NCBI GenBank assembly: GCA_000985875.1 | Contig: CCRI01000003.1 | Coordinates: 310,001-374,000 of the forward strand | Length of the DNA: 64,000 bases | Direction: 5' to 3' | From: Neorhizobium galegae bv. officinalis | GTDB taxonomy: Bacteria > Pseudomonadota > Alphaproteobacteria > Rhizobiales > Rhizobiaceae | In this document: positions 1 through 64,000 of the stretch, piece after piece | Numbering within the stretch: position 1 is the stretch's first letter | How the letters are laid out: each line of letters starts with the position of its first letter | Notes under the pieces: model-generated | The model's input: the letters and a program-made list of their open reading frames with translations, nothing else | What the model was told of the DNA's origin: nothing | Database searches by the model: none | Position numbers and translations under genes: made by a program

Positions 1-47
1 CGCTGGATATCCGCTCCTGGTAACCCGTTCTGATGACTTGAAATGGC

Positions 48-71
48 AACGGCGGCTCCACGGCCGCCGTT
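48..71. terminator. Intrinsic terminator, probably bidirectional
   Basis: A perfect 9-bp stem (AACGGCGGC / GCCGCCGTT) with a 6-nt loop is followed by CTCGTTT on the plus strand. It lies between the window edge and the 3' end of edd, so it could end both edd (minus strand) and a plus-strand gene that finishes in the first 33 bases. Bases 1-33 read open in frame 1 to a TGA at 31-33, and frame 3 stops at 21. Which of these, if either, is a real gene tail cannot be told from so little sequence. Confidence 0.55.
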
Positions 72-100
72 CTCGTTTCTGCATATGACAATCAGCCTGT

Positions 101-1918
<1,818 letters not shown>

Positions 1919-2013
1919 GATCTTGTCCTCTTGTGCTCAACCCCGGCTTGGGAGGGCAGGACCTTCGGAAAGGCCCTAAGCCACCGGGATTGCTCGCGTT
2001 GAAAGTCGGCGCT

Positions 2014-2712
2014 TTAAGGCGCCCAGAAAATCTGCAGCGGCGATGCGGCGCGGGTAAGCACGGCGCGGATCGGCATGTCTGTTTCGTCGGAGCCGGCCTT
2101 TGCCGTTTCGAGCACGTCCTTCTTGCCCTGGCCTTCGATATGCAGCACCAGGAAACGGGCGTCCGAGAGGCTGGCGAACGAGAAGGTCAGCCGCTCTTCG
2201 CCCGCACCTTCCGCCTGCATGGTCAGCACGCCGCGGGGGCCGGAAAGGTCGAGCGCCCGAGCGAGGTTGTTCCCGTGCGGAAAGAACGAAGCGGTATGGC
2301 CGTCGCCGCCCATGCCGAGGATCGCCACGTCGAAGGGCTGGCCGATGCCGGACGTCTTGTCCGTCGCGATGACGGCCGCTTCATCGATCGACGGCGCTTC
2401 GTAGTAGAGCGGGATGAACTTCGCCGCCGCGGCCTTGTCCTTTAGGAGATGCGTCGACACCAGAAGATGGTTGGAACGCGGGCTGTCCGCCGGCACGAAC
2501 CGTTCGTCGACCAGCGTCACGGTCACCTTGCTCCAGTCGATATCGCGGGTCGCTAGCGCCTCGAAGAACTTCTTCGGGGTAGAGCCGCCCGAGACCGCGA
2601 TCGAGGCGGCGCCCCGGTCGCGGATCGCGGTTTCAAGCTGTGCCGCGACCTCGTCCGCCAGGCTGGCGGCGAGGTCTGCGGCATCGGCGAATTCATGCAT
2701 AGTCACGGTCAT
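2014..2712 (-). CDS. pgl: 6-phosphogluconolactonase
   Basis: This enzyme hydrolyses 6-phosphogluconolactone, made by Zwf, to 6-phosphogluconate, the substrate of Edd. The glucosamine-6-phosphate isomerase/lactonase fold is recognisable from SGGSTPKKFF near the N-terminus, VDERFVP and LGMGGDGHTASFFP. I chose the ATG at 2712 because it gives 232 residues, the length I know for rhizobial Pgl, and has a GAAGG ribosome site 9 nt upstream. A TTG at 2721 in the same frame would overlap the zwf stop codon. The gene follows zwf with almost no gap, so the two are probably translationally coupled. Confidence 0.94.
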   Translation of the reverse strand: MTVTMHEFADAADLAASLADEVAAQLETAIRDRGAASIAVSGGSTPKKFFEALATRDIDWSKVTVTLVDERFVPADSPRSNHLLVSTHLLKDKAAAAKFIPLYYEAPSIDEAAVIATDKTSGIGQPFDVAILGMGGDGHTASFFPHGNNLARALDLSGPRGVLTMQAEGAGEERLTFSFASLSDARFLVLHIEGQGKKDVLETAKAGSDETDMPIRAVLTRAASPLQIFWAP

Positions 2713-2717
2713 GACCT

Positions 2718-4190
2718 TCAACCTTCATGCCATGTGCGGCCGTCGCGCTCGATGAGGGCGATGGCCTGGCTCGGACCCCAGGTGCCGGCGGTATAACCCT
2801 GCACCTGCTGGCCGGCCGCTTCCCAGCCTTTGAGGATCGGATCGACCCAGTGCCATGCGGCTTCCACTTCGTCGCGACGCATGAACAGCGTCTGGTTGGA
2901 GCGGATCGTGTCGGTCAGCAGCCGCTCGTAGGCATCCGGATTGCGCACCGAGAAGGCTTCCGCAAAGCTCATGTCGAGCGATACATTGCGCAGCCGCATA
3001 CCACCCGGGCCAGGGTCCTTGATCATCAGCGACTGCTTGACGCCTTCGTCCGGCTGCAGGCGGATGATCAGCTGGTTGGCTGATATGCGGCCGGCGGCGG
3101 CGTCGAAGATATTGTGCGGGATCGGCTTGAAGGTGATGACGATCTCCGACATGCGGGCTGCGAGCCGCTTGCCGGTGCGGATGTAGAAGGGAACGCCGGC
3201 CCAGCGCCAGTTGCCGATCTCGGCCTTGATGGCGACGAAGGTCTCGGTGTTGGAAACGCCGCCTTCCAGCTCGTCGAGATAGCCCTTGACCGGGCCGCCC
3301 GCGGATGCGCCGGCGCGGTACTGGCCGCGCACCGTCATCTGTTCGCAATTGGCCTCGGTGATCGGCTTCAGGGCGCGCAGCACCTTGAGCTTTTCGTCGC
3401 GCACCGATTCCGAATTCATGGAGGAGGGCACTTCCATGGCGACAAGGCAGAGGAGCTGCAGGATGTGGTTCTGGACCATGTCGCGCAGCGCACCCGCCGT
3501 GTCGTAATAACCGGCGCGGCCTTCCAGGCCGACCGCTTCGGCGACGGTGATCTGCACATGGTCGATATGGTCGGCATTCCACAGCGGCTCGTAGAGCGCG
3601 TTGGCGAAACGCAGCGCCATCAGGTTCTGCACCGTCTCCTTGCCGAGATAGTGGTCGATGCGGAAGATCTGGTCTTCGTGGAAGGCCTTGCCGATCATGT
3701 CGTTGAGCTGCAACGCCGACGCGAGGTCACGGCCGATCGGCTTTTCGACGACGATGCGGGTCGACTTGGTGATCAGCTTGTAGTCGCGGATCTTTTCCGA
3801 GATTGCACCGAAAATGCCCGGCGCCACGGCCAGATAGAAGACGCGGATGCGCTCCTTGCCGTCGTCGAGCAGTTTCTTGAGTTCGGTCCAGCCTCCTTCG
3901 GCCTTTGCATCGACCGAGACGTAATAGAGCCGCTGGAGGAATTTGTGGACTTCCGCCTCGTCGTATTCGCCCTTCTTCAGGTGCTCTTTCAGGGCATCCT
4001 GGGCGAACTTGCGGTAATCCTCATGCGAAAGCGCACTGCGCGAAGCGCCGATGATGCGGGTTGGCTCGGTGAACTGGCCCTCGATCTGCCGGTGGTAGAG
4101 GGCCGGAAGGAGCTTGCGTTCCGCAAGGTCGCCGGTGCCGCCGAATACGATACAATCAAAGGGTTCAACTGGGATGATCTGGCTGCTCAT
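2718..4190 (-). CDS. zwf: Glucose-6-phosphate 1-dehydrogenase
   Basis: This enzyme oxidises glucose-6-phosphate to 6-phosphogluconolactone with NAD(P)+ and feeds both the Entner-Doudoroff and oxidative pentose phosphate routes. The N-terminal dinucleotide-binding motif GGTGDLAERKLLPALY and the active-site signature RIDHYLGKETVQNLMALRFA are intact. I place the start at the ATG at 4190 (MSSQIIPVEPF), giving 490 residues; an in-frame ATG at 4223 adds 11 residues that do not look like family sequence. It is the first gene of zwf-pgl-edd. The 99-nt gap to the next gene upstream must hold the promoter, but I see no convincing operator in it. Confidence 0.95.
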   Translation of the reverse strand: MSSQIIPVEPFDCIVFGGTGDLAERKLLPALYHRQIEGQFTEPTRIIGASRSALSHEDYRKFAQDALKEHLKKGEYDEAEVHKFLQRLYYVSVDAKAEGGWTELKKLLDDGKERIRVFYLAVAPGIFGAISEKIRDYKLITKSTRIVVEKPIGRDLASALQLNDMIGKAFHEDQIFRIDHYLGKETVQNLMALRFANALYEPLWNADHIDHVQITVAEAVGLEGRAGYYDTAGALRDMVQNHILQLLCLVAMEVPSSMNSESVRDEKLKVLRALKPITEANCEQMTVRGQYRAGASAGGPVKGYLDELEGGVSNTETFVAIKAEIGNWRWAGVPFYIRTGKRLAARMSEIVITFKPIPHNIFDAAAGRISANQLIIRLQPDEGVKQSLMIKDPGPGGMRLRNVSLDMSFAEAFSVRNPDAYERLLTDTIRSNQTLFMRRDEVEAAWHWVDPILKGWEAAGQQVQGYTAGTWGPSQAIALIERDGRTWHEG

Positions 4191-4289
4191 CGCTGTTCTT
4201 TCGTCCTGCATGGTTGGGGGCATACTTATTCTAATCGATTTAAAAACGCTAGCCCGAATTGGCTTCCGAAGTGTGTTAGGGGCTGCTTG

Positions 4290-5591
4290 TCAGAGCCTGT
4301 CGCGCAGCGCAAACCACGTGAGGGCAAGGAAAAGCAGCGGAGTCCGCATGTGACGCCCGCCGGGGAAGGCAGGAATTTTGAGGGCGGCAAGGTGGTCGAG
4401 ATCCGTTGCCTTGCCGCCGACCATATCAGCATAAAGTTTGCCACAATAGTTTGACAGCATCACGCCATGACCGGAATAGCCGCCGATCGACGTGACCCCG
4501 GGCATGACTTCGCGCACGAAAGGCTGGCGCGGCATGGTGATCCCGACATTTCCGCCCCAGGCATGGGTGATTTCAACGTCTTTCAGCGCCGGATAGGTAT
4601 CGACGATCTGCTTGCGGATGGCGTTGGCCGTGTCTGCCGGGTTGCTGGAGGTGTAGACCTCGCGGCCCCCGAACAGCAGCCGGTTGTCGCGGCTCTTGCG
4701 GAAATAACGCACCACGAACCGCGAATCAGCAACGGCCTCGCCACCGGGGAGGATACCGGGAAAATCGTCGAGCGGCGTGGTCGCGGCGATGAAGGAGCCG
4801 ATCGGCATGATATGCGCTGATGTAACCGGTTCCAGATCGCCGATATAGGCATTGGTGGCGATCAGCACCCGATCGGCAGTCAGCGTGGCCCTGGGCGTCC
4901 GGACCAGGATCTTGCCGCCCGGTCCGTTTCTGGTTTTCTCGATGCCCGTCGCACGGGTCATCTCGAAAATCTGTGCACCCGCGGCCTGCGCCACGCGGGC
5001 AAGCCCGACCAGCAGCTTCAGCGGATGGATGTGGCCGGTGCCGGTATCGCGCACCCCGCAATAATAGTCTTTCGTGCCGAGCCGCTCGGCGGTCTCCCTG
5101 CCATCCATGAAGGAGATGTGGGGATACCCGTAACGTTCCGCCGCGATCTCGGCAGTCGTCCGATAATCCTTCTCGTGGCCGCGTTTGTGGGAAACGTTCA
5201 TCTGTCCCGGCATGTACTCCATGTCGATGCCATGGGTGTCGGCAAAGTCGAGGAGATGCCGCTTGGCGTCCTCGGCCATGTCGAACAGCGCCTTGGAGCG
5301 CTCGTAGCCGATCTCCTTTTCAAGATCCTCCGGCCACCAGCGCTGCCCGGTACCCATCTGTCCGCCATTGCGGCCGGAGGCACCGTCGCCGAACCGGCTG
5401 GCCTCGATCAGCGCGACGGAGATACCAGCCTTTGCAAGATTGTACGCCGCCTGCAGGCCGGTATAGCCGCCGCCGATGATCGCCACGTCGACCGATCTGG
5501 ATCCGTCGAGTGCCGGATAGGTCGGCCGCTCGCTAAGGGTTGCCTGATACCAGGAAATTCCCGGGGCGATCGGGCTCTGCCATGCATCCAA
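4290..5591 (-). CDS. puuB: FAD-dependent oxidoreductase, gamma-glutamylputrescine oxidase-like
   Basis: This is a DAO-fold flavoprotein of 433 residues. The N-terminal Rossmann motif is VDVAIIGGGYTGLQAAYNLA (about residues 34-53), followed by the ASGRNGGQMGTGQRW block typical of the PuuB/YcjA group. It probably oxidises gamma-glutamylated putrescine or a related amine. It sits 10 nt after a PuuA-like gamma-glutamyl ligase, so the two genes are almost certainly one operon. The start is a TTG at 5591: no in-frame ATG or GTG exists before the conserved N-terminus, and a GAGGG ribosome site overlaps the stop codon of the preceding gene. A second paralogue lies at 50249-51547. The exact amine substrate is inferred. 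Confidence 0.75.
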   Translation of the reverse strand: MDAWQSPIAPGISWYQATLSERPTYPALDGSRSVDVAIIGGGYTGLQAAYNLAKAGISVALIEASRFGDGASGRNGGQMGTGQRWWPEDLEKEIGYERSKALFDMAEDAKRHLLDFADTHGIDMEYMPGQMNVSHKRGHEKDYRTTAEIAAERYGYPHISFMDGRETAERLGTKDYYCGVRDTGTGHIHPLKLLVGLARVAQAAGAQIFEMTRATGIEKTRNGPGGKILVRTPRATLTADRVLIATNAYIGDLEPVTSAHIMPIGSFIAATTPLDDFPGILPGGEAVADSRFVVRYFRKSRDNRLLFGGREVYTSSNPADTANAIRKQIVDTYPALKDVEITHAWGGNVGITMPRQPFVREVMPGVTSIGGYSGHGVMLSNYCGKLYADMVGGKATDLDHLAALKIPAFPGGRHMRTPLLFLALTWFALRDRL

Positions 5592-5601
5592 GACACAGCC
5601 C

Positions 5602-7041
5602 TCACACGTTGAGAAGCAGGAACTCCCGCTCCCAGGGGCTGATCACCTGCATGAAGGTCTCGAACTCTCCGCGCTTGACGCCCGCATAGAGGCCGATGAA
5701 TTCCGGGCTGAAGACGCCGGCCAGCGCCGGATCGGATTCGAGCAGCGACACGGCTTCGAGCAGGCCGCGCGGCAGTTCGATCGACCCCTCGTTGGCGGTG
5801 TCTTCGGTCGCCGGACCCGGCTCGATCGCGTTCATGATGCCGAGCAGGCCGCAGCCGAGCGACGCGGCGAGCGCCAGATACGGATTGGAGTCCGAACTCG
5901 GCAATCGGTTCTCGACGCGGCGGGCGGCGGCATCCGAGACGGGCACGCGGAAGGCAGTCGTGCGGTTGTCGTAACCCCAGGCATTGTTGACGGGTGCCGA
6001 CATATCCGGCGTCAGGCGGCGGTAGGAATTCACATAGGGCGCCATCATCGCCAGCGTTTTCGGCACATAGGTCTGCATGCCGCCGATGAAGTGGAAAAAC
6101 TCCTTGGAGGCCGAACCGTCCGCATTCGAGAAGACGTTCTTGCCGGTCTTGATGTCGACCACCGACTGGTGGATGTGCATCGCCGAACCCGCCTGGCCCT
6201 GCATCGGCTTGGCCATGAACGTGGCGTAGATGCCGTGTTTCAGGGCCGCCTCGCGGATGGTGCGCTTGAACATGAACACCTGGTCGGCGAGTTCGATTGG
6301 ATCGCCATGGCGCAGGTTGATCTCGAGCTGAGCCGGGCCTTCCTCGTGGATCAGCGTATCGATCTCGAGGCCCTGCTTTTCCGAGAAATGGTAGATGTCG
6401 TCGATCAGCTCGTCGAATTCGTTGATGCCGGCGATCGAATAGCCCTGGCCGCCGAGGATGGACCGGCCGGACCGGCCTTTCGGCGGGTGCAGCGGATAGT
6501 CGGGATCATCGTTCTTGGCGACGAGGTAGAATTCGATTTCCGGCGCCACGACCGGTTTCCAGCCGCGCTCCTCATAGAGCTTGAGGATGTTCTTCAGCAC
6601 GTTGCGCGGCGTATAGGGAACCGCCTTGCCTTCGGTATCGACGATGTCGCAGATCACCTGTGCCGTCGGGTCCGTCTCCCAGGGCACCACCGCCAGGGTC
6701 GAAAGATCCGGCACCAGCTTCAGGTCGCTGTCGCGGGGTTCGTAGCGGAAGGTGCCGGTTTCTTCGGGGTATTCGCCGGAAATGGTGTGGCGGTAGAGGG
6801 CGGACGGCAGCGCCAGCGACGTATTCGAGGTGAACTTCGACGAAGGCATCATCTTGCCGCGAGGCACGCCGGCGAGATCGGGTGTGATGCACTCGATATC
6901 CTCTATCCCTCGAGCCCGAAGCCACGCGGCGGCCTCCCGCCAGTCCGCGACGCCTCTGAGTGAAGTGAGCGTCGGCTGGGCAGTCGCGGCTTTTGCCACG
7001 GTGCCGGTTGCGAGAGCAGGAGCGGTTTTTTTGCGCGGCAT
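5602..7041 (-). CDS. puuA: Glutamine synthetase family protein, probable gamma-glutamylputrescine synthetase
   Basis: This is a class I glutamine-synthetase-fold ligase of 479 residues. Catalytic blocks are visible: APEIEFYL (metal site), GSAMHIHQS, NNAWGYDNRTTAFRVP and RVENRLPSSDSNPYLALAAS. The first 25 or so residues are a Lys/Ala/Thr-rich extension absent from GlnA. The GlnA adenylylation segment is not evident, and the sequence is closer to the PuuA branch, which joins glutamate to putrescine or other amines. Its partner puuB-like oxidase follows after 10 nt. This pairing, and the potFGHI transporter 8 kb away, support a role in polyamine catabolism. Other gamma-glutamyl-amine ligases of this family cannot be excluded. 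Confidence 0.78.
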   Translation of the reverse strand: MPRKKTAPALATGTVAKAATAQPTLTSLRGVADWREAAAWLRARGIEDIECITPDLAGVPRGKMMPSSKFTSNTSLALPSALYRHTISGEYPEETGTFRYEPRDSDLKLVPDLSTLAVVPWETDPTAQVICDIVDTEGKAVPYTPRNVLKNILKLYEERGWKPVVAPEIEFYLVAKNDDPDYPLHPPKGRSGRSILGGQGYSIAGINEFDELIDDIYHFSEKQGLEIDTLIHEEGPAQLEINLRHGDPIELADQVFMFKRTIREAALKHGIYATFMAKPMQGQAGSAMHIHQSVVDIKTGKNVFSNADGSASKEFFHFIGGMQTYVPKTLAMMAPYVNSYRRLTPDMSAPVNNAWGYDNRTTAFRVPVSDAAARRVENRLPSSDSNPYLALAASLGCGLLGIMNAIEPGPATEDTANEGSIELPRGLLEAVSLLESDPALAGVFSPEFIGLYAGVKRGEFETFMQVISPWEREFLLLNV

Positions 7042-7093
7042 GACACATCTGGGTGAGGTTGATCGGATGTTCCATCATAACCACGGATTGGCG

Positions 7094-7116
7094 AATGGCG
7101 AGGGGCAGACGCCATT
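7094..7116. promoter_or_regulatory. Inverted repeat in divergent promoter region
   Basis: A 7-bp inverted repeat, AATGGCG and CGCCATT separated by 9 bp, lies in the 126-bp gap between the divergent puuA-like gene and the flavoprotein gene at 7168. It has the size of a dimeric repressor operator. No regulator gene is adjacent, so the binding protein is unknown. Confidence 0.3.
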
Positions 7117-7167
7117 GACTTTGAGTTACCGATCGAAAAGAGCAGATATTGAAACAAGGAGCATGCG

Positions 7168-8349
7168 GTGACGCGGAAATTCGATGTCGTGGTTTTGGGC
7201 GCCGGCGGCGCGGGCATGATGTGCGCCATCCGTGCGGGTGGCCGCGGCCGTTCGGTGCTTGTCCTCGATCACGCCAAGGCTCCGGGCGAGAAGATCCGCA
7301 TTTCCGGCGGCGGTCGCTGCAATTTCACCAATATCCACGCAAGCGCAAAAACCTATCTCTCCGCCAATCCGCATTTCGCCAAGTCGGCGCTCGCGCGTTA
7401 CACGCCACGCGATTTCCTGGACATGGTGGAACGCCACGGCATTCCTTGGCACGAAAAGACGCTCGGCCAGCTCTTCTGCGACGACAGCGCCAAGGACATC
7501 ATCCGCATGCTGCTGTCCGAGATGAAGGCGGCGAACGTCTTGCTCGAACTGCAGAAACAGGTCACGTCGATCGAAAAGACGCCCGACGGCTTCCGTGTCG
7601 GCACCTCCGACGGGTTGGTGGAGGCCGGGTCCCTGGTGGTTGCGACTGGCGGCAAATCGATCCCCAAGATGGGAGCCACCGGTTTTGCCTACGACATCGC
7701 CAGGCAATTCGGCCTGAAGATCGTAGAGACGCGGCCGGCGCTCGTGCCGCTCACGCTCGATCCGAACCTGCTCGAAAAGCTCTCGCCGCTTTCCGGCATC
7801 GCGGTGCCGGCCGAAGTCCGTCACGGCAGGACCGCCTTCCGCGAGGCGTTGCTCTTTACGCATCGTGGCTTGAGCGGCCCGTCGATCCTGCAGATCTCCT
7901 CCTATTGGCGGGAAGGCGATGACGTGACGCTGGTCATCGAGCCAGACCTCGATATCGCAGCGGTTCTCAAGGCGGCCCGCAAGGCAAATGGGAGGCAGGC
8001 GGCGCAGACGGTATTGGCGGAGGTGCTGCCGAAACGGCTGGCGCAGTTCTTCGTCGAAAACCGCGGCCTCACCGGGCATCTCGCCGATCTTCCCGACAAG
8101 GCGATCGAGGGGCTGGCCGCCTCCATCCAGACCTGGGCCATCCGGCCCGCCGGCTCGGAAGGTTACCGGACGGCCGAGGTAACGCTCGGCGGCATCGATA
8201 CTTCGGAACTGGACTCGAAGACGATGCAGGCAAAGGCGGTGCCCGGCCTTTATTTCATCGGCGAATGCGTGGATGTGACCGGCTGGCTCGGCGGTTACAA
8301 TTTCCAATGGGCCTGGGCGTCGGGCCATGTTTGTGGGGAGGCATTGTAG
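7168..8349 (+). CDS. HI0933/BaiN (YhiN)-family FAD-dependent oxidoreductase
   Basis: This is a 393-residue flavoprotein with an N-terminal FAD-binding motif (VVVLGAGGAGMMCAIRAGG), the HI0933-family hallmark KIRISGGGRCNFTN, and the C-terminal signature GGYNFQWAWASGH. The family is widespread and mostly uncharacterised; BaiN of gut clostridia belongs to it, but most proteobacterial members have no assigned substrate. The start is GTG at 7168, with AAGGAG 8 nt upstream. It stands alone, divergent from puuA, so context does not suggest a pathway. Confidence 0.85.
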   Translation: MTRKFDVVVLGAGGAGMMCAIRAGGRGRSVLVLDHAKAPGEKIRISGGGRCNFTNIHASAKTYLSANPHFAKSALARYTPRDFLDMVERHGIPWHEKTLGQLFCDDSAKDIIRMLLSEMKAANVLLELQKQVTSIEKTPDGFRVGTSDGLVEAGSLVVATGGKSIPKMGATGFAYDIARQFGLKIVETRPALVPLTLDPNLLEKLSPLSGIAVPAEVRHGRTAFREALLFTHRGLSGPSILQISSYWREGDDVTLVIEPDLDIAAVLKAARKANGRQAAQTVLAEVLPKRLAQFFVENRGLTGHLADLPDKAIEGLAASIQTWAIRPAGSEGYRTAEVTLGGIDTSELDSKTMQAKAVPGLYFIGECVDVTGWLGGYNFQWAWASGHVCGEAL

Positions 8350-8490
8350 TACAGGTTGATTCAGCACTTGTTAATGTGAGCAGGCGATCCTGCCTTAATG
8401 CCAGCCAAATCCTGTGATTTAAGGCGGGCATGCGCTTCCTGCCGGTGGCGGCTGGAGCGCCCGAGCAACTTGCCTTGGAGTGCCGTTTCC

Positions 8491-8628
8491 ATGCAGAGAC
8501 CCAGCCGTGCCCGCGCAATCGCAATCGCCAAGGTTCAGGACAACCCGAAGCTCATTCGCCTCCGCTTTCTCGCGATCGCCATCGGTGCAACGGCCGCGCT
8601 CCTCGCGCTTCCGACGCTCTTCTTCTAA
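8491..8628 (+). CDS. Small single-pass membrane protein, unknown
   Basis: This 45-codon ORF begins with ATG preceded by GGAG 10 nt upstream. The product has a basic N-terminal half (MQRPSRARA) and one hydrophobic segment from about residue 27 to the C-terminus (FLAIAIGATAALLALPTLFF), which would place the N-terminus in the cytoplasm. I do not recognise a family. It lies alone between the HI0933-type gene and the chemoreceptor. Support rests on the ribosome site and the clean membrane topology only. Confidence 0.45.
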   Translation: MQRPSRARAIAIAKVQDNPKLIRLRFLAIAIGATAALLALPTLFF

Positions 8629-8849
8629 GGGCTTCCGCTCTCCGATTTCACCGCGCGCCTGAACGGCGGCGGTCTTCAGCCACGCTCGCGGAGCGCTGGC
8701 CTGTTTATTTTCGAGCATTTCCAAACCCAGGTTTGCGTCAGTTCCCCGCCTCTAGGGCGTCTTTACCCGACTACATTCAAATTTAGTAAATTTTCACTTC
8801 CGCCGGCGATACTGGTTCAGTTCATAGTTTTGCGGGGAAGCTGGCCTAA

Positions 8850-10688
8850 ATGATCAAAATCCTGCCGTCGTCCGTGGTATCTCGGATCGTTCTTCTTTGC
8901 CTCTTCATGATCTTCGTTGCGGTGATAGCGGTGGGGGGCCTCACCTATACCTACCTGCGCGGCGATATCATGGATACGGCGAAGGACGATGCCCGCAAGG
9001 CGATACGCACCATGAGCCTGCTTTACGACCTGGAGCTGGATGGCGCCAAGACCGAGATCCGTGACGGCGCGGTCATCCGTGTCAGTCAGGCCGAGGGGGC
9101 GGTGAAAGATCATGATATGGTCGATCGCACGGCGTCCGCCATCGGCGGTGTCGCGACCCTGTTCGAAAAGAAGGGCACCGACTATGTCCGGGTATCGACC
9201 AATGTGAAGACGGAAAAGGGTGAGCGGGCAGTCGGCACCAAGCTTGCAGCGGAGCACCCGGCACAGCCGTTCCTGGCGCGTGGGGAAGCTTATTTCGGGC
9301 CGGCTGTCTTGTTTGGCAAGGATTTCATGACGGGGTACTTCCCCATCACCAATGCCTCGAACGGCGTCACCGGTCTGCTTTTCATCGGCATTCCGATGGA
9401 AGTCTATTTCGCCCATATCGCCACCGCGGGTTATATCGTCATAGGCACGTCGTTTGGCGCCCTTCTCGCCGTCGGCATCGCAAGCCTGTTCGCGCTTCGT
9501 ATGCTGCTCCGGCCGCTCGGCGTGCTGACCGGCGTCGTGCATGCGCTTGCCCAAGGCAATGACGCAACCGAAATCCCCTATGTCGAACGCCGCAACGAAT
9601 TCGGCAATATCGCTCGCGCCCTGGAAGTCTTCCGGGAAGCGGCGCACGAGAAACAACGGCTCGAGAGCCGCAGCGCCGAAGATCGGGCCGAAACGGAGGC
9701 CGAACGCCGTCGCAACGACGCCGAAAAGCAACGCGTCGACCGCGAGATTGATACCGCCGTCAGTGAACTGGGTGCGGCTTTGGCCCGCTTGGCTCAAGGC
9801 GACCTGTCGAGCACGATCGAGACACGGTATTCCGGCCGGTTGGAACAGCTCCGCACCGACTTCAACGGCTCCATCGTCCGGCTGCGGGACACGCTTTCCC
9901 ATATCCGCGAAAGCACGCTCTCCATCCAGAAAAGCAGTGCCGACCTCAGCCATTCCTCGACCGAACTTTCGCGCCGTACCGAAACCCAGGCAGCTTCTCT
10001 CGAGGAGACGGCCGCCGCGGTCGACGAGATTACCGCGACGGTCCGTTCTTCGGCCGAGCGCGCCCGCGAGGCGGACCTGGCGGTCGCCGTCACCAAGAAG
10101 AGTGCCGACAGCTCCGGTACCGTGGTGAGCAACGCGGTCGCTGCCATGGGACGTATCGAAGAGGCTTCCGGCAAGATCGAGCTGATCATCGAGGTCATCG
10201 ACGATATCGCTTTCCAGACCAACCTTCTGGCGCTCAACGCAGGCATCGAGGCTGCCCGTGCCGGTGAGGCCGGCAAGGGTTTTGCGGTCGTAGCGCAGGA
10301 AGTTCGCGAACTGGCGCAGCGTTCCGCCGGTGCCGCCAAGGAGATCAAGGATCTGATCACCCAGTCGAGCCAGGAAGTCAGCTCCGGTGCCGGCCTGGTG
10401 CAGCAGGCGGGCGAAGTGCTGGCGGCGATCAGCCAACAGATCACCGGCGTCAGCCAGCATGTGGAAATGATCGCGACGGCCAGCCGCGATCAATCGGCCG
10501 CGTTGCAGGACATCAACAACTCCGTCAACCGCATGGACCAGATGACACAGCAGAACGGCGCGATGGTCGGCGAGACGACGGAGGCAAGCCGACGTCTCGC
10601 AAGCGAGGCGGATGCCCTGCTTGAACTGGTAGAGCAGTTCCGCATCGACACGAACAGTCGCCGCTCGGGTTATTCCCGCGCCGCATAA
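8850..10688 (+). CDS. Methyl-accepting chemotaxis protein
   Basis: This is a transmembrane chemoreceptor of 612 residues. A first membrane segment (about residues 10-30) is followed by a periplasmic Cache-type sensor domain to about 185, a second membrane segment ([20 protein letters not shown]), a HAMP domain, a coiled linker rich in Arg/Glu, and the signalling domain. The hairpin tip is canonical: [20 protein letters not shown] followed by [19 protein letters not shown]. Ligand specificity cannot be read from the sequence; the short Cache domain is of the kind often used for small organic acids. A GGGGAAG ribosome site lies 9 nt before ATG 8850. It is monocistronic, with a terminator about 150 nt downstream. 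Confidence 0.93.
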
Positions 10689-10700
10689 TATCTGCCGATC

Positions 10701-11024
10701 TCAAAGCGACGGCGAGCCGGGCGGCGCGGAAAATCGGCTGCCGCACCGCTCCGGCATTGCCCAGTAAATTTGCCTGGCGCGGCAGCGGTCGGAGTTCTGG
10801 TCTTCGCCTGCGCCACCGGATAGACTGGAACCGATCTCCGGGGCGGCAGCGATGCCGCCCTTTGACATTTTATGCCTATCCGTGACCCGCCGAAGGCTGA
10901 CGAACCAGCGCGGGTAGGGGTGGGCGTAACGTTCGTAGAAATCGTTCTCCGCAGCGATATCGCGGCGGATGGGATGTGTTCGGGAGAGGTGCGAAAAGGC
11001 GGCTGCGACGATATTCTCATACAT
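10701..11024 (-). CDS. Small hypothetical protein divergent from LysR
   Basis: This ORF of 107 codons starts at ATG 11024 with a strong GGAGGA site 7-8 nt upstream, and diverges from the LysR gene at 11115. The first half or so (start MYENIVAAAFSHLSRTHPIR, later YAHPYPRWFVSLRR) looks like genuine protein. From about residue 54 the composition changes to Gly/Ser/Arg-rich, and a terminator-like hairpin (10841-10860) falls inside the frame. I suspect the native protein is about 55 residues and that the tail is an extension caused by loss of a stop or by a frameshift. No known domain is recognised. The divergent LysR may control it. Confidence 0.45.
   Translation of the reverse strand: MYENIVAAAFSHLSRTHPIRRDIAAENDFYERYAHPYPRWFVSLRRVTDRHKMSKGGIAAAPEIGSSLSGGAGEDQNSDRCRARQIYWAMPERCGSRFSAPPGSPSL
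10841..10860 (+). terminator. Intrinsic terminator downstream of the chemoreceptor
   Basis: An 8-bp stem (GGGCGGCA / TGCCGCCC) with a GCGA tetraloop is followed on the plus strand by TTTGACATTTT. It lies 152 nt after the chemoreceptor stop codon. On the minus strand it falls within the hypothetical ORF 10701-11024 and lacks a U-run. Confidence 0.5.
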
Positions 11025-11114
11025 CGGAATTCCTCCGTTTGTGGAAATCGTCTCCTTTATTAAACCTCAAAAACTGCTGCTTGTACCGCCAGATTCCCGC
11101 TATGTCTTTCACCC

Positions 11115-11978
11115 ATGAAAAACATCAACTGGGATGCCTACGAGCTTTTCATGCAGGTCGCCCGGCTTGGCGGGCTGTCAGGTGCCGCTGGCATGACCGG
11201 ATTGAGCCCCGCCACGATCGGCCGGCGGATGCTCGATCTGGAAGAAGCCGTCGGGCGTCCGTTGTTTTTACGCAGCCGTACCGGCTATCAGCTGACCGCC
11301 GACGGGTCTGCCTTGTTTGCCCAGATCCTGGAAATGGAAGGCGCTGCCCGCCGCATCGAGAGCTGGAAACGGGAGGGCGCCGGTTCGACGCTGGTGCGCG
11401 TTGCCTGTGGTACCTGGCTTGCCTGGATGTTCACCCGCAATCTCTCACTGATCCGCACCGAGCGCGATGACTTCCGCCTCGATTTCCATGTCGCCGAACG
11501 GCGGGCGAGCCTGACGCACCGGGAAAGCGATATCGGCATTCGTGCCTTCGAGCCGGAAGAGCCGAACCTTGCCGCAACCCGGCTCGGCGAGGTCGCCTAT
11601 GCGGCCTATCGTGCCCGCAACGCCCACCCCTCGGTTGCCGAGCGCTGGCTTGCGGTCTCGGAGGAGGACGCGATCTCCGCCTATCTGCGCTGGCCGCATC
11701 AGGAACGGGCAGCGCAAGTGGCGGTTACCGTCAACCGTCCGCGCTCCCTGCGCGACTTGGCGCTGGGCGGTGCCGGCACGGCGGTCCTTCCCTGTTTCGT
11801 CGGCGACCAGGACATGCGGCTGGAGCGGGTCGGCGGCGAGATCGAGAGCCTTCGGCACAGCCAGTGGATCGTCATGAACAACGACGATCGCCACCGCCGG
11901 GATATCCGCACGGTGGTCGATCGGATGGTGAAGTTCGTCCGGGCTCACGGCCCGCTATTTGCGGGCCGCCAGCCTTAG
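11115..11978 (+). CDS. LysR-family transcriptional regulator
   Basis: This 287-residue DNA-binding regulator has an N-terminal winged HTH (INWDAYELFMQVARLGGLSG, then TGLSPATIGRRMLDLEEAVG) and a LysR substrate-binding domain. The effector domain is rather short. It diverges from a small hypothetical gene (start 11024), the most likely local target under the usual LysR arrangement, and converges on 11992-12231 with a 13-nt gap. No ligand can be inferred. Confidence 0.88.
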   Translation: MKNINWDAYELFMQVARLGGLSGAAGMTGLSPATIGRRMLDLEEAVGRPLFLRSRTGYQLTADGSALFAQILEMEGAARRIESWKREGAGSTLVRVACGTWLAWMFTRNLSLIRTERDDFRLDFHVAERRASLTHRESDIGIRAFEPEEPNLAATRLGEVAYAAYRARNAHPSVAERWLAVSEEDAISAYLRWPHQERAAQVAVTVNRPRSLRDLALGGAGTAVLPCFVGDQDMRLERVGGEIESLRHSQWIVMNNDDRHRRDIRTVVDRMVKFVRAHGPLFAGRQP

Positions 11979-11991
11979 AGCCGTCTTCCGG

Positions 11992-12231
11992 TCACTGCAC
12001 CCGGTTGGTGACGATGACCGGGATCATCAGGTCGCCCCAGTGGCCGTCGCCGCCGTGGTGCCGGGCGGAACGGACGAGCTCCACCGAAACCCCGGCCTCG
12101 ACCGCCTTCATGATCGCATGGTTGAGGCGATGCAGGTCGTTGGCAAGCGTGCGGATCGCCGCCTGCTGGTCAGGCGTCATGGCGCTTGACTGCTCTTCTG
12201 CGCGTTCCTTGACGTGGGTCTGGATGTTCAT
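11992..12231 (-). CDS. Conserved small protein cotranscribed with aceA
   Basis: This is a 79-residue soluble, mostly helical protein with an amphipathic N-terminal half (residues 1-50) and a His/Gly-rich stretch (RSARHHGGDGHWGD). It begins 33 nt after the aceA stop codon in the same direction, with a GAGGAG ribosome site just before its ATG, so it is very likely in the aceA operon. I do not recognise a domain. Context suggests a role under acetate or fatty-acid growth, but that is inference only. Confidence 0.65.
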   Translation of the reverse strand: MNIQTHVKERAEEQSSAMTPDQQAAIRTLANDLHRLNHAIMKAVEAGVSVELVRSARHHGGDGHWGDLMIPVIVTNRVQ

Positions 12232-12264
12232 GTCGGTTCTCCTCTTGGTGATGAGCTCTTGGGG

Positions 12265-13554
12265 CTATTCCGCAGCCGGCCTGAACTGGTCGTGCTCGGT
12301 GGATTCCTTCATTGCGGTGGTGGACGAAAGTCCGCCGGTGATGGCGACGGAGACGGCGTCGAAATAGCCGGTGCCGACCTCGCGCTGATGTTTGGTGGCC
12401 GTATAGCCGTTGATCTCGGCGGCGAATTCCGCTTCCTGCAGCTCCGAATAGGCAGCCATCTGGCGGTCCTTGTAGCCACGGGCGAGCTCGAACATGCCGA
12501 AATTCAGCTGGTGGAAGCCGGCGAGCGTGATGAACTGGAACTTGTAGCCCATTGCACCCAGCTCCCGCTGGAACTTGGCGATCGTCGCGTCGTCGAGGTT
12601 CTTTTTCCAGTTGAACGACGGCGAGCAGTTATAGGCGAGCATCTTGCCCGGATGCATCTTGTGGACCCCTTCGGCGAACCGGCGGGCCTGTTCGAGATCC
12701 GGTTTGGACGTCTCGCACCAGATGAGGTCGCAATAGGGTGCATAGGCGACGGCGCGGGCGATGCAGGGTTCGAGCCCGTTCTTCACCTGATAGAAACCCT
12801 CGACCGTGCGCCCCGCGTCGTAGTCGACGAAGGGCCGGTCGCGCTCGTCGATATCCGAGGTGAGCAGCTTTGCCGCTTCCGCATCGGTGCGGGCGATGAC
12901 CAGCGTCGGCGTTCCCATGACGTCGGCGGCAAGGCGCGCGGCTGTCAGGTTGCGGATATGTGCGGCGGTCGGGATCAGGACCTTGCCGCCGAGATGGCCG
13001 CACTTCTTTTCCGATGCCAGCTGGTCCTCGTAGTGGACGCCGGCTGCACCCGCCTCGATGAAGGCCTTCATGATCTCGAAGGCGTTGAGCGGCCCGCCGA
13101 ACCCGGCTTCCGCATCCGCAACGATCGGCGCAAACCAGGTCTCGACCGAAAGGCCCTTGCCTTCCGCGGTTTCGATCTGGTCCGCACGCTGCAGGGTGCG
13201 GTTGATGCGCCGCGCCAGTTCCGGCGCCGCATTGGCCGGATAGAGCGACTGGTCGGGATACATGGCGGACGCGGTATTGGCATCGGCCGCGACCTGCCAG
13301 CCGGAAAGGTAGATTGCCTTCAGCCCGGCCCGGACCTGCTGCATGGCCTGATTACCGGTCATCGCGCCGAGCGCGTTGACGAAGTCCTCGCTGTGCAGCA
13401 GCGACCACAGCCGGTTGGCACCCATTTCGGCGAGCGAATAACGGATCTCGGCCGAGCCGCGCAGCCGCTTGACGTCGTCTGCGGAATAGGGGCGTTCGAT
13501 CCCCTCGAAACGACCTTTTTGAGCGCCTGGAACCAGCGTGTAAAAATCTGTCAT
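12265..13554 (-). CDS. aceA: Isocitrate lyase
   Basis: This enzyme cleaves isocitrate to glyoxylate and succinate in the glyoxylate shunt, needed on acetate, fatty acids or PHB-derived acetyl-CoA. The signature [14 protein letters not shown] contains the catalytic cysteine; [19 protein letters not shown] and [10 protein letters not shown] are also typical. I use the ATG at 13554 (429 residues, the usual length) because AGGAGG lies 6 nt before it; the ATG at 13560 directly abuts that site. It diverges from the ScfR-type regulator at 13759, the expected controller. Malate synthase is not in the window. Confidence 0.96.
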
Positions 13555-13685
13555 CGTCATCCTCCTATGTAAATGTGTCAGCCGCTCGATGCGGGTTTGA
13601 TGTGACTATATTTACAGAACAGAATGCTGCACTGCCAGAAAAGATGCGGAATTGCTGCTGGCAAAGGGGTTAGGATGTCTTGTCT

Positions 13686-13705
13686 TTCACAAGCGCTTCT
13701 GTGAA
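13686..13705. promoter_or_regulatory. Palindrome between aceA and its regulator
   Basis: TTCACA (13686-13691) and TGTGAA (13700-13705) form an inverted repeat around a central AGCGCT. It lies in the 204-bp divergent region between aceA and the ScfR-type gene, about 130 bp upstream of the aceA start and 54 bp upstream of the regulator start. Position and symmetry suit an ScfR or other dimeric operator; the identity of the binder is inferred. Confidence 0.35.
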
Positions 13706-13758
13706 GATGTCAAAATAGTAAAAGAGGCTGAGCGGCAACTTTGTAAAAACGGTGACAA

Positions 13759-15177
13759 ATGGCAGAGCGAAAGATTTTTGCCGGCCCGCGGGTGCGGCGG
13801 GTGCGATTGGGGCTTGGGCTCACCCAGACGGCCATGGCCGAGGCGCTTGGCATTTCGCCTTCCTATCTCAATCTCATCGAGCGCAACCAGCGGCCTCTGA
13901 CCGTCCAGCTCCTCTTGAAGCTCGCCTCCGTCTACAAAGTCGATCTCGACGCGCTGCAGGGCGAGGGCGGTGGTCTTGCGGGGCGGCTACGCGAGGTGTT
14001 CGCCGATCCGCTGCTGGCGGGTGAAATCCCCGGGGACCAGGAAATCATCGAGGTGGCGGAGGCGGCTCCCAATGCGGCGCTCGGGCTGATGAAGCTTTAT
14101 CGCGCCTATCGAGAGCAGGCAGCAAGGCTTTCCGATCTCGCCGAGCTTCTCGCTCGCGAAGGTCACGAAACCTCGATTGCCGGCACGCGCCTGCCGATCG
14201 ACGAGGTGCGCGAGAAGCTGGAGCGTCGCCCCAACTTCTTCGCGCGCATCGAGGATGCCGCGGAAACTTTTGCGGCCAGGCTCGGGACCGGCGACGAACT
14301 GCCGGGCGCCTTGAAGGCCTGGGCGAAGAACGAGCACGGCATCGTGGTGCGCACCCTTCCGGTCCACGCGATGCCGAACCTGCGCCGGCGCTATGACCGC
14401 CATTCCATGCGGCTCTTCCTGTCGGAACGGCTGTCGCCCTTCGACCGGACCCGTGAGCTTGCCATGGAAGTGGCGCTGCTGGCGCTGGGCCAGGAGATCG
14501 CCACCGAACTCGAAGACCTCAACCTCTCCACCAACGAGGCGCGGCGCATCGGCCGCTTCGAACTCGCCCGCTATGCGGCCCATGCACTGATGATGCCGTA
14601 TGGGGCCTTTCTCGCGGCGGCCCAGCGCGCCCGATATGATCTCGACGTGTTGCGCTCGCGCTTCGATGTGTCGTTCGAGCAGGCCGCCAATCGCCTGACG
14701 TCGCTCGCGCGGCCCGGTGCGCCGGGCATTCCGTTTTTTCTGATGGAACTCGACCACGCCGGCAACACGATCCGCCGCGCCGGTGCTCAAGGGTTCCCGC
14801 AGGCCCGTTTCGGTGGGCTCTGTCCGAAGCTTGGGCTCCATTCCGCTTTCCTCCAGCCGGGCCAGGTCCTTGTCGATCGGGTAGAAATGCCGGATGGGGG
14901 CATGTTCCTGACATTGTCGAGGACGCTCGAAGGCCCCCAGGCGGGGTTCGGAGAGCGGATCCGGCGCACCGCGATCCTTCTCGGCTGCGATCTCTCGAGC
15001 GTGGGAGACGCCGTCTACGGCGAGGCCCTGCCGGGGAGTGCGGCCACGGTGCTTGTCGGCACCGCCTGCCGGCTTTGCGAAAGGCAGGGTTGCCTCTCCC
15101 GTGCCGAACCGCCGGTGACTAGACCGCTCGGCCTAGATGAAATGGTGACCGGCCTCAGCGCCTTCGATTTCCAGTGA
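13759..15177 (+). CDS. ScfR/RamB-type short-chain fatty acyl transcriptional regulator
   Basis: This is a regulator of 472 residues. Residues 1-70 form an XRE helix-turn-helix (LGLTQTAMAEALGISPSYLN, then IERNQRPLT). The middle carries an IrrE/ImmA-like segment without a clear HExxH motif. The C-terminal domain is the DUF2083 type with a Cys cluster, CRLCERQGCLSRAEPP. Related proteins in actinobacteria (RamB) and alphaproteobacteria control glyoxylate-shunt and propionate genes in response to short-chain acyl-CoA. Divergence from aceA fits this closely. The cysteine cluster could bind a metal, which is not proven by the sequence. Confidence 0.88.
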   Translation: MAERKIFAGPRVRRVRLGLGLTQTAMAEALGISPSYLNLIERNQRPLTVQLLLKLASVYKVDLDALQGEGGGLAGRLREVFADPLLAGEIPGDQEIIEVAEAAPNAALGLMKLYRAYREQAARLSDLAELLAREGHETSIAGTRLPIDEVREKLERRPNFFARIEDAAETFAARLGTGDELPGALKAWAKNEHGIVVRTLPVHAMPNLRRRYDRHSMRLFLSERLSPFDRTRELAMEVALLALGQEIATELEDLNLSTNEARRIGRFELARYAAHALMMPYGAFLAAAQRARYDLDVLRSRFDVSFEQAANRLTSLARPGAPGIPFFLMELDHAGNTIRRAGAQGFPQARFGGLCPKLGLHSAFLQPGQVLVDRVEMPDGGMFLTLSRTLEGPQAGFGERIRRTAILLGCDLSSVGDAVYGEALPGSAATVLVGTACRLCERQGCLSRAEPPVTRPLGLDEMVTGLSAFDFQ

Positions 15178-15299
15178 GTTTTGCGGCGGCGCACATTCCC
15201 CCTTGTGGGGTGGAAAATTACTTTTTACTCTCGCGAAAAATATAAGGGAATTAGGCGTGATTTGACGATTGCGCTGAAAAAACTGGAACAGGAGAGATC

Positions 15300-16397
15300 A
15301 TGAAAAGTCATTTGCTCAGTCTTGCTGCCGCAGTTGCCGCCACGGCCTTCGCCGCGACGGCTGCCTTGGCCCAGGAGCGCGAAGTTCGCGTCTACAACTG
15401 GTCGGACTATATCGATGAGACGATCCTGACGGATTTCACCAAGGAGACCGGCATCAAGGTCATCTACGATGTGTTCGACAGCAACGAGATGCTGGAGACC
15501 AAGCTTCTCGCCGGGGGCTCCGGTTATGATGTCGTCGTGCCGACCGGCCCGTTCCTCGCCCGCCAGATCCAGGCCAAGGTTTTCCAGAAGCTCGACAAGT
15601 CGAAGCTGCCGAACCTCTCCAATGTGTGGCCGGTGGTTTCCGAGCGCCTGGCGAAATACGACCCCGGCAATCAATATGCCGTCAACTACATGTGGGGCAC
15701 GACCGGCATCGGTTATAACGTCGACAAGGTGAAGGCGGCCCTCGGCGATGTTCCGATCGACAGCTGGAATGTTCTCTTCAAGCCGGAAAACGCGGCCAAG
15801 CTGAAGTCCTGCGGCATCAACATCCTCGATGCGTCCGACGAGACCTTCGCAATCGCGCTGAACTATCTCGGCAAGAACCCTGACAGCAAGGACACCAAGG
15901 ACCTCGAAGCCGGCGGCGCCGTCTACTCGAAAATTCGCAAGTCGGTGAAGACCTTCAATTCGTCCGCCTATATCGATGATCTTGCCAATGGCGACAGCTG
16001 CATCACGATCGGCTGGTCGGGCGACGTGCTGCAGGCCAAGACCCGCGCCGAGGAAGCCAAGAACGGCGTCAACATCGAGTTCATCATTCCCAAGGAAGGC
16101 ACATATATGTGGTTCGACAACCTCGCGATCCCGGCGGACGCGAAGCATGTCGCCGAAGCGCATGCCTTCATCAACTACCTGATGAAACCGGAAGTCATCG
16201 CCAAGGCTTCGAACTTCGTTCAATACGCCAACGGCAACCTGGCTTCGCAGAAATTCATCGACAAGGAAGTCCTGGAAAATCCTTCCGTCTATCCGCCGGA
16301 AGACGTGGTCAAGAAACTCTTCACCATTTCGCCATACGGACCGCGCGAGCAGCGGGTCCTGAACCGGGTCTGGACGCAGATCAAGACCGGTAGCTGA
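15300..16397 (+). CDS. potF: Polyamine ABC transporter, periplasmic binding protein
   Basis: This is a periplasmic substrate-binding protein for putrescine or spermidine, 365 residues. A Sec signal peptide ends at about residue 25 (AATAALAQ), followed by VRVYNWSDYIDETILTDFTK, the characteristic PotD/PotF N-terminus. It opens the potFGHI set (15300-19383). An AGGAGAG ribosome site precedes the ATG. A stable hairpin separates it from potG, an arrangement often used to give more binding protein than permease. The pathway partners puuA and puuB lie 8 kb upstream. Confidence 0.92.
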   Translation: MKSHLLSLAAAVAATAFAATAALAQEREVRVYNWSDYIDETILTDFTKETGIKVIYDVFDSNEMLETKLLAGGSGYDVVVPTGPFLARQIQAKVFQKLDKSKLPNLSNVWPVVSERLAKYDPGNQYAVNYMWGTTGIGYNVDKVKAALGDVPIDSWNVLFKPENAAKLKSCGINILDASDETFAIALNYLGKNPDSKDTKDLEAGGAVYSKIRKSVKTFNSSAYIDDLANGDSCITIGWSGDVLQAKTRAEEAKNGVNIEFIIPKEGTYMWFDNLAIPADAKHVAEAHAFINYLMKPEVIAKASNFVQYANGNLASQKFIDKEVLENPSVYPPEDVVKKLFTISPYGPREQRVLNRVWTQIKTGS

Positions 16398-16404
16398 TCA
16401 AGGG

Positions 16405-16430
16405 CGGGGCAGGCGGAAACGTCTGCCCCG
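16405..16430 (+). terminator. Stable intercistronic hairpin between potF and potG
   Basis: An 11-bp stem including one G-U pair (CGGGGCAGGCG / CGTCTGCCCCG) closes on a GAAA tetraloop, 8 nt after the potF stop. The following ATTACTTTT is a weak U-tract. It is probably a partial terminator or a 3' stabiliser that raises potF mRNA relative to potGHI. Confidence 0.55.
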
Positions 16431-16473
16431 ATTACTTTTGGGCAGCAGCAATCGGGCGAAATGGGGTAAGGGC

Positions 16474-17631
16474 ATGGCGAAATCTCTCGGGCCGGTTAAG
16501 CGTAAATTTTCTCCCTGGACCGACCCGTCGGCGGTTCCGTTCATTCGTTTCGAAAACATCACCAAACGGTTCGGCGATTTCACCGCCGTCGACAACCTGA
16601 CGCTCGATATCTACGAGCGGGAGTTCTTTTCGCTGCTCGGGCCCTCCGGTTGCGGCAAGACGACGCTGATGCGCATGCTCGCCGGTTTCGAGGAGCCGAC
16701 CGAAGGCCGCATCCTGCTGCAGGGCAAGGATATTTCCGGTGTGCCGCCCTACCGCCGGCCGACCAACATGATGTTTCAGTCTTACGCGCTCTTCCCCCAT
16801 ATGACGGTCGAAAAGAACATCGCCTTTGGGTTGGAGCAGGACAATCTGCCGAAGGGCGAGATCGCCACCCGCGTCGAGGAAATGCTGAAGCTCGTCAAGC
16901 TGGAGCAGTTCGCCAAACGCAAGCCGAACCAGCTGTCCGGCGGCCAGCGCCAGCGCGTGGCGCTCGCCCGTTCCCTCGCCAAGCGCCCCAAGGTGCTGCT
17001 GCTCGACGAACCGCTCGGGGCGCTCGACAAGAAGCTGCGCGAGGAGACGCAGTTCGAGCTGATGGACCTCCAGACCAAGCTGGGCCTGACATTCCTGATC
17101 GTCACCCACGACCAGGAAGAGGCGATGACCGTGTCCGACCGCATCGCGGTCATGGACAAGGGCCTGATCATGCAGGTGGCGACGCCGGCCGAGATCTACG
17201 AAGCGCCGAACAGCCGCTACGTCGCGGATTTCATCGGCGACATCAATATCCTCGAAGGTACGGTCGCTTCGACCGACAGCGCACTCGGCGCGCCGGGCAC
17301 GGTCAGGATCGATTGCGATGGCATCGCGGTATCGGTGGAGCAGGAATGCCAGGCGGTCGTGGGCGACAAGGTCGCCTTCGCGGTGCGGCCGGAAAAGGTC
17401 CGCATCGCGCCCGACCAGCCGGCGGTTACCTCGGTCAATGCGGTCTACGGCGAAGTCTGGGACATCGGTTATCTGGGCGACTTTTCGGTTTTCCTGGTGA
17501 AGCTCGCGGATGGCCGGGTGGTGCGTGCGGCGCAAGCCAACGTTTCCCGCCTTGTCGACCGGCCGATCACGTTCGGTGATATGGTCTGGCTCACCTGGCC
17601 GCTCGATGCCGGCCTCGTGTTGACGCGTTGA
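16474..17631 (+). CDS. potG: Polyamine ABC transporter, ATP-binding protein
   Basis: This is the cytoplasmic ATPase subunit, 385 residues. It shows Walker A GPSGCGKTT, the Q-loop at FQSYALFPHM, the signature LSGGQRQRVALARSLA, Walker B VLLLDEPLGALD and the H-loop VTHDQEEA. A TOBE domain occupies the last 100 residues or so. I use the ATG at 16474 because GGGGTAAGGG precedes it; an in-frame start at 16438 adds 12 residues that overlap the region just after the potF hairpin. The potH gene begins 14 nt after the stop. Confidence 0.94.
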   Translation: MAKSLGPVKRKFSPWTDPSAVPFIRFENITKRFGDFTAVDNLTLDIYEREFFSLLGPSGCGKTTLMRMLAGFEEPTEGRILLQGKDISGVPPYRRPTNMMFQSYALFPHMTVEKNIAFGLEQDNLPKGEIATRVEEMLKLVKLEQFAKRKPNQLSGGQRQRVALARSLAKRPKVLLLDEPLGALDKKLREETQFELMDLQTKLGLTFLIVTHDQEEAMTVSDRIAVMDKGLIMQVATPAEIYEAPNSRYVADFIGDINILEGTVASTDSALGAPGTVRIDCDGIAVSVEQECQAVVGDKVAFAVRPEKVRIAPDQPAVTSVNAVYGEVWDIGYLGDFSVFLVKLADGRVVRAAQANVSRLVDRPITFGDMVWLTWPLDAGLVLTR

Positions 17632-17645
17632 GCGGGGGAGTGGAG

Positions 17646-18563
17646 ATGGCAAGCGTTTCCGAAACCCATCCCGCCAACAAACCCAGCCCCGCCCGCTGGC
17701 TGGTCGTCGCGGTGCCCTATCTGTGGCTGCTGCTGTTCTTTGTCGCCCCTTTCCTGATCATCTTCAAGATCTCGCTCTCCGAGACGGCGATTGCCATGCC
17801 GCCCTATACGCCGCTCTTTGACGGGTTCGGCGCGATCGGTGATTTCGTCTCGGAACTCGATTTCGACAATTACCTCTTCCTGACCGACGACCCGCTCTAC
17901 ATCGAAGCCTACCTGTCTTCGCTGCGCATCGCCGTGATCTCGACCTTCCTTCTGCTGCTGATCGGTTATCCGATGGCGCTCGCCATGGCCCGCGCGCCGA
18001 CGATGCTGCGGCCGACGCTGGTCATGCTGGTCATCCTGCCGTTCTGGACCTCGTTCCTGATCCGCGTCTATGCCTGGATCGGCATCCTGAAGCCCGATGG
18101 CCTGCTGACGCTGCTGTTCCAGTCGGTCGGCCTTTTCGGCGCCGACGATCAGGTGCAGATCTTCCGCACCGACTACGCGGTCTTTATCGGTATCGTCTAT
18201 TCCTACCTGCCCTTCATGGTCCTGCCCCTCTATTCCGCGCTGGAAAAGATGGACAATACGCTGCTGGAGGCCGCGAGCGATCTCGGCTGCCCGCCCTGGA
18301 AGGCATTTTGGAAGATCACCTTCCCCCTGTCGTTGCCGGGCGTCATCGCCGGCTCGATGATCTGCTTCATTCCGATCACCGGAGAGTTCGTCATTCCTGA
18401 CCTGCTCGGTGGGGCCGACACGCTGATGATCGGCAAGACGCTGTGGACGGAATTTTTCGGCAACCGCGACTGGCCGCTGGCATCGGCCGTGGCGGTCATC
18501 CTGCTGATCATGCTGGTCGTGCCGATCATGATTTTCCAGAACCAGCAGAAGAAGGTGGCGTGA
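17646..18563 (+). CDS. potH: Polyamine ABC transporter, permease
   Basis: This is an inner-membrane permease of 305 residues with about six membrane segments and the EAA loop EAASDLGCPPWKAFWKITFP that docks on PotG. I chose the ATG at 17646, preceded by GGGGGAGTGGAG; a TTG at 17628 would overlap the potG stop. It is followed directly by potI (1-nt gap between stop and start). Confidence 0.93.
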   Translation: MASVSETHPANKPSPARWLVVAVPYLWLLLFFVAPFLIIFKISLSETAIAMPPYTPLFDGFGAIGDFVSELDFDNYLFLTDDPLYIEAYLSSLRIAVISTFLLLLIGYPMALAMARAPTMLRPTLVMLVILPFWTSFLIRVYAWIGILKPDGLLTLLFQSVGLFGADDQVQIFRTDYAVFIGIVYSYLPFMVLPLYSALEKMDNTLLEAASDLGCPPWKAFWKITFPLSLPGVIAGSMICFIPITGEFVIPDLLGGADTLMIGKTLWTEFFGNRDWPLASAVAVILLIMLVVPIMIFQNQQKKVA

Positions 18564-18564
18564 G

Positions 18565-19383
18565 ATGAAATCGTCCCGCTTCGACGCCACCGTCCTGACC
18601 CTCGGTTTCGCCTTCCTTTACATCCCGATCATCATCCTGGTGATCTATTCGTTCAATGCTTCCAAGCTGGTCACGGTCTGGGGCGGTTTTTCGCTGCAAT
18701 GGTACCGCACGATGTGGTCGAACCAGGGTCTTATGGACGCCGCCTGGATAACGGCACGCGTCGGCGTGATCAGCGCCACGATCGGTACCGTCCTCGGCAC
18801 GCTCGCGGCCCTTTCCCTCGTGCGCTTCACGCGCTTTCCCGGCCGGATGCTGTTTTCCGGGATGATCTATGCACCGCTCGTCATGCCGGAAGTGATCACC
18901 GGCCTGTCGATGTTGCTGTTGTTCGTCGCGGTCGGCATCGATCGCGGTTTCTGGACGGTCATCATCGCGCATACGACCTTCACGATGTGCTATGTGGCAA
19001 TCGTCGTGCAGTCGCGGCTGCTGACCTTCGACCGCAGCCTGGAGGAGGCGGCCCTCGACCTCGGCTGCCCCCCGGTCAAGACCTTCTTCAAGATCACCCT
19101 GCCGCTGATCTTTCCGGCGGTCATCGCCGGCTGGATGCTGGCCTTCACGCTGTCGCTGGACGACCTGGTGATTGCGAGCTTCACCACAGGTCCCGGCGCC
19201 ACCACACTGCCGATCAAGATCTACAGCCAGGTTCGCCTGGGCGTCACGCCGGAAATCAACGCGATCTGCACCATCCTGATCGGGCTGGTCACCATCGGCG
19301 TCATCATCACCTCGATCAGCACCAAGCAGGCCGAGATGCGGCGTATCCGCGACGAACACGTCGCAGCCCGTGGTACGACCTGA
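18565..19383 (+). CDS. potI: Polyamine ABC transporter, permease
   Basis: This is the second permease subunit, 272 residues, six predicted membrane segments, EAA loop EEAALDLGCPPVKTFFKITL. It pairs with PotH to form the channel. The ATG follows the potH TGA by one base, so the pair is translationally coupled. The gene ends only 3 nt from the convergent DUF6460 gene. Confidence 0.93.
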   Translation: MKSSRFDATVLTLGFAFLYIPIIILVIYSFNASKLVTVWGGFSLQWYRTMWSNQGLMDAAWITARVGVISATIGTVLGTLAALSLVRFTRFPGRMLFSGMIYAPLVMPEVITGLSMLLLFVAVGIDRGFWTVIIAHTTFTMCYVAIVVQSRLLTFDRSLEEAALDLGCPPVKTFFKITLPLIFPAVIAGWMLAFTLSLDDLVIASFTTGPGATTLPIKIYSQVRLGVTPEINAICTILIGLVTIGVIITSISTKQAEMRRIRDEHVAARGTT

Positions 19384-19386
19384 CGC

Positions 19387-19635
19387 TCACGCGCCTCCAC
19401 GCGGCGGCAAGAAGATGTAGATGAGCAGCCAGGCCGGCAACACGATGACGGCGCCGAGCCCGATGCGCGGCACCGACCAGACATAGGCGTTCTCGAGCCC
19501 GATACGGATATCGTCCGGCGTCAGGTGCAGGAGCGCCAGCAGCGACGGCATGGTGATGCCGAAGAAGCTCAAGACGGCGCCCATGATGAGACAGGCGAGC
19601 AGCGCCTTGCATAGATTGATCAGGAATGGCGCCAC
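19387..19635 (-). CDS. DUF6460-type integral membrane protein
   Basis: This is an 82-residue protein with two hydrophobic segments (LINLCKALLACLIMGAVLSF and a C-terminal segment around GAVIVLPAWLLIYIFL) separated by a polar loop containing LHLTPDDIRIGLE. I recognise it as the small DUF6460 family found in rhizobia, function unknown. The start is GTG at 19635 with GGGGG upstream. It follows the AsmA-family gene by 28 nt in the same direction and is probably cotranscribed with it. Confidence 0.7.
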   Translation of the reverse strand: MAPFLINLCKALLACLIMGAVLSFFGITMPSLLALLHLTPDDIRIGLENAYVWSVPRIGLGAVIVLPAWLLIYIFLPPRGGA

Positions 19636-19663
19636 CAGATTACCCCCATCCGGTTGATTCGGC

Positions 19664-21538
19664 TTATTGTAGGGGTTTCGCCGGAGTTTGCGAAACAGGC
19701 CAGATGACCGGGTTGGGCCATGACCCGCCGATGAAGACCATCAGCGGCTCGGTATTCGTACCCTGCGGGATCGGTTCGACGACCACCGAGAGCGCGAGGC
19801 TGTTGTTGATATAAGGAATGACGCCCGAAAGCGTCAGCGTTTCTGAGGCCCCGGTTATCTTCCCCTCACGGATATCGGCCGAGCCGTCCGCAAGACTGGC
19901 GGATATGTCGATATGGTCGAATTCCAGGCTGCCGGTGCCGGCATCGCTCAGGGGGAAATAGGGTTTTTGTGCCGCGAGCTGCCGGATGCCGGCAATATTG
20001 ACGCCTGAAAACGAACCGCGGTCCGCACGGAAGCGTAAGCTACCCTTGGCGTTGCGCCAGGCTTCCGGCTCCAGCGGACGATCGACGTCGAGCGCCAGGT
20101 CCAATGATCCGCGCGCCGCCGGAAGTGGCCCGGCAAGGCCGAGTTCCCTGACGATATTCCCGAAATCGGCGTCCTGGACAGCAAGGCGCAAGGCGACAGC
20201 TCCGGCCACGCCGCCTTTCACCGTAGCGACCCTGCCGGTCAGCCGGCCCGTATCGAAATCGCTGTCGGCAATGTCGATACGGGACTGCTCGCCGGTGTTC
20301 ATCACGCTCACGGCCGCCTCCGAAAGCTGGAATGGTCCGAGTGTCGCCTGCTGGGCGGAAAGCCTCAGGTCGAGTTCGAGATCGGCGAACCGGCCATCCC
20401 CCCGGCTGGCGTCTCCCATGGTGCGCGGCGCAATGGCGGCAAGTGCCGCGGAAAAGTCCATCCGGTCGAAGGCGAGCGTGCCGGTAAGTCTCGGCGGTTT
20501 GTCTGCGGGCAGCAGCAGATCGAGTATGCCGGTCGCCTTGGCCTCGTTCAGGTTGAGGGAAAGGTTGTCGAAGCGCAGGACGTTGTCGTTGGTGACGAGG
20601 TGGGTAGTCAAAGAGAAGCTTTTCACGCGTTCCGCGCCGGAAAAGTTCAGGCCGGCCCAGCTCATCGCCGCCGCGAGGTCGGGGACAGCCAGTTCGGCAT
20701 CGCCGGAAAGAAACGCCTGCGCAGCAAGGTTGGCAACGCCTCGGAACTGGCCCCGGAAGAGGGTGGACGCCATCGTGCCCGAGATATCGCCGCTCTTGCC
20801 CGAGAGCAGCAGCAGGGGTTGGGTCGAACTTATGTCCAGCGTCAGCGCCTGGCCATTGAGCTCGGCATCCGCCTTCAGCTCCAGGCTGCGAGAAAGCCAG
20901 GGCCAGTCGAGCGTACCGTCGATCGACCGGAACCGTGTGACGCGGCCGCTGGCGACATCGGAGATTTCGAGTGTTCCGTTGATGATGCCGACATCGCCCA
21001 TTCGCGCGTCGTCATCCGCCGTCAGCGTCTGGCCGCCGCCGTCCGGCCGTGCCTGGCGCACTGCACGGCTGAGCAACCCGTCATTCGCCCAGTCGAGCCT
21101 GCCGTCGGCCTCCCTGAGGACGTAGATTTCCGGATCCGTAAGCCGAAAGTCCTTGAACTCGGGCTGGCCGACCAGGGCCTGCGTGAGATCGAACGAGGCC
21201 GAAAGCCGTGAGACCCGGCCGAGCACGCGCTCGCCGTTTTCCGCCCGCTTGCGGATGGTGACGTCCCTCAGCGTGACCCGCGGTTCGGGCCAGAAGCGGA
21301 TATCGGGTGTTCCCCCGATCTCCACGTCATGGCCGGTCCATTCTGCGACCGCCCGCTCCATGCTTTCGCGCACGACGGCCGACGAAATGAGGAACGGTGC
21401 GACGACCTGGAAAAGTGCGAACAGGCAGAGGGCGACGAGAGCGCCGATCAGAATGCCGCGCGACCGCCGGCCCAGCGGGCGCCCCAGGTTCTTCCGCAGA
21501 TTTCCGATCGGATTGGTGAGCATGATCACCACGCGCAT
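19664..21538 (-). CDS. AsmA-family protein
   Basis: This is a large envelope protein of about 624 residues with one N-terminal membrane anchor (SRGILIGALVALCLFALFQV) followed by AsmA repeats. Diagnostic segments include GHDVEIGGTPDIRFWPEPRV near the N-terminus, and KGSLRFRADRGSFSGVNI plus TLSGVIPYINNSLAL near the C-terminus. AsmA proteins belong to the bridge-like group implicated in lipid movement between the inner and outer membrane. The exact start is unsure: ATG 21538, ATG 21523 and TTG 21562 are all in frame. It is divergent from the acetoacetyl-CoA synthetase gene. Confidence 0.82.
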   Translation of the reverse strand: MRVVIMLTNPIGNLRKNLGRPLGRRSRGILIGALVALCLFALFQVVAPFLISSAVVRESMERAVAEWTGHDVEIGGTPDIRFWPEPRVTLRDVTIRKRAENGERVLGRVSRLSASFDLTQALVGQPEFKDFRLTDPEIYVLREADGRLDWANDGLLSRAVRQARPDGGGQTLTADDDARMGDVGIINGTLEISDVASGRVTRFRSIDGTLDWPWLSRSLELKADAELNGQALTLDISSTQPLLLLSGKSGDISGTMASTLFRGQFRGVANLAAQAFLSGDAELAVPDLAAAMSWAGLNFSGAERVKSFSLTTHLVTNDNVLRFDNLSLNLNEAKATGILDLLLPADKPPRLTGTLAFDRMDFSAALAAIAPRTMGDASRGDGRFADLELDLRLSAQQATLGPFQLSEAAVSVMNTGEQSRIDIADSDFDTGRLTGRVATVKGGVAGAVALRLAVQDADFGNIVRELGLAGPLPAARGSLDLALDVDRPLEPEAWRNAKGSLRFRADRGSFSGVNIAGIRQLAAQKPYFPLSDAGTGSLEFDHIDISASLADGSADIREGKITGASETLTLSGVIPYINNSLALSVVVEPIPQGTNTEPLMVFIGGSWPNPVIWPVSQTPAKPLQ

Positions 21539-21713
21539 ATAGGAAATACCGGCCCCGCGCAAATCCGTGACGCGTCCCGGCTGTCCTCTTTATCATGCGG
21601 TGCAACATGCTATACAGGCCGATACGTCCGGCCTTGAGGCCCGGGCGCGGATGGAGATAGGACGGGACCCTGGTTTCCGATATCGGGGCAGGGTTTTCCC
21701 GGGGGGTGGAGGA

Positions 21714-23672
<1,959 letters not shown>

Positions 23673-23688
23673 ATCGCGGGTATCCCTA

Positions 23689-23725
23689 ATGAGGGAGATG
23701 TATCGATGTGGCGCACCTCCCTCAT
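23689..23725. repeat. Inverted repeat downstream of acetoacetyl-CoA synthetase
   Basis: ATGAGGGAG and CTCCCTCAT form a perfect 9-bp stem around a 19-nt loop, 17 nt after the acs stop. There is no U-run, so it may stabilise the 3' end or be an operator rather than a terminator. Confidence 0.45.
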
Positions 23726-23879
23726 AAATTCCGGAAATGGGACGCTGTTAACGCGCCATTAAGCCGCTTTGATCAAAAGTGGAGCAACATGGTTTCGTCT
23801 CGTGTATGAAATACGCCTAGCCGCGAGCTTTCACAGACATGACGTCTCCACCGACCCTCGTTGGACAGCATTAAACTTC

Positions 23880-23907
23880 AAAGGCAGCTTCGGCTGCCTT
23901 TCTTTTT
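23880..23907 (+). terminator. Strong intrinsic terminator
   Basis: A 9-bp stem (AAAGGCAGC / GCTGCCTTT) with a UUCG tetraloop is followed by CTTTTTT. It lies 207 nt beyond the acs stop, in the 309-nt gap (23673-23981) before the convergent kinase gene. Either acs has a long 3' UTR or a short separate transcript ends here. I see no protein-coding gene in the gap. Confidence 0.75.
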
Positions 23908-23981
23908 TAGGTCTGGGATAACCCAAGGGCTTTCCAAGCGCTGCCGCATGCGGCTGCGAAGACCAGGCGCAATTTCCAGGA

Positions 23982-26900
23982 TCAGTTCGCCAGTACCCGC
24001 GGCGAGGGGAAGGTGATTTCCACCAGCGTGCCTTCGTTCGGGGCAGACGTGATCGCAAAGGCCGCGCGGTTTGCATCGACCATCGCCTTGGTCAACGGCA
24101 GACCGAGGCCAGTGCCGTCGCCGCGCTTGCGGGAGGCGCTCGCAACCTGCCGGAACGGCTTCATGGCAAGCTCCAGCTCCGAGCGGGTCATGCCGATGCC
24201 GGTATCGCGGATGCGAAGTACCACGTTTCCATTGGTCTCGTAGGCGGTGGACACCACGATCTGACCGCCGGAGGGCGTGAAGCGGATGGCGTTGGACAGG
24301 ATGTTCAGCACGATCTGCTTGATCGAGCGCGGATCGGCGACCACCTGCGGCACGGCATGCGAGAGGGCCGTGCGGATGATCACCCGCTGGCCGTTTGCCT
24401 GCGGCTGCACCAGCGAGACGGCTTCCGACACCGCCTCGTTCAGGCCGACGGCGACGAAATCGAGCTCCATCTCGCCCGCCTCGATCTTGGAAATGTCGAG
24501 GAGGTCGTTGACGATATCGAGCACATGCCGGCCGGAGCGGCTGATGTCATTGGCATATTCCACGTAACGCGCATGGCCGATCTGGCCGAAACGTTCGCTC
24601 GCCATCATGTCGGCAAAGCCGATGATCGCGTTGAGCGGTGTGCGGATTTCGTGGCTCACATGGGCGAGGAACTCGCTCTTGTGGGCATTTGCCGTTTCGG
24701 CAGCACGCTTGGCGGTGCGCAGTTCGTCCTCGGTGCGCTTCCACTGGGTGATGTCGCGGATGACCGCGCAATAGCCGTTCGAGGAGGTCAGTTTGCCGAT
24801 CGTCATGAACAGCGGCAGAAAGCCGCCGGAAGCCTCGCGGCCGATGACCTCGCGGCCGTCGTTGAGAACGCTCGCCACGCCATGGCCGGCAAGCCCGGCG
24901 AGATAGTCGAGGATCGCCCGCTGGCTCTCGTGGGCGAACAGGGTGACGAAAGGTTTGCCGTTGATCTCTTCGTTGTCGTAGTTGAAGAGCGCGCTCGCCG
25001 CCCTGTTCAGGGAGCGGATGTCGCCATCCGCGCCGATGATCACCACGCCATCGGTGGCCGTTTCGAGGATGGCGCGCAGTTCGGTTACCTCGACCTGCAG
25101 CTTGGCGAGCTGGTCGGCGGCCCGGGGGGCGCGCAGCGGGATGACTGCCGCCGCTCCGCCATCCTCGGTGGGGCCCTGGGTCTCGGCCACGACCGGCATC
25201 AGCGCCAGCATGAGAACAGTCGAATTGTCCCAGCGGACGGATTGCAGGCGCGCCGTCACCGGCACCAGCACATCGTCGGCACGCACCACGACCATGCCGC
25301 CGGCTTCCGTTGTCTTGCCTTCGAGGTCCTGTCGCTGCAGCAGCGCATCGAGACCGCCGACTTCCGCCAGTTCGTCGATCGAGGCATAGCCGGTCAGCCG
25401 CAGGAATTCGGGATTGCCATAGATCAAGACGTCGCCGCTGTGGACGAGAAGCGCCACCGGCATCTGGTCGACGATTTCCGCGGAAAGGCCGATACGTTCG
25501 CGAACAGGTATCATCTTGCTCAAAAGCTCGCGATCTGAAAGTTCCGGATGCGGGTCGTCCAGAGCATTCACAGCGGCTTCGGTCTCTTCAGTGGGCTCGA
25601 TCGGCCGGTCGGCAAAAGCCTCGTTCGCGTCTTCGGCGAAGGCGATCGCCTCTTCCTCGGAAATCTCTTCCGAAGCGGGAGCGACTGGTTCCTCGTGCAT
25701 TGCCTGATGCTCGAGCTCAGCCGGCTCTATCGCGTTGGGCTCCTTGTATTCGGCGGCAGGTACCTCCGCCTCGGTCGGGGTCTCCGGCGTCTTTTCCTCG
25801 TTGCGGCGGCCGACGAAGTTGTCGAGCTGGCGGGCGATTTCGCGGAAAGCAGCCTGTTCGACGGGGGTCAGCCCGTCGCGGCGGTTGGAACGGCGCTCCT
25901 CCAACTGGATGACCTTGTCGGAATGGCGGCGGCCGGCATTGTCGACGATCCGCAGTGCCGGGCGTTCGCCGGCCGGCCAGTCGAGCAGCGAAGGGATCTG
26001 CCGCCCCGACTTGGACGGCTGCGGCGCGTCCTCGGGAGCCGGCTCCGGCAGCAGGTCTTCGGATGGCGCCGCATCGGCGGATATGTCTTCGGCGACGGCC
26101 GGCTGTTCGGCATCCTCCGCGACTTCAAGCTCTTCGGCTTCTGAAACCTCGGCGGCCGGTTCGTCATACGTGGAGCTTACGGCGATGGCATCCTCGGTGG
26201 ACGCGATCTCAGCTTCAGGTTCTTCCGCCTCGACGATTTCGGCGGGCGCGCCCTCTGCTTCGTCCTGCGAAATGGGCTGGCTGTCTTCCGCCACCAGTTC
26301 GGGTGCATCGACCGGCATTTCGCTGGTTTCGAAACCATTCTCAGCTTCGGGCTCGGCCACATCCTCGGGCACCGCCCGGGTCAGGGTCAGCCCGACGGCG
26401 TTCGGATCCTCGGCGGCATCGCCGATGCGCACGATGCCGAAGCCGCGGAAACCGTCGAACTCGCGGGTGCGGGTATAGGTCGGCAGCGCGGCGAGATCGA
26501 CCGGCACCATCAGCGACGTGCCCTCGATCGGCCACCAGATCGTCTTGCCGGACCAGGTGTCGCGCTTTTGGAGCAGCTCGGTGATCTTGCCCTCGGGGTC
26601 GAGATGAAAGAGGGCGGCGAGATCGGTAAACGCCATGCCGTTGATATCGGCGGCATGTGGGCCGACGGCGTCGGCAAATTCGCTTGAAACTTCCCTGAAC
26701 CGGCCTTCCGCATCGATCTTCCAGACGAAGCGGGTGGCGCGCCCGTCGCCGCGGAAGACGAAACCGGCCGGTTCCGGCGCGGCAGCTTCGGCTGCTCTGG
26801 GCTCGACTGCAGGGGCAGCCACAGCTGTCTCCTGCTGTGCAGCCGGTGTTTCCTCGATCGCGGCCGGGGAAACCAGCTCCTCGACCGTCTCGATCGCGTC

Positions 26901-27890
26901 ATCAGAGGAACGGGCATCGACGTCCGCGGCCGACACGGCATTTTCAGGTGCGACGTCTTCAGTCGGCTCCTCGAAGGCAGCCGACTGGACCGGCGCGACA
27001 TCCCCGACGGCTTCAAGCAAAATTTCTTCTTCCGGCTCTTCCGTATCCTCGATTTCGGACACGGCGGCGATCACCTCGGCAAAACCGTCGATCGGCTGGG
27101 CCTCGTCTGTGAGGTCCTCGATCTGGTCGGTCGCAACGGATTCCACGGTTTCCTCGCCGCTCTCGGCGAGAGCCGGTGCCGCGTCGCGGGGTTCGTAGCT
27201 GTTGGAGACGGCGGCGCGGCCCTGTTCCGTCTCGACCGTGAACAGAAGATGCAGGGCCGGTTCGTTGGAAAGCTTGCCAATTGCAGCCGGCAGGTAGCCC
27301 TTGGAGGTCGGGATCGGGCGCTTGACGAGGCGGCTCGGATCGGCGCCGGCCATGGTCGCCATCATCTTGGCCGTCTGCGCGGAAACGCCGAGCCCCGCAA
27401 ACTCGGCCGAGGCGGCGAGCACCTCACCGTTTTCGTCGATCACCGCCATATGCGTATCGGGGTCGTCGAAGCCTTCGATCATCCGGGCCGCAGAGGCCGA
27501 AGGCGCGAGCCTGCCCCGTTCCACCGGCGCGCTGAACAGCACGGCCGTTTCGCCCTGGACCTGGACAAGCTCGCAGATCGCCTGCACGGGAATGCGCTGG
27601 AAACCGGAAGGGACGCGGATCGTCAGGTTGCGGATGTCGCCGACTTCGCCGAGCTGGCGCGCAGCCGCTTCGATCTGGCGGAAGGCGATATCGACGCGGT
27701 TGGGACCCTGGTCGAGGAAATCGTAGATGGAGCCGAAACCGAAGAGATCGGCGCCGCGTCCGTTCGCCCAGAGGGGGCTTTGCATGTCCGGGGAAAACAG
27801 CACGATCGCTTCGCCCGCCGCAAAACGATCGCGGACGCGCTCGTGCACGGCAATGTCGATGAACGGGTATTGAACTGCGGACATAGGCAA
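23982..27890 (-). CDS. cbrA: CbrA-like PAS-domain sensor histidine kinase
   Basis: This is a histidine kinase of 1302 residues without obvious membrane segments. The N-terminal 200 or so residues and two or three later segments resemble PAS domains (one around 360-490, one around 850-930, one just before the kinase core). A long Glu/Ala/Pro-rich acidic region separates the first ones. The core has the H-box FLAHVSHEIRTPLNAIIGFA with phosphoacceptor His1080, N-box QIVLNILSNAIRFTPSGG, and G-boxes RDTGIGM and GDGTGLGLPL. In S. meliloti CbrA acts on the DivK/CtrA cell-cycle pathway and affects succinoglycan and motility. The identification rests on the PleC/DivJ/PdhS-type core and on the neighbours acsA2 and phasin; a PdhS-type paralogue is the alternative. 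Confidence 0.7.
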   Translation of the reverse strand: MPMSAVQYPFIDIAVHERVRDRFAAGEAIVLFSPDMQSPLWANGRGADLFGFGSIYDFLDQGPNRVDIAFRQIEAAARQLGEVGDIRNLTIRVPSGFQRIPVQAICELVQVQGETAVLFSAPVERGRLAPSASAARMIEGFDDPDTHMAVIDENGEVLAASAEFAGLGVSAQTAKMMATMAGADPSRLVKRPIPTSKGYLPAAIGKLSNEPALHLLFTVETEQGRAAVSNSYEPRDAAPALAESGEETVESVATDQIEDLTDEAQPIDGFAEVIAAVSEIEDTEEPEEEILLEAVGDVAPVQSAAFEEPTEDVAPENAVSAADVDARSSDDAIETVEELVSPAAIEETPAAQQETAVAAPAVEPRAAEAAAPEPAGFVFRGDGRATRFVWKIDAEGRFREVSSEFADAVGPHAADINGMAFTDLAALFHLDPEGKITELLQKRDTWSGKTIWWPIEGTSLMVPVDLAALPTYTRTREFDGFRGFGIVRIGDAAEDPNAVGLTLTRAVPEDVAEPEAENGFETSEMPVDAPELVAEDSQPISQDEAEGAPAEIVEAEEPEAEIASTEDAIAVSSTYDEPAAEVSEAEELEVAEDAEQPAVAEDISADAAPSEDLLPEPAPEDAPQPSKSGRQIPSLLDWPAGERPALRIVDNAGRRHSDKVIQLEERRSNRRDGLTPVEQAAFREIARQLDNFVGRRNEEKTPETPTEAEVPAAEYKEPNAIEPAELEHQAMHEEPVAPASEEISEEEAIAFAEDANEAFADRPIEPTEETEAAVNALDDPHPELSDRELLSKMIPVRERIGLSAEIVDQMPVALLVHSGDVLIYGNPEFLRLTGYASIDELAEVGGLDALLQRQDLEGKTTEAGGMVVVRADDVLVPVTARLQSVRWDNSTVLMLALMPVVAETQGPTEDGGAAAVIPLRAPRAADQLAKLQVEVTELRAILETATDGVVIIGADGDIRSLNRAASALFNYDNEEINGKPFVTLFAHESQRAILDYLAGLAGHGVASVLNDGREVIGREASGGFLPLFMTIGKLTSSNGYCAVIRDITQWKRTEDELRTAKRAAETANAHKSEFLAHVSHEIRTPLNAIIGFADMMASERFGQIGHARYVEYANDISRSGRHVLDIVNDLLDISKIEAGEMELDFVAVGLNEAVSEAVSLVQPQANGQRVIIRTALSHAVPQVVADPRSIKQIVLNILSNAIRFTPSGGQIVVSTAYETNGNVVLRIRDTGIGMTRSELELAMKPFRQVASASRKRGDGTGLGLPLTKAMVDANRAAFAITSAPNEGTLVEITFPSPRVLAN

Positions 27891-28016
27891 AACCTACAGG
27901 GCGTTTGTGACCGGATTTCTACGTAGTTTAACGGATTGTTAATAACCTTCCCCTGCCTTCGGGTCGAGAGCGGCGCCGTCCAAACCTCCGATAGGGTTAA
28001 TTCCGGGACTCATTTT

Positions 28017-28065
28017 ATTGTGCAGCGCACAATGATGTTGCAATGCACAACGGGATGGTCTATAT
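28017..28065 (+). promoter_or_regulatory. Phasin promoter with two TGC-N3-GCA operators
   Basis: A perfect palindrome ATTGTGC-AGC-GCACAAT (28017-28033) is followed 18 bp centre to centre by TTGC-AAT-GCACAA (28038-28050). Both contain TGC-N3-GCA, the core I know for the PHB-responsive repressor PhaR (AniA in rhizobia). The second site overlaps a GTTGCA -35 element (28037-28042), which stands 17 bp from CTATAT (28060-28065), the rhizobial sigma70 -10 consensus. Repressor binding here would block the phasin promoter. Confidence 0.65.
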
Positions 28066-28122
28066 AAGAGGCATGACATCTTCGGTTCTGCCGAAGAAAT
28101 CGCCAACGAGGACCTGAAAACG

Positions 28123-28569
28123 ATGGCTTACAAGAACGACGATATCTTTTCCTTCTCCGCTTTCGATCCGTCCAAGATGACCGAAGGCTTCCGCGACTTC
28201 GCCGAAAAGGGTGCCACCCAGTCTCGCGAAGCCTATGCTAAGATGAAATCCGCTGCCGAGGAAGCCACCAAGACGGTGGAATCCACAATGCAGACCGCCC
28301 AGTCCGGTTCTGTCGAGCTCGGCCTCAAGGCGATCGACGCTCTGCGCACCAATGCCGAGATCTCGCTGGCCCACATGGAAAAGCTGCTCGGCGTGAAGTC
28401 CTTTGCCGAACTGATCGAACTGCAGACCGGTTTCATCCGCAAGCAGGCTGAAATCACGGTTGAGCAGGCCAAGTCCATGCAGGACACCGCCCGCAAGATC
28501 GTCGAAGACGTGACGAAGCCGGGCAAGGAAGCCGCTGAAAAGGTCATGACGACCTTCAAGGCTGCCTAA
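28123..28569 (+). CDS. phaP: Phasin family protein
   Basis: This is a polyhydroxyalkanoate granule-coating protein of 148 residues. It is almost wholly helical, Ala/Lys/Glu-rich, with the phasin_2 pattern FAEKGATQSREAYAKMKSAA and FAELIELQTGFIRKQAE. It controls granule size and covers the PHB surface. The upstream region has a sigma70 promoter overlapped by PhaR-like operators, and a terminator follows 26 nt after the stop. The acetoacetyl-CoA synthetase 4.5 kb away handles the end product of PHB breakdown. Confidence 0.92.
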   Translation: MAYKNDDIFSFSAFDPSKMTEGFRDFAEKGATQSREAYAKMKSAAEEATKTVESTMQTAQSGSVELGLKAIDALRTNAEISLAHMEKLLGVKSFAELIELQTGFIRKQAEITVEQAKSMQDTARKIVEDVTKPGKEAAEKVMTTFKAA

Positions 28570-28594
28570 TTCCTGGAGCTTGATTTTGAGGAGA

Positions 28595-28616
28595 AGGCCG
28601 GAGCATGCTCCGGCCT
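28595..28616. terminator. Phasin terminator
   Basis: A self-complementary 22-bp sequence gives a 9-bp or longer GC-rich stem (GGCCGGAGC / GCTCCGGCC) with central AT/CATG, followed by CTTCTATTT. It ends the phasin mRNA just before the tRNA-His promoter. Confidence 0.7.
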
Positions 28617-28695
28617 CTTCTATTTGCGGGAAAGGACTTGCAAAAAAAGTCCGATCACCGTATGTGACCCCCCAACGGCGCCCAAGCGCGCTTGT

Positions 28696-28772
28696 GCGGT
28701 TGTAGCTCAGTTGGTTAGAGCGCAGGTTTGTGGCACCTGAGGTCGGAGGTTCGAGACCCCCCAACCGTACCA
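28696..28772 (+). tRNA. tRNA-His (GTG anticodon)
   Basis: The 77-nt gene folds as a cloverleaf: acceptor stem GCGGTTG / CAACCGT, D-loop AGCTCAGTTGGTTAGAGC, anticodon GTG in the loop TTTGTGGC, T-loop GGTTCGAGACC, and an encoded 3' CCA. The base before the acceptor stem is T (28695) and the discriminator is A (28769), so the otherwise universal G-1:C73 pair is absent, as known for many alphaproteobacteria. A plausible promoter is CTTGCA (28637-28642) with TATGTG (28661-28666). Confidence 0.95.
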
Positions 28773-28938
28773 TTTCTTCCAAATCAAGAGTTTTGTCGGG
28801 ACGGATGGCACTCTGAGTGTCTAGGCACTCGTGCATCGTGGAATCGACCAGGTCTGCCGCTGAATTTTACACCTTGGATTGCCGCGAACGGATCGGTTGC
28901 CCGATAAAATTATCGAGCCGGGGCTTCTTTCCGCCAGC

Positions 28939-29583
28939 TCACCAGCGCAGCAGCCGGGGTCCCAGAAGCGAGCCGAGAATTCCTGTCAGCAGGATGCCGA
29001 GCGAGTACCAGATGAGTACGAAAGGCATGCCGTTCTCCGTGCAGAACCAGGAATAGACCCAGGCACCGGCAGCGCCGGCGGCGATGCCGGCGATGAAGCC
29101 CGTGAGCCTCAGGTCTGTCGGCGCGCCGCGGCGCAGCGCCCACACGTTCCCTGCAAACACCGGAAGTGCGAAGAGGAAGATCAGCAGAGGGCAATGCAGC
29201 GCCGACGATCCGATGATCAAGGTGCGGTAGGTCTCGGCCGGCGACATCATCAGTTGGCTGACGGCAACCACGGTCATGATCGCGACGATCGCCGCGGCGA
29301 ACGGGAAGAACCGCCCCCTGGAACCGTCGGGCCGCGCCAGTTGGTAGGCGGCGAGGAAGGCGGCGGTCGCCAGCAGCGCGTTATAGGCGGACTTGATCCA
29401 GAACACCGGCAACATCAGAGCTTCCGCCATGTCTATGCGCAAGCCGAGGATCGCCAGCATCAGCACCAGCGACACGGCGAGCGCCGGCAGGGCGCCGGCC
29501 GCGAAGCGCCGCGCCAGCGCATGGCGTGGCACCGGCTTCAAATCCCCCACCAGGGCGTCGATGATGTCGTCCGTCTTTCTCAC
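28939..29583 (-). CDS. nrsF: NrsF/DUF1109 transmembrane anti-sigma factor
   Basis: This is an inner-membrane anti-sigma factor of 214 residues with six hydrophobic segments and a short cytoplasmic N-terminus (RKTDDIIDALVGDLKPVPR) expected to hold SigF. It has exactly two cysteines, Cys131 and Cys181; in the Caulobacter SigF system two conserved cysteines of this protein are needed for stress sensing. The start is GTG at 29583, overlapping the sigF TGA by 4 nt (GTGA), so the two genes are translationally coupled. In Azospira the homologue is the negative regulator of the SigF chlorine-stress regulon. Confidence 0.88.
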   Translation of the reverse strand: MRKTDDIIDALVGDLKPVPRHALARRFAAGALPALAVSLVLMLAILGLRIDMAEALMLPVFWIKSAYNALLATAAFLAAYQLARPDGSRGRFFPFAAAIVAIMTVVAVSQLMMSPAETYRTLIIGSSALHCPLLIFLFALPVFAGNVWALRRGAPTDLRLTGFIAGIAAGAAGAWVYSWFCTENGMPFVLIWYSLGILLTGILGSLLGPRLLRW

Positions 29584-30128
29584 TTTCCGCCTCGCAATTT
29601 CTCCGCCAGTGCCTTGAGCCCTCTATGAATGCCGACCTTGACGGCCGATTCCGATTGGCCGGTCCGGCTTGCCGTGTCCGCCACGGATTGCCCTTCGAGC
29701 TTCACCTGTCGGATCAATTCCCGCTGTTTCGCCGGCAGGCCGTCCAGGAGCCGTTCGACATCCATCCGCGCCGTCAGGCTTTCCTCGTTGTAGTCGCTCT
29801 CGAAATCGTCGCCGAGTTCCGTTTCCGCCATCATCCGGCCGCCGCGGCCGCGATGGTGGTCGATCAGCTTGTAGCGGGCGATCGAGAAGAACCATGCAGT
29901 AAACGGCCGCTCGCGATCGTAGGTTTCGCGGCGCGAATGCAGCGCCAGCAACGTCTCCTGAACGAGGTCTTCCATGTCCGCTTTCGTCGCAGCAGCCATT
30001 CGGCGGCTGTAATATCCGACAAGCAGGACGCGCACCGCGTTGAGCAAACGCCGATAGGCGGCCTCGTCCCCATCAAGAGACAGAAGCATCAGGGCCTTCA
30101 GGGCTTCTTCCGAATGGGTGCTCGTCAT
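29580..30128 (-). CDS. sigF: ECF-family RNA polymerase sigma factor SigF
   Basis: This is an ECF sigma factor of about 182 residues. Region 2 contains DLVQETLLALHSRRETYDRE and TAWFFSIARYKLIDHHR; region 4 contains LLDGLPAKQRELIRQVKLEG, then GQSESAVKVGIHRGLKALAE. It is paired with the anti-sigma NrsF downstream. The ATG at 30128 is taken as the start; a TTG at 30137 and an ATG at 30089 are also in frame. The putative autoregulatory promoter (30144-30168) ends so close that the mRNA would have a leader of only about 10 nt or start near the TTG. Predicted targets are itself and the divergent Met-rich peptide gene. Confidence 0.9.
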   Translation of the reverse strand: MTSTHSEEALKALMLLSLDGDEAAYRRLLNAVRVLLVGYYSRRMAAATKADMEDLVQETLLALHSRRETYDRERPFTAWFFSIARYKLIDHHRGRGGRMMAETELGDDFESDYNEESLTARMDVERLLDGLPAKQRELIRQVKLEGQSVADTASRTGQSESAVKVGIHRGLKALAEKLRGGK

Positions 30129-30143
30129 GCTGTTCAATGATTA

Positions 30144-30168
30144 TTCGGAAAAGCACGTAAACGGTTAC
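30144..30168 (-). promoter_or_regulatory. ECF (SigF) promoter of sigF-nrsF
   Basis: Read on the minus strand, GTAACC (30168-30163) is followed after exactly 15 bp by CGAA (30147-30144). This matches the GTAACC / CGAA elements I recall for Caulobacter SigF. It lies directly upstream of sigF and implies autoregulation. The same element pair with the same spacing drives the divergent peptide gene. Confidence 0.65.
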
Positions 30169-30223
30169 ATCCGGAACGGAAAATATCCCGGATGCAACCG
30201 GCCTATCACATAACCGTGAGGCT

Positions 30224-30248
30224 GTAACGACTTTCTGGCCGGGTCGAA
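30224..30248 (+). promoter_or_regulatory. ECF (SigF) promoter of the Met-rich peptide operon
   Basis: GTAACG (30224-30229) is separated by 15 bp from CGAA (30245-30248), about 66 nt before the peptide start codon. Only the last base of the -35 element differs from the sigF promoter. The two sites diverge across the 186-bp intergenic region, so one sigma factor could fire both directions. Confidence 0.65.
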
Positions 30249-30313
30249 TTGATGGTTGTGAGCCCTCGGCAGGCAGCCGGCGGACACATCGATTGATCCC
30301 AGGAGGGCATCCC

Positions 30314-30577
30314 ATGACCAAGCTTCTTTCCAGCCTCGCAGCCTGCACCCTTGTTGTCGGCCTTTCGCTTGCCGGCGCGGCGAACGCCCAGAGCAGCATG
30401 AACTCCGACGCAATGAAGAAGGACTCCATGAAGACCGACGCCATGAAACCGGATGCTATGAAGAAGGACCAGATGGCGACCGGCAGCACCAAGACCGACT
30501 GCATGCACAAGGCGGGCATGGAAAAGGACGCGATGAAAAAGTCCGACATGATGAAGGCCTGCGACGCGATGAAGTAA
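30314..30577 (+). CDS. mrpX: Periplasmic methionine-rich peptide (MXKDX repeat protein)
   Basis: This 87-residue precursor has a Sec signal peptide (LLSSLAACTLVVGLSLAGAA, cleavage probably after ANA at residue 25). The mature 62 residues contain 12 Met, spaced every five residues at 29, 34, 39, 44, 49, 54, 64, 69, 74 and 79, plus 80 and 86. The repeat unit is D-x-M-K-x. Lysine and aspartate fill the rest; two Cys (63 and 83) are present. In Azospira suillum the comparable MrpX is a sacrificial scavenger of hypochlorite, recycled by a periplasmic methionine sulfoxide reductase. AGGAGG lies 8 nt before the ATG. The next two genes encode the probable reductase. Confidence 0.82.
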   Translation: MTKLLSSLAACTLVVGLSLAGAANAQSSMNSDAMKKDSMKTDAMKPDAMKKDQMATGSTKTDCMHKAGMEKDAMKKSDMMKACDAMK

Positions 30578-30672
30578 CGCCATGAAATGACCCTGCCGCG
30601 GCCGCTGAAACTTTCTGTGTGGCGGCCGCGTCTATTTGCCGGAGCCCGCTTCCCGCATTCGGAGGAAACACC

Positions 30673-31515
30673 ATGGCCACGATCGATGCCGGCGCTGCGA
30701 CCGGCCGGACGGTCATCTACCGCCACAGCCTGCTAGTGCGCTTGTCGCACTGGGTGAATGTGCTCTGCATGACCGTGCTGCTGTTCAGCGGCCTGCAGAT
30801 ATTCAATGCGCATCCGGCGCTCTACTGGGGCCAATATGGCGCGGACAACGATCCCTCCTTCATTTCCACGGAGGCGGTCGAGGATGGCGGCAAGGCGAAG
30901 GGCCTCACGCATGTCGGGTCGCTCACCTTCGACACGACCGGATTTCTCGGTGTATCCGACGTGGACGGCGAGGCGACCGCGCGAGGGTTCCCCGAATGGC
31001 TGACCATCCCGAGCTATCAGGACCTCGCAAGCGGCCGGCGATGGCATTTCTTCTTTGCCTGGTTGTTCGTCATCAACGGCTTCATCTATCTCGCCTATGG
31101 GCTTTTGAGCCGCCATTTCCGCCGCGATCTTCTGCCGGCCCGGGATGAGCTGACGCCCGCCCATATCGGCCACGAAATCGTCAATCACGCCCGGCTGCGG
31201 TTTGCGAAAGGGCCGGAGGCGCGGCACTACAACACGCTGCAGAAGCTCACCTATGTAGCTGTGATCGTTCTGCTCCTACCGCTGATGATCCTCACGGGGC
31301 TCACAATGTCGCCCGGCTTCAATGCCGTGGCACCCTGGCTGCTCGATGTCTTCGGCGGCCGCCAATCGGCCCGCACGATCCATTTCCTGACCGCGTTTTC
31401 GCTGGTCGCCTTCGTGGTGCTCCACGTCGCGATGGTGATCCTCTCGGGCGTCTTCAACAATCTGCGTTCGATGATCACCGGCTACTACGCCATCGAACAG
31501 GAGGACAAAAAATGA
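30673..31515 (+). CDS. Membrane cytochrome b (YedZ-like electron donor)
   Basis: This is an integral-membrane cytochrome b of 280 residues in the cytochrome b561/formate dehydrogenase gamma group. Membrane segments occur at about residues 20-40, 130-155, 190-215 and 235-260. Histidines that could bind haem b are in RLSHWVNVLCM, GRRWHFFFAWLF, ARTIHFLTAF and FVVLHVAMVI. It should pass quinol electrons to the periplasmic molybdoenzyme encoded next. The start ATG 30673 has GGAGGA upstream. Its TGA overlaps the next ATG by 4 nt (ATGA), so stoichiometric expression of the pair is likely. Confidence 0.85.
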   Translation: MATIDAGAATGRTVIYRHSLLVRLSHWVNVLCMTVLLFSGLQIFNAHPALYWGQYGADNDPSFISTEAVEDGGKAKGLTHVGSLTFDTTGFLGVSDVDGEATARGFPEWLTIPSYQDLASGRRWHFFFAWLFVINGFIYLAYGLLSRHFRRDLLPARDELTPAHIGHEIVNHARLRFAKGPEARHYNTLQKLTYVAVIVLLLPLMILTGLTMSPGFNAVAPWLLDVFGGRQSARTIHFLTAFSLVAFVVLHVAMVILSGVFNNLRSMITGYYAIEQEDKK

Positions 31516-32288
31516 GCAGCATCCTCACCCGCCGCCGTTTCCTGATCGGCGCGACCATGACGGCCTCGGCGCTCGGCTTGAGCGGCTGCGACGCGCTTGT
31601 CGAAAGCGACCGGACGAAATCGGTGCTCAGGATCGCCGAGGGGCTTTCGATGAAAACCCAGCGTTTCCTGCTCGGCGACAACGCGCTGGCCCGCGAGTTC
31701 ACGGAGGCGGATCTGTCGCCGGTCTTCCGCGCCAATGGTACCAGCATGCCGGACAATCCCCAATATCTCGACTGGATGAACCGGCAGTTCTCGACGTGGA
31801 AACTGGAAATCGGCGGCCTGGTCGAAAAGCCAATGCAGCTGTCGCTTGCCGACCTGAAGGCGCTGCCGGCCCGCACCCAGATCACCCGCCACGACTGCGT
31901 CGAAGGCTGGAGCGCCATCGGCAAATGGACCGGCGTGCCGCTCGGCGCGCTGCTCAAGACGGTCGGCCTGAAGCCGGAAGCCCGCTACATCGTCTTCCAT
32001 TGCGCCGACGAATACGAGAAGTCGCTCGATGGTAGCGGCTGGTATTACGAGAGCATCGATCTGGTCGATGCCTTCCATCCGCAGACCATTCTCGCCCACA
32101 CGATGAACGGCCGGGATCTCGAAGTCGCGCATGGCGCGCCGCTGCGGCTGCGTGTCGAGCGCCAGCTCGGCTACAAGCAGGCGAAGTATCTGACCCGCAT
32201 CGAGGCGGTGGCCGATCTCGGTCGCCTTTATGGCGGCAAAGGCGGTTTCTGGGAGGATCGCGGCTACGAATGGTATGCCGGCATCTGA
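31512..32288 (+). CDS. Molybdopterin-dependent oxidoreductase, YedY/MsrP-like
   Basis: This is a 258-residue sulfite-oxidase-fold enzyme. The N-terminus carries a twin-arginine signal (TRRRFLIGATMTASALG) ending in a lipobox-like LSGC, so it may be a Tat-exported lipoprotein. Cys129 in TRHDCVEGWSAIGKWTGVPL is the expected molybdenum ligand. Related YedY1 in Azospira and MsrP in Escherichia coli reduce periplasmic methionine sulfoxide. The cytochrome b before it and the Met-rich peptide before that make the same role very likely here: repair of the oxidised peptide. Sulfite oxidation is the main alternative. Confidence 0.87.
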   Translation: MSSILTRRRFLIGATMTASALGLSGCDALVESDRTKSVLRIAEGLSMKTQRFLLGDNALAREFTEADLSPVFRANGTSMPDNPQYLDWMNRQFSTWKLEIGGLVEKPMQLSLADLKALPARTQITRHDCVEGWSAIGKWTGVPLGALLKTVGLKPEARYIVFHCADEYEKSLDGSGWYYESIDLVDAFHPQTILAHTMNGRDLEVAHGAPLRLRVERQLGYKQAKYLTRIEAVADLGRLYGGKGGFWEDRGYEWYAGI

Positions 32289-32294
32289 AGAGAC

Positions 32295-34205
32295 TTAGGT
32301 TCTCGCCTGTAGCGGAGCAACTCTCGGAAGCCGGATGATGAATCGGGTGCCGCTGGCCTCGCCGGCGGGCGGGCTCTCGACGGCGATCGATCCGCCGAGA
32401 ACTTCGGTGACGATCTGATGGACGATATGCAGCCCGAGGCCCGTGCCGCCGCTGTGACGGGCCGTGGAAAAGAAGGGTTCGAATATCTTCTGGATGTCCG
32501 TCTCGTTGATCCCGCGGCCATCGTCGGTGAACTCGATGAGGACCTGATCCGCCAGTGTTCGGACATCGATCGTGATCATGCCGGGTTTGCCCGCATCGAA
32601 GGCGTGCAGCAGCGAATTGTTGAGGAGGTTCGACAAGACCTGGGCAAACGGCCCCGGATAGGTCGTGATCGCCAGATCATTGGGCACGTTCAACGTCAGG
32701 CCGATGCCGGTGCTGGTGTCCCATCTGCGCAGCCGCGGATCGGCATCGGGCATGAAGGCGGCGAGATCGATGTCCCGCCGCTCCAATGTGGCGCGGTCGA
32801 CTGCAACCTGTTTGAAACGTTGAACCAGCGCAGTGCAGCGGTGGATGGCATCGCGCACCAGGTCGAGGCTGGTATCGCTGTCTGCGATATAGAGGTCGAG
32901 GTCCGAACGGCGCAGCCCCGCTGCGATCCTTTCCTTGAAAAGCCTGAGATCCCTGGCAACCTTGCTGAGCACGAGCGCCGCACTTCCAAGCGGCGTGTTC
33001 ATCTCATGGGCGACGCCGGCAACCATCAGGCCCAGCGACGACAGCCGTTCGGCTCGCGCAAGTTCCCGTTGGGTCACGTTCAGTTTTTCATTGGTCTCGC
33101 GCAGCGTCTTGTTCGTGTCCTCCATTTGCCGTGCCCATTCCGCCTCGGCCTCCATGCCGTTGGCCAGGCGGCCGGTTACCGCAAGCGCCACCACGGCAAG
33201 GATTGCCGCCACCATGCCGAGAATGAGTTTCCCCGTTGTTTCCTGGTCATTGATCACGCTCGCCGAGTCACGGGCGAGCAGATAGAGGTCAGCATCCGAG
33301 GCACGCCTTTCCACGACCTCCCCGGTTGTCAGCAGGCCCGTGCCGGGCTGGAAGCGACGGTAGTTCCAATCTCCGTCCCCGCTGCCGAAAAGCCCTCTGT
33401 CCCCCTTGTTGATCGCCCGCAACATCTCCGCCTCAGCCGCGCCGGGCGCTGGAGCCCCGAGCTGCCAGCCCCAGTTCGCAGCCGCATCTGGCCCTTGGAC
33501 CCAGTATCCGGCCTGGTTCATCAGATGGAGTTCGACGCTCCTGTCGAGCCGTTTCAGGCGTTCGAGCAATCGCGTGGCGCGGTAGTTGATGACGATGATG
33601 CCTTGTCTGACGCCGTTGCTGAAGACGGGGCTTGCAACGCGCAATGTCGGCAGATGAGGAACCTCGACCACGCCGTTTTCGACATTGAGGTCGAGGGCGG
33701 AAAAATACAGGCCGTTCAGCGGCAGCTGAATTGCATCGCGAAAATAGGGCCTGTCCGCCTTGTTCTGCAACTGCTCCCTGCTCACGACCACCGGTTCTGC
33801 GCCGCCGCGACGGTTGACGCGCAGCCGTTCATGACCGTCCGTATCCAGCCAGCGTACCTGATCGTAATCAGGTGAGCTGGCGGCGAAGCTCTGGAATATC
33901 TCAACGCTTACCGGAGCAGGCCGAGTTGTCGGCTCGCCGAAGCGCGATTGCAGATCGGCCAGAAACAGGGCGTCGCGGCCCAGTCGGTCCAAGGCCCGGC
34001 TGAGGATGTCATACCCTTGCGACAGGGTCTCCTCCCTGTTGCGGATCTGAGGTTCCCGCGCGTTCGCGCCGATCTGATACCAGAGCAATGGAACGCCGAT
34101 GCCAAGCCCGACGGCCCAGGGTACCACGAAGATGGCAAGCCGCTTGCGGTGGCGATAAATGGCCCGGACGGAGGAAAGCATGCGGTGTGCAGGCGCGCGG
34201 ACCAT
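32295..34205 (-). CDS. Cache-domain sensor histidine kinase
   Basis: This is a membrane histidine kinase of 636 residues. One membrane segment near the N-terminus (LAIFVVPWAVGLGIGVPLLW) precedes a large periplasmic double-Cache-like domain (about 45-300), a second membrane segment (KLILGMVAAILAVVALAVTG), a coiled linker, and the kinase core. His400 lies in VAGVAHEMNTPLGSA; the N-box is VLSNLLNNSLLHAFDAG and the G-boxes are FTDDGRGI and GGTGLGLHIV. It starts 7 nt after the stop of the receiver-EAL gene in the same direction, so the two form a two-component pair. The signal sensed is not evident. Confidence 0.88.
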   Translation of the reverse strand: MVRAPAHRMLSSVRAIYRHRKRLAIFVVPWAVGLGIGVPLLWYQIGANAREPQIRNREETLSQGYDILSRALDRLGRDALFLADLQSRFGEPTTRPAPVSVEIFQSFAASSPDYDQVRWLDTDGHERLRVNRRGGAEPVVVSREQLQNKADRPYFRDAIQLPLNGLYFSALDLNVENGVVEVPHLPTLRVASPVFSNGVRQGIIVINYRATRLLERLKRLDRSVELHLMNQAGYWVQGPDAAANWGWQLGAPAPGAAEAEMLRAINKGDRGLFGSGDGDWNYRRFQPGTGLLTTGEVVERRASDADLYLLARDSASVINDQETTGKLILGMVAAILAVVALAVTGRLANGMEAEAEWARQMEDTNKTLRETNEKLNVTQRELARAERLSSLGLMVAGVAHEMNTPLGSAALVLSKVARDLRLFKERIAAGLRRSDLDLYIADSDTSLDLVRDAIHRCTALVQRFKQVAVDRATLERRDIDLAAFMPDADPRLRRWDTSTGIGLTLNVPNDLAITTYPGPFAQVLSNLLNNSLLHAFDAGKPGMITIDVRTLADQVLIEFTDDGRGINETDIQKIFEPFFSTARHSGGTGLGLHIVHQIVTEVLGGSIAVESPPAGEASGTRFIIRLPRVAPLQART

Positions 34206-34211
34206 CGGGCG

Positions 34212-36470
34212 CTACACCATCTTGACCGGCGAGCCTTGCAACCTCGCCAGGAATTGCTCGAAGGGCTCCGGGCGAGCGTAAAGATAACCCTGCGCCAGGA
34301 TGCATTTTCTCGACCGGAGCCATTCCGCCTGCTGCTCGGTCTCGACGCCCTCGGCGAGGATGCGCATGTTCATGCGCTCGCCAAGCTGAATGATCATCTC
34401 AACGATCATGTCACTCTGACTGGACTCTCCCAGGCCGGCGATGAACGACGGGTCGATCTTGAGCGTGGCGGCCTCGAACGACCGGAGTTTCGCCAGCGAA
34501 GAATAGCCCGTGCCGAAATCGTCGATGGCGATCGCAAAACCCTCGCGCCTGAGAAGGGAGAGCATGTCGGTGGCGTGCTGATGCTCCTCCATCGCCACCG
34601 TCTCCGTAATTTCCAGTTCCAGCCGATCCGGCGACAGGCCATATCGGCGTGTGGTGGCGATCAGTTCGTCTATGAATTCTTTTCGCCCAAGCTGTATCGG
34701 CGAGACGTTGACGGCGACGGTAACGTTTGCGAAACCCGCTTCGCCCATGGAGCGGAGCGCGCTGCATGCCTGCTCCAGGATCTGCTGACCCAGGGGCACG
34801 ATCAGCCCGTTCGCCTCCGCAAGCGGAATGAAATCTGCCGGAAATATGACCGAACCGTCCGGACGCGTCCAGCGCGCCAGGATTTCGGCGCCGACGATCC
34901 GATTGTCGGTCAGGTCGATCTGTGGCTGGAATACGACGCTGATTTCCCGGTTGAGCAGGGCCTTGTAAAGCTGCTGCGAAAGAGCGAACCGGCGGCGCGT
35001 CTCGTGCTCGACATTGGGGTCGTACTCGATGAGTTGCCCGCTCGTCCCCTTCAGTCCGGCCTTTTTAAGCAGCAGAAGTCCCGCCGCAATGACGCTTTGA
35101 GCCGACGTGAAATGATTGAGATCGAGGGAGGCCGCCTCTGCTCCGAAGAACAGGGCTTCGGGCGAGTGGGCGCCCGCTTCGAGACGGTTTACATATTCGA
35201 TCCGCACGAGATATTCCGGTCCGAGCACGGCAAACACGTCTTCATGCAAACGCGCGATCATGCAGGGCGGTGGAAAGGCCGCCGCGAGTCGCTTCACGAA
35301 AGCGCGCAGCAGGTGATCGCCCTGTTCGACGCCGAGAGAGACGCAGCTTCTCGCATACTGGTTCAGTTCGATGAACAGGACCTTCCGTCTGCGGGGTGGG
35401 GGAAGCTCGATTACCGCTTGAATGCCGCGCTTCAGCGCGTTGCCGTTCGCGATTTCGAGCAGACCGTCTTCGTAGGCGATGCGGTCGAGCTGGCTGGTCA
35501 GTGCCACGTTGATCAGGCCGGTGCCGATATTGGTCGCGAAGACCCGCAGCAATTCCCGCTCCGTGTCGTCGATTCGCCTGTTTGTCGCGATGTAGGCGGC
35601 CGCAGGAGGTGCGACTGCCTGGCCCGGGAAAAACAGAACCTGCGCTGTCGCTGTTTCGATACTCGCCTGCTCGTCCAAAGAGCGCTGGATCAGGTCGCGG
35701 ATGGATACGTCATCGATGGTATCGAGGGTCTGGTTGAGGGCCGAAGCGAACCGCCCGGCCGAGCCGATGATCTTCGGCGGCTGTTCGCGGTCACGCCCGC
35801 GGACGCAGACGATGCCATCTTCGCGGACACCGAGAAGCGCCGCCAGTTCGTGGATCATCCGGCGGGAGAAGTCCTCGAATCCCGATGACCTCGCCAAGCT
35901 ATTGCTCGCCTCCACAATGCTCTGGAGGCCCCGGCGCGCGCGGTTCAGCACATCGATCTGCTCGAAGGTCCTGAGATTTGCAGTGAGAATGCTGTGAAGC
36001 CGCTCATTGGTCAGGTCGGTCTTCAGCCAATAATCGGCGATATCATAGGTCTCGAGCGACGATTGCATCGGCGCGATGCCCGGTTGCCCCGTGAGCAGCA
36101 CGATACGCAGCTGCGAGTTGCCGAGAACTTCGCGGATCGTGCGAACCAGCCGGAGCCCCGCATCGTCCGTCTCCATCACGACATCGAGCAGCAGGACCGC
36201 GATCGAAGGCCTTTCGAGCAGAAGCTTGGCCGCCTCGTTGGCAGAAGAGGCCATCAGTATCCGCGGCGCCACGCTGCGGTAGGTGAAACCCGAAAGCGAG
36301 AGCCTGAGGGAGTTCTGGAACATCTCGTCGTCATCGACGCTCATGATGGTGAAATCCATCATCTCCGCCTGGAATTGGTCGGGTGAAGCCCCCGTCCGGG
36401 CAGCGGGCTCCGGATGAAATTCGAAGAGATCCTGAGAATTCTTTTCTTGTTCGATATCGCCCACGGACAC
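34212..36470 (-). CDS. Response regulator with DUF3369, degenerate GGDEF and EAL domains
   Basis: This is a cyclic-di-GMP phosphodiesterase candidate of 752 residues. A receiver domain (about 40-165) has Asp46-48 and the phosphoacceptor Asp96 in VLLLDVVMETD. A DUF3369 segment follows (about 170-340). Next comes a GGDEF-like domain whose active-site motif is HEDVF (409-413) rather than GGDEF, so no cyclase activity is expected. The EAL domain (about 495-750) keeps the catalytic set: Glu529 in EILARW, VNVSPIQL, ELEITET, DDFGTGYSS, LKID and AEGVET. Start GTG 36470 is preceded by GGGGG. It is transcribed ahead of its probable kinase at 32295-34205. Confidence 0.9.
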   Translation of the reverse strand: MSVGDIEQEKNSQDLFEFHPEPAARTGASPDQFQAEMMDFTIMSVDDDEMFQNSLRLSLSGFTYRSVAPRILMASSANEAAKLLLERPSIAVLLLDVVMETDDAGLRLVRTIREVLGNSQLRIVLLTGQPGIAPMQSSLETYDIADYWLKTDLTNERLHSILTANLRTFEQIDVLNRARRGLQSIVEASNSLARSSGFEDFSRRMIHELAALLGVREDGIVCVRGRDREQPPKIIGSAGRFASALNQTLDTIDDVSIRDLIQRSLDEQASIETATAQVLFFPGQAVAPPAAAYIATNRRIDDTERELLRVFATNIGTGLINVALTSQLDRIAYEDGLLEIANGNALKRGIQAVIELPPPRRRKVLFIELNQYARSCVSLGVEQGDHLLRAFVKRLAAAFPPPCMIARLHEDVFAVLGPEYLVRIEYVNRLEAGAHSPEALFFGAEAASLDLNHFTSAQSVIAAGLLLLKKAGLKGTSGQLIEYDPNVEHETRRRFALSQQLYKALLNREISVVFQPQIDLTDNRIVGAEILARWTRPDGSVIFPADFIPLAEANGLIVPLGQQILEQACSALRSMGEAGFANVTVAVNVSPIQLGRKEFIDELIATTRRYGLSPDRLELEITETVAMEEHQHATDMLSLLRREGFAIAIDDFGTGYSSLAKLRSFEAATLKIDPSFIAGLGESSQSDMIVEMIIQLGERMNMRILAEGVETEQQAEWLRSRKCILAQGYLYARPEPFEQFLARLQGSPVKMV

Positions 36471-36867
36471 ATCCCCCGATTGTCACGCAAGGGTTTCCCC
36501 TGCATTTCCGCGAATCCATTAATTCATTCAAAACCAAGCATGTCTCGCAAAAAGATGCAGCGAAAGCGAGATTTTGGCCTTGACGGAGGATCGAGGCATG
36601 TTGCGGCCTGGGATTGGCCGCCGTAAAGGGCGGAACCTCTCAAAGCCGCGCTTGGCCCGCGGCCGCGCCAAAGGCCGGGCACCGAAAACTTTTCTCCCTT
36701 CGGGCCTGTCGCTGCTTGAGGAAGCCCATCGCTTCGGCGAAAAGGTATCGCCGCGTTTCGATGTCTCACGCGAGATGTCGGCAGCGCGTCATTCACCTGG
36801 TAGACGCTCTCGGTCGTGATCTTTCCACGGTCGAGACCGCCTGATTCTCCGGCAAAGGTAAGAACCC
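36471..36867. other. Intergenic region without a supported gene
   Basis: This 397-bp gap separates the divergent EAL gene and the TRAP transporter operon. Open frames exist on both strands (81 and 119 codons) but are Arg/Gly/Pro-rich, lack good ribosome sites and show no family features. It must hold both promoters; I see no clear operator. Confidence 0.5.
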
Positions 36868-38700
36868 GTGGCAGCCAGCCCATCCGACTTTCCAGAGCAG
36901 ACGGCAGTCCGGGGCGATAGCCTTGCGGCGCGGGTGCTGAAGGGCGTCGAGAGCGTGCTCGGCACCCTTGCAGCGCTCATCCTCACCGTTCTGCTGACGG
37001 TCGTGCTGATCAGCGTCTGCCTGCGCTATTTCTTCAATACCGGTTTCATCGGCGCCGAAGACCTCGGGATATGGCTGCATGTGGCGCTGATCTCGATCGG
37101 CGCCCCGCTCAGCCTCAACAGTGCGCTGGCCATGCGGCTGGATGTCTTCGTACGTCTGCTTCCCGCCCGGCTGCTGCCGGCGGCTGCGGTTCTGGCGGAC
37201 GTGTTCACCGTGCTGGCCGCCATGATCCTGCTCTTCGGCGGTTCCGAAATCATGTCCATGCTCGGCGGCATTTCTCCGGCGCTCGGAGTTCCGGAATGGA
37301 TCCGCTTCGGGTTTCTCGGCGCCGGCGGCGTGCTGATCCTCGTTGTGCTCCTTCTGCAAAGGCTTGCCGAGGGCAGGGCGCTGTCGGTGCTGATATCGCT
37401 CGTCCTCGGAGCCGCGCTCTATTTCGGCGTTCCCGAAATCTTTATCGACAGCGAACTGCCGCCGAGCCTGTTCCTGGCGCTGGTGGCTGCGCTCGGCCTC
37501 GTCCTGGCCGCCCCGCTGGCGCATGCTTTCCTGGCGGCAGCCTATGTGGCGATCGCTTTCGGGAGCAGCCTGCCTGAGCCGGCGATCGTCTCGTCGACGG
37601 TGAGCGGCATGTCGAAATTCCTGCTGCTCGCCATTCCGTTCTTCCTGCTCGCCGGCGGGCTGCTGACCTCTTCCGGCGTCGCCAACCAGCTCGTCCGTTT
37701 CGCCGCATCCATGGTCGGCCATCGCCGGGCGGGGCTGGCGCAGACGACGCTGCTGACCAGCGTGCTGTTTTCCGGCGCCTCGGGTTCGTCCGTTGCGAAT
37801 GCCGCCTTTGGGGCCTCCACCTTCCAGCCGGAACTGGTCAAGCACGGTTACCCGCCGGCCCAGGCAGGCGCGATCATCGCCGCCACCTCGGTGCTCGACA
37901 ATGTCATCCCGCCGTCGATCGCCTTCCTCATCCTCGCGACGGCCACCAATCTGTCGGTCGGTTCGCTGCTGGTCGGCGGTTTCTTCGCTGGCGGCCTGAT
38001 GGCGATCTGTCTGGCGGTCGCGATCCACCTGTCGGTCCGCGAACAGGTGGCCTTGCCGCGCGCCTCGGCACGCGAGCGCTGGCAGGCGGCGATCTCCGCC
38101 ATTCCCGCCTTCGGCCTCGGCATCATCGTCGTGGTCGGCATCCGCATCGGCATCGTCACCACGACCGAGGCGGCGGCACTGGCTGCGCTCTATACGATTA
38201 TCCTCGCCGTCTGGGGCAAGGTCGGAGCGGGCTCGCTGCTTGCCTCGTTCCGACAGGCCGCCACCGAATCCGCTGCGATCGGCCTGTTGATCGGCACGGC
38301 CGGACCTTTCGCCTTCCTGCTCGCCGTCGACGACGTTTCCGGCCTTGTCTCGGAGTTCGTGACCATTCTCGGCGGCAGCGCGCTGGCGGTCCTCATCCTC
38401 TCCAACGTCATCCTTCTGGTCGTCGGACTGGTGCTCGACATCGGCGCGGCGATCCTGCTGTTCGGCCCGATCCTGCTGCCCGCCGCCGTCGCCGCCGGCA
38501 TCGATCCGATCCATTTCGGCGTCATCATCGTCGTCAACCTGATGATCCACGGCCTGACCCCGCCGCTCGGCATGCTGATCTTCGTGGTCAGCGGCGTCAC
38601 CCGCATTCCCGCGACCGCGCTGTTCAAGGCGGTCGTCCCCTATCTGCTTGCACTTCTGGTTTCCCTGGCGATCCTTTGCGCCTGGGCGATCATCTTCTGA
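36868..38700 (+). CDS. TRAP transporter fused permease (DctQ-DctM)
   Basis: This is an inner-membrane TRAP permease of 610 residues. The first 165 or so residues are a DctQ-type small subunit (VLISVCLRYFFNTGFIGAED), and the rest is a DctM large subunit (FSGASGSSVANAAFG, PPSIAFLILATATNLSVG and the PPLGMLIFVVSGV segment). The usual two proteins are joined in one chain. The start is GTG at 36868. The binding-protein gene follows after 30 nt. The system imports an organic acid driven by a sodium or proton gradient; the substrate is not clear from sequence. Confidence 0.9.
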   Translation: MAASPSDFPEQTAVRGDSLAARVLKGVESVLGTLAALILTVLLTVVLISVCLRYFFNTGFIGAEDLGIWLHVALISIGAPLSLNSALAMRLDVFVRLLPARLLPAAAVLADVFTVLAAMILLFGGSEIMSMLGGISPALGVPEWIRFGFLGAGGVLILVVLLLQRLAEGRALSVLISLVLGAALYFGVPEIFIDSELPPSLFLALVAALGLVLAAPLAHAFLAAAYVAIAFGSSLPEPAIVSSTVSGMSKFLLLAIPFFLLAGGLLTSSGVANQLVRFAASMVGHRRAGLAQTTLLTSVLFSGASGSSVANAAFGASTFQPELVKHGYPPAQAGAIIAATSVLDNVIPPSIAFLILATATNLSVGSLLVGGFFAGGLMAICLAVAIHLSVREQVALPRASARERWQAAISAIPAFGLGIIVVVGIRIGIVTTTEAAALAALYTIILAVWGKVGAGSLLASFRQAATESAAIGLLIGTAGPFAFLLAVDDVSGLVSEFVTILGGSALAVLILSNVILLVVGLVLDIGAAILLFGPILLPAAVAAGIDPIHFGVIIVVNLMIHGLTPPLGMLIFVVSGVTRIPATALFKAVVPYLLALLVSLAILCAWAIIF

Positions 38701-38730
38701 TTCTTCCATAATTTCCGGGGACCTTGAGAC

Positions 38731-39729
38731 ATGGACAACATCAACCGCCGAACCCTTCTGAAGATTGCCGCAGCAACCGGCGCGGCGCTCGCCGCTCCGG
38801 TTTTCGTGCGCAACGCGGCCGCGCGCACGACGACGATCACCACCGCCTCGCTGCTTGGCGATGACAAGCCGGAATCGAAGATCTGGGTGAAGATCGGCGA
38901 GCTGGTGGAAGCCAAGCTGCCGGGCCAGTTCAAGTTCAATGTCGTCAAGAACGGTGCGCTCGGCGGCGAGAAGGAAGTGGCCGAAGGCGCCCGCCTGGGC
39001 TCTGTTCAGGCGAGCCTTTCGACCGTTTCGTCGCTGTCCGGCTGGGTGCCGGAGCTGCAGGTCCTCGATCTGCCCTTCCTCTTCCGCGACGCGGCACATG
39101 TCCGCAAGACGGTCGGTGGCGATGTCGGCGCAGACTTGAAGCAGAAACTCGCCGCCCAGAATTTCGTTATCGGCGATTTCATCAACTATGGCGCCCGCCA
39201 TCTTCTGACCAAGGAACCGGTCACCCGCCCTGAACAGCTCAAAGGCAAGAAGATCCGCACCATCCAGAGCCCGCTGCACACAAAGCTGTGGAGCGCCTTT
39301 GGCACCGCCCCGGTCGGCATTCCGATCACCGAGACCTATAATGCGCTGGCGACCGGCGTTGCCGATGCCATGGACCTCACCAAGTCCGCCTATGCCGGCT
39401 TCAAGCTCTATGAGGTCGTGCCCTGCATGACCGAGACCGGCCACATCTGGGCTTCGGGCGTCATCTATTATTCCGCAAGCTTCTGGAACCAGTTGAACCC
39501 CGAGCAGAAGGCGGTCTTCCAGGAGGCCTCGAAGGAGGGAGCCGCCTATTTCAACCAGCTCATCGTCGACGACGAGGCGGCCTCGGTTGCCGTGTCGCTC
39601 AAGAACGGCGGCAGGCTCTTGAAGCCGGAGGCCTTCGAGGAATGGCAGAAGGGCGCGCAGGGAGTGTGGCAGGATTTCGCCACAATCTTCGGTGGCATGG
39701 ACAGGATCAAGGCAATCCAGTCAGCCTGA
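38731..39729 (+). CDS. TRAP transporter periplasmic binding protein (DctP)
   Basis: This is a 332-residue solute receptor for the permease encoded before it. The N-terminus has a Tat-like signal (NINRRTLLKIAAATGAALAA, cleavage near NAAA). The DctP fold is recognisable from RTIQSPLHTKLWSAFGTAPV, whose arginine aligns with the carboxylate-binding Arg of the family, and ALATGVADAMDL. A terminator follows 32 nt after the stop, so the operon is two genes. Confidence 0.9.
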   Translation: MDNINRRTLLKIAAATGAALAAPVFVRNAAARTTTITTASLLGDDKPESKIWVKIGELVEAKLPGQFKFNVVKNGALGGEKEVAEGARLGSVQASLSTVSSLSGWVPELQVLDLPFLFRDAAHVRKTVGGDVGADLKQKLAAQNFVIGDFINYGARHLLTKEPVTRPEQLKGKKIRTIQSPLHTKLWSAFGTAPVGIPITETYNALATGVADAMDLTKSAYAGFKLYEVVPCMTETGHIWASGVIYYSASFWNQLNPEQKAVFQEASKEGAAYFNQLIVDDEAASVAVSLKNGGRLLKPEAFEEWQKGAQGVWQDFATIFGGMDRIKAIQSA

Positions 39730-39761
39730 TAGAGTTGCGAGAATATTAAGAAAATTTAATG

Positions 39762-39783
39762 TGGCACCGCGAAAGCGGTGCCA
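39762..39783 (+). terminator. TRAP operon terminator
   Basis: A perfect 9-bp stem (TGGCACCGC / GCGGTGCCA) with a GAAA tetraloop is followed by TTTTCGTCTTTT, 32 nt after the dctP stop codon. Confidence 0.8.
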
Positions 39784-39893
39784 TTTTCGTCTTTTCAGCT
39801 CAATTTTAGCCAGAATCGCCCTGATTCCAGCCCTCTTTGACGGGGCGCGTGGATCGACGCCGCCTTCTTTCGACCCGAAAGTAAACACATTCT

Positions 39894-39905
39894 TGTGCAC
39901 TGCAC
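39894..39905. promoter_or_regulatory. TGC-N3-GCA site upstream of mini-XRE gene
   Basis: TTGTGC-ACT-GCAC shares its half-site with the two operators of the phasin promoter (28017-28050). It lies about 140 bp before the small XRE gene in an otherwise empty 313-bp gap (39730-40042). One occurrence with a short motif is weak evidence of shared control. Confidence 0.25.
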
Positions 39906-40042
39906 TAATCGCCCTTGTCTCGGTCGTTAGCATGCCTATGTTTGCGGCAGCCGGTGCCTAATTTTTTAGACTCCTGCGTCTCGGGCGTTCGTCCCCCTTC
40001 ACCTGACCGGTTTTCGGCAGGCCATTCTAGAAGGAGCATACA

Positions 40043-40288
40043 ATGACAATTTCCATCAATAATTTCGCATCCGCCAACGGAGCGAAGCTTTCTCCGCAGC
40101 ACATTGCCTCAGCCGTCGCCGAAACGCGCCGTTCTGTCGGCTACAGCATCGAAGAGCTTGCCATCACGACCGGCCTCGTCAACGACGAGATCGTTCGCAT
40201 TGAAAACGGCACCGATGCCGACCCGGCCAAGCTGAAGCGCATCGCCGCGGCACTCAAGGTTCCGGTTACGACCTTCCTGCCTTCTTGA
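40043..40288 (+). CDS. Small XRE-family helix-turn-helix protein
   Basis: This is an 81-residue protein made almost entirely of one XRE/Cro-type HTH (VAETRRSVGYSIEELAITTG, then NDEIVRIENG and RIAAALKVPVTTFL). There is no sensor or dimerisation domain, so it may act as a stand-alone DNA binder or as a modulator of a larger regulator. AGAAGGAG lies upstream of its ATG. It has its own terminator and stands alone between the TRAP operon and the LysR gene. Confidence 0.85.
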   Translation: MTISINNFASANGAKLSPQHIASAVAETRRSVGYSIEELAITTGLVNDEIVRIENGTDADPAKLKRIAAALKVPVTTFLPS

Positions 40289-40299
40289 TACAAGGGTTT

Positions 40300-40319
40300 C
40301 CGGCCGCTTCGGCGGCCGG
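40300..40319. terminator. Terminator of the mini-XRE gene
   Basis: An 8-bp stem (CCGGCCGC / GCGGCCGG) with a UUCG tetraloop is followed by ACCCTGTTTTA. It lies between the convergent XRE and LysR genes and may serve both strands. Confidence 0.65.
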
Positions 40320-40368
40320 ACCCTGTTTTAGACCCTCTTCTTTTTCCTTTTGAAGGCAGTCCTATCCG

Positions 40369-41250
40369 TCACACAAAGATGTGGCTTTCCCCGTCGACCA
40401 GTTCCTTCAGGAACTCCACCACCGTCCGCAGCCGCATCAGGTCGCGCGTCGTTTCATGATAGGTGGTCCAGTAGGATCGACGGATGATGGTCTCGGGCAG
40501 CACACGCACCAGTTCCGGATATTGCCGCGCCACATAGTCGTGCAGGATGCCGATACCGGCACCGGACCGCACCGCCTCGGTTTGGCCGATGGCGCTTGAA
40601 ATCTCAAAACTCGCATCCCAGTCCCGCATCACCTCGCCGGTGAAATTCAGTGACGGCGAAAAGATCAGGTCCTCCACGTAGCCGATGCGCGGATGGCTTT
40701 TCAGTGCCTCGATTGTTCGCGGCGTTCCGGCCTGATCGAGATAGGTCTGCGAGGCATAGAGGCCGAGCGTATAGTCGGTCAGTTTCGACGAGACGAGCCG
40801 GCCCTGTTCCGGGCGTTCGATGGTGATGGCGATATCCGCCTCCCGCTGGGAGAGCGAGAAGGATCGCGGCACCGGCACCAGTTGCAGCTTGAGTTCCGGA
40901 TGGCGGCGCGTCAGCCGCCCGAGCCGCGAGGCAAGAAAGGAAACGCCGAAACCGTCAGGCGCACCGATCCTGACCGTGCCGGCAATCGCCGCGTCGATCC
41001 GCCCGGTGCTCGCCTGCGCCGCCAGCATCTCCGTTTCCATCCGCTCGGCCGCCCGGAAGAACACCTCGCCTTCGGCAGTCAGTTCGCAGCCATTGGTTCG
41101 GCGGATGAGGAGGCGCGTGCGCAGATCCTCTTCCAGCGCCGTCACCCGCCGCCCGAGCGTCGCATGGTTGACGCCGAGCCGCCTTGAGGCCGAAAGGATC
41201 TGGCCGGTGCGGGCAACGGCCAGGAACATGCGCACATCGTCCCAGTTCAT
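40369..41250 (-). CDS. LysR-family regulator divergent from mmsA
   Basis: This is a regulator of 293 residues. The winged HTH (MNWDDVRMFLAVARTGQILS, then RRLGVNHATLGRRVTALEE) is followed by a substrate-binding domain. The start is the ATG at 41250; the frame stays open upstream across mmsA antisense sequence but that part is not coding. It is divergent from mmsA with a 121-bp gap that holds a perfect 10-bp inverted repeat, the probable operator. Its effector may be an intermediate of valine, inositol or beta-alanine breakdown, but this is inferred from context. Confidence 0.88.
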   Translation of the reverse strand: MNWDDVRMFLAVARTGQILSASRRLGVNHATLGRRVTALEEDLRTRLLIRRTNGCELTAEGEVFFRAAERMETEMLAAQASTGRIDAAIAGTVRIGAPDGFGVSFLASRLGRLTRRHPELKLQLVPVPRSFSLSQREADIAITIERPEQGRLVSSKLTDYTLGLYASQTYLDQAGTPRTIEALKSHPRIGYVEDLIFSPSLNFTGEVMRDWDASFEISSAIGQTEAVRSGAGIGILHDYVARQYPELVRVLPETIIRRSYWTTYHETTRDLMRLRTVVEFLKELVDGESHIFV

Positions 41251-41269
41251 TTCAGGCTCCAATGTCGAA

Positions 41270-41314
41270 ATTTGCACAACGGATGCGTAAACTACGGCGT
41301 TGCCTTGTGCAAAT
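41270..41314. promoter_or_regulatory. Spaced inverted repeat between LysR gene and mmsA
   Basis: ATTTGCACAA (41270-41279) and TTGTGCAAAT (41305-41314) are perfect complements 35 bp apart centre to centre, about three to three and a half helical turns. Both lie between the divergent start codons. This fits two half-sites bound by a LysR tetramer controlling both genes. Confidence 0.55.
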
Positions 41315-41371
41315 CTGAGAGTATCCTCGGCCATCCAAAAAGATCGCCACAAAAGGCAGGAGGAGTTACCC

Positions 41372-42868
41372 ATGCGTGAGATCGGGCATTTCATCGGCGG
41401 CAAGCATGTCGCCGGCACCAGCGGCCGGGCGGCTGACGTCTTCAATCCGGCGACCGGCGAAGTCCAGGCGAAGGTTTCGCTTGCCAGCGTTTCGGAAATC
41501 CGCGCTGCCGTCGAAAACGCCAAGCAGGCCCAGCCGAAATGGGCTGCCACCAACCCGCAGCGCCGCGCCCGCGTGTTCATGAAGTTCGTCGACCTGCTCA
41601 ACCAGAACATGGACGAACTCGCCGAAATGCTGTCGAAGGAACATGGCAAGACGGTCGAGGATTCCAAGGGTGACGTCATCCGCGGCCTGGAAGTCTGCGA
41701 ATTCGTGATCGGCATTCCGCACCTGTCGAAGGGCGAGTTTACCGAAGGCGCCGGTCCGCAGATCGACATGTATTCGATGCGCCAGCCGGTCGGCATCGGC
41801 GCCGGCATCACCCCGTTCAACTTCCCCGGCATGATCCCGATGTGGATGTTTGCGCCGGCGATCGCCTGCGGCAACGCCTTCATCCTGAAGCCGTCCGAGC
41901 GCGACCCGTCCCTGCCGATGCGCCTCGCCGAACTGATGATCGAGGCTGGCCTGCCTGCCGGCATCCTCAACGTCGTCAATGGCGACAAGGCGGCCGTCGA
42001 TGCGATCCTCACCGATCCGGATATCGGCGCCATCTCCTTCGTCGGCTCGACCCCGATCGCGCGTTACGTCTATGGAACGGCGGCAATGAACGGCAAGCGG
42101 GCGCAATGCTTCGGCGGTGCCAAGAACCACATGATCATCATGCCGGATGCCGACCTCGATCAGGCCGTCAACGCGCTGATGGGCGCCGGATACGGCTCGG
42201 CCGGCGAACGCTGCATGGCGGTTTCGGTTGCCGTTCCGGTCGGCGAGGAAACCGCCAACCGCCTCGTCGAAAAGCTGATCCCGAAGATCGAGTCCCTGCG
42301 TATCGGTCCCTATACGGACGACAAGGCCGACATGGGCCCGGTCGTCACCAAGGAAGCCCATGCCCGTATCAACGGCCTGATCGACCGCGGTGTCGAGGAA
42401 GGCGCCAAGCTCATGGTCGACGGCCGCGGCTTCAAGCTGCAGGGTTACGAGAACGGCTATTTCGTCGGCGGCACGCTGTTCGACCACGTCACACCCGAGA
42501 TGGATATCTACAAGCAGGAAATCTTCGGCCCGGTCCTCTCGGTCGTTCGCGCCCATAACTATGAGGAAGCGCTGTCGCTGCCGATGAAGCACGAATACGG
42601 CAACGGCGTTGCAATCTTCACCCGCGACGGCGATGCCGCCCGTGACTTCGCCAGCCGCATCAATATCGGCATGATCGGCATCAACGTGCCTATCCCGGTT
42701 CCGCTCGCCTATCACTCGTTCGGCGGCTGGAAGGCTTCGAGCTTCGGCGATCTCAACCAGCACGGCACGGATTCGATCAAGTTCTGGACCAAGACCAAGA
42801 CGATCACCGCCCGCTGGCCGTCCGGCATCAAGGACGGTGCCGAATTCGTCATGCCGACGATGAAGTAA
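41372..42868 (+). CDS. mmsA: Methylmalonate-semialdehyde dehydrogenase (CoA-acylating)
   Basis: This enzyme converts methylmalonate semialdehyde to propionyl-CoA and malonate semialdehyde to acetyl-CoA, in valine, myo-inositol and beta-alanine catabolism. The 498-residue aldehyde dehydrogenase has Cys281 in SAGERCMAVSVAV, the NAD site ITPFNFPGMIPMWMF typical of the MmsA/IolA branch, and LKPSERDPSLPMRLAE. The start ATG 41372 has AGGAGG upstream; an earlier in-frame start at 41300 overlaps the operator region and is unlikely. No mmsB or iol genes are adjacent, so it stands alone under the divergent LysR. Confidence 0.94.
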   Translation: MREIGHFIGGKHVAGTSGRAADVFNPATGEVQAKVSLASVSEIRAAVENAKQAQPKWAATNPQRRARVFMKFVDLLNQNMDELAEMLSKEHGKTVEDSKGDVIRGLEVCEFVIGIPHLSKGEFTEGAGPQIDMYSMRQPVGIGAGITPFNFPGMIPMWMFAPAIACGNAFILKPSERDPSLPMRLAELMIEAGLPAGILNVVNGDKAAVDAILTDPDIGAISFVGSTPIARYVYGTAAMNGKRAQCFGGAKNHMIIMPDADLDQAVNALMGAGYGSAGERCMAVSVAVPVGEETANRLVEKLIPKIESLRIGPYTDDKADMGPVVTKEAHARINGLIDRGVEEGAKLMVDGRGFKLQGYENGYFVGGTLFDHVTPEMDIYKQEIFGPVLSVVRAHNYEEALSLPMKHEYGNGVAIFTRDGDAARDFASRINIGMIGINVPIPVPLAYHSFGGWKASSFGDLNQHGTDSIKFWTKTKTITARWPSGIKDGAEFVMPTMK

Positions 42869-42894
42869 ATCCGCAATCAGCACAGAGCATCCGG

Positions 42895-42923
42895 CGGGCC
42901 TCTTCGGAGGCCCGTTTTGTTTT
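42895..42923 (+). terminator. mmsA terminator
   Basis: An 8-bp stem (CGGGCCTC / GAGGCCCG) with a UUCG tetraloop is followed by TTTTGTTTT, 26 nt after the mmsA stop. Confidence 0.85.
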
Positions 42924-43043
42924 CGGCGACCGAAAACCTGATTACGTGTCGCGCGAACAATTGAAATGACATATCCAGGCCTTACAATCATGTGGGGAAT
43001 CGGGCAGGCAGCCGTCTCGGCGGCGGCAAGGGGATATGACATC

Positions 43044-44138
43044 ATGGCAATGGCAGAGACGGCGCCTCGGGCGGCGGAAGCACAGTCTTTTGAACGGGCA
43101 TCCTTCACCGGCAGCGCCAGCGAATATTTCGGCATCTGGATCGTCAACGTTCTGCTGACGATCGTCACCCTCGGCATCTATTCGGCCTGGGCGAAGGTGC
43201 GGCGCATGCGATATTTCTACGGCAACACGGTCATTCTCGATCGCGCCTTCGAGTATCACGCGACTGGAAAGCAGATCTTCATCGGCCGGCTGATCGTCAT
43301 CGCGTTCCTGATAGTGCTCAACATCGGCACGGCGATCTTTCCGCCGATCGGCATCGTAACCCCGATCGTGATCCTGATCGCCCTTCCGTGGCTCACCAAG
43401 CGCAGCCTGCGCTTCAACGCCCGGGTGACGAGCTATCGCAACGTGCGTTTCGATTTCGTCGGCACGGCAGGCGGCGCCTTCGTCGCTATCATGCTCGGCA
43501 GCTTGGTAGCCTTCATTTCCTTCGGCATCCTGGCGCCGCTTGCGAGCCGCTGGACCTGGCGATACCTCTTCAACAACCTGCGTTATGGCGACCGGCCGTT
43601 TTCCAGCGACCCGCAGCTCGGCCGGCTTTATGGCGTCTGGGTCCTGCCGGCATTGATCGTATTCCTGGGCAGCATCGTCTTCGGTGTCATTGCCTTCGTC
43701 GTGATCATCGGTGCTGCGGCCGTCATGCGCGAGAGCGCCGAACTGACGAGCGCGCAGGTGACCATGCTGAGCATCGCCGGGCTCTATGCCGGGATCTTCA
43801 TCTATTTCATCCTCTACGGCATCGCTGGTCTCTTCTATCGGGCGGGTGTGCGCAACGTCGCCTGGTCGGCGGCGGAGCTTGACGGTCGCCATCAGCTGTT
43901 CAGCGATATCTCTCGGCTGCGTTATGCCTGGATCGCAATCAGCAATGTGATAGTCACCATGCTGACGCTCGGCCTGATGCGCCCCTGGGCAGCAGTCCGG
44001 ATGGCGCGGTATGTAAACGAACACACGGGCATCCGCATCAACGGCGACCCCGGGGAAATCCTCTCCTCGATCGAGGCGAGCGGTGCTGCGATCAGCGCGG
44101 AATACATGGATATGGAAGGGTTCGACTTTGGCTTCTGA
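43044..44138 (+). CDS. YjgN family (DUF898) membrane protein
   Basis: This is an integral-membrane protein of about 364 residues with at least six hydrophobic segments. The family repeat appears twice: FTGSASEYFGIWIVNVLLTI with LGIYSAWAKVRRMRYFYGNT near the N-terminus, and RLRYAWIAISNVIVTMLTLG with MRPWAAVRMARYV near the C-terminus. Function is unknown; the family is often paired with an M48 peptidase, as here. I use ATG 43044 with AAGGGG about 10 nt upstream; ATG 42966 is also in frame. The next gene overlaps its stop. Confidence 0.8.
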   Translation: MAMAETAPRAAEAQSFERASFTGSASEYFGIWIVNVLLTIVTLGIYSAWAKVRRMRYFYGNTVILDRAFEYHATGKQIFIGRLIVIAFLIVLNIGTAIFPPIGIVTPIVILIALPWLTKRSLRFNARVTSYRNVRFDFVGTAGGAFVAIMLGSLVAFISFGILAPLASRWTWRYLFNNLRYGDRPFSSDPQLGRLYGVWVLPALIVFLGSIVFGVIAFVVIIGAAAVMRESAELTSAQVTMLSIAGLYAGIFIYFILYGIAGLFYRAGVRNVAWSAAELDGRHQLFSDISRLRYAWIAISNVIVTMLTLGLMRPWAAVRMARYVNEHTGIRINGDPGEILSSIEASGAAISAEYMDMEGFDFGF

Positions 44139-45192
44139 CGGAGCGGTCATCGCGAAAGGCGAATGGCATCCGGCCAATTCCAGCCGCGCAATCGGGGCCG
44201 TCCTGCGCGAGGACGGCACTCTCCTCGTCGCAGCGGAAGAGGGGCGGGTCCTCGCATCGGCCGTGCCGGAGCGGACCGAGATCAGCCCGCGGGTCGGCTC
44301 GATCCCGCGGCGGGTGAGCTTTCCGGACGGATCCGTGTTCGAGACTCGTGACAACGATGGGATCGACACCTATCTCCACGGCAAGCGCGGCGCCGGCAGC
44401 GGCCTGATCCACCGGCTGGAGCAATTCCATCCGCGGCTGATCCTCATGACGCTCGCCGTCATCCTGCTGGCCACCACGATCTACCGCTTTGCGGTCCCCG
44501 TTCTGGTGGAGGTCGCGGTTATGGTCACGCCACCCTTCGTGCCGGAACTGATCGGCTCCGGTACGCTCGCCTCGTTGGATCGAACCATCCTGAAACCCAC
44601 CGAATTGCCGGAAGGCGAGCGGCAGGCGATCTCCGAGGGTTTTTCGAAACTCGCCGGACATTCGAAGGGCGGGCAGAAGGCCTATCAGCTCTACTTCCGG
44701 GATGGCGGCGTAATTGGCCCGAATGCCTTCGCGCTGCCGGACGGCAGCCTGATCCTTACCGACGATCTGGTGAAGCTCTCCAATGGCGACAGGGAAATGA
44801 TCCTCGGCGTGCTCGGTCACGAGATCGCCCACGTCGAGGGCGAGCACAGCCTGCGGCAGCTCTACCGCGCCGCAGGCGTCGCCGCGCTGGTCATGCTGAT
44901 TGCGGGCGATGTCGGCTCGGGCGTCGAGGATATTCTCACCCAAGGCGGCGCACTGGTGGCGCTGTCCTATTCCCGGGCCGCGGAAGCGGAGGCGGACCGA
45001 CGGTCTGTCGAGCTGATGCGGGCGGCCGGTTACGATCCGGCCGCATTGGCCCGCTTCTTCGCGGTCCTCGAAGACAAGCTTGGGGATCATGACGACGCAA
45101 GCATTTTATCGAGCCATCCCGGCACGCCGCAACGCCAGCAGGACATCCGCAACTACGCCGCCGAGCTCGAAGGTCGGCTTCAGGCAAGGTAG
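44128..45192 (+). CDS. M48-family metallopeptidase, membrane-anchored
   Basis: This is a zinc peptidase of about 354 residues. The zinc motif is HEIAHVEGEH with His231, Glu232 and His235; the third ligand is probably in RAAEAEADRRSVELM. A membrane segment (LILMTLAVILLATTIYRFAV) precedes the catalytic domain, and an N-terminal soluble segment of about 100 residues (from LASDGAVIAKGEW) is of unknown function. The start is probably TTG 44128 with GGAAGGG 7 nt upstream, overlapping the DUF898 stop by 11 nt; GTG 44083 is an alternative. Likely a periplasm-facing protease working with the DUF898 protein. Confidence 0.84.
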   Translation: MASDGAVIAKGEWHPANSSRAIGAVLREDGTLLVAAEEGRVLASAVPERTEISPRVGSIPRRVSFPDGSVFETRDNDGIDTYLHGKRGAGSGLIHRLEQFHPRLILMTLAVILLATTIYRFAVPVLVEVAVMVTPPFVPELIGSGTLASLDRTILKPTELPEGERQAISEGFSKLAGHSKGGQKAYQLYFRDGGVIGPNAFALPDGSLILTDDLVKLSNGDREMILGVLGHEIAHVEGEHSLRQLYRAAGVAALVMLIAGDVGSGVEDILTQGGALVALSYSRAAEAEADRRSVELMRAAGYDPAALARFFAVLEDKLGDHDDASILSSHPGTPQRQQDIRNYAAELEGRLQAR

Positions 45193-45265
45193 CCGTGATC
45201 GATAGCCACCATTGACGTATCCGCAGACTATTCTAATTTAGCTCGCGGAGTAGGAGTGGGGATAA

Positions 45266-45397
45266 ATGTCCATGGTGTACGAGTGGGATGTGAAGCGTGC
45301 CCGCCGCGCGTATCTGGCGAAGATCGGCCTTAGCCTGCTGGCTGCAATGGTGATGGTTGCTGTCCCTGCCTGGGTGGCGATCGCGATGACCAGTTGA
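45266..45397 (+). CDS. Small single-pass membrane protein, unknown
   Basis: This is a 43-residue ORF (start MSMVYEWDVKRARRAYLAKI) with a basic N-terminal part and a hydrophobic segment at about 21-41 (GLSLLAAMVMVAVPAWVAIA). GGAGTGGGG precedes its ATG. It lies 73 nt after the M48 gene in the same direction and may belong to that operon. A terminator-like hairpin follows at 45527. No family recognised. Confidence 0.5.
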   Translation: MSMVYEWDVKRARRAYLAKIGLSLLAAMVMVAVPAWVAIAMTS

Positions 45398-45526
45398 TGC
45401 GGCCCTGAGCTTTTTCGGCGAACCGCCGCGGATCCGGAATGGCGATCTGAGGCTGCGGGAAATCGACGCATAATTCGGCGGTCCGTCGTTTCGGCTGGCT
45501 GCAAAATCCGGGTCTTCCCCGGGGCG

Positions 45527-45543
45527 AACCCGCCCGGGTTTTT
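45527..45543 (+). terminator. Probable terminator after the small membrane ORF
   Basis: AACCC and GGGTT pair around a GCCC loop, followed by TTTTTG, about 130 nt after the 43-residue ORF. The 340-bp gap 45398-45736 otherwise holds the rirA promoter and no coding sequence that I can support. Confidence 0.4.
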
Positions 45544-45679
45544 GCCTATGCCCCTGATCAAGCTTGAAACTCGGTCTTCCATTCGTTTGTGTGGACGAAC
45601 AATTCGCGGCTTGAATTCCGCGCCGATGCAGGCAAGCTGGCGTAGCGCGAAACTTGATGACAATTTTCTTATTTTGGAA

Positions 45680-45707
45680 TTGTTCAAAACTAGCGGAGCC
45701 TCTATAT
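45680..45707 (+). promoter_or_regulatory. Candidate sigma70 promoter of rirA
   Basis: TTGTTC (45680-45685) and CTATAT (45702-45707) are separated by 16 bp, matching the rhizobial housekeeping promoter pattern. The -10 element lies 30 bp before the rirA ATG. I see no clear RirA (IRO) box in the vicinity. Confidence 0.5.
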
Positions 45708-45736
45708 AGGGTGGGTACCAGTCTCGGGAGACCAGC

Positions 45737-46219
45737 ATGCGCTTGACCAAACAGACGAATTACGCAGTACGGATGCTGATGTATTGTGCCGCCAACGAAG
45801 GCCACCTCAGCCGCATTCCCGAGATTGCAAGAGCATACGGCGTTTCCGAACTCTTCCTCTTCAAGATCCTCCAGCCGCTCAACAAGGCCGGTCTGGTAGA
45901 GACCGTGCGTGGCCGCAACGGTGGCGTAAGGCTTGGCCGCGCTGCCGACCGCATCACGCTTTTCGATGTCATCAAGGTGACTGAAGACAGCTTCGCCATG
46001 GCGGAGTGCTTCGAAGAGGGCGTCGCGGAATGCCCGCTGGTTGACAGCTGCGGCCTGAACGCCGCGCTTCGCAAGGCGCTCAACGCGTTCTTCGACGTGC
46101 TCGCCGAATACACGATCGACGACCTCGTCAAGGCACGTCCTCAGATCAATTTCCTGCTGGGCATCGATATGCTGCATCTGCCGAAGGCCCTCCCGAAGGT
46201 CATCGCCCCGGCCGCCTGA
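45737..46219 (+). CDS. rirA: Iron-responsive Rrf2-family regulator RirA
   Basis: This is an iron-sulfur transcription factor of 160 residues that represses iron-uptake genes in rhizobia when iron is plentiful. The Rrf2 winged HTH is at the N-terminus (MRLTKQTNYAVRMLMYCAAN, then YGVSELFLFKILQPLNKAGL). The three cluster ligands expected for RirA, Cys91, Cys99 and Cys105, are present in AECFEEGVAECPLVDSCG. Length and sequence fit the family closely. It is monocistronic, with a sigma70-like promoter and a strong terminator. Confidence 0.95.
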   Translation: MRLTKQTNYAVRMLMYCAANEGHLSRIPEIARAYGVSELFLFKILQPLNKAGLVETVRGRNGGVRLGRAADRITLFDVIKVTEDSFAMAECFEEGVAECPLVDSCGLNAALRKALNAFFDVLAEYTIDDLVKARPQINFLLGIDMLHLPKALPKVIAPAA

Positions 46220-46241
46220 TCCTGCCCGTTCATGCTTGTTG

Positions 46242-46273
46242 AAGGCGCCGCCGTGGAGGCCGGCGCCTTTTTT
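46242..46273 (+). terminator. rirA terminator
   Basis: A 9-bp stem (AAGGCGCCG / CGGCGCCTT) around a 10-nt loop runs into TTTTTT, 22 nt after the rirA stop. Confidence 0.85.
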
Positions 46274-46390
46274 GCTGTCCTCCTATGCGGCATAAGAGGT
46301 TGACCTCCCGCCCATTTGCAATAGAAGGGGACCAGGCGTTTTTCTGGCTTTTGTCAGTTTTCCATCCTGTGGCGCCTTCAGGATTAAGCC

Positions 46391-47422
46391 ATGCCCCTTT
46401 CGGAATTGCGCACCTTCGCGCTGACTGCGCTGATCGGCACTGCCGGTGCGCTGATCGCAATTCTCATTGCTTTTCCAGCTCCTTACCTCATCGGTCCGGC
46501 AATCGCGATCACCATTGCGGGGCTTGCCGGATTGAACCTGGCGGTGCCGGCGCAGGTCCGCAACGCATGTTTCATTATTGTCGGCGTGTCCATGGGGGCG
46601 ACTGTGACGCCGGAGGTGATCGTGGCGGCGCGCACCTGGCCGCTGAGTTTCGTCATGGTGCTCGTGGCGGTCGTGATCCTGCTTTATGTGAGTTCCTGGG
46701 TGCTGCAGCGGTTCTTTCATTATGACCGGATCACCGCGCTGCTCGCCTCATCTCCCGGCCACCTGAGCTATGTGCTCAGCCTCGCTGCCGAAACCCGCTG
46801 CGACCTGCGCGCCGTCAGTGTCGGCCAGAGCGTGCGCGTACTGGCACTGACCATTACCGTCCCACTGATCGTCGAAATCTTCGATCTCGTCAGCACAGAC
46901 CCCGTGCAGGTGCCGCTGGCGATGAACACGCCCGTTCTGGTCGCCATGCTCGTGGTCTCGGCGCTGTTCGGCCTGCTGTTCATGCGCTGGAATTTTCCGG
47001 CAGCGCTGCTGCTTGGCGGCGTCGTGGTGTCGATCGCCACGCACGTGACCGGGTTCATCAGCGGCGGCGTTCCGAACTGGCTTCTGGTTCCGACCTATGT
47101 GATCCTCGGCTCGGTCATCGGCACGCGCTTCTGTGGCGTATCGATCAGCGAATTGCGCACCGCCTTCGTGGCCGGCGGCGTGGTGACGGTGGTCGTCATC
47201 GTGCTTGCGGCAGCGATTGCCGGCGGCGTTTCCTATCTGACCGGGGTGCCGCTCGATGCGGCGCTGATCGCCTTTGCGCCGGGTGGGCTGGAAACAATGT
47301 CGGCGATGGCCGTCATGCTGCATGCCGACCCCGCCTATGTCGGCGCCCACCACGTGTTGCGGCTGATGTTCCTGTCGGTGCTGATGCCAATCGTGCTCGG
47401 CAAGGACGCCCGGCAGCGCTGA
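46391..47422 (+). CDS. AbrB-family membrane protein (putative transporter)
   Basis: This is an integral-membrane protein of 343 residues with about ten hydrophobic segments in two repeats, each with the AbrB-duplication pattern: LIGPAIAITIAGLAGLNLAV and FPAALLLGGVVVSIATHVTG. Matching loops are GVSMGATVTPE and LGSVIGTRFCG, and each half ends with a related motif (SSPGHLSYVLSLAAE and APGGLETMSAMAVML). The family is sometimes labelled ammonia monooxygenase or AbrB regulator, but the sequence is that of a permease. Substrate unknown. It ends 3 nt from the convergent TadG-like gene. Confidence 0.85.
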   Translation: MPLSELRTFALTALIGTAGALIAILIAFPAPYLIGPAIAITIAGLAGLNLAVPAQVRNACFIIVGVSMGATVTPEVIVAARTWPLSFVMVLVAVVILLYVSSWVLQRFFHYDRITALLASSPGHLSYVLSLAAETRCDLRAVSVGQSVRVLALTITVPLIVEIFDLVSTDPVQVPLAMNTPVLVAMLVVSALFGLLFMRWNFPAALLLGGVVVSIATHVTGFISGGVPNWLLVPTYVILGSVIGTRFCGVSISELRTAFVAGGVVTVVVIVLAAAIAGGVSYLTGVPLDAALIAFAPGGLETMSAMAVMLHADPAYVGAHHVLRLMFLSVLMPIVLGKDARQR

Positions 47423-47425
47423 GCG

Positions 47426-48664
47426 TCAGTTGACGAGGCGTACCGATGAAATCTCGGAGCCGGTTCCACCGGCAGCTCCCGTATAGGGTTCGATCTGCCA
47501 GTTGGATGAGTTCATGATCATCGTATTGACCACCAGCGTGATGAGATTCGTCTGGTTCGTCGTCGAGTTGTAGGTGACGTCGCGGTTCGGAAGATGGATC
47601 ACTCCCTTGAGCGTTTCGCCATTCGAACCGTTGAAGATGTATTGCTGCTTGCGGGCATTGTTGGCGGCATCGCTGGTCTTTTCGAACATCAGGATGCCCT
47701 TGTAGGTGCCGCTGGTCGGCGCCGACGCCGTGAGGCTCAAGCTGCCATTGGCGCGGAGTTCGCTGTCGGTGTCGGGAAAATAGAAGGTCACACCCTCTGC
47801 CACGACCGTTGAGCCGGAATTGACGATCATCCGGCCCTTGATGATATGGAGGCCGGGTTTGAACGTAATCTTCGGCGATCCGTTGAAGGTGGTGCCGCAA
47901 TGGACGCCTGGAGCCATTTCGTGCACGGCTCCGTCCTTTGTGCCGCTGGTCGTGCAGGTGGAGGAGACGGTCGGTTCCGCAATGCTGCCGGCATAGGGGT
48001 CTCCGGAAACCTTGCAGCCGGGCTTCAGGTTGCTGAGCGTCCCGCCGTTCTTGATATACTGGGTGCCGGCAACGCAGAAGCTGGCCGTATCGATCGTCGC
48101 CCCGCCATTCATGATGAAGGCCGGGTTCTGGGTCGAACTGACCTCCACGCCGCATTTCTCCGAATGCACATTGGCGCCTGAATTGATCAGAACCGCCTGT
48201 GACGCGTTGCCGAGCACGTAGATGCATGCCCCTGAAGACTTCGGATTCCTGTTCGCGATGGCGGTGGACCGGACCTTGACGTCGATGGTGTGGATACCGA
48301 GCAGGCCAAGGAAATTGGTGGGAACACCTTGGGCATAGGTACCCGTCAGGCTGCCGTCGGCATTCGCGGCGACGACAAGCGCGGTATCGAGGTCGGTCTC
48401 TTCCGGAACCGTATCGGTCAGAAAGCGTAGCGCTTCCCGGCGCTGACTGGTGATATCGGGTTTTGCGACGGCACTGAGAACGGCCGCATCGAGCACGCCC
48501 TGCAGCCGGTTGCGTTCGAACGATGCCTGGGCGAAATCGATCGCACCACCGGCGGTCGTAACGAGGACCGGCAGTGCGAGAGCCGTTGCTATCGCAAAAT
48601 TGCCGCCTGCATCGCGCAGGATGTGATAGACGCGAGGGGCAATAATACTGATGAGTCGCCGCAT
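47426..48664 (-). CDS. TadE/TadG-like pilus assembly protein
   Basis: This is a protein of 412 residues with an N-terminal TadE-like membrane helix (GGNFAIATALALPVLVTTAG followed by GAIDFAQASFERNRLQG) and a large extracytoplasmic domain rich in Thr/Ser/Gly. The C-terminal region is not the von Willebrand type of full TadG but resembles the shorter TadG-related proteins of rhizobia. Eight or more cysteines in the outer domain could form disulfides. No other tad/cpa genes are in the window, so it is an orphan copy. Confidence 0.78.
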   Translation of the reverse strand: MRRLISIIAPRVYHILRDAGGNFAIATALALPVLVTTAGGAIDFAQASFERNRLQGVLDAAVLSAVAKPDITSQRREALRFLTDTVPEETDLDTALVVAANADGSLTGTYAQGVPTNFLGLLGIHTIDVKVRSTAIANRNPKSSGACIYVLGNASQAVLINSGANVHSEKCGVEVSSTQNPAFIMNGGATIDTASFCVAGTQYIKNGGTLSNLKPGCKVSGDPYAGSIAEPTVSSTCTTSGTKDGAVHEMAPGVHCGTTFNGSPKITFKPGLHIIKGRMIVNSGSTVVAEGVTFYFPDTDSELRANGSLSLTASAPTSGTYKGILMFEKTSDAANNARKQQYIFNGSNGETLKGVIHLPNRDVTYNSTTNQTNLITLVVNTMIMNSSNWQIEPYTGAAGGTGSEISSVRLVN

Positions 48665-48835
48665 GATCGTGTATCCCGAGTTGGATTTGGAAGGCGGAAT
48701 TCGGTTAAAGGTAAGTCCTTTTATCGTAGTCCCTCTAAGGTTCCGGTAAGAGAATTGGAAAACCCGAGGTTAACTCGGTTTTTAAAGATGCGGCCTTGCC
48801 GGCTGCTGAACGCGTTATCAAAATGGAAGCTAGTT

Positions 48836-49372
48836 ATGCCCGCAATCGAACTCCCGCCCCCTCTCGCAGTCGTCGTCATGGGTGTCAGCGGATCGGGGAA
48901 GACATCGGTGGGCGAACATCTCGCCGCGCGTCTCGGCTGTGCGTTCGTCGAGGGTGATCGTCTGCATCCGGAGACGAACGTCGCCAAGATGGCGAAGGGG
49001 ATTCCGCTGACCGACGATGACCGCTGGCCGTGGCTCGATCTGATCGGCAACGAACTGGCCGGGGCGAGGGGGCGGGGCGAAAGCGTGGTCGTTTCGTGCT
49101 CGGCCTTGAAACGAACCTATCGGGACCGGCTGCGGCGGGAGAGCGGCGGCACGCTCTATTTTGTCTTCCTGACCGGTGATCCCAAGGTGCTTGAGCAGCG
49201 GATGGGCGCGCGTACCGGCCATTTCATGCCTGCGTCACTGCTTCAGAGCCAGCTCGCAACCCTGGAAAGCCCGGAGCATGAGGCCGGCGTGGTAACTGTC
49301 GACATCGACGCAAGTGTCGACACAATTGTCGGCAAGGCTTTCGATGGTATTACGGCGCTTGCCGGAGCATAG
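48836..49372 (+). CDS. gntK: Gluconokinase
   Basis: This enzyme phosphorylates gluconate to 6-phosphogluconate, the substrate of Edd encoded at the start of the window. The 178-residue kinase has the P-loop GVSGSGKTSVG, the family blocks FVEGDRLHPETNVAKMAKGI and PLTDDDRWPWL, and SCSALKRTYRDRLR. ATG 48836 has GGAAG upstream and gives the normal family length; longer in-frame starts are not supported. It is divergent from the TadG-like gene, with a 171-bp gap. Confidence 0.93.
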   Translation: MPAIELPPPLAVVVMGVSGSGKTSVGEHLAARLGCAFVEGDRLHPETNVAKMAKGIPLTDDDRWPWLDLIGNELAGARGRGESVVVSCSALKRTYRDRLRRESGGTLYFVFLTGDPKVLEQRMGARTGHFMPASLLQSQLATLESPEHEAGVVTVDIDASVDTIVGKAFDGITALAGA

Positions 49373-49485
49373 ATAATAGGATCTAAGCTCCCGTTTTCTC
49401 CGATGTTCTATCTTGTGCATCGACCTGGAAAGTATTCTAAAAATTACCTGCCTTCGTGATCCGATGCTCTTCGGGCGTCGTATAA

Positions 49486-49498
49486 ACAAACAGTTTGT
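49486..49498. promoter_or_regulatory. TetR-type operator candidate
   Basis: ACAAAC-A-GTTTGT is a perfect palindrome, 85 bp upstream of the TetR gene at 49583, in the 210-bp gap after gntK. The sequence is of the kind bound by many TetR dimers, suggesting autoregulation. Confidence 0.5.
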
Positions 49499-49582
49499 GT
49501 TCAAGCAATTCTGCCCTCGGTTACCGGACCTCACCGGCAACGAAGGCAGCGGTTGGCAGGTGTTTGAGGAGACGGTTTGCGG

Positions 49583-50239
49583 ATGCCAGAATCGACGCAA
49601 GGACCGGGGCGGGGTTCCCTTCGCCGGGTGCCGAAACAGGAGCGGAGCCGCGAGCGCATCGATGAAATCCTGAAAGTATCCATGGAACTGATCGGCCAGA
49701 AGGGCATCGACGCGGTGACCATGAAGGAGATAGCTGCTCTCTCCGGCGGACCTATCGCATCGGTCTATCAGTATTTCCCGAACAAATCCGCCATCATCGC
49801 CACCCTCTACGACAATTACGCCGAAGAGGTGCGCGCCCTGGTGACGGAGCAGATCGAAAAGATCGCCACGGCAGAAGACGCTTTGCAGGCGCCGGCCGAG
49901 CTTTTCGATTTCTACTACTACAATATGCGGGAAAGGCCCGCGACGCAGGATCTCCTGAACGCCATCCAGGCCGACAAGGCGCTTGCGGACCTCGATATCG
50001 CCGAGACCCGCTTCCAGGCCGACGTATTTTACAAGGCGACGGAACCGTTCGTTGACCAGGCTTTGCGAGAAAGTTATGCGCAGACGCTCCTGGTCATGTT
50101 TCACATGGCCGGCGCTACCTTGCGGCTGGCTCTCATGGTTCCGGAAGACGAAGCCGCCGGAATCGTGGCGCAGTTCAAGTCCATCGTTCGGGCGCAGGCG
50201 ACCTACTACCTCACCGGCAGTTTCCCGGCGTCGCTCTGA
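49583..50239 (+). CDS. TetR-family transcriptional regulator
   Basis: This is a repressor of 218 residues with an N-terminal TetR HTH (RSRERIDEILKVSMELIGQK, then MKEIAALSGGPIASVYQYFP) and a helical ligand domain. The Arg-rich tail at residues 10-25 is common in the family. ATG 49583 is used; a TTG at 49577 is in frame. It is convergent with the amine oxidoreductase gene (9-nt gap). A palindromic operator candidate lies upstream. Target genes beyond itself are unknown. Confidence 0.86.
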   Translation: MPESTQGPGRGSLRRVPKQERSRERIDEILKVSMELIGQKGIDAVTMKEIAALSGGPIASVYQYFPNKSAIIATLYDNYAEEVRALVTEQIEKIATAEDALQAPAELFDFYYYNMRERPATQDLLNAIQADKALADLDIAETRFQADVFYKATEPFVDQALRESYAQTLLVMFHMAGATLRLALMVPEDEAAGIVAQFKSIVRAQATYYLTGSFPASL

Positions 50240-50248
50240 TCCTCGGGG

Positions 50249-51547
50249 TCAGACGCCCAACCGGTCGCGCAATCCATACCACCAGGCGCCGAGCACGGTG
50301 AGCGGTACCCGGAAGGTGCGGCCGCCCGGAAAGGGCAGGTTGGGGAGCGACGACCAGATGTCGAAGCGTTCCGTGTGGCCGGCGACCGCCTCGCCGAGGA
50401 TCTTGCCGAGCAGATGGGTGGTGGTCACCCCGTGGCCGCTGTCGCCGTGCGAGAAATAGACCTTGTTCGACAGTTTTCCCACATGCGGGATACGTGTCAG
50501 GGTCAGCGCGAAGTTGCCGCTCCAGGCATAATCGATCTTCACCTCCTTCAATTGCGGAAATGTCTTGAGCATATTGGGCCGGATAACGCCCGTGAGGTCG
50601 CTCGGGTCGTGGCCACCATATCCGATGCCACCGCCGTAGAGCAGCCGGTTGTCCGCAGTGCGCCTGTAGTAGTCGAGGATGTAATTGGCGTCCTCGACGC
50701 AATAGTTGGCCGGCAGCAGGCTTTCGATCAGCGCGGCGTCGAGCGGTTCCGTCACCATCACCTGGCTGGAAACCGGCATCATCCGGCCGCTGATCTCCGG
50801 AAACTGCGGAGAGAGATAGGCATTGCCGCAGACGAGCACATACGAGGCCTTTACCGAACCCCTTTCGGTTCGCACCACCGGCTTTTCGCCCGTGTCGAGG
50901 CCGGTCACGCGCGAAGCTTCGAAGACGCGCCCGCCAAGGCTTTCGAACGCCGCGGCTTCCCCGAGCACCAGATTGAGCGGGTGGATGTGGCCGCCGAGCC
51001 TGTCGATCATGCCACCGGCATAACGGTCTGTCTTCACATACCGTCCGACCTCGGCCTTGGAGACCATTTCCAGCCCGCCATGGCCGTATCGTTCCCAATC
51101 GGCCTTGTGGTGCTCCATTTCGCGGATCTGCTTGGCGGTGAAGGCCGCGAAGAAGCCGCCATGCACCAGGTCGCAGTCGATCCCGTATTTCGCCACCCGG
51201 CTGCGGATGATCCCGCCGCCTTCGAGCGACATGGCGCCGAGCTTCACCGCCTTGTCGCGGCCATAACGGCCGGCGATGGTTTCGAGATCACGGCTGTAGC
51301 CGTTGACGATCTGCCCGCCATTCCTGCCCGAAGCGCCGAAGCCGATGCGCTCCGCTTCCAGCACCACGACGGAATATCCGCGTTCGGCGAGTTCGAGCGC
51401 CGCGGAAATGCCGGTGAAACCGGCGCCGATAACGCAGACATCCGCCTCTATCTCCCCGTCGAGGGCAGGGCGGACACGCTTGTCCTTGGCCGAGGCCGCG
51501 TACCAGGAATTGGTGTGACGGGGATTGTCTGCGGATCTAAATGCCAT
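50249..51547 (-). CDS. FAD-dependent oxidoreductase, PuuB-like paralogue
   Basis: This is a DAO-fold flavoprotein of 432 residues. Rossmann motif EADVCVIGAGFTGISAALEL (about 28-47), then GFGASGRNGGQIVNGYS and, at the C-terminus, YFSHGDSGHGVTTTHLLG. It resembles the puuB-like protein at 4290-5591 in layout and likely oxidises an amine, gamma-glutamyl-amine or N-methyl amino acid. It follows the DadA-like gene in the same direction with a gap of 89 nt, so they may be one unit. Confidence 0.75.
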   Translation of the reverse strand: MAFRSADNPRHTNSWYAASAKDKRVRPALDGEIEADVCVIGAGFTGISAALELAERGYSVVVLEAERIGFGASGRNGGQIVNGYSRDLETIAGRYGRDKAVKLGAMSLEGGGIIRSRVAKYGIDCDLVHGGFFAAFTAKQIREMEHHKADWERYGHGGLEMVSKAEVGRYVKTDRYAGGMIDRLGGHIHPLNLVLGEAAAFESLGGRVFEASRVTGLDTGEKPVVRTERGSVKASYVLVCGNAYLSPQFPEISGRMMPVSSQVMVTEPLDAALIESLLPANYCVEDANYILDYYRRTADNRLLYGGGIGYGGHDPSDLTGVIRPNMLKTFPQLKEVKIDYAWSGNFALTLTRIPHVGKLSNKVYFSHGDSGHGVTTTHLLGKILGEAVAGHTERFDIWSSLPNLPFPGGRTFRVPLTVLGAWWYGLRDRLGV

Positions 51548-51636
51548 GTCACACCGTCCGGATATAGGCGTCGTATTCGACGCCGGTCACGCGCAGGACA
51601 AACTCCGACTGTCCCGTGCTTGCTGGCCAGCCCGAG

Positions 51637-52884
51637 CTAGGCGTTGAAGCGCTCCGGGCGATAGGCCGAGATATCGATCAGCGGCTTCTGCCCCGTGATC
51701 GCTTCGGCAATCACCTGGCCGGTCACCGGGCCTAGCGTCAGGCCGTGATGCGCATGGCCGAAAGCGAACCACAGGCCGTCGTGGCGCGGGGCCTTGCCGA
51801 TCACCGGCATCATGTCCGGCGTGCAGGGGCGCGCACCCATCCACGGCTCCATGTCGAGCCGCTCTGCGAGCGGGAAGATGCTGCGCGCCACCGCTTCGGC
51901 GCGTTCCAGCTGAACAGGCGTCTTCGGTGCGTCGCGGCGGGCGAATTCCGCGCCCGTCGTCAGGCGAATGCCCTGGTTCATCGGCGCTAGGAAATAGCCG
52001 CGCTCCGCATCCATGGTCCAGCCGTTGAGCTTGGCATTGCCCTTGGCCGCATAATGCATGTGGTAACCGCGCTTGACGCCGACCAGGAAATTGTAGCCGA
52101 GCGGCTTCGTGACGGTGTCGGACCAGGGCCCGAGTGCCACCACGACATCCTTGGCTTCGACCGTGCCGTCGCCGGCGACGATCCGCCAGCCGGTCTTGGT
52201 CTGCGACAGGCTCTTGGCATCGCCCTTCAGCACGCGGCCGCCGAGCTTTTCGAACAGCGCCACATAGGCGCGCGTCAGCGCCAGGGGGTCCTTGACCGAC
52301 CAGGGGTCTTCCCAGCGCAGGCCGCCGACGAAATCGGTCGAGAGGTTGGGCTCCTGTTCGGCGATATCGGCAGGCGAAAGTTCCTTGAAGGCGACGCCAT
52401 ATTCCTGGCGCAGCCGCTCGGCCTCGCCGATCTCGCCATCATGCTTGGCGCGGGTGCGGAACACCTCCGTCCAGCCGTTCTTGGCGATCAGATCCTGGGC
52501 TCCGGCTTCCTCGATCAGCTCGTTATGGGTCGCGATCGAGTGTTCGATCAGCGGCGCGTAGGCGCGGGCGATCAGCTGGTGGCGGGTCAGGTTCGAATGC
52601 CACCAGTATTTCGCCAGGAACGAGGTGACCGATGGGATCGCCCGCCAGTGGAAATGCGCGTCGATGCGGTTGTTCATGGCATAACGCAGGATCAGGCCGA
52701 ACTGCTGCGGGAAGCCATAGGGTACGACGCCCTCGCGCTGGATCAGGCCGGCATTGCCGTAGGATGTCTCCATCCCGGGTTCCTTCCGGTCGACGAGCAC
52801 CACCGATTTGCCGCGCCGGGCAAGCTGCAACGCCGTCGAAACGCCGACAATGCCGGCTCCCAGCACGATCGCATCTGCTGTCAT
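51637..52884 (-). CDS. dadA: D-amino acid dehydrogenase-like flavoprotein
   Basis: This is a membrane-associated FAD enzyme of 415 residues that deaminates D-amino acids to 2-oxo acids, passing electrons to the quinone pool in known cases. The FAD motif is AIVLGAGIVGVSTALQLARR at the extreme N-terminus, followed by VLVDRKEPGMETSYGNAGLI, typical of DadA-type proteins. The C-terminal WMGARPCTPDMMPVIGKAPR and FAFGHAHHGLTLGP are also diagnostic. No alanine racemase gene is adjacent, so the specific substrate is open. Confidence 0.8.
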   Translation of the reverse strand: MTADAIVLGAGIVGVSTALQLARRGKSVVLVDRKEPGMETSYGNAGLIQREGVVPYGFPQQFGLILRYAMNNRIDAHFHWRAIPSVTSFLAKYWWHSNLTRHQLIARAYAPLIEHSIATHNELIEEAGAQDLIAKNGWTEVFRTRAKHDGEIGEAERLRQEYGVAFKELSPADIAEQEPNLSTDFVGGLRWEDPWSVKDPLALTRAYVALFEKLGGRVLKGDAKSLSQTKTGWRIVAGDGTVEAKDVVVALGPWSDTVTKPLGYNFLVGVKRGYHMHYAAKGNAKLNGWTMDAERGYFLAPMNQGIRLTTGAEFARRDAPKTPVQLERAEAVARSIFPLAERLDMEPWMGARPCTPDMMPVIGKAPRHDGLWFAFGHAHHGLTLGPVTGQVIAEAITGQKPLIDISAYRPERFNA

Positions 52885-52913
52885 GATCTGAATTCCATTC
52901 CCATTCTTTTATA

Positions 52914-52930
52914 GTTCGAGGATTTCGAAC
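52914..52930. promoter_or_regulatory. Palindrome upstream of the dadA-like gene
   Basis: GTTCGA and TCGAAC flank a 5-bp spacer, 30 bp upstream of the dadA-like start. It could be an operator overlapping the promoter. The 233-bp gap to 53118 has no supported gene. Confidence 0.3.
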
Positions 52931-53117
52931 ATGCCGCCCGGAATGCTGCGGCGCAAATGAAAAATCACAGATGCATATATGGAATCCCTATTTCTTCGCA
53001 TGCCCCCTCCAATCGAAAGCCTACGGGGCCGTCGCTACCTTCTGGATCGTGCATCGGTTTCGATGCCGGCTCCGCGCGAACAATGCCGCGAGCCAATCCC
53101 AACAAGGAGTGACTGAA

Positions 53118-53297
53118 ATGTTTGGTCGTTTGGGGAACGTCTATGTCCTGCATCTGGCTGAAGCCAAAGCCCAGCAGCGCCGGCTGTCGCAGCCAGGTCG
53201 CCCGGTTGATGCGAATCTCGGGGTCTTCCTGAGGCTTCTCGGTGTCATCGGTCTCGGCCTCTGCGCCGCCGGTCTTGTTTCCATGATGGTGGCCTGA
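53118..53297 (+). CDS. Small membrane protein, unknown (first of three)
   Basis: This is a 59-residue protein with a soluble N-terminal half (FGRLGNVYVLHLAEAKAQQR) and one membrane segment at about 40-58 (LRLLGVIGLGLCAAGLVSMM). AAGGAG lies upstream. It is followed after 11 nt by a 96-residue ORF and then a 56-residue membrane ORF, all with good ribosome sites, so the three are probably cotranscribed. No family recognised. Confidence 0.55.
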   Translation: MFGRLGNVYVLHLAEAKAQQRRLSQPGRPVDANLGVFLRLLGVIGLGLCAAGLVSMMVA

Positions 53298-53308
53298 GGA
53301 GAAACGCG

Positions 53309-53599
53309 ATGAACAAGGCAATGTTGAAAAGCGAACCTCCCTCGCGTGGCGTGCGTTTCATGGTCGGCCGCGATGCCGGCGGCCGCTGGATCGTCTCCGA
53401 CCGCGACGGTCTCGTCGGCGGACTGTTCACCGACCGGGCGTCGGCGGTGCATTTCGCCATGTTCGAAAGCGATCATGTGCCCGGTGCCGTCTGCTGCGTG
53501 CCGGAAGAAGTGACCTTGAGCCTCGGGCCGATTTTCGAGACCCCCGCCAAGGCCCCCAAGGCGATCAATTCCAGCCTGAAGATCGTCGGGCGGGAGTGA
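53309..53599 (+). CDS. Small soluble hypothetical protein (second of three)
   Basis: This is a 96-residue protein with a compact pattern: RFMVGRDAGGRWIVSDRDGL, then FTDRASAVHFAMFESDHVPG. The layout (a query-like beta strand, W at the core, then an 'ASAVHFA' helix) recalls small DUF2188-like folds, though I cannot be certain. GAGGAG precedes the ATG. Middle gene of three small ORFs, 5 nt before the next start. Confidence 0.6.
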   Translation: MNKAMLKSEPPSRGVRFMVGRDAGGRWIVSDRDGLVGGLFTDRASAVHFAMFESDHVPGAVCCVPEEVTLSLGPIFETPAKAPKAINSSLKIVGRE

Positions 53600-53604
53600 G
53601 GAGA

Positions 53605-53775
53605 ATGCCGATGTCCAGGGCCGTTTACCACATGCGCGGACATGTCTATCCGCGCTCCCGCAATTTCGGAAATCCTAACCATCTGCATGCGTCGAGCATC
53701 ATCCTCGGGATGCTCGCGGTCATGCTGGTGGTGCTCGTCACAGCTTATGCCATAACCTTTGCGGCCGCGTCCTGA
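53605..53775 (+). CDS. Small membrane protein, unknown (third of three)
   Basis: This is a 56-residue protein with a basic, His/Arg-rich N-terminus (MPMSRAVYHMRGHVYPRSRN) and a C-terminal membrane helix (IILGMLAVMLVVLVTAYAIT). GGGAGTGAGGAG overlaps the preceding stop codon. It ends 212 bp before the first kdp-associated ORF. Confidence 0.55.
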   Translation: MPMSRAVYHMRGHVYPRSRNFGNPNHLHASSIILGMLAVMLVVLVTAYAITFAAAS

Positions 53776-53918
53776 GGATAGCCGTCGCCGGAAAGAACGA
53801 AATTCCTATAGGATTTTTATTTCTTTCCTCTGCGCTCCGTCTCGAACCTCTATGCGGTCGCGCCGCATATTAGGGTCAGAGAGATCGCAAAGATCATCTC
53901 CAGGCCGGAAAGCATCAA

Positions 53919-53943
53919 GGTGCCGTCCCATCAGGATGGCACC
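53919..53943 (+). promoter_or_regulatory. Hairpin in the kdp leader region
   Basis: GGTGCCGTCC and GGATGGCACC pair with one G-U around CATCA, followed by CTTTGCCTTG. It lies in the 212-bp gap ahead of the kdp cluster and could be an attenuator or the terminator of the three small ORFs. I do not recognise a known riboswitch. Confidence 0.4.
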
Positions 53944-53987
53944 CTTTGCCTTGTCCGGCCTCGCCTTAACAACAGGAGTCCAGATCC

Positions 53988-54071
53988 ATGATGGACGTCA
54001 TTCTACTCGGCACCGCAGTCGTCTTTTTCGGTCTCTGCCTTGCCTATACCCGCGCCTGCGACAGGCTTTGA
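53988..54071 (+). CDS. Tiny membrane peptide upstream of kdpF
   Basis: This is a 27-residue ORF (start MMDVILLGTAVVFFGLCLAY) consisting of one hydrophobic helix followed by TRACDRL. An ACAGGAG site precedes it. It ends 14 nt before kdpF. Similar very short hydrophobic ORFs ending in ACDRL commonly precede kdp genes in proteobacteria as far as I recall; the function is unknown. Confidence 0.55.
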   Translation: MMDVILLGTAVVFFGLCLAYTRACDRL

Positions 54072-54085
54072 AGGGAGAAGCTCCG

Positions 54086-54175
54086 ATGATCCTCGATTAT
54101 GTCCTGAGCGGCGGCGTGACCGTTTTCCTCACCGTCTACCTCACCTACGCTCTCATTCGTCCAGAACGCTTTTGA
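54086..54175 (+). CDS. kdpF: K+-transporting ATPase KdpF subunit
   Basis: This 29-residue single-helix peptide (MILDYVLSGGVTVFLTVYLT, then YALIRPERF) matches the KdpF consensus, including the terminal RPERF. It stabilises the KdpABC complex as a lipid-like subunit. It precedes kdpA by 51 nt. Confidence 0.85.
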   Translation: MILDYVLSGGVTVFLTVYLTYALIRPERF

Positions 54176-54226
54176 AGAGAACTGGCGCTTCTAGTCAAGC
54201 TGCCGGGTATTGAAAGTTAACCCCAA

Positions 54227-55930
54227 ATGACCCTCAACGGATGGCTTCAGATCCTGCTTTATTGCGGGATCATCATCGCGCTCGTCAAACCGCTCGGCGG
54301 TTACATGACGCGTGTCTTTTCAGGCGAGCGCACTCTTCTGTCACCCGTCCTCGTTCCGATCGAACGGGGACTTTATGCCGTGGCCGGCACCAGCGAACGC
54401 GAAGACCAGCATTGGACCGCCTATGCCTTTTCGCTGCTGATGTTCAACCTCTTCGGTGTCCTCGTACTTTATGCGATGATGCGGCTGCAGGCCGGCCTGC
54501 CTTATAACCCGGCCGGCATGGCTGCGGTCGGCCCGGAGCTTTCCTTTAACACCGCCGTCAGTTTCGTCAGTAATACCAACTGGCAGAACTATGGCGGCGA
54601 AAGCACCATGTCGTATCTGACCCAGATGATGGGTCTCAACGTGCAGAACTTCGTATCTGCCGCGACCGGCATGGCGATCGCCGTCGGCCTGATCCGCGCC
54701 TTTTCGCGCGCCTCCGGCAAGGCGATCGGCAATTTCTGGGTCGATATGACCCGCGCCACGCTCTATATCCTGCTGCCGATCTGCATCGTGCTGACGCTGG
54801 TCTACGTCTATCTCGGCGTACCGCAGACGCTCGGGCCTTATGTCGAGGCGACGACGCTGGAAGGCGCCAAGCAGACCATCGCTCTCGGCCCGGTCGCCTC
54901 GCAGCTTGCCATCAAGATGCTCGGCACCAATGGCGGCGGTTTCTTCAACGCCAACTCGGCGCATCCGTTCGAGAACCCCGACAACATCTCCAACATGATC
55001 CAGATGCTGTCGATCTTCGCGATCGGCGCAGGCTTCACCAATGTCTTCGGCCGCATGGTCGGCAACCAGCGCCAGGGCTGGGCGATCCTCGCCTCGATGG
55101 GCATCCTGTTCATCGTCGGCGTCGGCATCACCTACTGGGCGGAAGCGTCCGGCAATCCTCTCATGCACCAACTCGGTCTTGCCGGCGGCAACATGGAAGG
55201 CAAGGAAGTCCGCTTCGGCGTCGCCATGTCCTCGCTGTTTGCGGTCATCACCACGGCGGCCTCCTGCGGCGCGGTCAATGCCATGCACGGTTCGTTCACC
55301 GCGCTCGGCGGCCTGATCCCGCTCATCAACATGCAGCTCGGCGAAGTCATCGTCGGCGGCGTCGGTGCGGGTTTCTACGGCATCATCCTCTTCATCATCG
55401 TCGCAGTCTTCGTGGCAGGCCTCATGGTCGGTCGTACGCCGGAATATCTCGGTAAGAAGATCGAGGCGAAGGAGATGAAGATGGCCGTGCTCGCCATCCT
55501 CTGCCTGCCGCTCGCCATGCTCGTCTTCACCGCGATCGCCACGGTCCTGCCGTCCGCCGTCGCCTCGATCGGCACGGCCGGCCCGCACGGGTTCTCCGAA
55601 ATCCTCTACGCCTATACGTCGGCTGCGGCCAACAACGGCTCGGCTTTCGGCGGACTGACGGGCAACACGCCCTGGTACAACGTGACGCTCGGCATCGGCA
55701 TGCTGATGGGCCGCTTCCTGGTCATCATCCCCGCGCTTGCGATTGCAGGTTCGCTGGTCGCCAAGAAGACGGTTCCGGCCTCGGCAGGTACCTTCCCGAC
55801 CGATGGCCCGCTCTTCGTCGGCCTGCTGGTCGGCACGATCCTGATCGTCGGCGGCCTCACCTTCATGCCCGCTCTGGCGCTCGGCCCGGTCGTCGAACAC
55901 CTGGTCATGATCGCCGGCCAGACCTTCTGA
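54227..55930 (+). CDS. kdpA: K+-transporting ATPase, K+-binding subunit KdpA
   Basis: This is the potassium-channel-like subunit of 567 residues, ten or so membrane helices. Selectivity-filter segments are visible: [40 protein letters not shown] and [19 protein letters not shown], with a fourth at [17 protein letters not shown]. Length and order match KdpA. The gene is part of the kdpFABC operon, which supplies K+ at low external concentration. Confidence 0.97.
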
Positions 55931-55950
55931 GGTCCTGAGGGAGCAGTGCC

Positions 55951-56103
55951 ATGAGCATCCGCAAAGCCCTCCGCAGACAGTCCACCCTTGCCTCGCAAAA
56001 GCGAGGCAAGGGTGAGCAGAGCCCCTACGGATCCTATGCAATTTTTATCATGACGGCGGTCATTCTTGCCGTTGTCCTCGTGATCGAAGTCTTGCGCGGC
56101 TGA
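55951..56103 (+). CDS. Small membrane protein between kdpA and kdpB
   Basis: This is a 50-residue ORF (start [20 protein letters not shown]) with a strongly basic N-terminus and a C-terminal membrane helix ([20 protein letters not shown]). GAGGGAG lies 6 nt upstream. It is unusual in that a perfect 14-bp hairpin is embedded in its codons 12-21. It occupies the only sizeable gap in the kdpABC block, so it may be a rhizobial accessory subunit or simply the result of insertion of a palindromic element. Confidence 0.5.
55983..56014. repeat. Perfect 14-bp hairpin between kdpA and kdpB
   Basis: CACCCTTGCCTCGC and its exact complement GCGAGGCAAGGGTG flank an AAAA loop. No U-run follows, so it is unlikely to be a terminator. 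It could control relative kdpA and kdpB mRNA levels, or be a mobile palindromic element inside the small ORF 55951-56103. Confidence 0.7.
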
Positions 56104-56159
56104 TCGACCCTTCGTCGCCTCGTTTGACAAGGCAACTCATTTCAAAGCTGGAGTCTCTT

Positions 56160-58247
56160 ATGAGCCAGGCAAAATCCGCGAGTATCATGGATACTCGCAT
56201 CCTCATTCCGGCCGTGGGCGATGCTTTCAAGAAGCTCAACCCGCGGACCCTTGCCCGGAACCCGGTCATGTTCGTCGTGGCCACGGTCTCGGTCCTGACG
56301 ACGGTCCTCTTCCTCCGCGACCTCGCGGCCGGCAACGGCAATCTCGGCTTCTCCTTCCAGATCAACCTCTGGCTCTGGTTCACCGTGCTGTTCGCCAACT
56401 TCGCCGAAGCGGTCGCTGAAGGCCGCGGCAAGGCGCAGGCGGATTCGCTGCGCAAGGCCCGCACCGAAACCCAGGCCAAGCTTCTGTCGGGCAGCGACCG
56501 CACCCAGTACAAGATGGTCGCCGGCACCAGCCTCAAGGTCGGCGACGTCGTGCTCGTCGAACCCGGCGACATCATTCCCTCCGATGGTGAAGTCATCGAG
56601 GGTGTCGCCTCGGTCAACGAAGCCGCGATCACGGGCGAATCCGCCCCGGTCATCCGCGAATCCGGCGGCGACCGTTCGGCGGTCACGGGCGGCACCCAGG
56701 TGCTCTCCGACTGGATCCGAGTCCGCATCACGGCTGCAGCCGGCTCGACCTTCCTCGACCGGATGATCTCGCTCGTCGAAGGCGCCGAGCGCCAGAAGAC
56801 GCCGAACGAGATCGCGCTCAACATCCTGCTTGCCGGCATGACACTGATCTTCGTACTCGCCACCGCAACGATCCCGAGCTTTGCGATCTATGCCGGCGGC
56901 TCGATCCCGATCATCATCCTCGTCGCGCTGTTCGTGACGCTGATCCCGACCACGATCGGCGCACTGCTCTCGGCGATCGGTATCGCCGGCATGGACCGTC
57001 TCGTCCGCTTCAACGTGCTCGCCATGTCCGGCCGTGCGGTGGAGGCCGCCGGCGACGTCGATACGCTGCTCCTCGACAAGACCGGCACGATCACCCTCGG
57101 CAACCGTCAGGCTACCTCGTTCCGCCCGGTTCGCGGCGTCTCCGAACAGGATCTCGCCGATGCGGCCCAGCTCGCCTCGCTTGCCGACGAAACGCCGGAA
57201 GGCCGTTCCATCGTCGTGCTCGCCAAGGAGAAATACGCGATCCGCGGCCGCGACATGGCAAGCCTCAAGGCGACCTTCGTCCCCTTCACAGCCCAGACCC
57301 GCATGAGCGGCGTCGATCTTGAAGGCTCGCAGATCCGCAAGGGTGCTGTCGATGCAGTGCTCGCCTATGTCGGCTCGGGCACCATGCCGGTCTCCGGCAA
57401 TGCGGCAATCGCCGCCAGCCCGCAATCCGATATCGTACGCGAGCTGCAGGCAATCGCCGACGAAATCGCCAAGGCCGGCGGCACGCCGCTCGCCGTTGCC
57501 CGTGATGGCAAGCTGCTCGGCGTCGTTCAGTTGAAGGACATCGTAAAGGGCGGTATCCGCGAGCGCTTTGCGGAACTGCGCCGCATGGGCATCCGCACCG
57601 TGATGATCACCGGCGACAACCCGATGACCGCGGCCGCAATCGCCGCCGAAGCAGGGGTCGACGACTTCCTCGCCCAGGCGACGCCTGAGAACAAGCTGAC
57701 GCTGATCCGCGAGGAACAGGCCAAGGGCAAGCTCGTCGCCATGTGCGGCGACGGCACCAACGACGCCCCGGCGCTTGCCCAGGCGGATGTCGGCGTCGCC
57801 ATGAATACCGGCACGGTCGCTGCCCGCGAAGCCGGCAACATGGTCGATCTCGACAGCGATCCGACCAAGCTCATCGAGATCGTCGAGATCGGCAAGCAGC
57901 TCCTCATGACCCGTGGTGCGCTGACCACCTTCTCGATCGCCAACGACATCGCCAAGTATTTTGCCATCATCCCGGCGATGTTCCTGACCTTTTACCCACA
58001 GCTCGGCGTGCTCAACATCATGGGTCTCGCCACGCCGCAAAGCGCCATCCTGTCGGCGATCATCTTCAACGCACTGATCATCATCGCGTTGATCCCGCTG
58101 TCGCTGAAGGGCGTCAAATACCGTGCCATCGGCGCCGGCGCGCTGCTTTCCCGCAATCTGCTCGTCTACGGTCTCGGCGGCATCCTCGTTCCCTTCATCG
58201 GCATCAAGGCGATCGACATGATCATCACCGCGATCGGTCTCGCTTAA
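56160..58247 (+). CDS. kdpB: K+-transporting ATPase, ATPase subunit KdpB
   Basis: This is the P-type ATPase subunit of 695 residues. The phosphorylated Asp306 is in [20 protein letters not shown] is the actuator loop, and [18 protein letters not shown] the hinge motif. The ATG at 56160 is used with GGAG upstream; an in-frame codon at 56124 is less likely. It couples ATP hydrolysis to K+ movement through KdpA. Confidence 0.97.
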
Positions 58248-58314
58248 ATTTCACGCGTTTTCTTCACGCGAACCGGCATCCACTTCGCTTGAAACGCTTT
58301 TCGGAGAAATGACA

Positions 58315-58884
58315 ATGTTCAAGCAACTTCGTCCCGCGATCGTCATGATCGTCGCCACCACGGCCATTACCGGCCTCATCTACCCCTTCGCCATGACGGG
58401 CATTGCGCAAGCGATATTCCCCACCCAGGCGAACGGCAGCCTGATCGAGAAGGACGGAACCGTTGTCGGCTCGACCCTGATCGGCCAGGCATTCACCGGC
58501 GACCAGTATTTCCACGGCCGTCCGTCGGCCGCCGGCGACGGCTACAACGCCGCCTCGTCTTCCGGCTCCAACCTCGGCCCCACCAGCGCCAAGCTGATCG
58601 ACCGCGTGAAGACGGACTATGAGGCCGCCAAGGCGACAAACCCCAACGCCGAGGTGCCGATCGACCTCGTCACCGCATCCGGCAGCGGCCTCGACCCGCA
58701 TGTTTCGCCGGAAGCCGCGCTCTTCCAGGTGCCGCGCGTCGCCAAGGCTCGGCAAATGGATGAGGCCGCGGTCCGCGCTCTCGTCGAGGCCCATGTCGAA
58801 GGCCCGGAACTCGGTTTCCTCGGCGAACCTGTGGTCAATGTGCTGGCGTTGAATATGGCGCTTGATGCTCCTATGACTCGGTAA
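58315..58884 (+). CDS. kdpC: K+-transporting ATPase, KdpC subunit
   Basis: This is the accessory subunit of 189 residues, one N-terminal membrane helix ([20 protein letters not shown]), then a periplasmic domain with [20 protein letters not shown] and [23 protein letters not shown] 58315 has GGAG at 9 nt; ATG 58309 is also in frame but too close. A hairpin separates kdpC and kdpD. Confidence 0.95.
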
Positions 58885-58913
58885 TGCATGGCAGGGCGCG
58901 CATTCCAATCCCC

Positions 58914-58946
58914 CCCTCATCCCTGTGACAACCACAGGAATGAGGG
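58914..58946. repeat. Hairpin between kdpC and kdpD
   Basis: CCCTCAT and ATGAGGG, then CCTGTG and CACAGG, pair with one internal mismatch around a 5-nt loop. No U-run follows. It could reduce transcription or mRNA stability across the kdpC-kdpD junction so that less sensor than pump is made. Confidence 0.5.
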
Positions 58947-58997
58947 TTGAGAGGCGTGGGCGGCTCTTCATCACAGGCATTAGAAAGACCAAACCGC

Positions 58998-61703
58998 ATG
59001 CCCGACGACAGTCGCGAGAGTGAAAACAGGCCTTCGCCGGATGCACTTCTGGAGCATGCGGAGCGTGAGGCGCGCGGGCGGCTGAAGATTTTCCTGGGCG
59101 CGGCCCCCGGTGTCGGCAAGACCTACGAGATGCTGATGTCCGGCCGCGCCCGCAAGGCCGACGGGCTCGACGTGGTGATCGGCGTCGTCGAGACCCATGG
59201 CCGCAAGGAGACGGAGGTGCTGGTCGAAGGTTTCGAAGTTGTGCCGCGCAGGGCGATCGATTATCGCGGCCAGCTACTGGATGAAATGGACCTCGACGCC
59301 ATTCTCGCGCGCCGTCCGGCCCTGGTCCTGGTCGACGAACTGGCTCATACCAACGCCGCCGGCAGCCGCCATCCGAAGCGTTATATGGATGTGCAGGAAA
59401 TCCTCAGCCAAGGTATCGACGTCTATTCGACGCTCAACATCCAGCATGTCGAGAGCCTGAACGACGTGGTGGCACAGATCACCCGCGTCCGGGTGCGTGA
59501 GACGGTGCCGGACAGCATCATCGACCGGGCCGACGACGTCGAGATCATCGACATCACCCCCGACGATCTCATCAAGCGGCTGAACGACGGCAAGGTCTAT
59601 GTGCCGCAGACGGCGCGGCGGGCTATCGAGAATTACTTTTCCCCCGGCAATCTGACGGCACTGCGTGAACTGGCGCTTCGCCGCACCGCCCAGCGGGTTG
59701 ACGAGCAGCTTTTGAACCATATGCAGGCGCACGCCATTTCCGGCCCCTGGGCGGCCGGCGACCGGGTGCTGGTCTGCCTCGACCACGGCAGGAACGGCGC
59801 GAGCCTGGTGCGGTACGCGCGCCGCCAGGCCGATCGCCTGCGAGCGCCATGGGCGGCGCTGCATCTCGAAACGCCGCAATCGGTCAATCTGCCCGAACAG
59901 GACAAGGACCGGCTGGCGGCCAACATGCGGCTGGCCGAACAGCTCGGCGCCGAGACCGTGACGCTGCCGGCTTTGCAGCCGTCACGCGAGATCATCGCTT
60001 ATGCTAACGCCAACAACTTCACCCATATCGTCGTCGGACGCCCGGCCAGACCGCGCTGGCGGCAGATCTTGCAGGGGTCGGTCACCTATGACCTGATCCG
60101 TTACGCGGGCGATATCAGCGTCCATGTCATCTCCGGCGACTCCAAGGAGGGCGAACCGAAACGCGGCCTGAAGGCGGCGCAGCTGCCCAAGACCTTCCGC
60201 TTCAAGCCCTACGTCAAAAGTACGATCTTCGTGGCGCTCGCGATCATCGCCGGTGCTGCGCTCGACCAGACGCTCGACGTCCGCAACCTTGCCCTCGTTT
60301 TCCTGATGGCGGTGCTGGCGGCAGCGGTGCGCGGCGGGCTGGGGCCGGGCCTGTTCGCCTCCGTGGCTGGCGCGCTCTCCTTCAATTTCTTTTTTCTCGA
60401 GCCGCGCTACACGTTTACGGTCCGGGATCCGGAAAGCCTGGTGGCGCTTTTCTTTTATCTGGGCGTGGCGGTCGTCGCTTCCAACCTCACGGCGGCCGTC
60501 CAGCGCCAGGCCGCTGCCGCACGTCGGAGAGCCCGCACCACCGAAGACCTTTACCTCTTCTCGAAAAAACTCGCCGGCACCGGCACGCTGGACGACGTCC
60601 TCTGGGCGACCGCCTTCCAGATCGCCTCGATGCTGAAGGTCCGGGTCGTCATTCTGCTGCCGGAAAACGGTTCCATCGCCGTCAAGGCCGGTTATCCGCC
60701 CGACGATACGCTGGTGGATGCCGATATCGCCGCCGCCAAATGGGCCTGGGAGCACAATCGCCCGGCCGGCCGCGCCGCCGATACGCTGCCGGGCGCCAAA
60801 CGCCTCTACCTGCCGATGCGCACCGGCCGCGAGGCGGTCGGCGTCATCGGCCTCGACAACGACAAGCAGGGACCGTTGCTGACACCCGAACAGCAGCGGC
60901 TTTTCGATGCGCTGGCCGATCAGGCGGCGCTGGCGATCGAGCGCATCCAGCTCGTATCGGATGTCGACAAGGCCAAGCTTGCCGCCGAGACCGACCGCCT
61001 GCGCACCGCGCTGCTGACCTCGATCTCGCATGACCTGAAGACGCCGCTCGCGGCGATCATGGGGTCGGCCGGCACGCTCAAGGATTTCGGCGCTGATATC
61101 CCGGAAGAAGCGCGTGCCGAACTGCTGACCAGCGTCGTCGACGAGTCGGAGCGGCTGAACCGCTTCATTTCCAACCTGCTCGACATGACCCGTATCGGCT
61201 CCGGCGCCATGGAGCCGAACTACGCCTTCCATTTCGCCGGCGATATCGTCGGCACGGCCTTGAGCCGGGCGGCGAAGATCGCCTCCGGGCACAAGCTTCG
61301 CGTCAACATTCCGGCGGACATGCCGATGCTCAAGGTTGATCCGGTCCTGTTCGAGCAGGTCCTGTTCAACCTCATTGACAATGCCGCCAAATATGCGCCC
61401 GAAGAGACGGTGATCGACATTCGCGGCTGGCAGGATGGCGATTCAATTCTTATCTCGGTCATGGATGAAGGACCGGGCATCCCGCGCGACGATCTGGAGC
61501 GCATCTTCGACAGTTTCTACCGCGTTCGGAAAGGTGACCATGTGCGGGCCGGCACCGGGCTTGGCCTTTCCATATGCCGCGGCTTCATCGAGGCCATGGG
61601 CGGCACGATCAGGGCTGCGAACCGCTCCGATCGTGCCGGTGCGATCTTTACGATCCGCATGCCGGTGCCGGCCGAAATGCCCATTCTGGGAGAGCAGGAA
61701 TGA
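58998..61703 (+). CDS. kdpD: Sensor histidine kinase KdpD
   Basis: This is the turgor/K+-responsive kinase of 901 residues. The N-terminal KdpD domain has Walker A GAAPGVGKTYEML and Walker B ALVLVDELAHTNAAGSRHPK; a Usp-like domain follows (about 250-370), then four membrane helices (about 405-500), a GAF domain and the kinase core with His678 in SISHDLKTPLAAIMGSAG, N-box LFNLIDNAAKYAPE and G-box GTGLGLSICRGF. The ATG at 58998 is used. It overlaps kdpE by 4 nt (ATGA). Confidence 0.97.
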   Translation: MPDDSRESENRPSPDALLEHAEREARGRLKIFLGAAPGVGKTYEMLMSGRARKADGLDVVIGVVETHGRKETEVLVEGFEVVPRRAIDYRGQLLDEMDLDAILARRPALVLVDELAHTNAAGSRHPKRYMDVQEILSQGIDVYSTLNIQHVESLNDVVAQITRVRVRETVPDSIIDRADDVEIIDITPDDLIKRLNDGKVYVPQTARRAIENYFSPGNLTALRELALRRTAQRVDEQLLNHMQAHAISGPWAAGDRVLVCLDHGRNGASLVRYARRQADRLRAPWAALHLETPQSVNLPEQDKDRLAANMRLAEQLGAETVTLPALQPSREIIAYANANNFTHIVVGRPARPRWRQILQGSVTYDLIRYAGDISVHVISGDSKEGEPKRGLKAAQLPKTFRFKPYVKSTIFVALAIIAGAALDQTLDVRNLALVFLMAVLAAAVRGGLGPGLFASVAGALSFNFFFLEPRYTFTVRDPESLVALFFYLGVAVVASNLTAAVQRQAAAARRRARTTEDLYLFSKKLAGTGTLDDVLWATAFQIASMLKVRVVILLPENGSIAVKAGYPPDDTLVDADIAAAKWAWEHNRPAGRAADTLPGAKRLYLPMRTGREAVGVIGLDNDKQGPLLTPEQQRLFDALADQAALAIERIQLVSDVDKAKLAAETDRLRTALLTSISHDLKTPLAAIMGSAGTLKDFGADIPEEARAELLTSVVDESERLNRFISNLLDMTRIGSGAMEPNYAFHFAGDIVGTALSRAAKIASGHKLRVNIPADMPMLKVDPVLFEQVLFNLIDNAAKYAPEETVIDIRGWQDGDSILISVMDEGPGIPRDDLERIFDSFYRVRKGDHVRAGTGLGLSICRGFIEAMGGTIRAANRSDRAGAIFTIRMPVPAEMPILGEQE

Positions 61704-62392
61704 CCAATACCGCCGTGCGCATCCTGATCGTCGATGACGAGCCGCCGATCCGCAAGCTCTTGCGCGTGGGCCTCTCCACCCAGGATTATGCCGTCAGCGA
61801 GGCTATGAACGCCAAGGTCGCGATCGATCTCGTCAAGACCGACAAGCCGGACCTGATCATTCTCGATCTCGGCCTGCCGGACATGGCCGGCCACGATCTG
61901 CTCGCCAGATGGCGAGGCGAGGGGCTGGATCTGCCGATCGTCATCCTCTCGAGCCGCACCGATGAGGCGGGCATCGTCAAGGCGCTCGAACTCGGTGCCG
62001 ACGACTATGTGACGAAACCCTTCGGCATGAACGAACTCGTCGCCCGCATCCGCGTGGCGCTTCGCCACCGGCTGCAGACCCAGGGCGAAAAGCCGATCTT
62101 CCAGACCGGCGAGCTTTCGGTCGACCTCGTCAAGCGCATCGTCAAGGTGGCGGACAAGGAGGTCAAGCTGTCGCCCAAGGAATACGATATCCTGCGTATC
62201 CTGGTGCAGCATGCGGGCAAGGTACTGACCCATCGCTTCCTTCTCGAACACGTCTGGGACGGTCTGACAGACGTGCAGTACTTGCGCGTCTATGTGCGCC
62301 AGCTTCGCCAGAAGATCGAAAAGGCGCCCGATCAGCCGCAATACATCCTGACCGAGACCGGCGTCGGTTATCGGCTGCAGGAAGGCCAATAG
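61700..62392 (+). CDS. kdpE: Response regulator KdpE
   Basis: This is an OmpR-family regulator of 230 residues. The receiver domain has the phosphorylated Asp56 in LIILDLGLPDM and Lys in DDYVTKPF; the winged-helix domain includes ELSVDLVKRIVKVADKEVKL and the GVGYRLQEG end. It activates kdpFABC at low K+. Its ATG overlaps the kdpD stop. Confidence 0.96.
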   Translation: MTNTAVRILIVDDEPPIRKLLRVGLSTQDYAVSEAMNAKVAIDLVKTDKPDLIILDLGLPDMAGHDLLARWRGEGLDLPIVILSSRTDEAGIVKALELGADDYVTKPFGMNELVARIRVALRHRLQTQGEKPIFQTGELSVDLVKRIVKVADKEVKLSPKEYDILRILVQHAGKVLTHRFLLEHVWDGLTDVQYLRVYVRQLRQKIEKAPDQPQYILTETGVGYRLQEGQ

Positions 62393-62423
62393 GCGCTGCG
62401 ATCCCAATCCATGGACATGACAT

Positions 62424-62873
62424 ATGAAACTCGGTGATTACCTCCCGCCGGAGAATATCGTGCTCGATCTCGCGCCGCCGTCGAAGGCGATCCTGATCAA
62501 GCAGCTTTCCATTCTCGCCGCCGAAAGACTGGCGCTGGATGCGGGCGAAATCGTCCGGGTGCTGACCAACCGCGAAACCCTGGGTTCGACGGGGATCGGC
62601 GCCGGCATCGCCATTCCGCATGCGAATGTGAAGGGCCTCGATCGGCATTTCTGTCTTTTCGCGCGACTGGCGAAGCCGGTCGATTTCGAGGCGGTGGACG
62701 ACGAGCCGGTCGATCTCGTATTCCTGCTCCTCAATCCGGAAAACCGCCCCGACCACCTGAACATCCTGTCCTGCATCGCGCGGCGCGTGCGCGAGGAGGA
62801 AACCGCTGCAGCCATACGTCGTGTGCCGACACCGCAGGATGTCTATTCGAGGCTCTGCCCCTTAAATGCATGA
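62424..62873 (+). CDS. ptsN: PTS-Ntr EIIA protein, PtsN-like
   Basis: This is a 149-residue EIIA(Ntr) protein with the phosphorylation site His66 in GIGAGIAIPHANVKG. It accepts phosphate from NPr. In E. coli unphosphorylated PtsN binds KdpD and stimulates kdp expression, and in Rhizobium leguminosarum a second PtsN has been linked to K+ control. Its place 31 nt after kdpE makes it the likely kdp-dedicated copy. The usual ptsN next to rpoN is not in the window. Confidence 0.9.
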   Translation: MKLGDYLPPENIVLDLAPPSKAILIKQLSILAAERLALDAGEIVRVLTNRETLGSTGIGAGIAIPHANVKGLDRHFCLFARLAKPVDFEAVDDEPVDLVFLLLNPENRPDHLNILSCIARRVREEETAAAIRRVPTPQDVYSRLCPLNA

Positions 62874-62985
62874 TTAAAATACGGGTATGTTGGTTTAGGC
62901 GAACGTAAACAACTTTTCCCTAACGTCCCTCACTGGCGGATCGCGACTCCTGAGCCGCCCTGTTGTGTCGGTTTGGGAGAGAGAG

Positions 62986-64000
62986 ATGACTGGTGCAATC
63001 AAATACCTGCCGGCGAGGACGTTCGTTGCCGTCGTATTTGCCGTTTTCGGTTTCGTGGGACTGATCGTCTGGGGAGAATATTCCAGTTGGAGATCCCAGG
63101 TCGCCGGTATCGAGACGGGACTGGTCCAGACGGCCAAGGCGCTGGTGCAACATGCCGACGACACGGTCGATATGGCGAGGTTTCCGCTGGCGGCGCTGAT
63201 CACCCGAATCGAGCAGGAACGCGACGTGGCGGACATGCCGGCAAAGATCACCCAGGTGATGAAACGCCAGGTCGATACCACCCCCTGGCTCGACGCCCTC
63301 GCGGTCTTGGATGCCGATGGCAGGATGGTCGCGACATCGTCTTCGATCGACGCCAGTGGCGTGAATTTTTCGGACAGGGAATATTTTGTCTTCCACCAGT
63401 CCTCCGACATGCTGGAGCCCGTATTGGGCAGGCCGTTGAAGAACAAGTTGAACGGTCAGTGGATATTGCCGGTCACCCAGAGGATCAGCAATCCGGACGG
63501 AAGTTTCGGCGGCGTTGCGCTCGCGGCATTCATCCTCACCGAATTGACCAGTTTCTTCCAGGGCTTCAGCCTGGGCAGCGAGGGCTCGTTCCTGTTGGTT
63601 CGCCGCGACGGCGTCGTGCTGGCGCGTGCGCCATTCCTCCAGACACAGCTGGGATCGAGCATTTCTTCCTACGATCTGTTCACGGACCATCTCCGCCAAC
63701 GGCATTCCGGCTCCTATCACTACATCTCTCCGATTGATGGTCTGCAACGCATAGGCGGTTTTTATCAGAGCGAGCGCAGCGGTCTGGTCGGGCTTGCCGC
63801 CGTATCCCAGTCCGAAGCGCTGGCGACGTGGATGAGGGGCGCGCGGATACGATGGATCGCCTGCCTTGTCCTGGTGGTGATCACCGGCTTCCTGGTTTGG
63901 CGTTGGCGGCGGCAGGTGATGTTGCGGCGGGCGAGCGAAGCGCTGCTGGTGGCGCGCGAAGCGGAATTCCGCCTGCTTGCGGAAGGTTCGGCCGACCTGA
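62986..64000 (+). CDS. Cache/PAS sensor protein, 3'-truncated by the window
   Basis: This is an open frame from ATG 62986 (GGGAGAGAG upstream) that runs off the window after 338 codons. An N-terminal membrane helix (FVAVVFAVFGFVGLIVWGEY) is followed by a periplasmic double-Cache/PDC domain (about 35-285), with the typical SGVNFSDREYFVFHQSS, and a second membrane helix (IRWIACLVLVVITGFLVWRW). A PAS domain begins at AEFRLLAEGSADL. Such architecture usually leads to GGDEF (diguanylate cyclase), with or without EAL, or to a histidine kinase; the output domain is not visible here. Confidence 0.8.
   Translation, partial: MTGAIKYLPARTFVAVVFAVFGFVGLIVWGEYSSWRSQVAGIETGLVQTAKALVQHADDTVDMARFPLAALITRIEQERDVADMPAKITQVMKRQVDTTPWLDALAVLDADGRMVATSSSIDASGVNFSDREYFVFHQSSDMLEPVLGRPLKNKLNGQWILPVTQRISNPDGSFGGVALAAFILTELTSFFQGFSLGSEGSFLLVRRDGVVLARAPFLQTQLGSSISSYDLFTDHLRQRHSGSYHYISPIDGLQRIGGFYQSERSGLVGLAAVSQSEALATWMRGARIRWIACLVLVVITGFLVWRWRRQVMLRRASEALLVAREAEFRLLAEGSADL

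Follow-up and report, generated by a model that had tools for sequence, protein, structure and literature searches.

A SigF/NrsF-type locus with a methionine-rich peptide and a YedY-like enzyme in Neorhizobium galegae, a probable reactive-chlorine defence module

The locus spans positions 28939-32288 of the window, the stretch of 64,000 nucleotides of Neorhizobium galegae bv. officinalis DNA that was analysed, and comprises five reading frames, each of which is open over the coordinates given below. Gene order places a sigma/nrsF pair divergent from a peptide-cytochrome b-YedY operon. An earlier note, made from the sequence alone, had proposed this five-gene set; an ORF check with Pfam and NCBIfam searches found all five genes, with families and order in agreement. 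Window proteins are 90-97% identical to proteins of N. tomejilense.

The ECF sigma factor (29580..30128, minus strand; 182 amino acids from the ATG) carries sigma70 regions 2 and 4 (Sigma70_r2/r4) and matches NF009191 with 177.3 bits (cut-off 171). Its stop overlaps the start of nrsF (28939..29583, minus strand), which encodes an NrsF-type anti-sigma (DUF1109) of 214 amino acids. This protein belongs to the wider family PF06532 (E 3.2e-68; score 230, cut-off 26.8) and falls below the NCBIfam NrsF equivalog NF042994 (149.7 bits, cut-off 300); its translated sequence holds exactly two cysteines, Cys131 and Cys181, the number and positions given in the note. On the evidence of the NrsF partner and of the promoters, the sigma factor is taken as a putative ECF16 (SigF-type) member. 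Two candidate ECF16-type promoters, both GTAAC-N16-CGAA and both identified by sequence match only, precede sigma/nrsF (30144..30168, minus strand) and the peptide operon (30224..30248, plus strand); the consensus is given in the available parts of PMC3420878 and PMC8315932. Genome-wide the pattern is not enriched, reversed patterns being commoner than true ones (23 matches versus 64 reversed for N16; 25 versus 58 for N17), and we therefore dropped a motif-based regulon and keep to the two sites described here.

The first gene of the operon (30314..30577, plus strand) encodes a secreted, Met-rich peptide of 87 amino acids, similar to MrpX and BcrX and assigned to the MXKDX type by TIGR02953 (69.8 bits, cut-off 41) and by its Met spacing. 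Its start is the ATG at 30314, with a longer alternative start at 30293, and a signal peptide covers about 30314-30388 (plus strand). The mature peptide has 12 methionines among 62 residues, and the reported occurrence of Met at every fifth residue was verified: eight Met pairs at spacing 5 were observed versus 1.98 expected, a number matched by 1 of 20,000 shuffles, and the pattern is therefore not due to chance. An M-x4-M repeat tail, from Met29 to Met54 (30398..30475, plus strand), is predicted to be largely disordered, and behind it a C-x19-C core, from Cys63 to Cys83 (30500..30562, plus strand), is predicted as a helical hairpin with pLDDT values of 80-85; an AlphaFold model built from the single sequence gave no useful structure (mean pLDDT 57.9). 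A third cysteine lies in the signal peptide. No Pfam family matched the window's peptide at E up to 10, other members gave chance-level matches only, and no PDB sequence relative of the Cys core was found at E up to 1. Set against the alpha-hairpinin fold, in which two helices are closed by Cys pairs, the predicted hairpin gave a weak structural match; the PsiF repeat, considered as a possible relative, was backed by none of the comparisons run. The two mature cysteines noted earlier are present and make up the C-x19-C core, which occurs in 86 database loci. This part of the peptide is conserved and probably folded; it is an element for which the Met-sponge model has no explanation, and would have a structural role as a disulfide-closed helical hairpin, perhaps as a handle for a reductase.

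The second gene of the operon (30673..31515, plus strand) encodes a b561-type cytochrome membrane protein of 280 amino acids (PF01292, E 5e-27), a putative quinol-oxidising partner, and the third (31512..32288, plus strand) a YedY/MsrP-like molybdopterin oxidoreductase (PF00174, E 1.1e-37) to which the cytochrome may donate electrons. A cytochrome b does lie beside the peptide, as proposed, but the name YedZ (MsrQ) does not hold: the family is PF01292, and PF01794 is absent among the cytochrome's Pfam matches at E 0.001. In Escherichia coli, MsrPQ consists of a PF00174 Met-sulfoxide reductase and a membrane haem partner; the Neorhizobium enzyme shares its Oxidored_molyb domain with Mo-ligand Cys, whereas MsrQ is of the PF01794 (Ferric_reduct) family. 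A PF00174/PF01794 pair is also present in the Neorhizobium genome, at C23. The YedY-like enzyme carries a Tat-like signal with the twin Arg at 7, a lipobox LSGC at residues 23-26 (31578-31589) and the Mo-ligand Cys129 (codon 31896-31898, plus strand) within HDCVEGW, which upholds its description as a Tat-exported molybdopterin enzyme. The lipobox, previously regarded as a possible departure, is indeed present and would mediate lipid anchoring, but it is no oddity: of 144 loci searched, 95 gave a YedY match, and 94 of these have a Cys at the lipobox position (L077 is the exception), several of the 95 being duplicates from the same genomes, among them L065/L142, L066/L164 and L105/L131.

These features, namely the sigma factor with a two-Cys NrsF, the MXKDX peptide, the cytochrome b/YedY neighbours and the ECF16-type promoters, are those of the SigF/NrsF-MrpX-YedYZ (BcrS/BcrXQP) module. 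The likeness to the Azospira suillum SigF/NrsF-MrpX-YedY1/YedZ1 system that the note had drawn is supported, and its reading was largely right: the locus would be a member of an already published reactive-chlorine defence module. This likeness, as well as that to Brucella, was drawn from published descriptions. In Azospira, the available portions of PMC5748585 and PMC4623255 describe the same functional set, with periplasmic Met cycling of hypochlorite. In Brucella melitensis, the BcrS-AbcS/BcrXQP module, as described in the accessible text of PMC8315932, pairs an ECF16 sigma and a two-Cys (C129, C179) anti-sigma of the NrsF family with a divergent MXKDX peptide operon that carries cytochrome and Msr genes, under GTAA/CGAA promoters. 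It differs from the Neorhizobium locus in its Cys positions (C129/C179 versus Cys131/Cys181) and in a promoter spacer of 16 after GTAACC, versus 15 after GTAAC[CG]. According to the same text, the module is HOCl-induced and driven by its own sigma, and its deletion lowers survival in HOCl and leaves survival in H2O2 unchanged.

In Caulobacter, the SigF system reacts to chromate, dichromate and cadmium; the NrsF residues tested there are the counterparts of Cys131/181, and the SigF targets include a YedY gene (PMC3511200). The Bradyrhizobium EcfF-OsrA pair, which is likewise ECF16 with the same two Cys, tested there too, and the same promoter type, responds to H2O2 and controls three Met-sulfoxide reductase genes, of which the product Blr7043 is predicted to be periplasmic; its regulon differs in that no Met-rich peptide is named in the sections available (PMC3420878). 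RpoE7 of Sinorhizobium meliloti, an ECF16 sigma as well, governs a different operon; its gene and that target both failed to respond to H2O2, Cd or chromate (PMC6180224). As the relatives differ in the agents to which they respond, the inducer cannot be read from the family.

The distribution of the Cys core was surveyed with a DNA pattern that forces seven positions, and only unforced positions count as independent conservation. Length and Met count retained 86 of 98 matches. Among the 12 that were dropped (L136, L137, L152, L156, L159, L161, L162, L163, L167, L173, L176 and L211), L161, L163 and L211 resemble genuine peptides, cut or mis-framed. The unforced positions D-1, M+11, K+12, K+13, K+18 and D+21 are conserved in 65 to 71 of 72 peptides, those of the 86 for which the script found a start. 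Downstream of the 86 peptides lie a cytochrome without MsrA (51 loci), an exported one-Cys MsrA (16), both (1) or neither (16), two loci being cut. YedY is present in 49 of 52 cytochrome loci; two others end before YedY, and L155 has only a cytochrome fragment. The sigma gene is divergent upstream in 47 of the 51 loci with a cytochrome and no MsrA, the remaining four being cut upstream. Of the genomes with no NrsF in view next to the peptide, all 18 that were queried (five of them with short upstream DNA) hold an NrsF, compared to 88 of 247 family-sample genomes, a comparison that ignores kinship. A strict promoter match precedes the peptide gene in 61 of the 86 loci and the reversed pattern in none; five of the 25 loci lacking the match have short upstream DNA. 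When loci were chosen by YedY instead (40 of the 78 places outside the window, roughly those that scored highest), an MXKDX-like peptide was found upstream in 13, nine with C-x19-C and four without, and an HdeA-like Met-rich protein in three more; the upstream stretch read held no Met-rich gene in the other 24.

The Cys-core peptide is thus found upstream of an exported MsrA in 17 of the 86 loci. In all 30 exported MsrA proteins inspected, the best 30 of 77 matches and including that of the same N. galegae genome (G000:C3:376623-377309, with no strict promoter match in front), a single Cys is present from the active site on. An MsrA-centred sample that was not chosen by Cys showed a Met-rich secreted peptide upstream in 8 of 8 Mesorhizobium-group loci; seven of these peptides have no mature Cys pair, and none of the eight is preceded by a strict promoter match. 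The accessible text of PMC4623255 also describes perchlorate islands of which some add exported msrA/msrB. The occurrence of one peptide family beside at least two unrelated Met-sulfoxide reductases constitutes a natural experiment, and therefore supports a mechanism of sacrificial, recyclable methionine; this comparative result matters more than assigning a published bleach-defence module to Neorhizobium and related bacteria that live in soil or with plants. Neither the peptide-MsrA pairing nor the Cys core was found in the literature searched, including the available parts of PMC13272141 and PMC7464077, although Melnyk 2015 may contain it.

We consider it likely that the locus defends the cell against reactive chlorine species, or a similar methionine-oxidising agent, by cycling methionine in the periplasm. 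The oxidant would be sensed by NrsF through its two conserved cysteines, and the ECF sigma, once released, would use the two GTAAC/CGAA promoters to transcribe both the sigma/nrsF operon and the divergent peptide operon. The exported peptide would sacrifice its evenly spaced methionines to the oxidant. The YedY-like molybdoenzyme, a putative lipoprotein, would reduce the resulting methionine sulfoxide with electrons from the quinol pool, delivered through the b561-type cytochrome, and the repaired peptide would be reused. Gene content, domains, promoter matches and conservation form the direct basis of this scheme; induction, peptide oxidation and repair are inferred by analogy.

It is unlikely that the peptide is mainly a buffer for copper or soft metals, metal-induced via NrsF and with Met, Cys and His as ligands, the oxidoreductase pair acting against metal-driven oxidation. 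Known Cu(I) sites have MxM/MxxM spacing, which Met at every fifth residue does not reproduce. The clustering of Met, Cys and His at CMH in the peptide, as well as the metal response of Caulobacter SigF/NrsF (PMC3511200), would fit such a buffer, but the peptide matches no Pfam family, is accompanied by two unrelated Met-sulfoxide reductases, and has a Brucella counterpart whose genetics, in the text available, point to HOCl (PMC8315932). We find it very unlikely that the YedY-like enzyme serves as an oxidoreductase for sulfite or other S-/N-oxides and has only co-regulation in common with the neighbouring peptide: PF00174 does include sulfite oxidases as well as SorA/SorT/SoxC, to which weak NCBIfam matches were obtained, but the best NCBIfam match is MsrP (NF003767, 100.6 bits, under the cut-off of 207), Cys129 is invariant among the related loci that cover it (92 of 92), and MsrA occupies the same place in other genomes. 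There is scarcely any likelihood that the Cys pair is a resolving dithiol for the exported MsrA, the substrate carrying its own reductant, as the one-Cys character of this enzyme, its place behind Cys-core peptides and its presence in the same genome might suggest, given that the pair is absent from seven of the eight Mesorhizobium-group peptides, which leads us to reject it as a requirement, and is present in 9 of the 13 MXKDX-like peptides that precede cytochrome/YedY, where no thiol is needed.

Within the methionine-cycling reading, and as a tentative proposal that we hold to be possible rather than probable, the peptide family would be more than a disordered methionine sponge: in the large Cys-core subset, a Cys-closed helical hairpin may be the conserved element, retained before chemically unrelated repair enzymes, namely a molybdenum/quinol system or an exported one-Cys MsrA, and the Met tail the variable part. 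The hairpin could then serve for docking or as a thiol switch, handing the oxidised tail over to the reductase that a given genome provides.

The locus consists of five genes, whose positions in the earlier note we confirmed. The genes for the anti-sigma factor NrsF (28939-29583) and the sigma factor (29580-30128) overlap on the minus strand; divergent from them, a tight plus-strand row encodes a secreted Met-rich peptide of 87 residues (30314-30577), a cytochrome of b561 type (30673-31515) and, last, a YedY-like enzyme (31512-32288). Their products are 90–97% identical to those of Neorhizobium tomejilense (locus L128) and 92–95% to those of N. galegae (L191). The peptide matches TIGR02953, 'pentapeptide MXKDX repeat protein', at 69.8 (curated cut-off 41), and a Met at every fifth residue, as had been noticed, was borne out: Met pairs at spacing five number 8 versus 1.98 expected, a value reached by only 1 in 20,000 shuffles, and the period is thus not due to chance. 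Beyond the nrsF end lie a phasin gene (28123-28569, plus strand) and tRNA-His (28696-28772, plus strand). On the minus strand at 32295-36470, convergent with the YedY-like gene, lie the genes for a histidine kinase and then for a protein with DUF3369, GGDEF and EAL domains and a weak response-regulator match.

The two Cys of the peptide, previously taken as a possible departure from the known version, are no local oddity. Scanning the DNA pattern of the C-x19-C core (Cys63 to Cys83) over a genome collection of 84,980 species yielded 98 stretches, 86 of which were retained as Met-rich peptides, among others in Rhizobium, Neorhizobium, Agrobacterium, Shinella, Mycoplana, Phyllobacterium, Mesorhizobium, Devosia and Kaistia. 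Core positions that the pattern does not force are also conserved in the 72 of 86 peptides with a start found: D before the first Cys (65/72) and after the second (66/72), M+11 (68/72), K+12 (71/72), K+13 (67/72) and K+18 (68/72). In a sample chosen by YedY, independently of the Cys pattern, 9 of 13 MXKDX-like peptides carry the core. An AlphaFold model from a 47-sequence alignment has helices at 60-68 and 73-84 (pLDDT block means 80–85), with pLDDT below 50 at residues 19-33, 35-38 and 45-57; since the mean is 59.9 over the whole peptide, only the core was trusted. Among solved structures, the closest include Tk-hefu and vicilin leader peptides, which we take to be disulfide-closed helical hairpins; all matches have E values of at least 1.1, so that the modeled likeness is one of shape and not of kinship. 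Three loci keep the core with few Met repeats (L147, R. subbaraonis; L169, Mycoplana azooxidifex; L195, R. rhizolycopersici), and no ECF16-type promoter was found before these peptides.

Directly downstream of the 86 Cys-core peptides we found the cytochrome in 51 loci, an exported MsrA in 16, both in 1 and neither in 16, the locus being cut in 2. YedY is also present in 49 of the 52 cytochrome loci; two end before it, and one, L155 (Rhizobium sp. Root708), has only a cytochrome fragment. L155, with peptide and adjoining sigma gene and no YedY within 7.5 kb downstream, looks like a decayed copy. Seven of the 16 loci with neither enzyme lie beside a sigma gene, and in these 16 the reductase may be located elsewhere. 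Outside this survey, L103, L104, L106 and L107 carry a row of peptide, cytochrome, YedY and MsrA genes, their peptides having a C-x5-C pair (DCPxGxxCDDAM). In a sample independent of the Cys survey, a Met-rich peptide precedes MsrA in 8/8 Mesorhizobium-group loci. What recurs is an exported Met-rich peptide together with some kind of Met-sulfoxide reductase, often with an ECF16-type promoter, as would be expected of a recyclable methionine sink; sulfite chemistry or metal binding would explain this pairing less readily.

From the active site onward, all 30 exported MsrA proteins inspected, out of 77 matches, have only one Cys. We considered the peptide Cys pair as the resolver of this MsrA and rejected it as a requirement, the pair occurring in just 1 of 8 Mesorhizobium-group peptides upstream of MsrA. 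The window's own genome encodes such a one-Cys MsrA about 2.6 kb past the window's right end (G000:C3:376623-377309, minus strand), 65% identical to the subfamily whose genes adjoin the peptide gene in Mesorhizobium, with no strict ECF16-type promoter before it.

NrsF has exactly two Cys, 131 and 181, as the earlier note had stated. According to excerpts of PMC3511200, the Cys substituted in Caulobacter NrsF carry the same numbers, their substitution raises SigF-dependent expression, and a YedY gene is among the SigF targets. Between the divergent genes, GTAAC-N16-CGAA occurs at 30144-30168 (minus strand) and 30224-30248 (plus strand), near the ECF16 consensus named in the consulted parts of PMC3420878 and PMC8315932; from these sites and its NrsF partner, the sigma factor may be called a putative ECF16 member. 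A strict match precedes the peptide in 61/86 Cys-core loci (reversed pattern, 0/86), and in 9 of the 16 peptide-MsrA loci among them. There was none in the 8 Mesorhizobium-group loci, so regulation may differ there. The sigma gene is divergent upstream in 47 of 51 loci with cytochrome and without MsrA, the other four ending upstream. All 18 genomes in which no NrsF was observed next to the peptide (upstream DNA of 1.5 kb or more in 13, shorter in 5) encode one, against 88/247 in the family sample, counts that carry no probability as the genomes are related.

Published relatives, as far as the portions consulted report, include Brucella melitensis (Li et al. 2021, PMC8315932), with the same arrangement, where the peptide operon is HOCl-induced, sigma-dependent and anti-sigma-repressed, and its deletion lowers HOCl survival. 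Excerpts on Azospira (PMC5748585, PMC4623255) describe the system to which the locus had been likened, and some perchlorate islands carry exported msrA and msrB (PMC4623255). In the part of PMC3420878 consulted, EcfF, the ECF16 sigma factor of Bradyrhizobium, has control of three genes for Met-sulfoxide reductases, of which one is predicted to be periplasmic; in that of PMC6180224, S. meliloti RpoE7, also ECF16, has another target operon, and H2O2, Cd and chromate were tried without response. The module is thus already known, and its inducer is not to be assumed.

Two further readings were revised. The cytochrome, named YedZ before, matches PF01292 and not PF01794; a separate PF00174/PF01794 pair in the same genome (C23:25495-25968 and C23:26325-26660) is presumably the canonical MsrPQ. 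The lipobox Cys of YedY, on which a lipoprotein had also been proposed as a departure, is usual: among 144 loci searched, some genomes being included twice, 94/95 related loci have it, and 92/92 that cover the Mo-ligand position have a Cys there. Upstream of cytochrome and YedY, the peptide is replaced in L078, L079 and L095 by a secreted, HdeA-like protein that carries a Met-rich insert (two scanned: L078, 21.3 bits, E = 3.4e-4, cut-off 22; L095, E = 0.15), and L069, L070, L071, L076 and L077 have there a secreted protein of about 200 residues without Met repeats, that of L077 weakly resembling DUF5666 (E = 0.0071).
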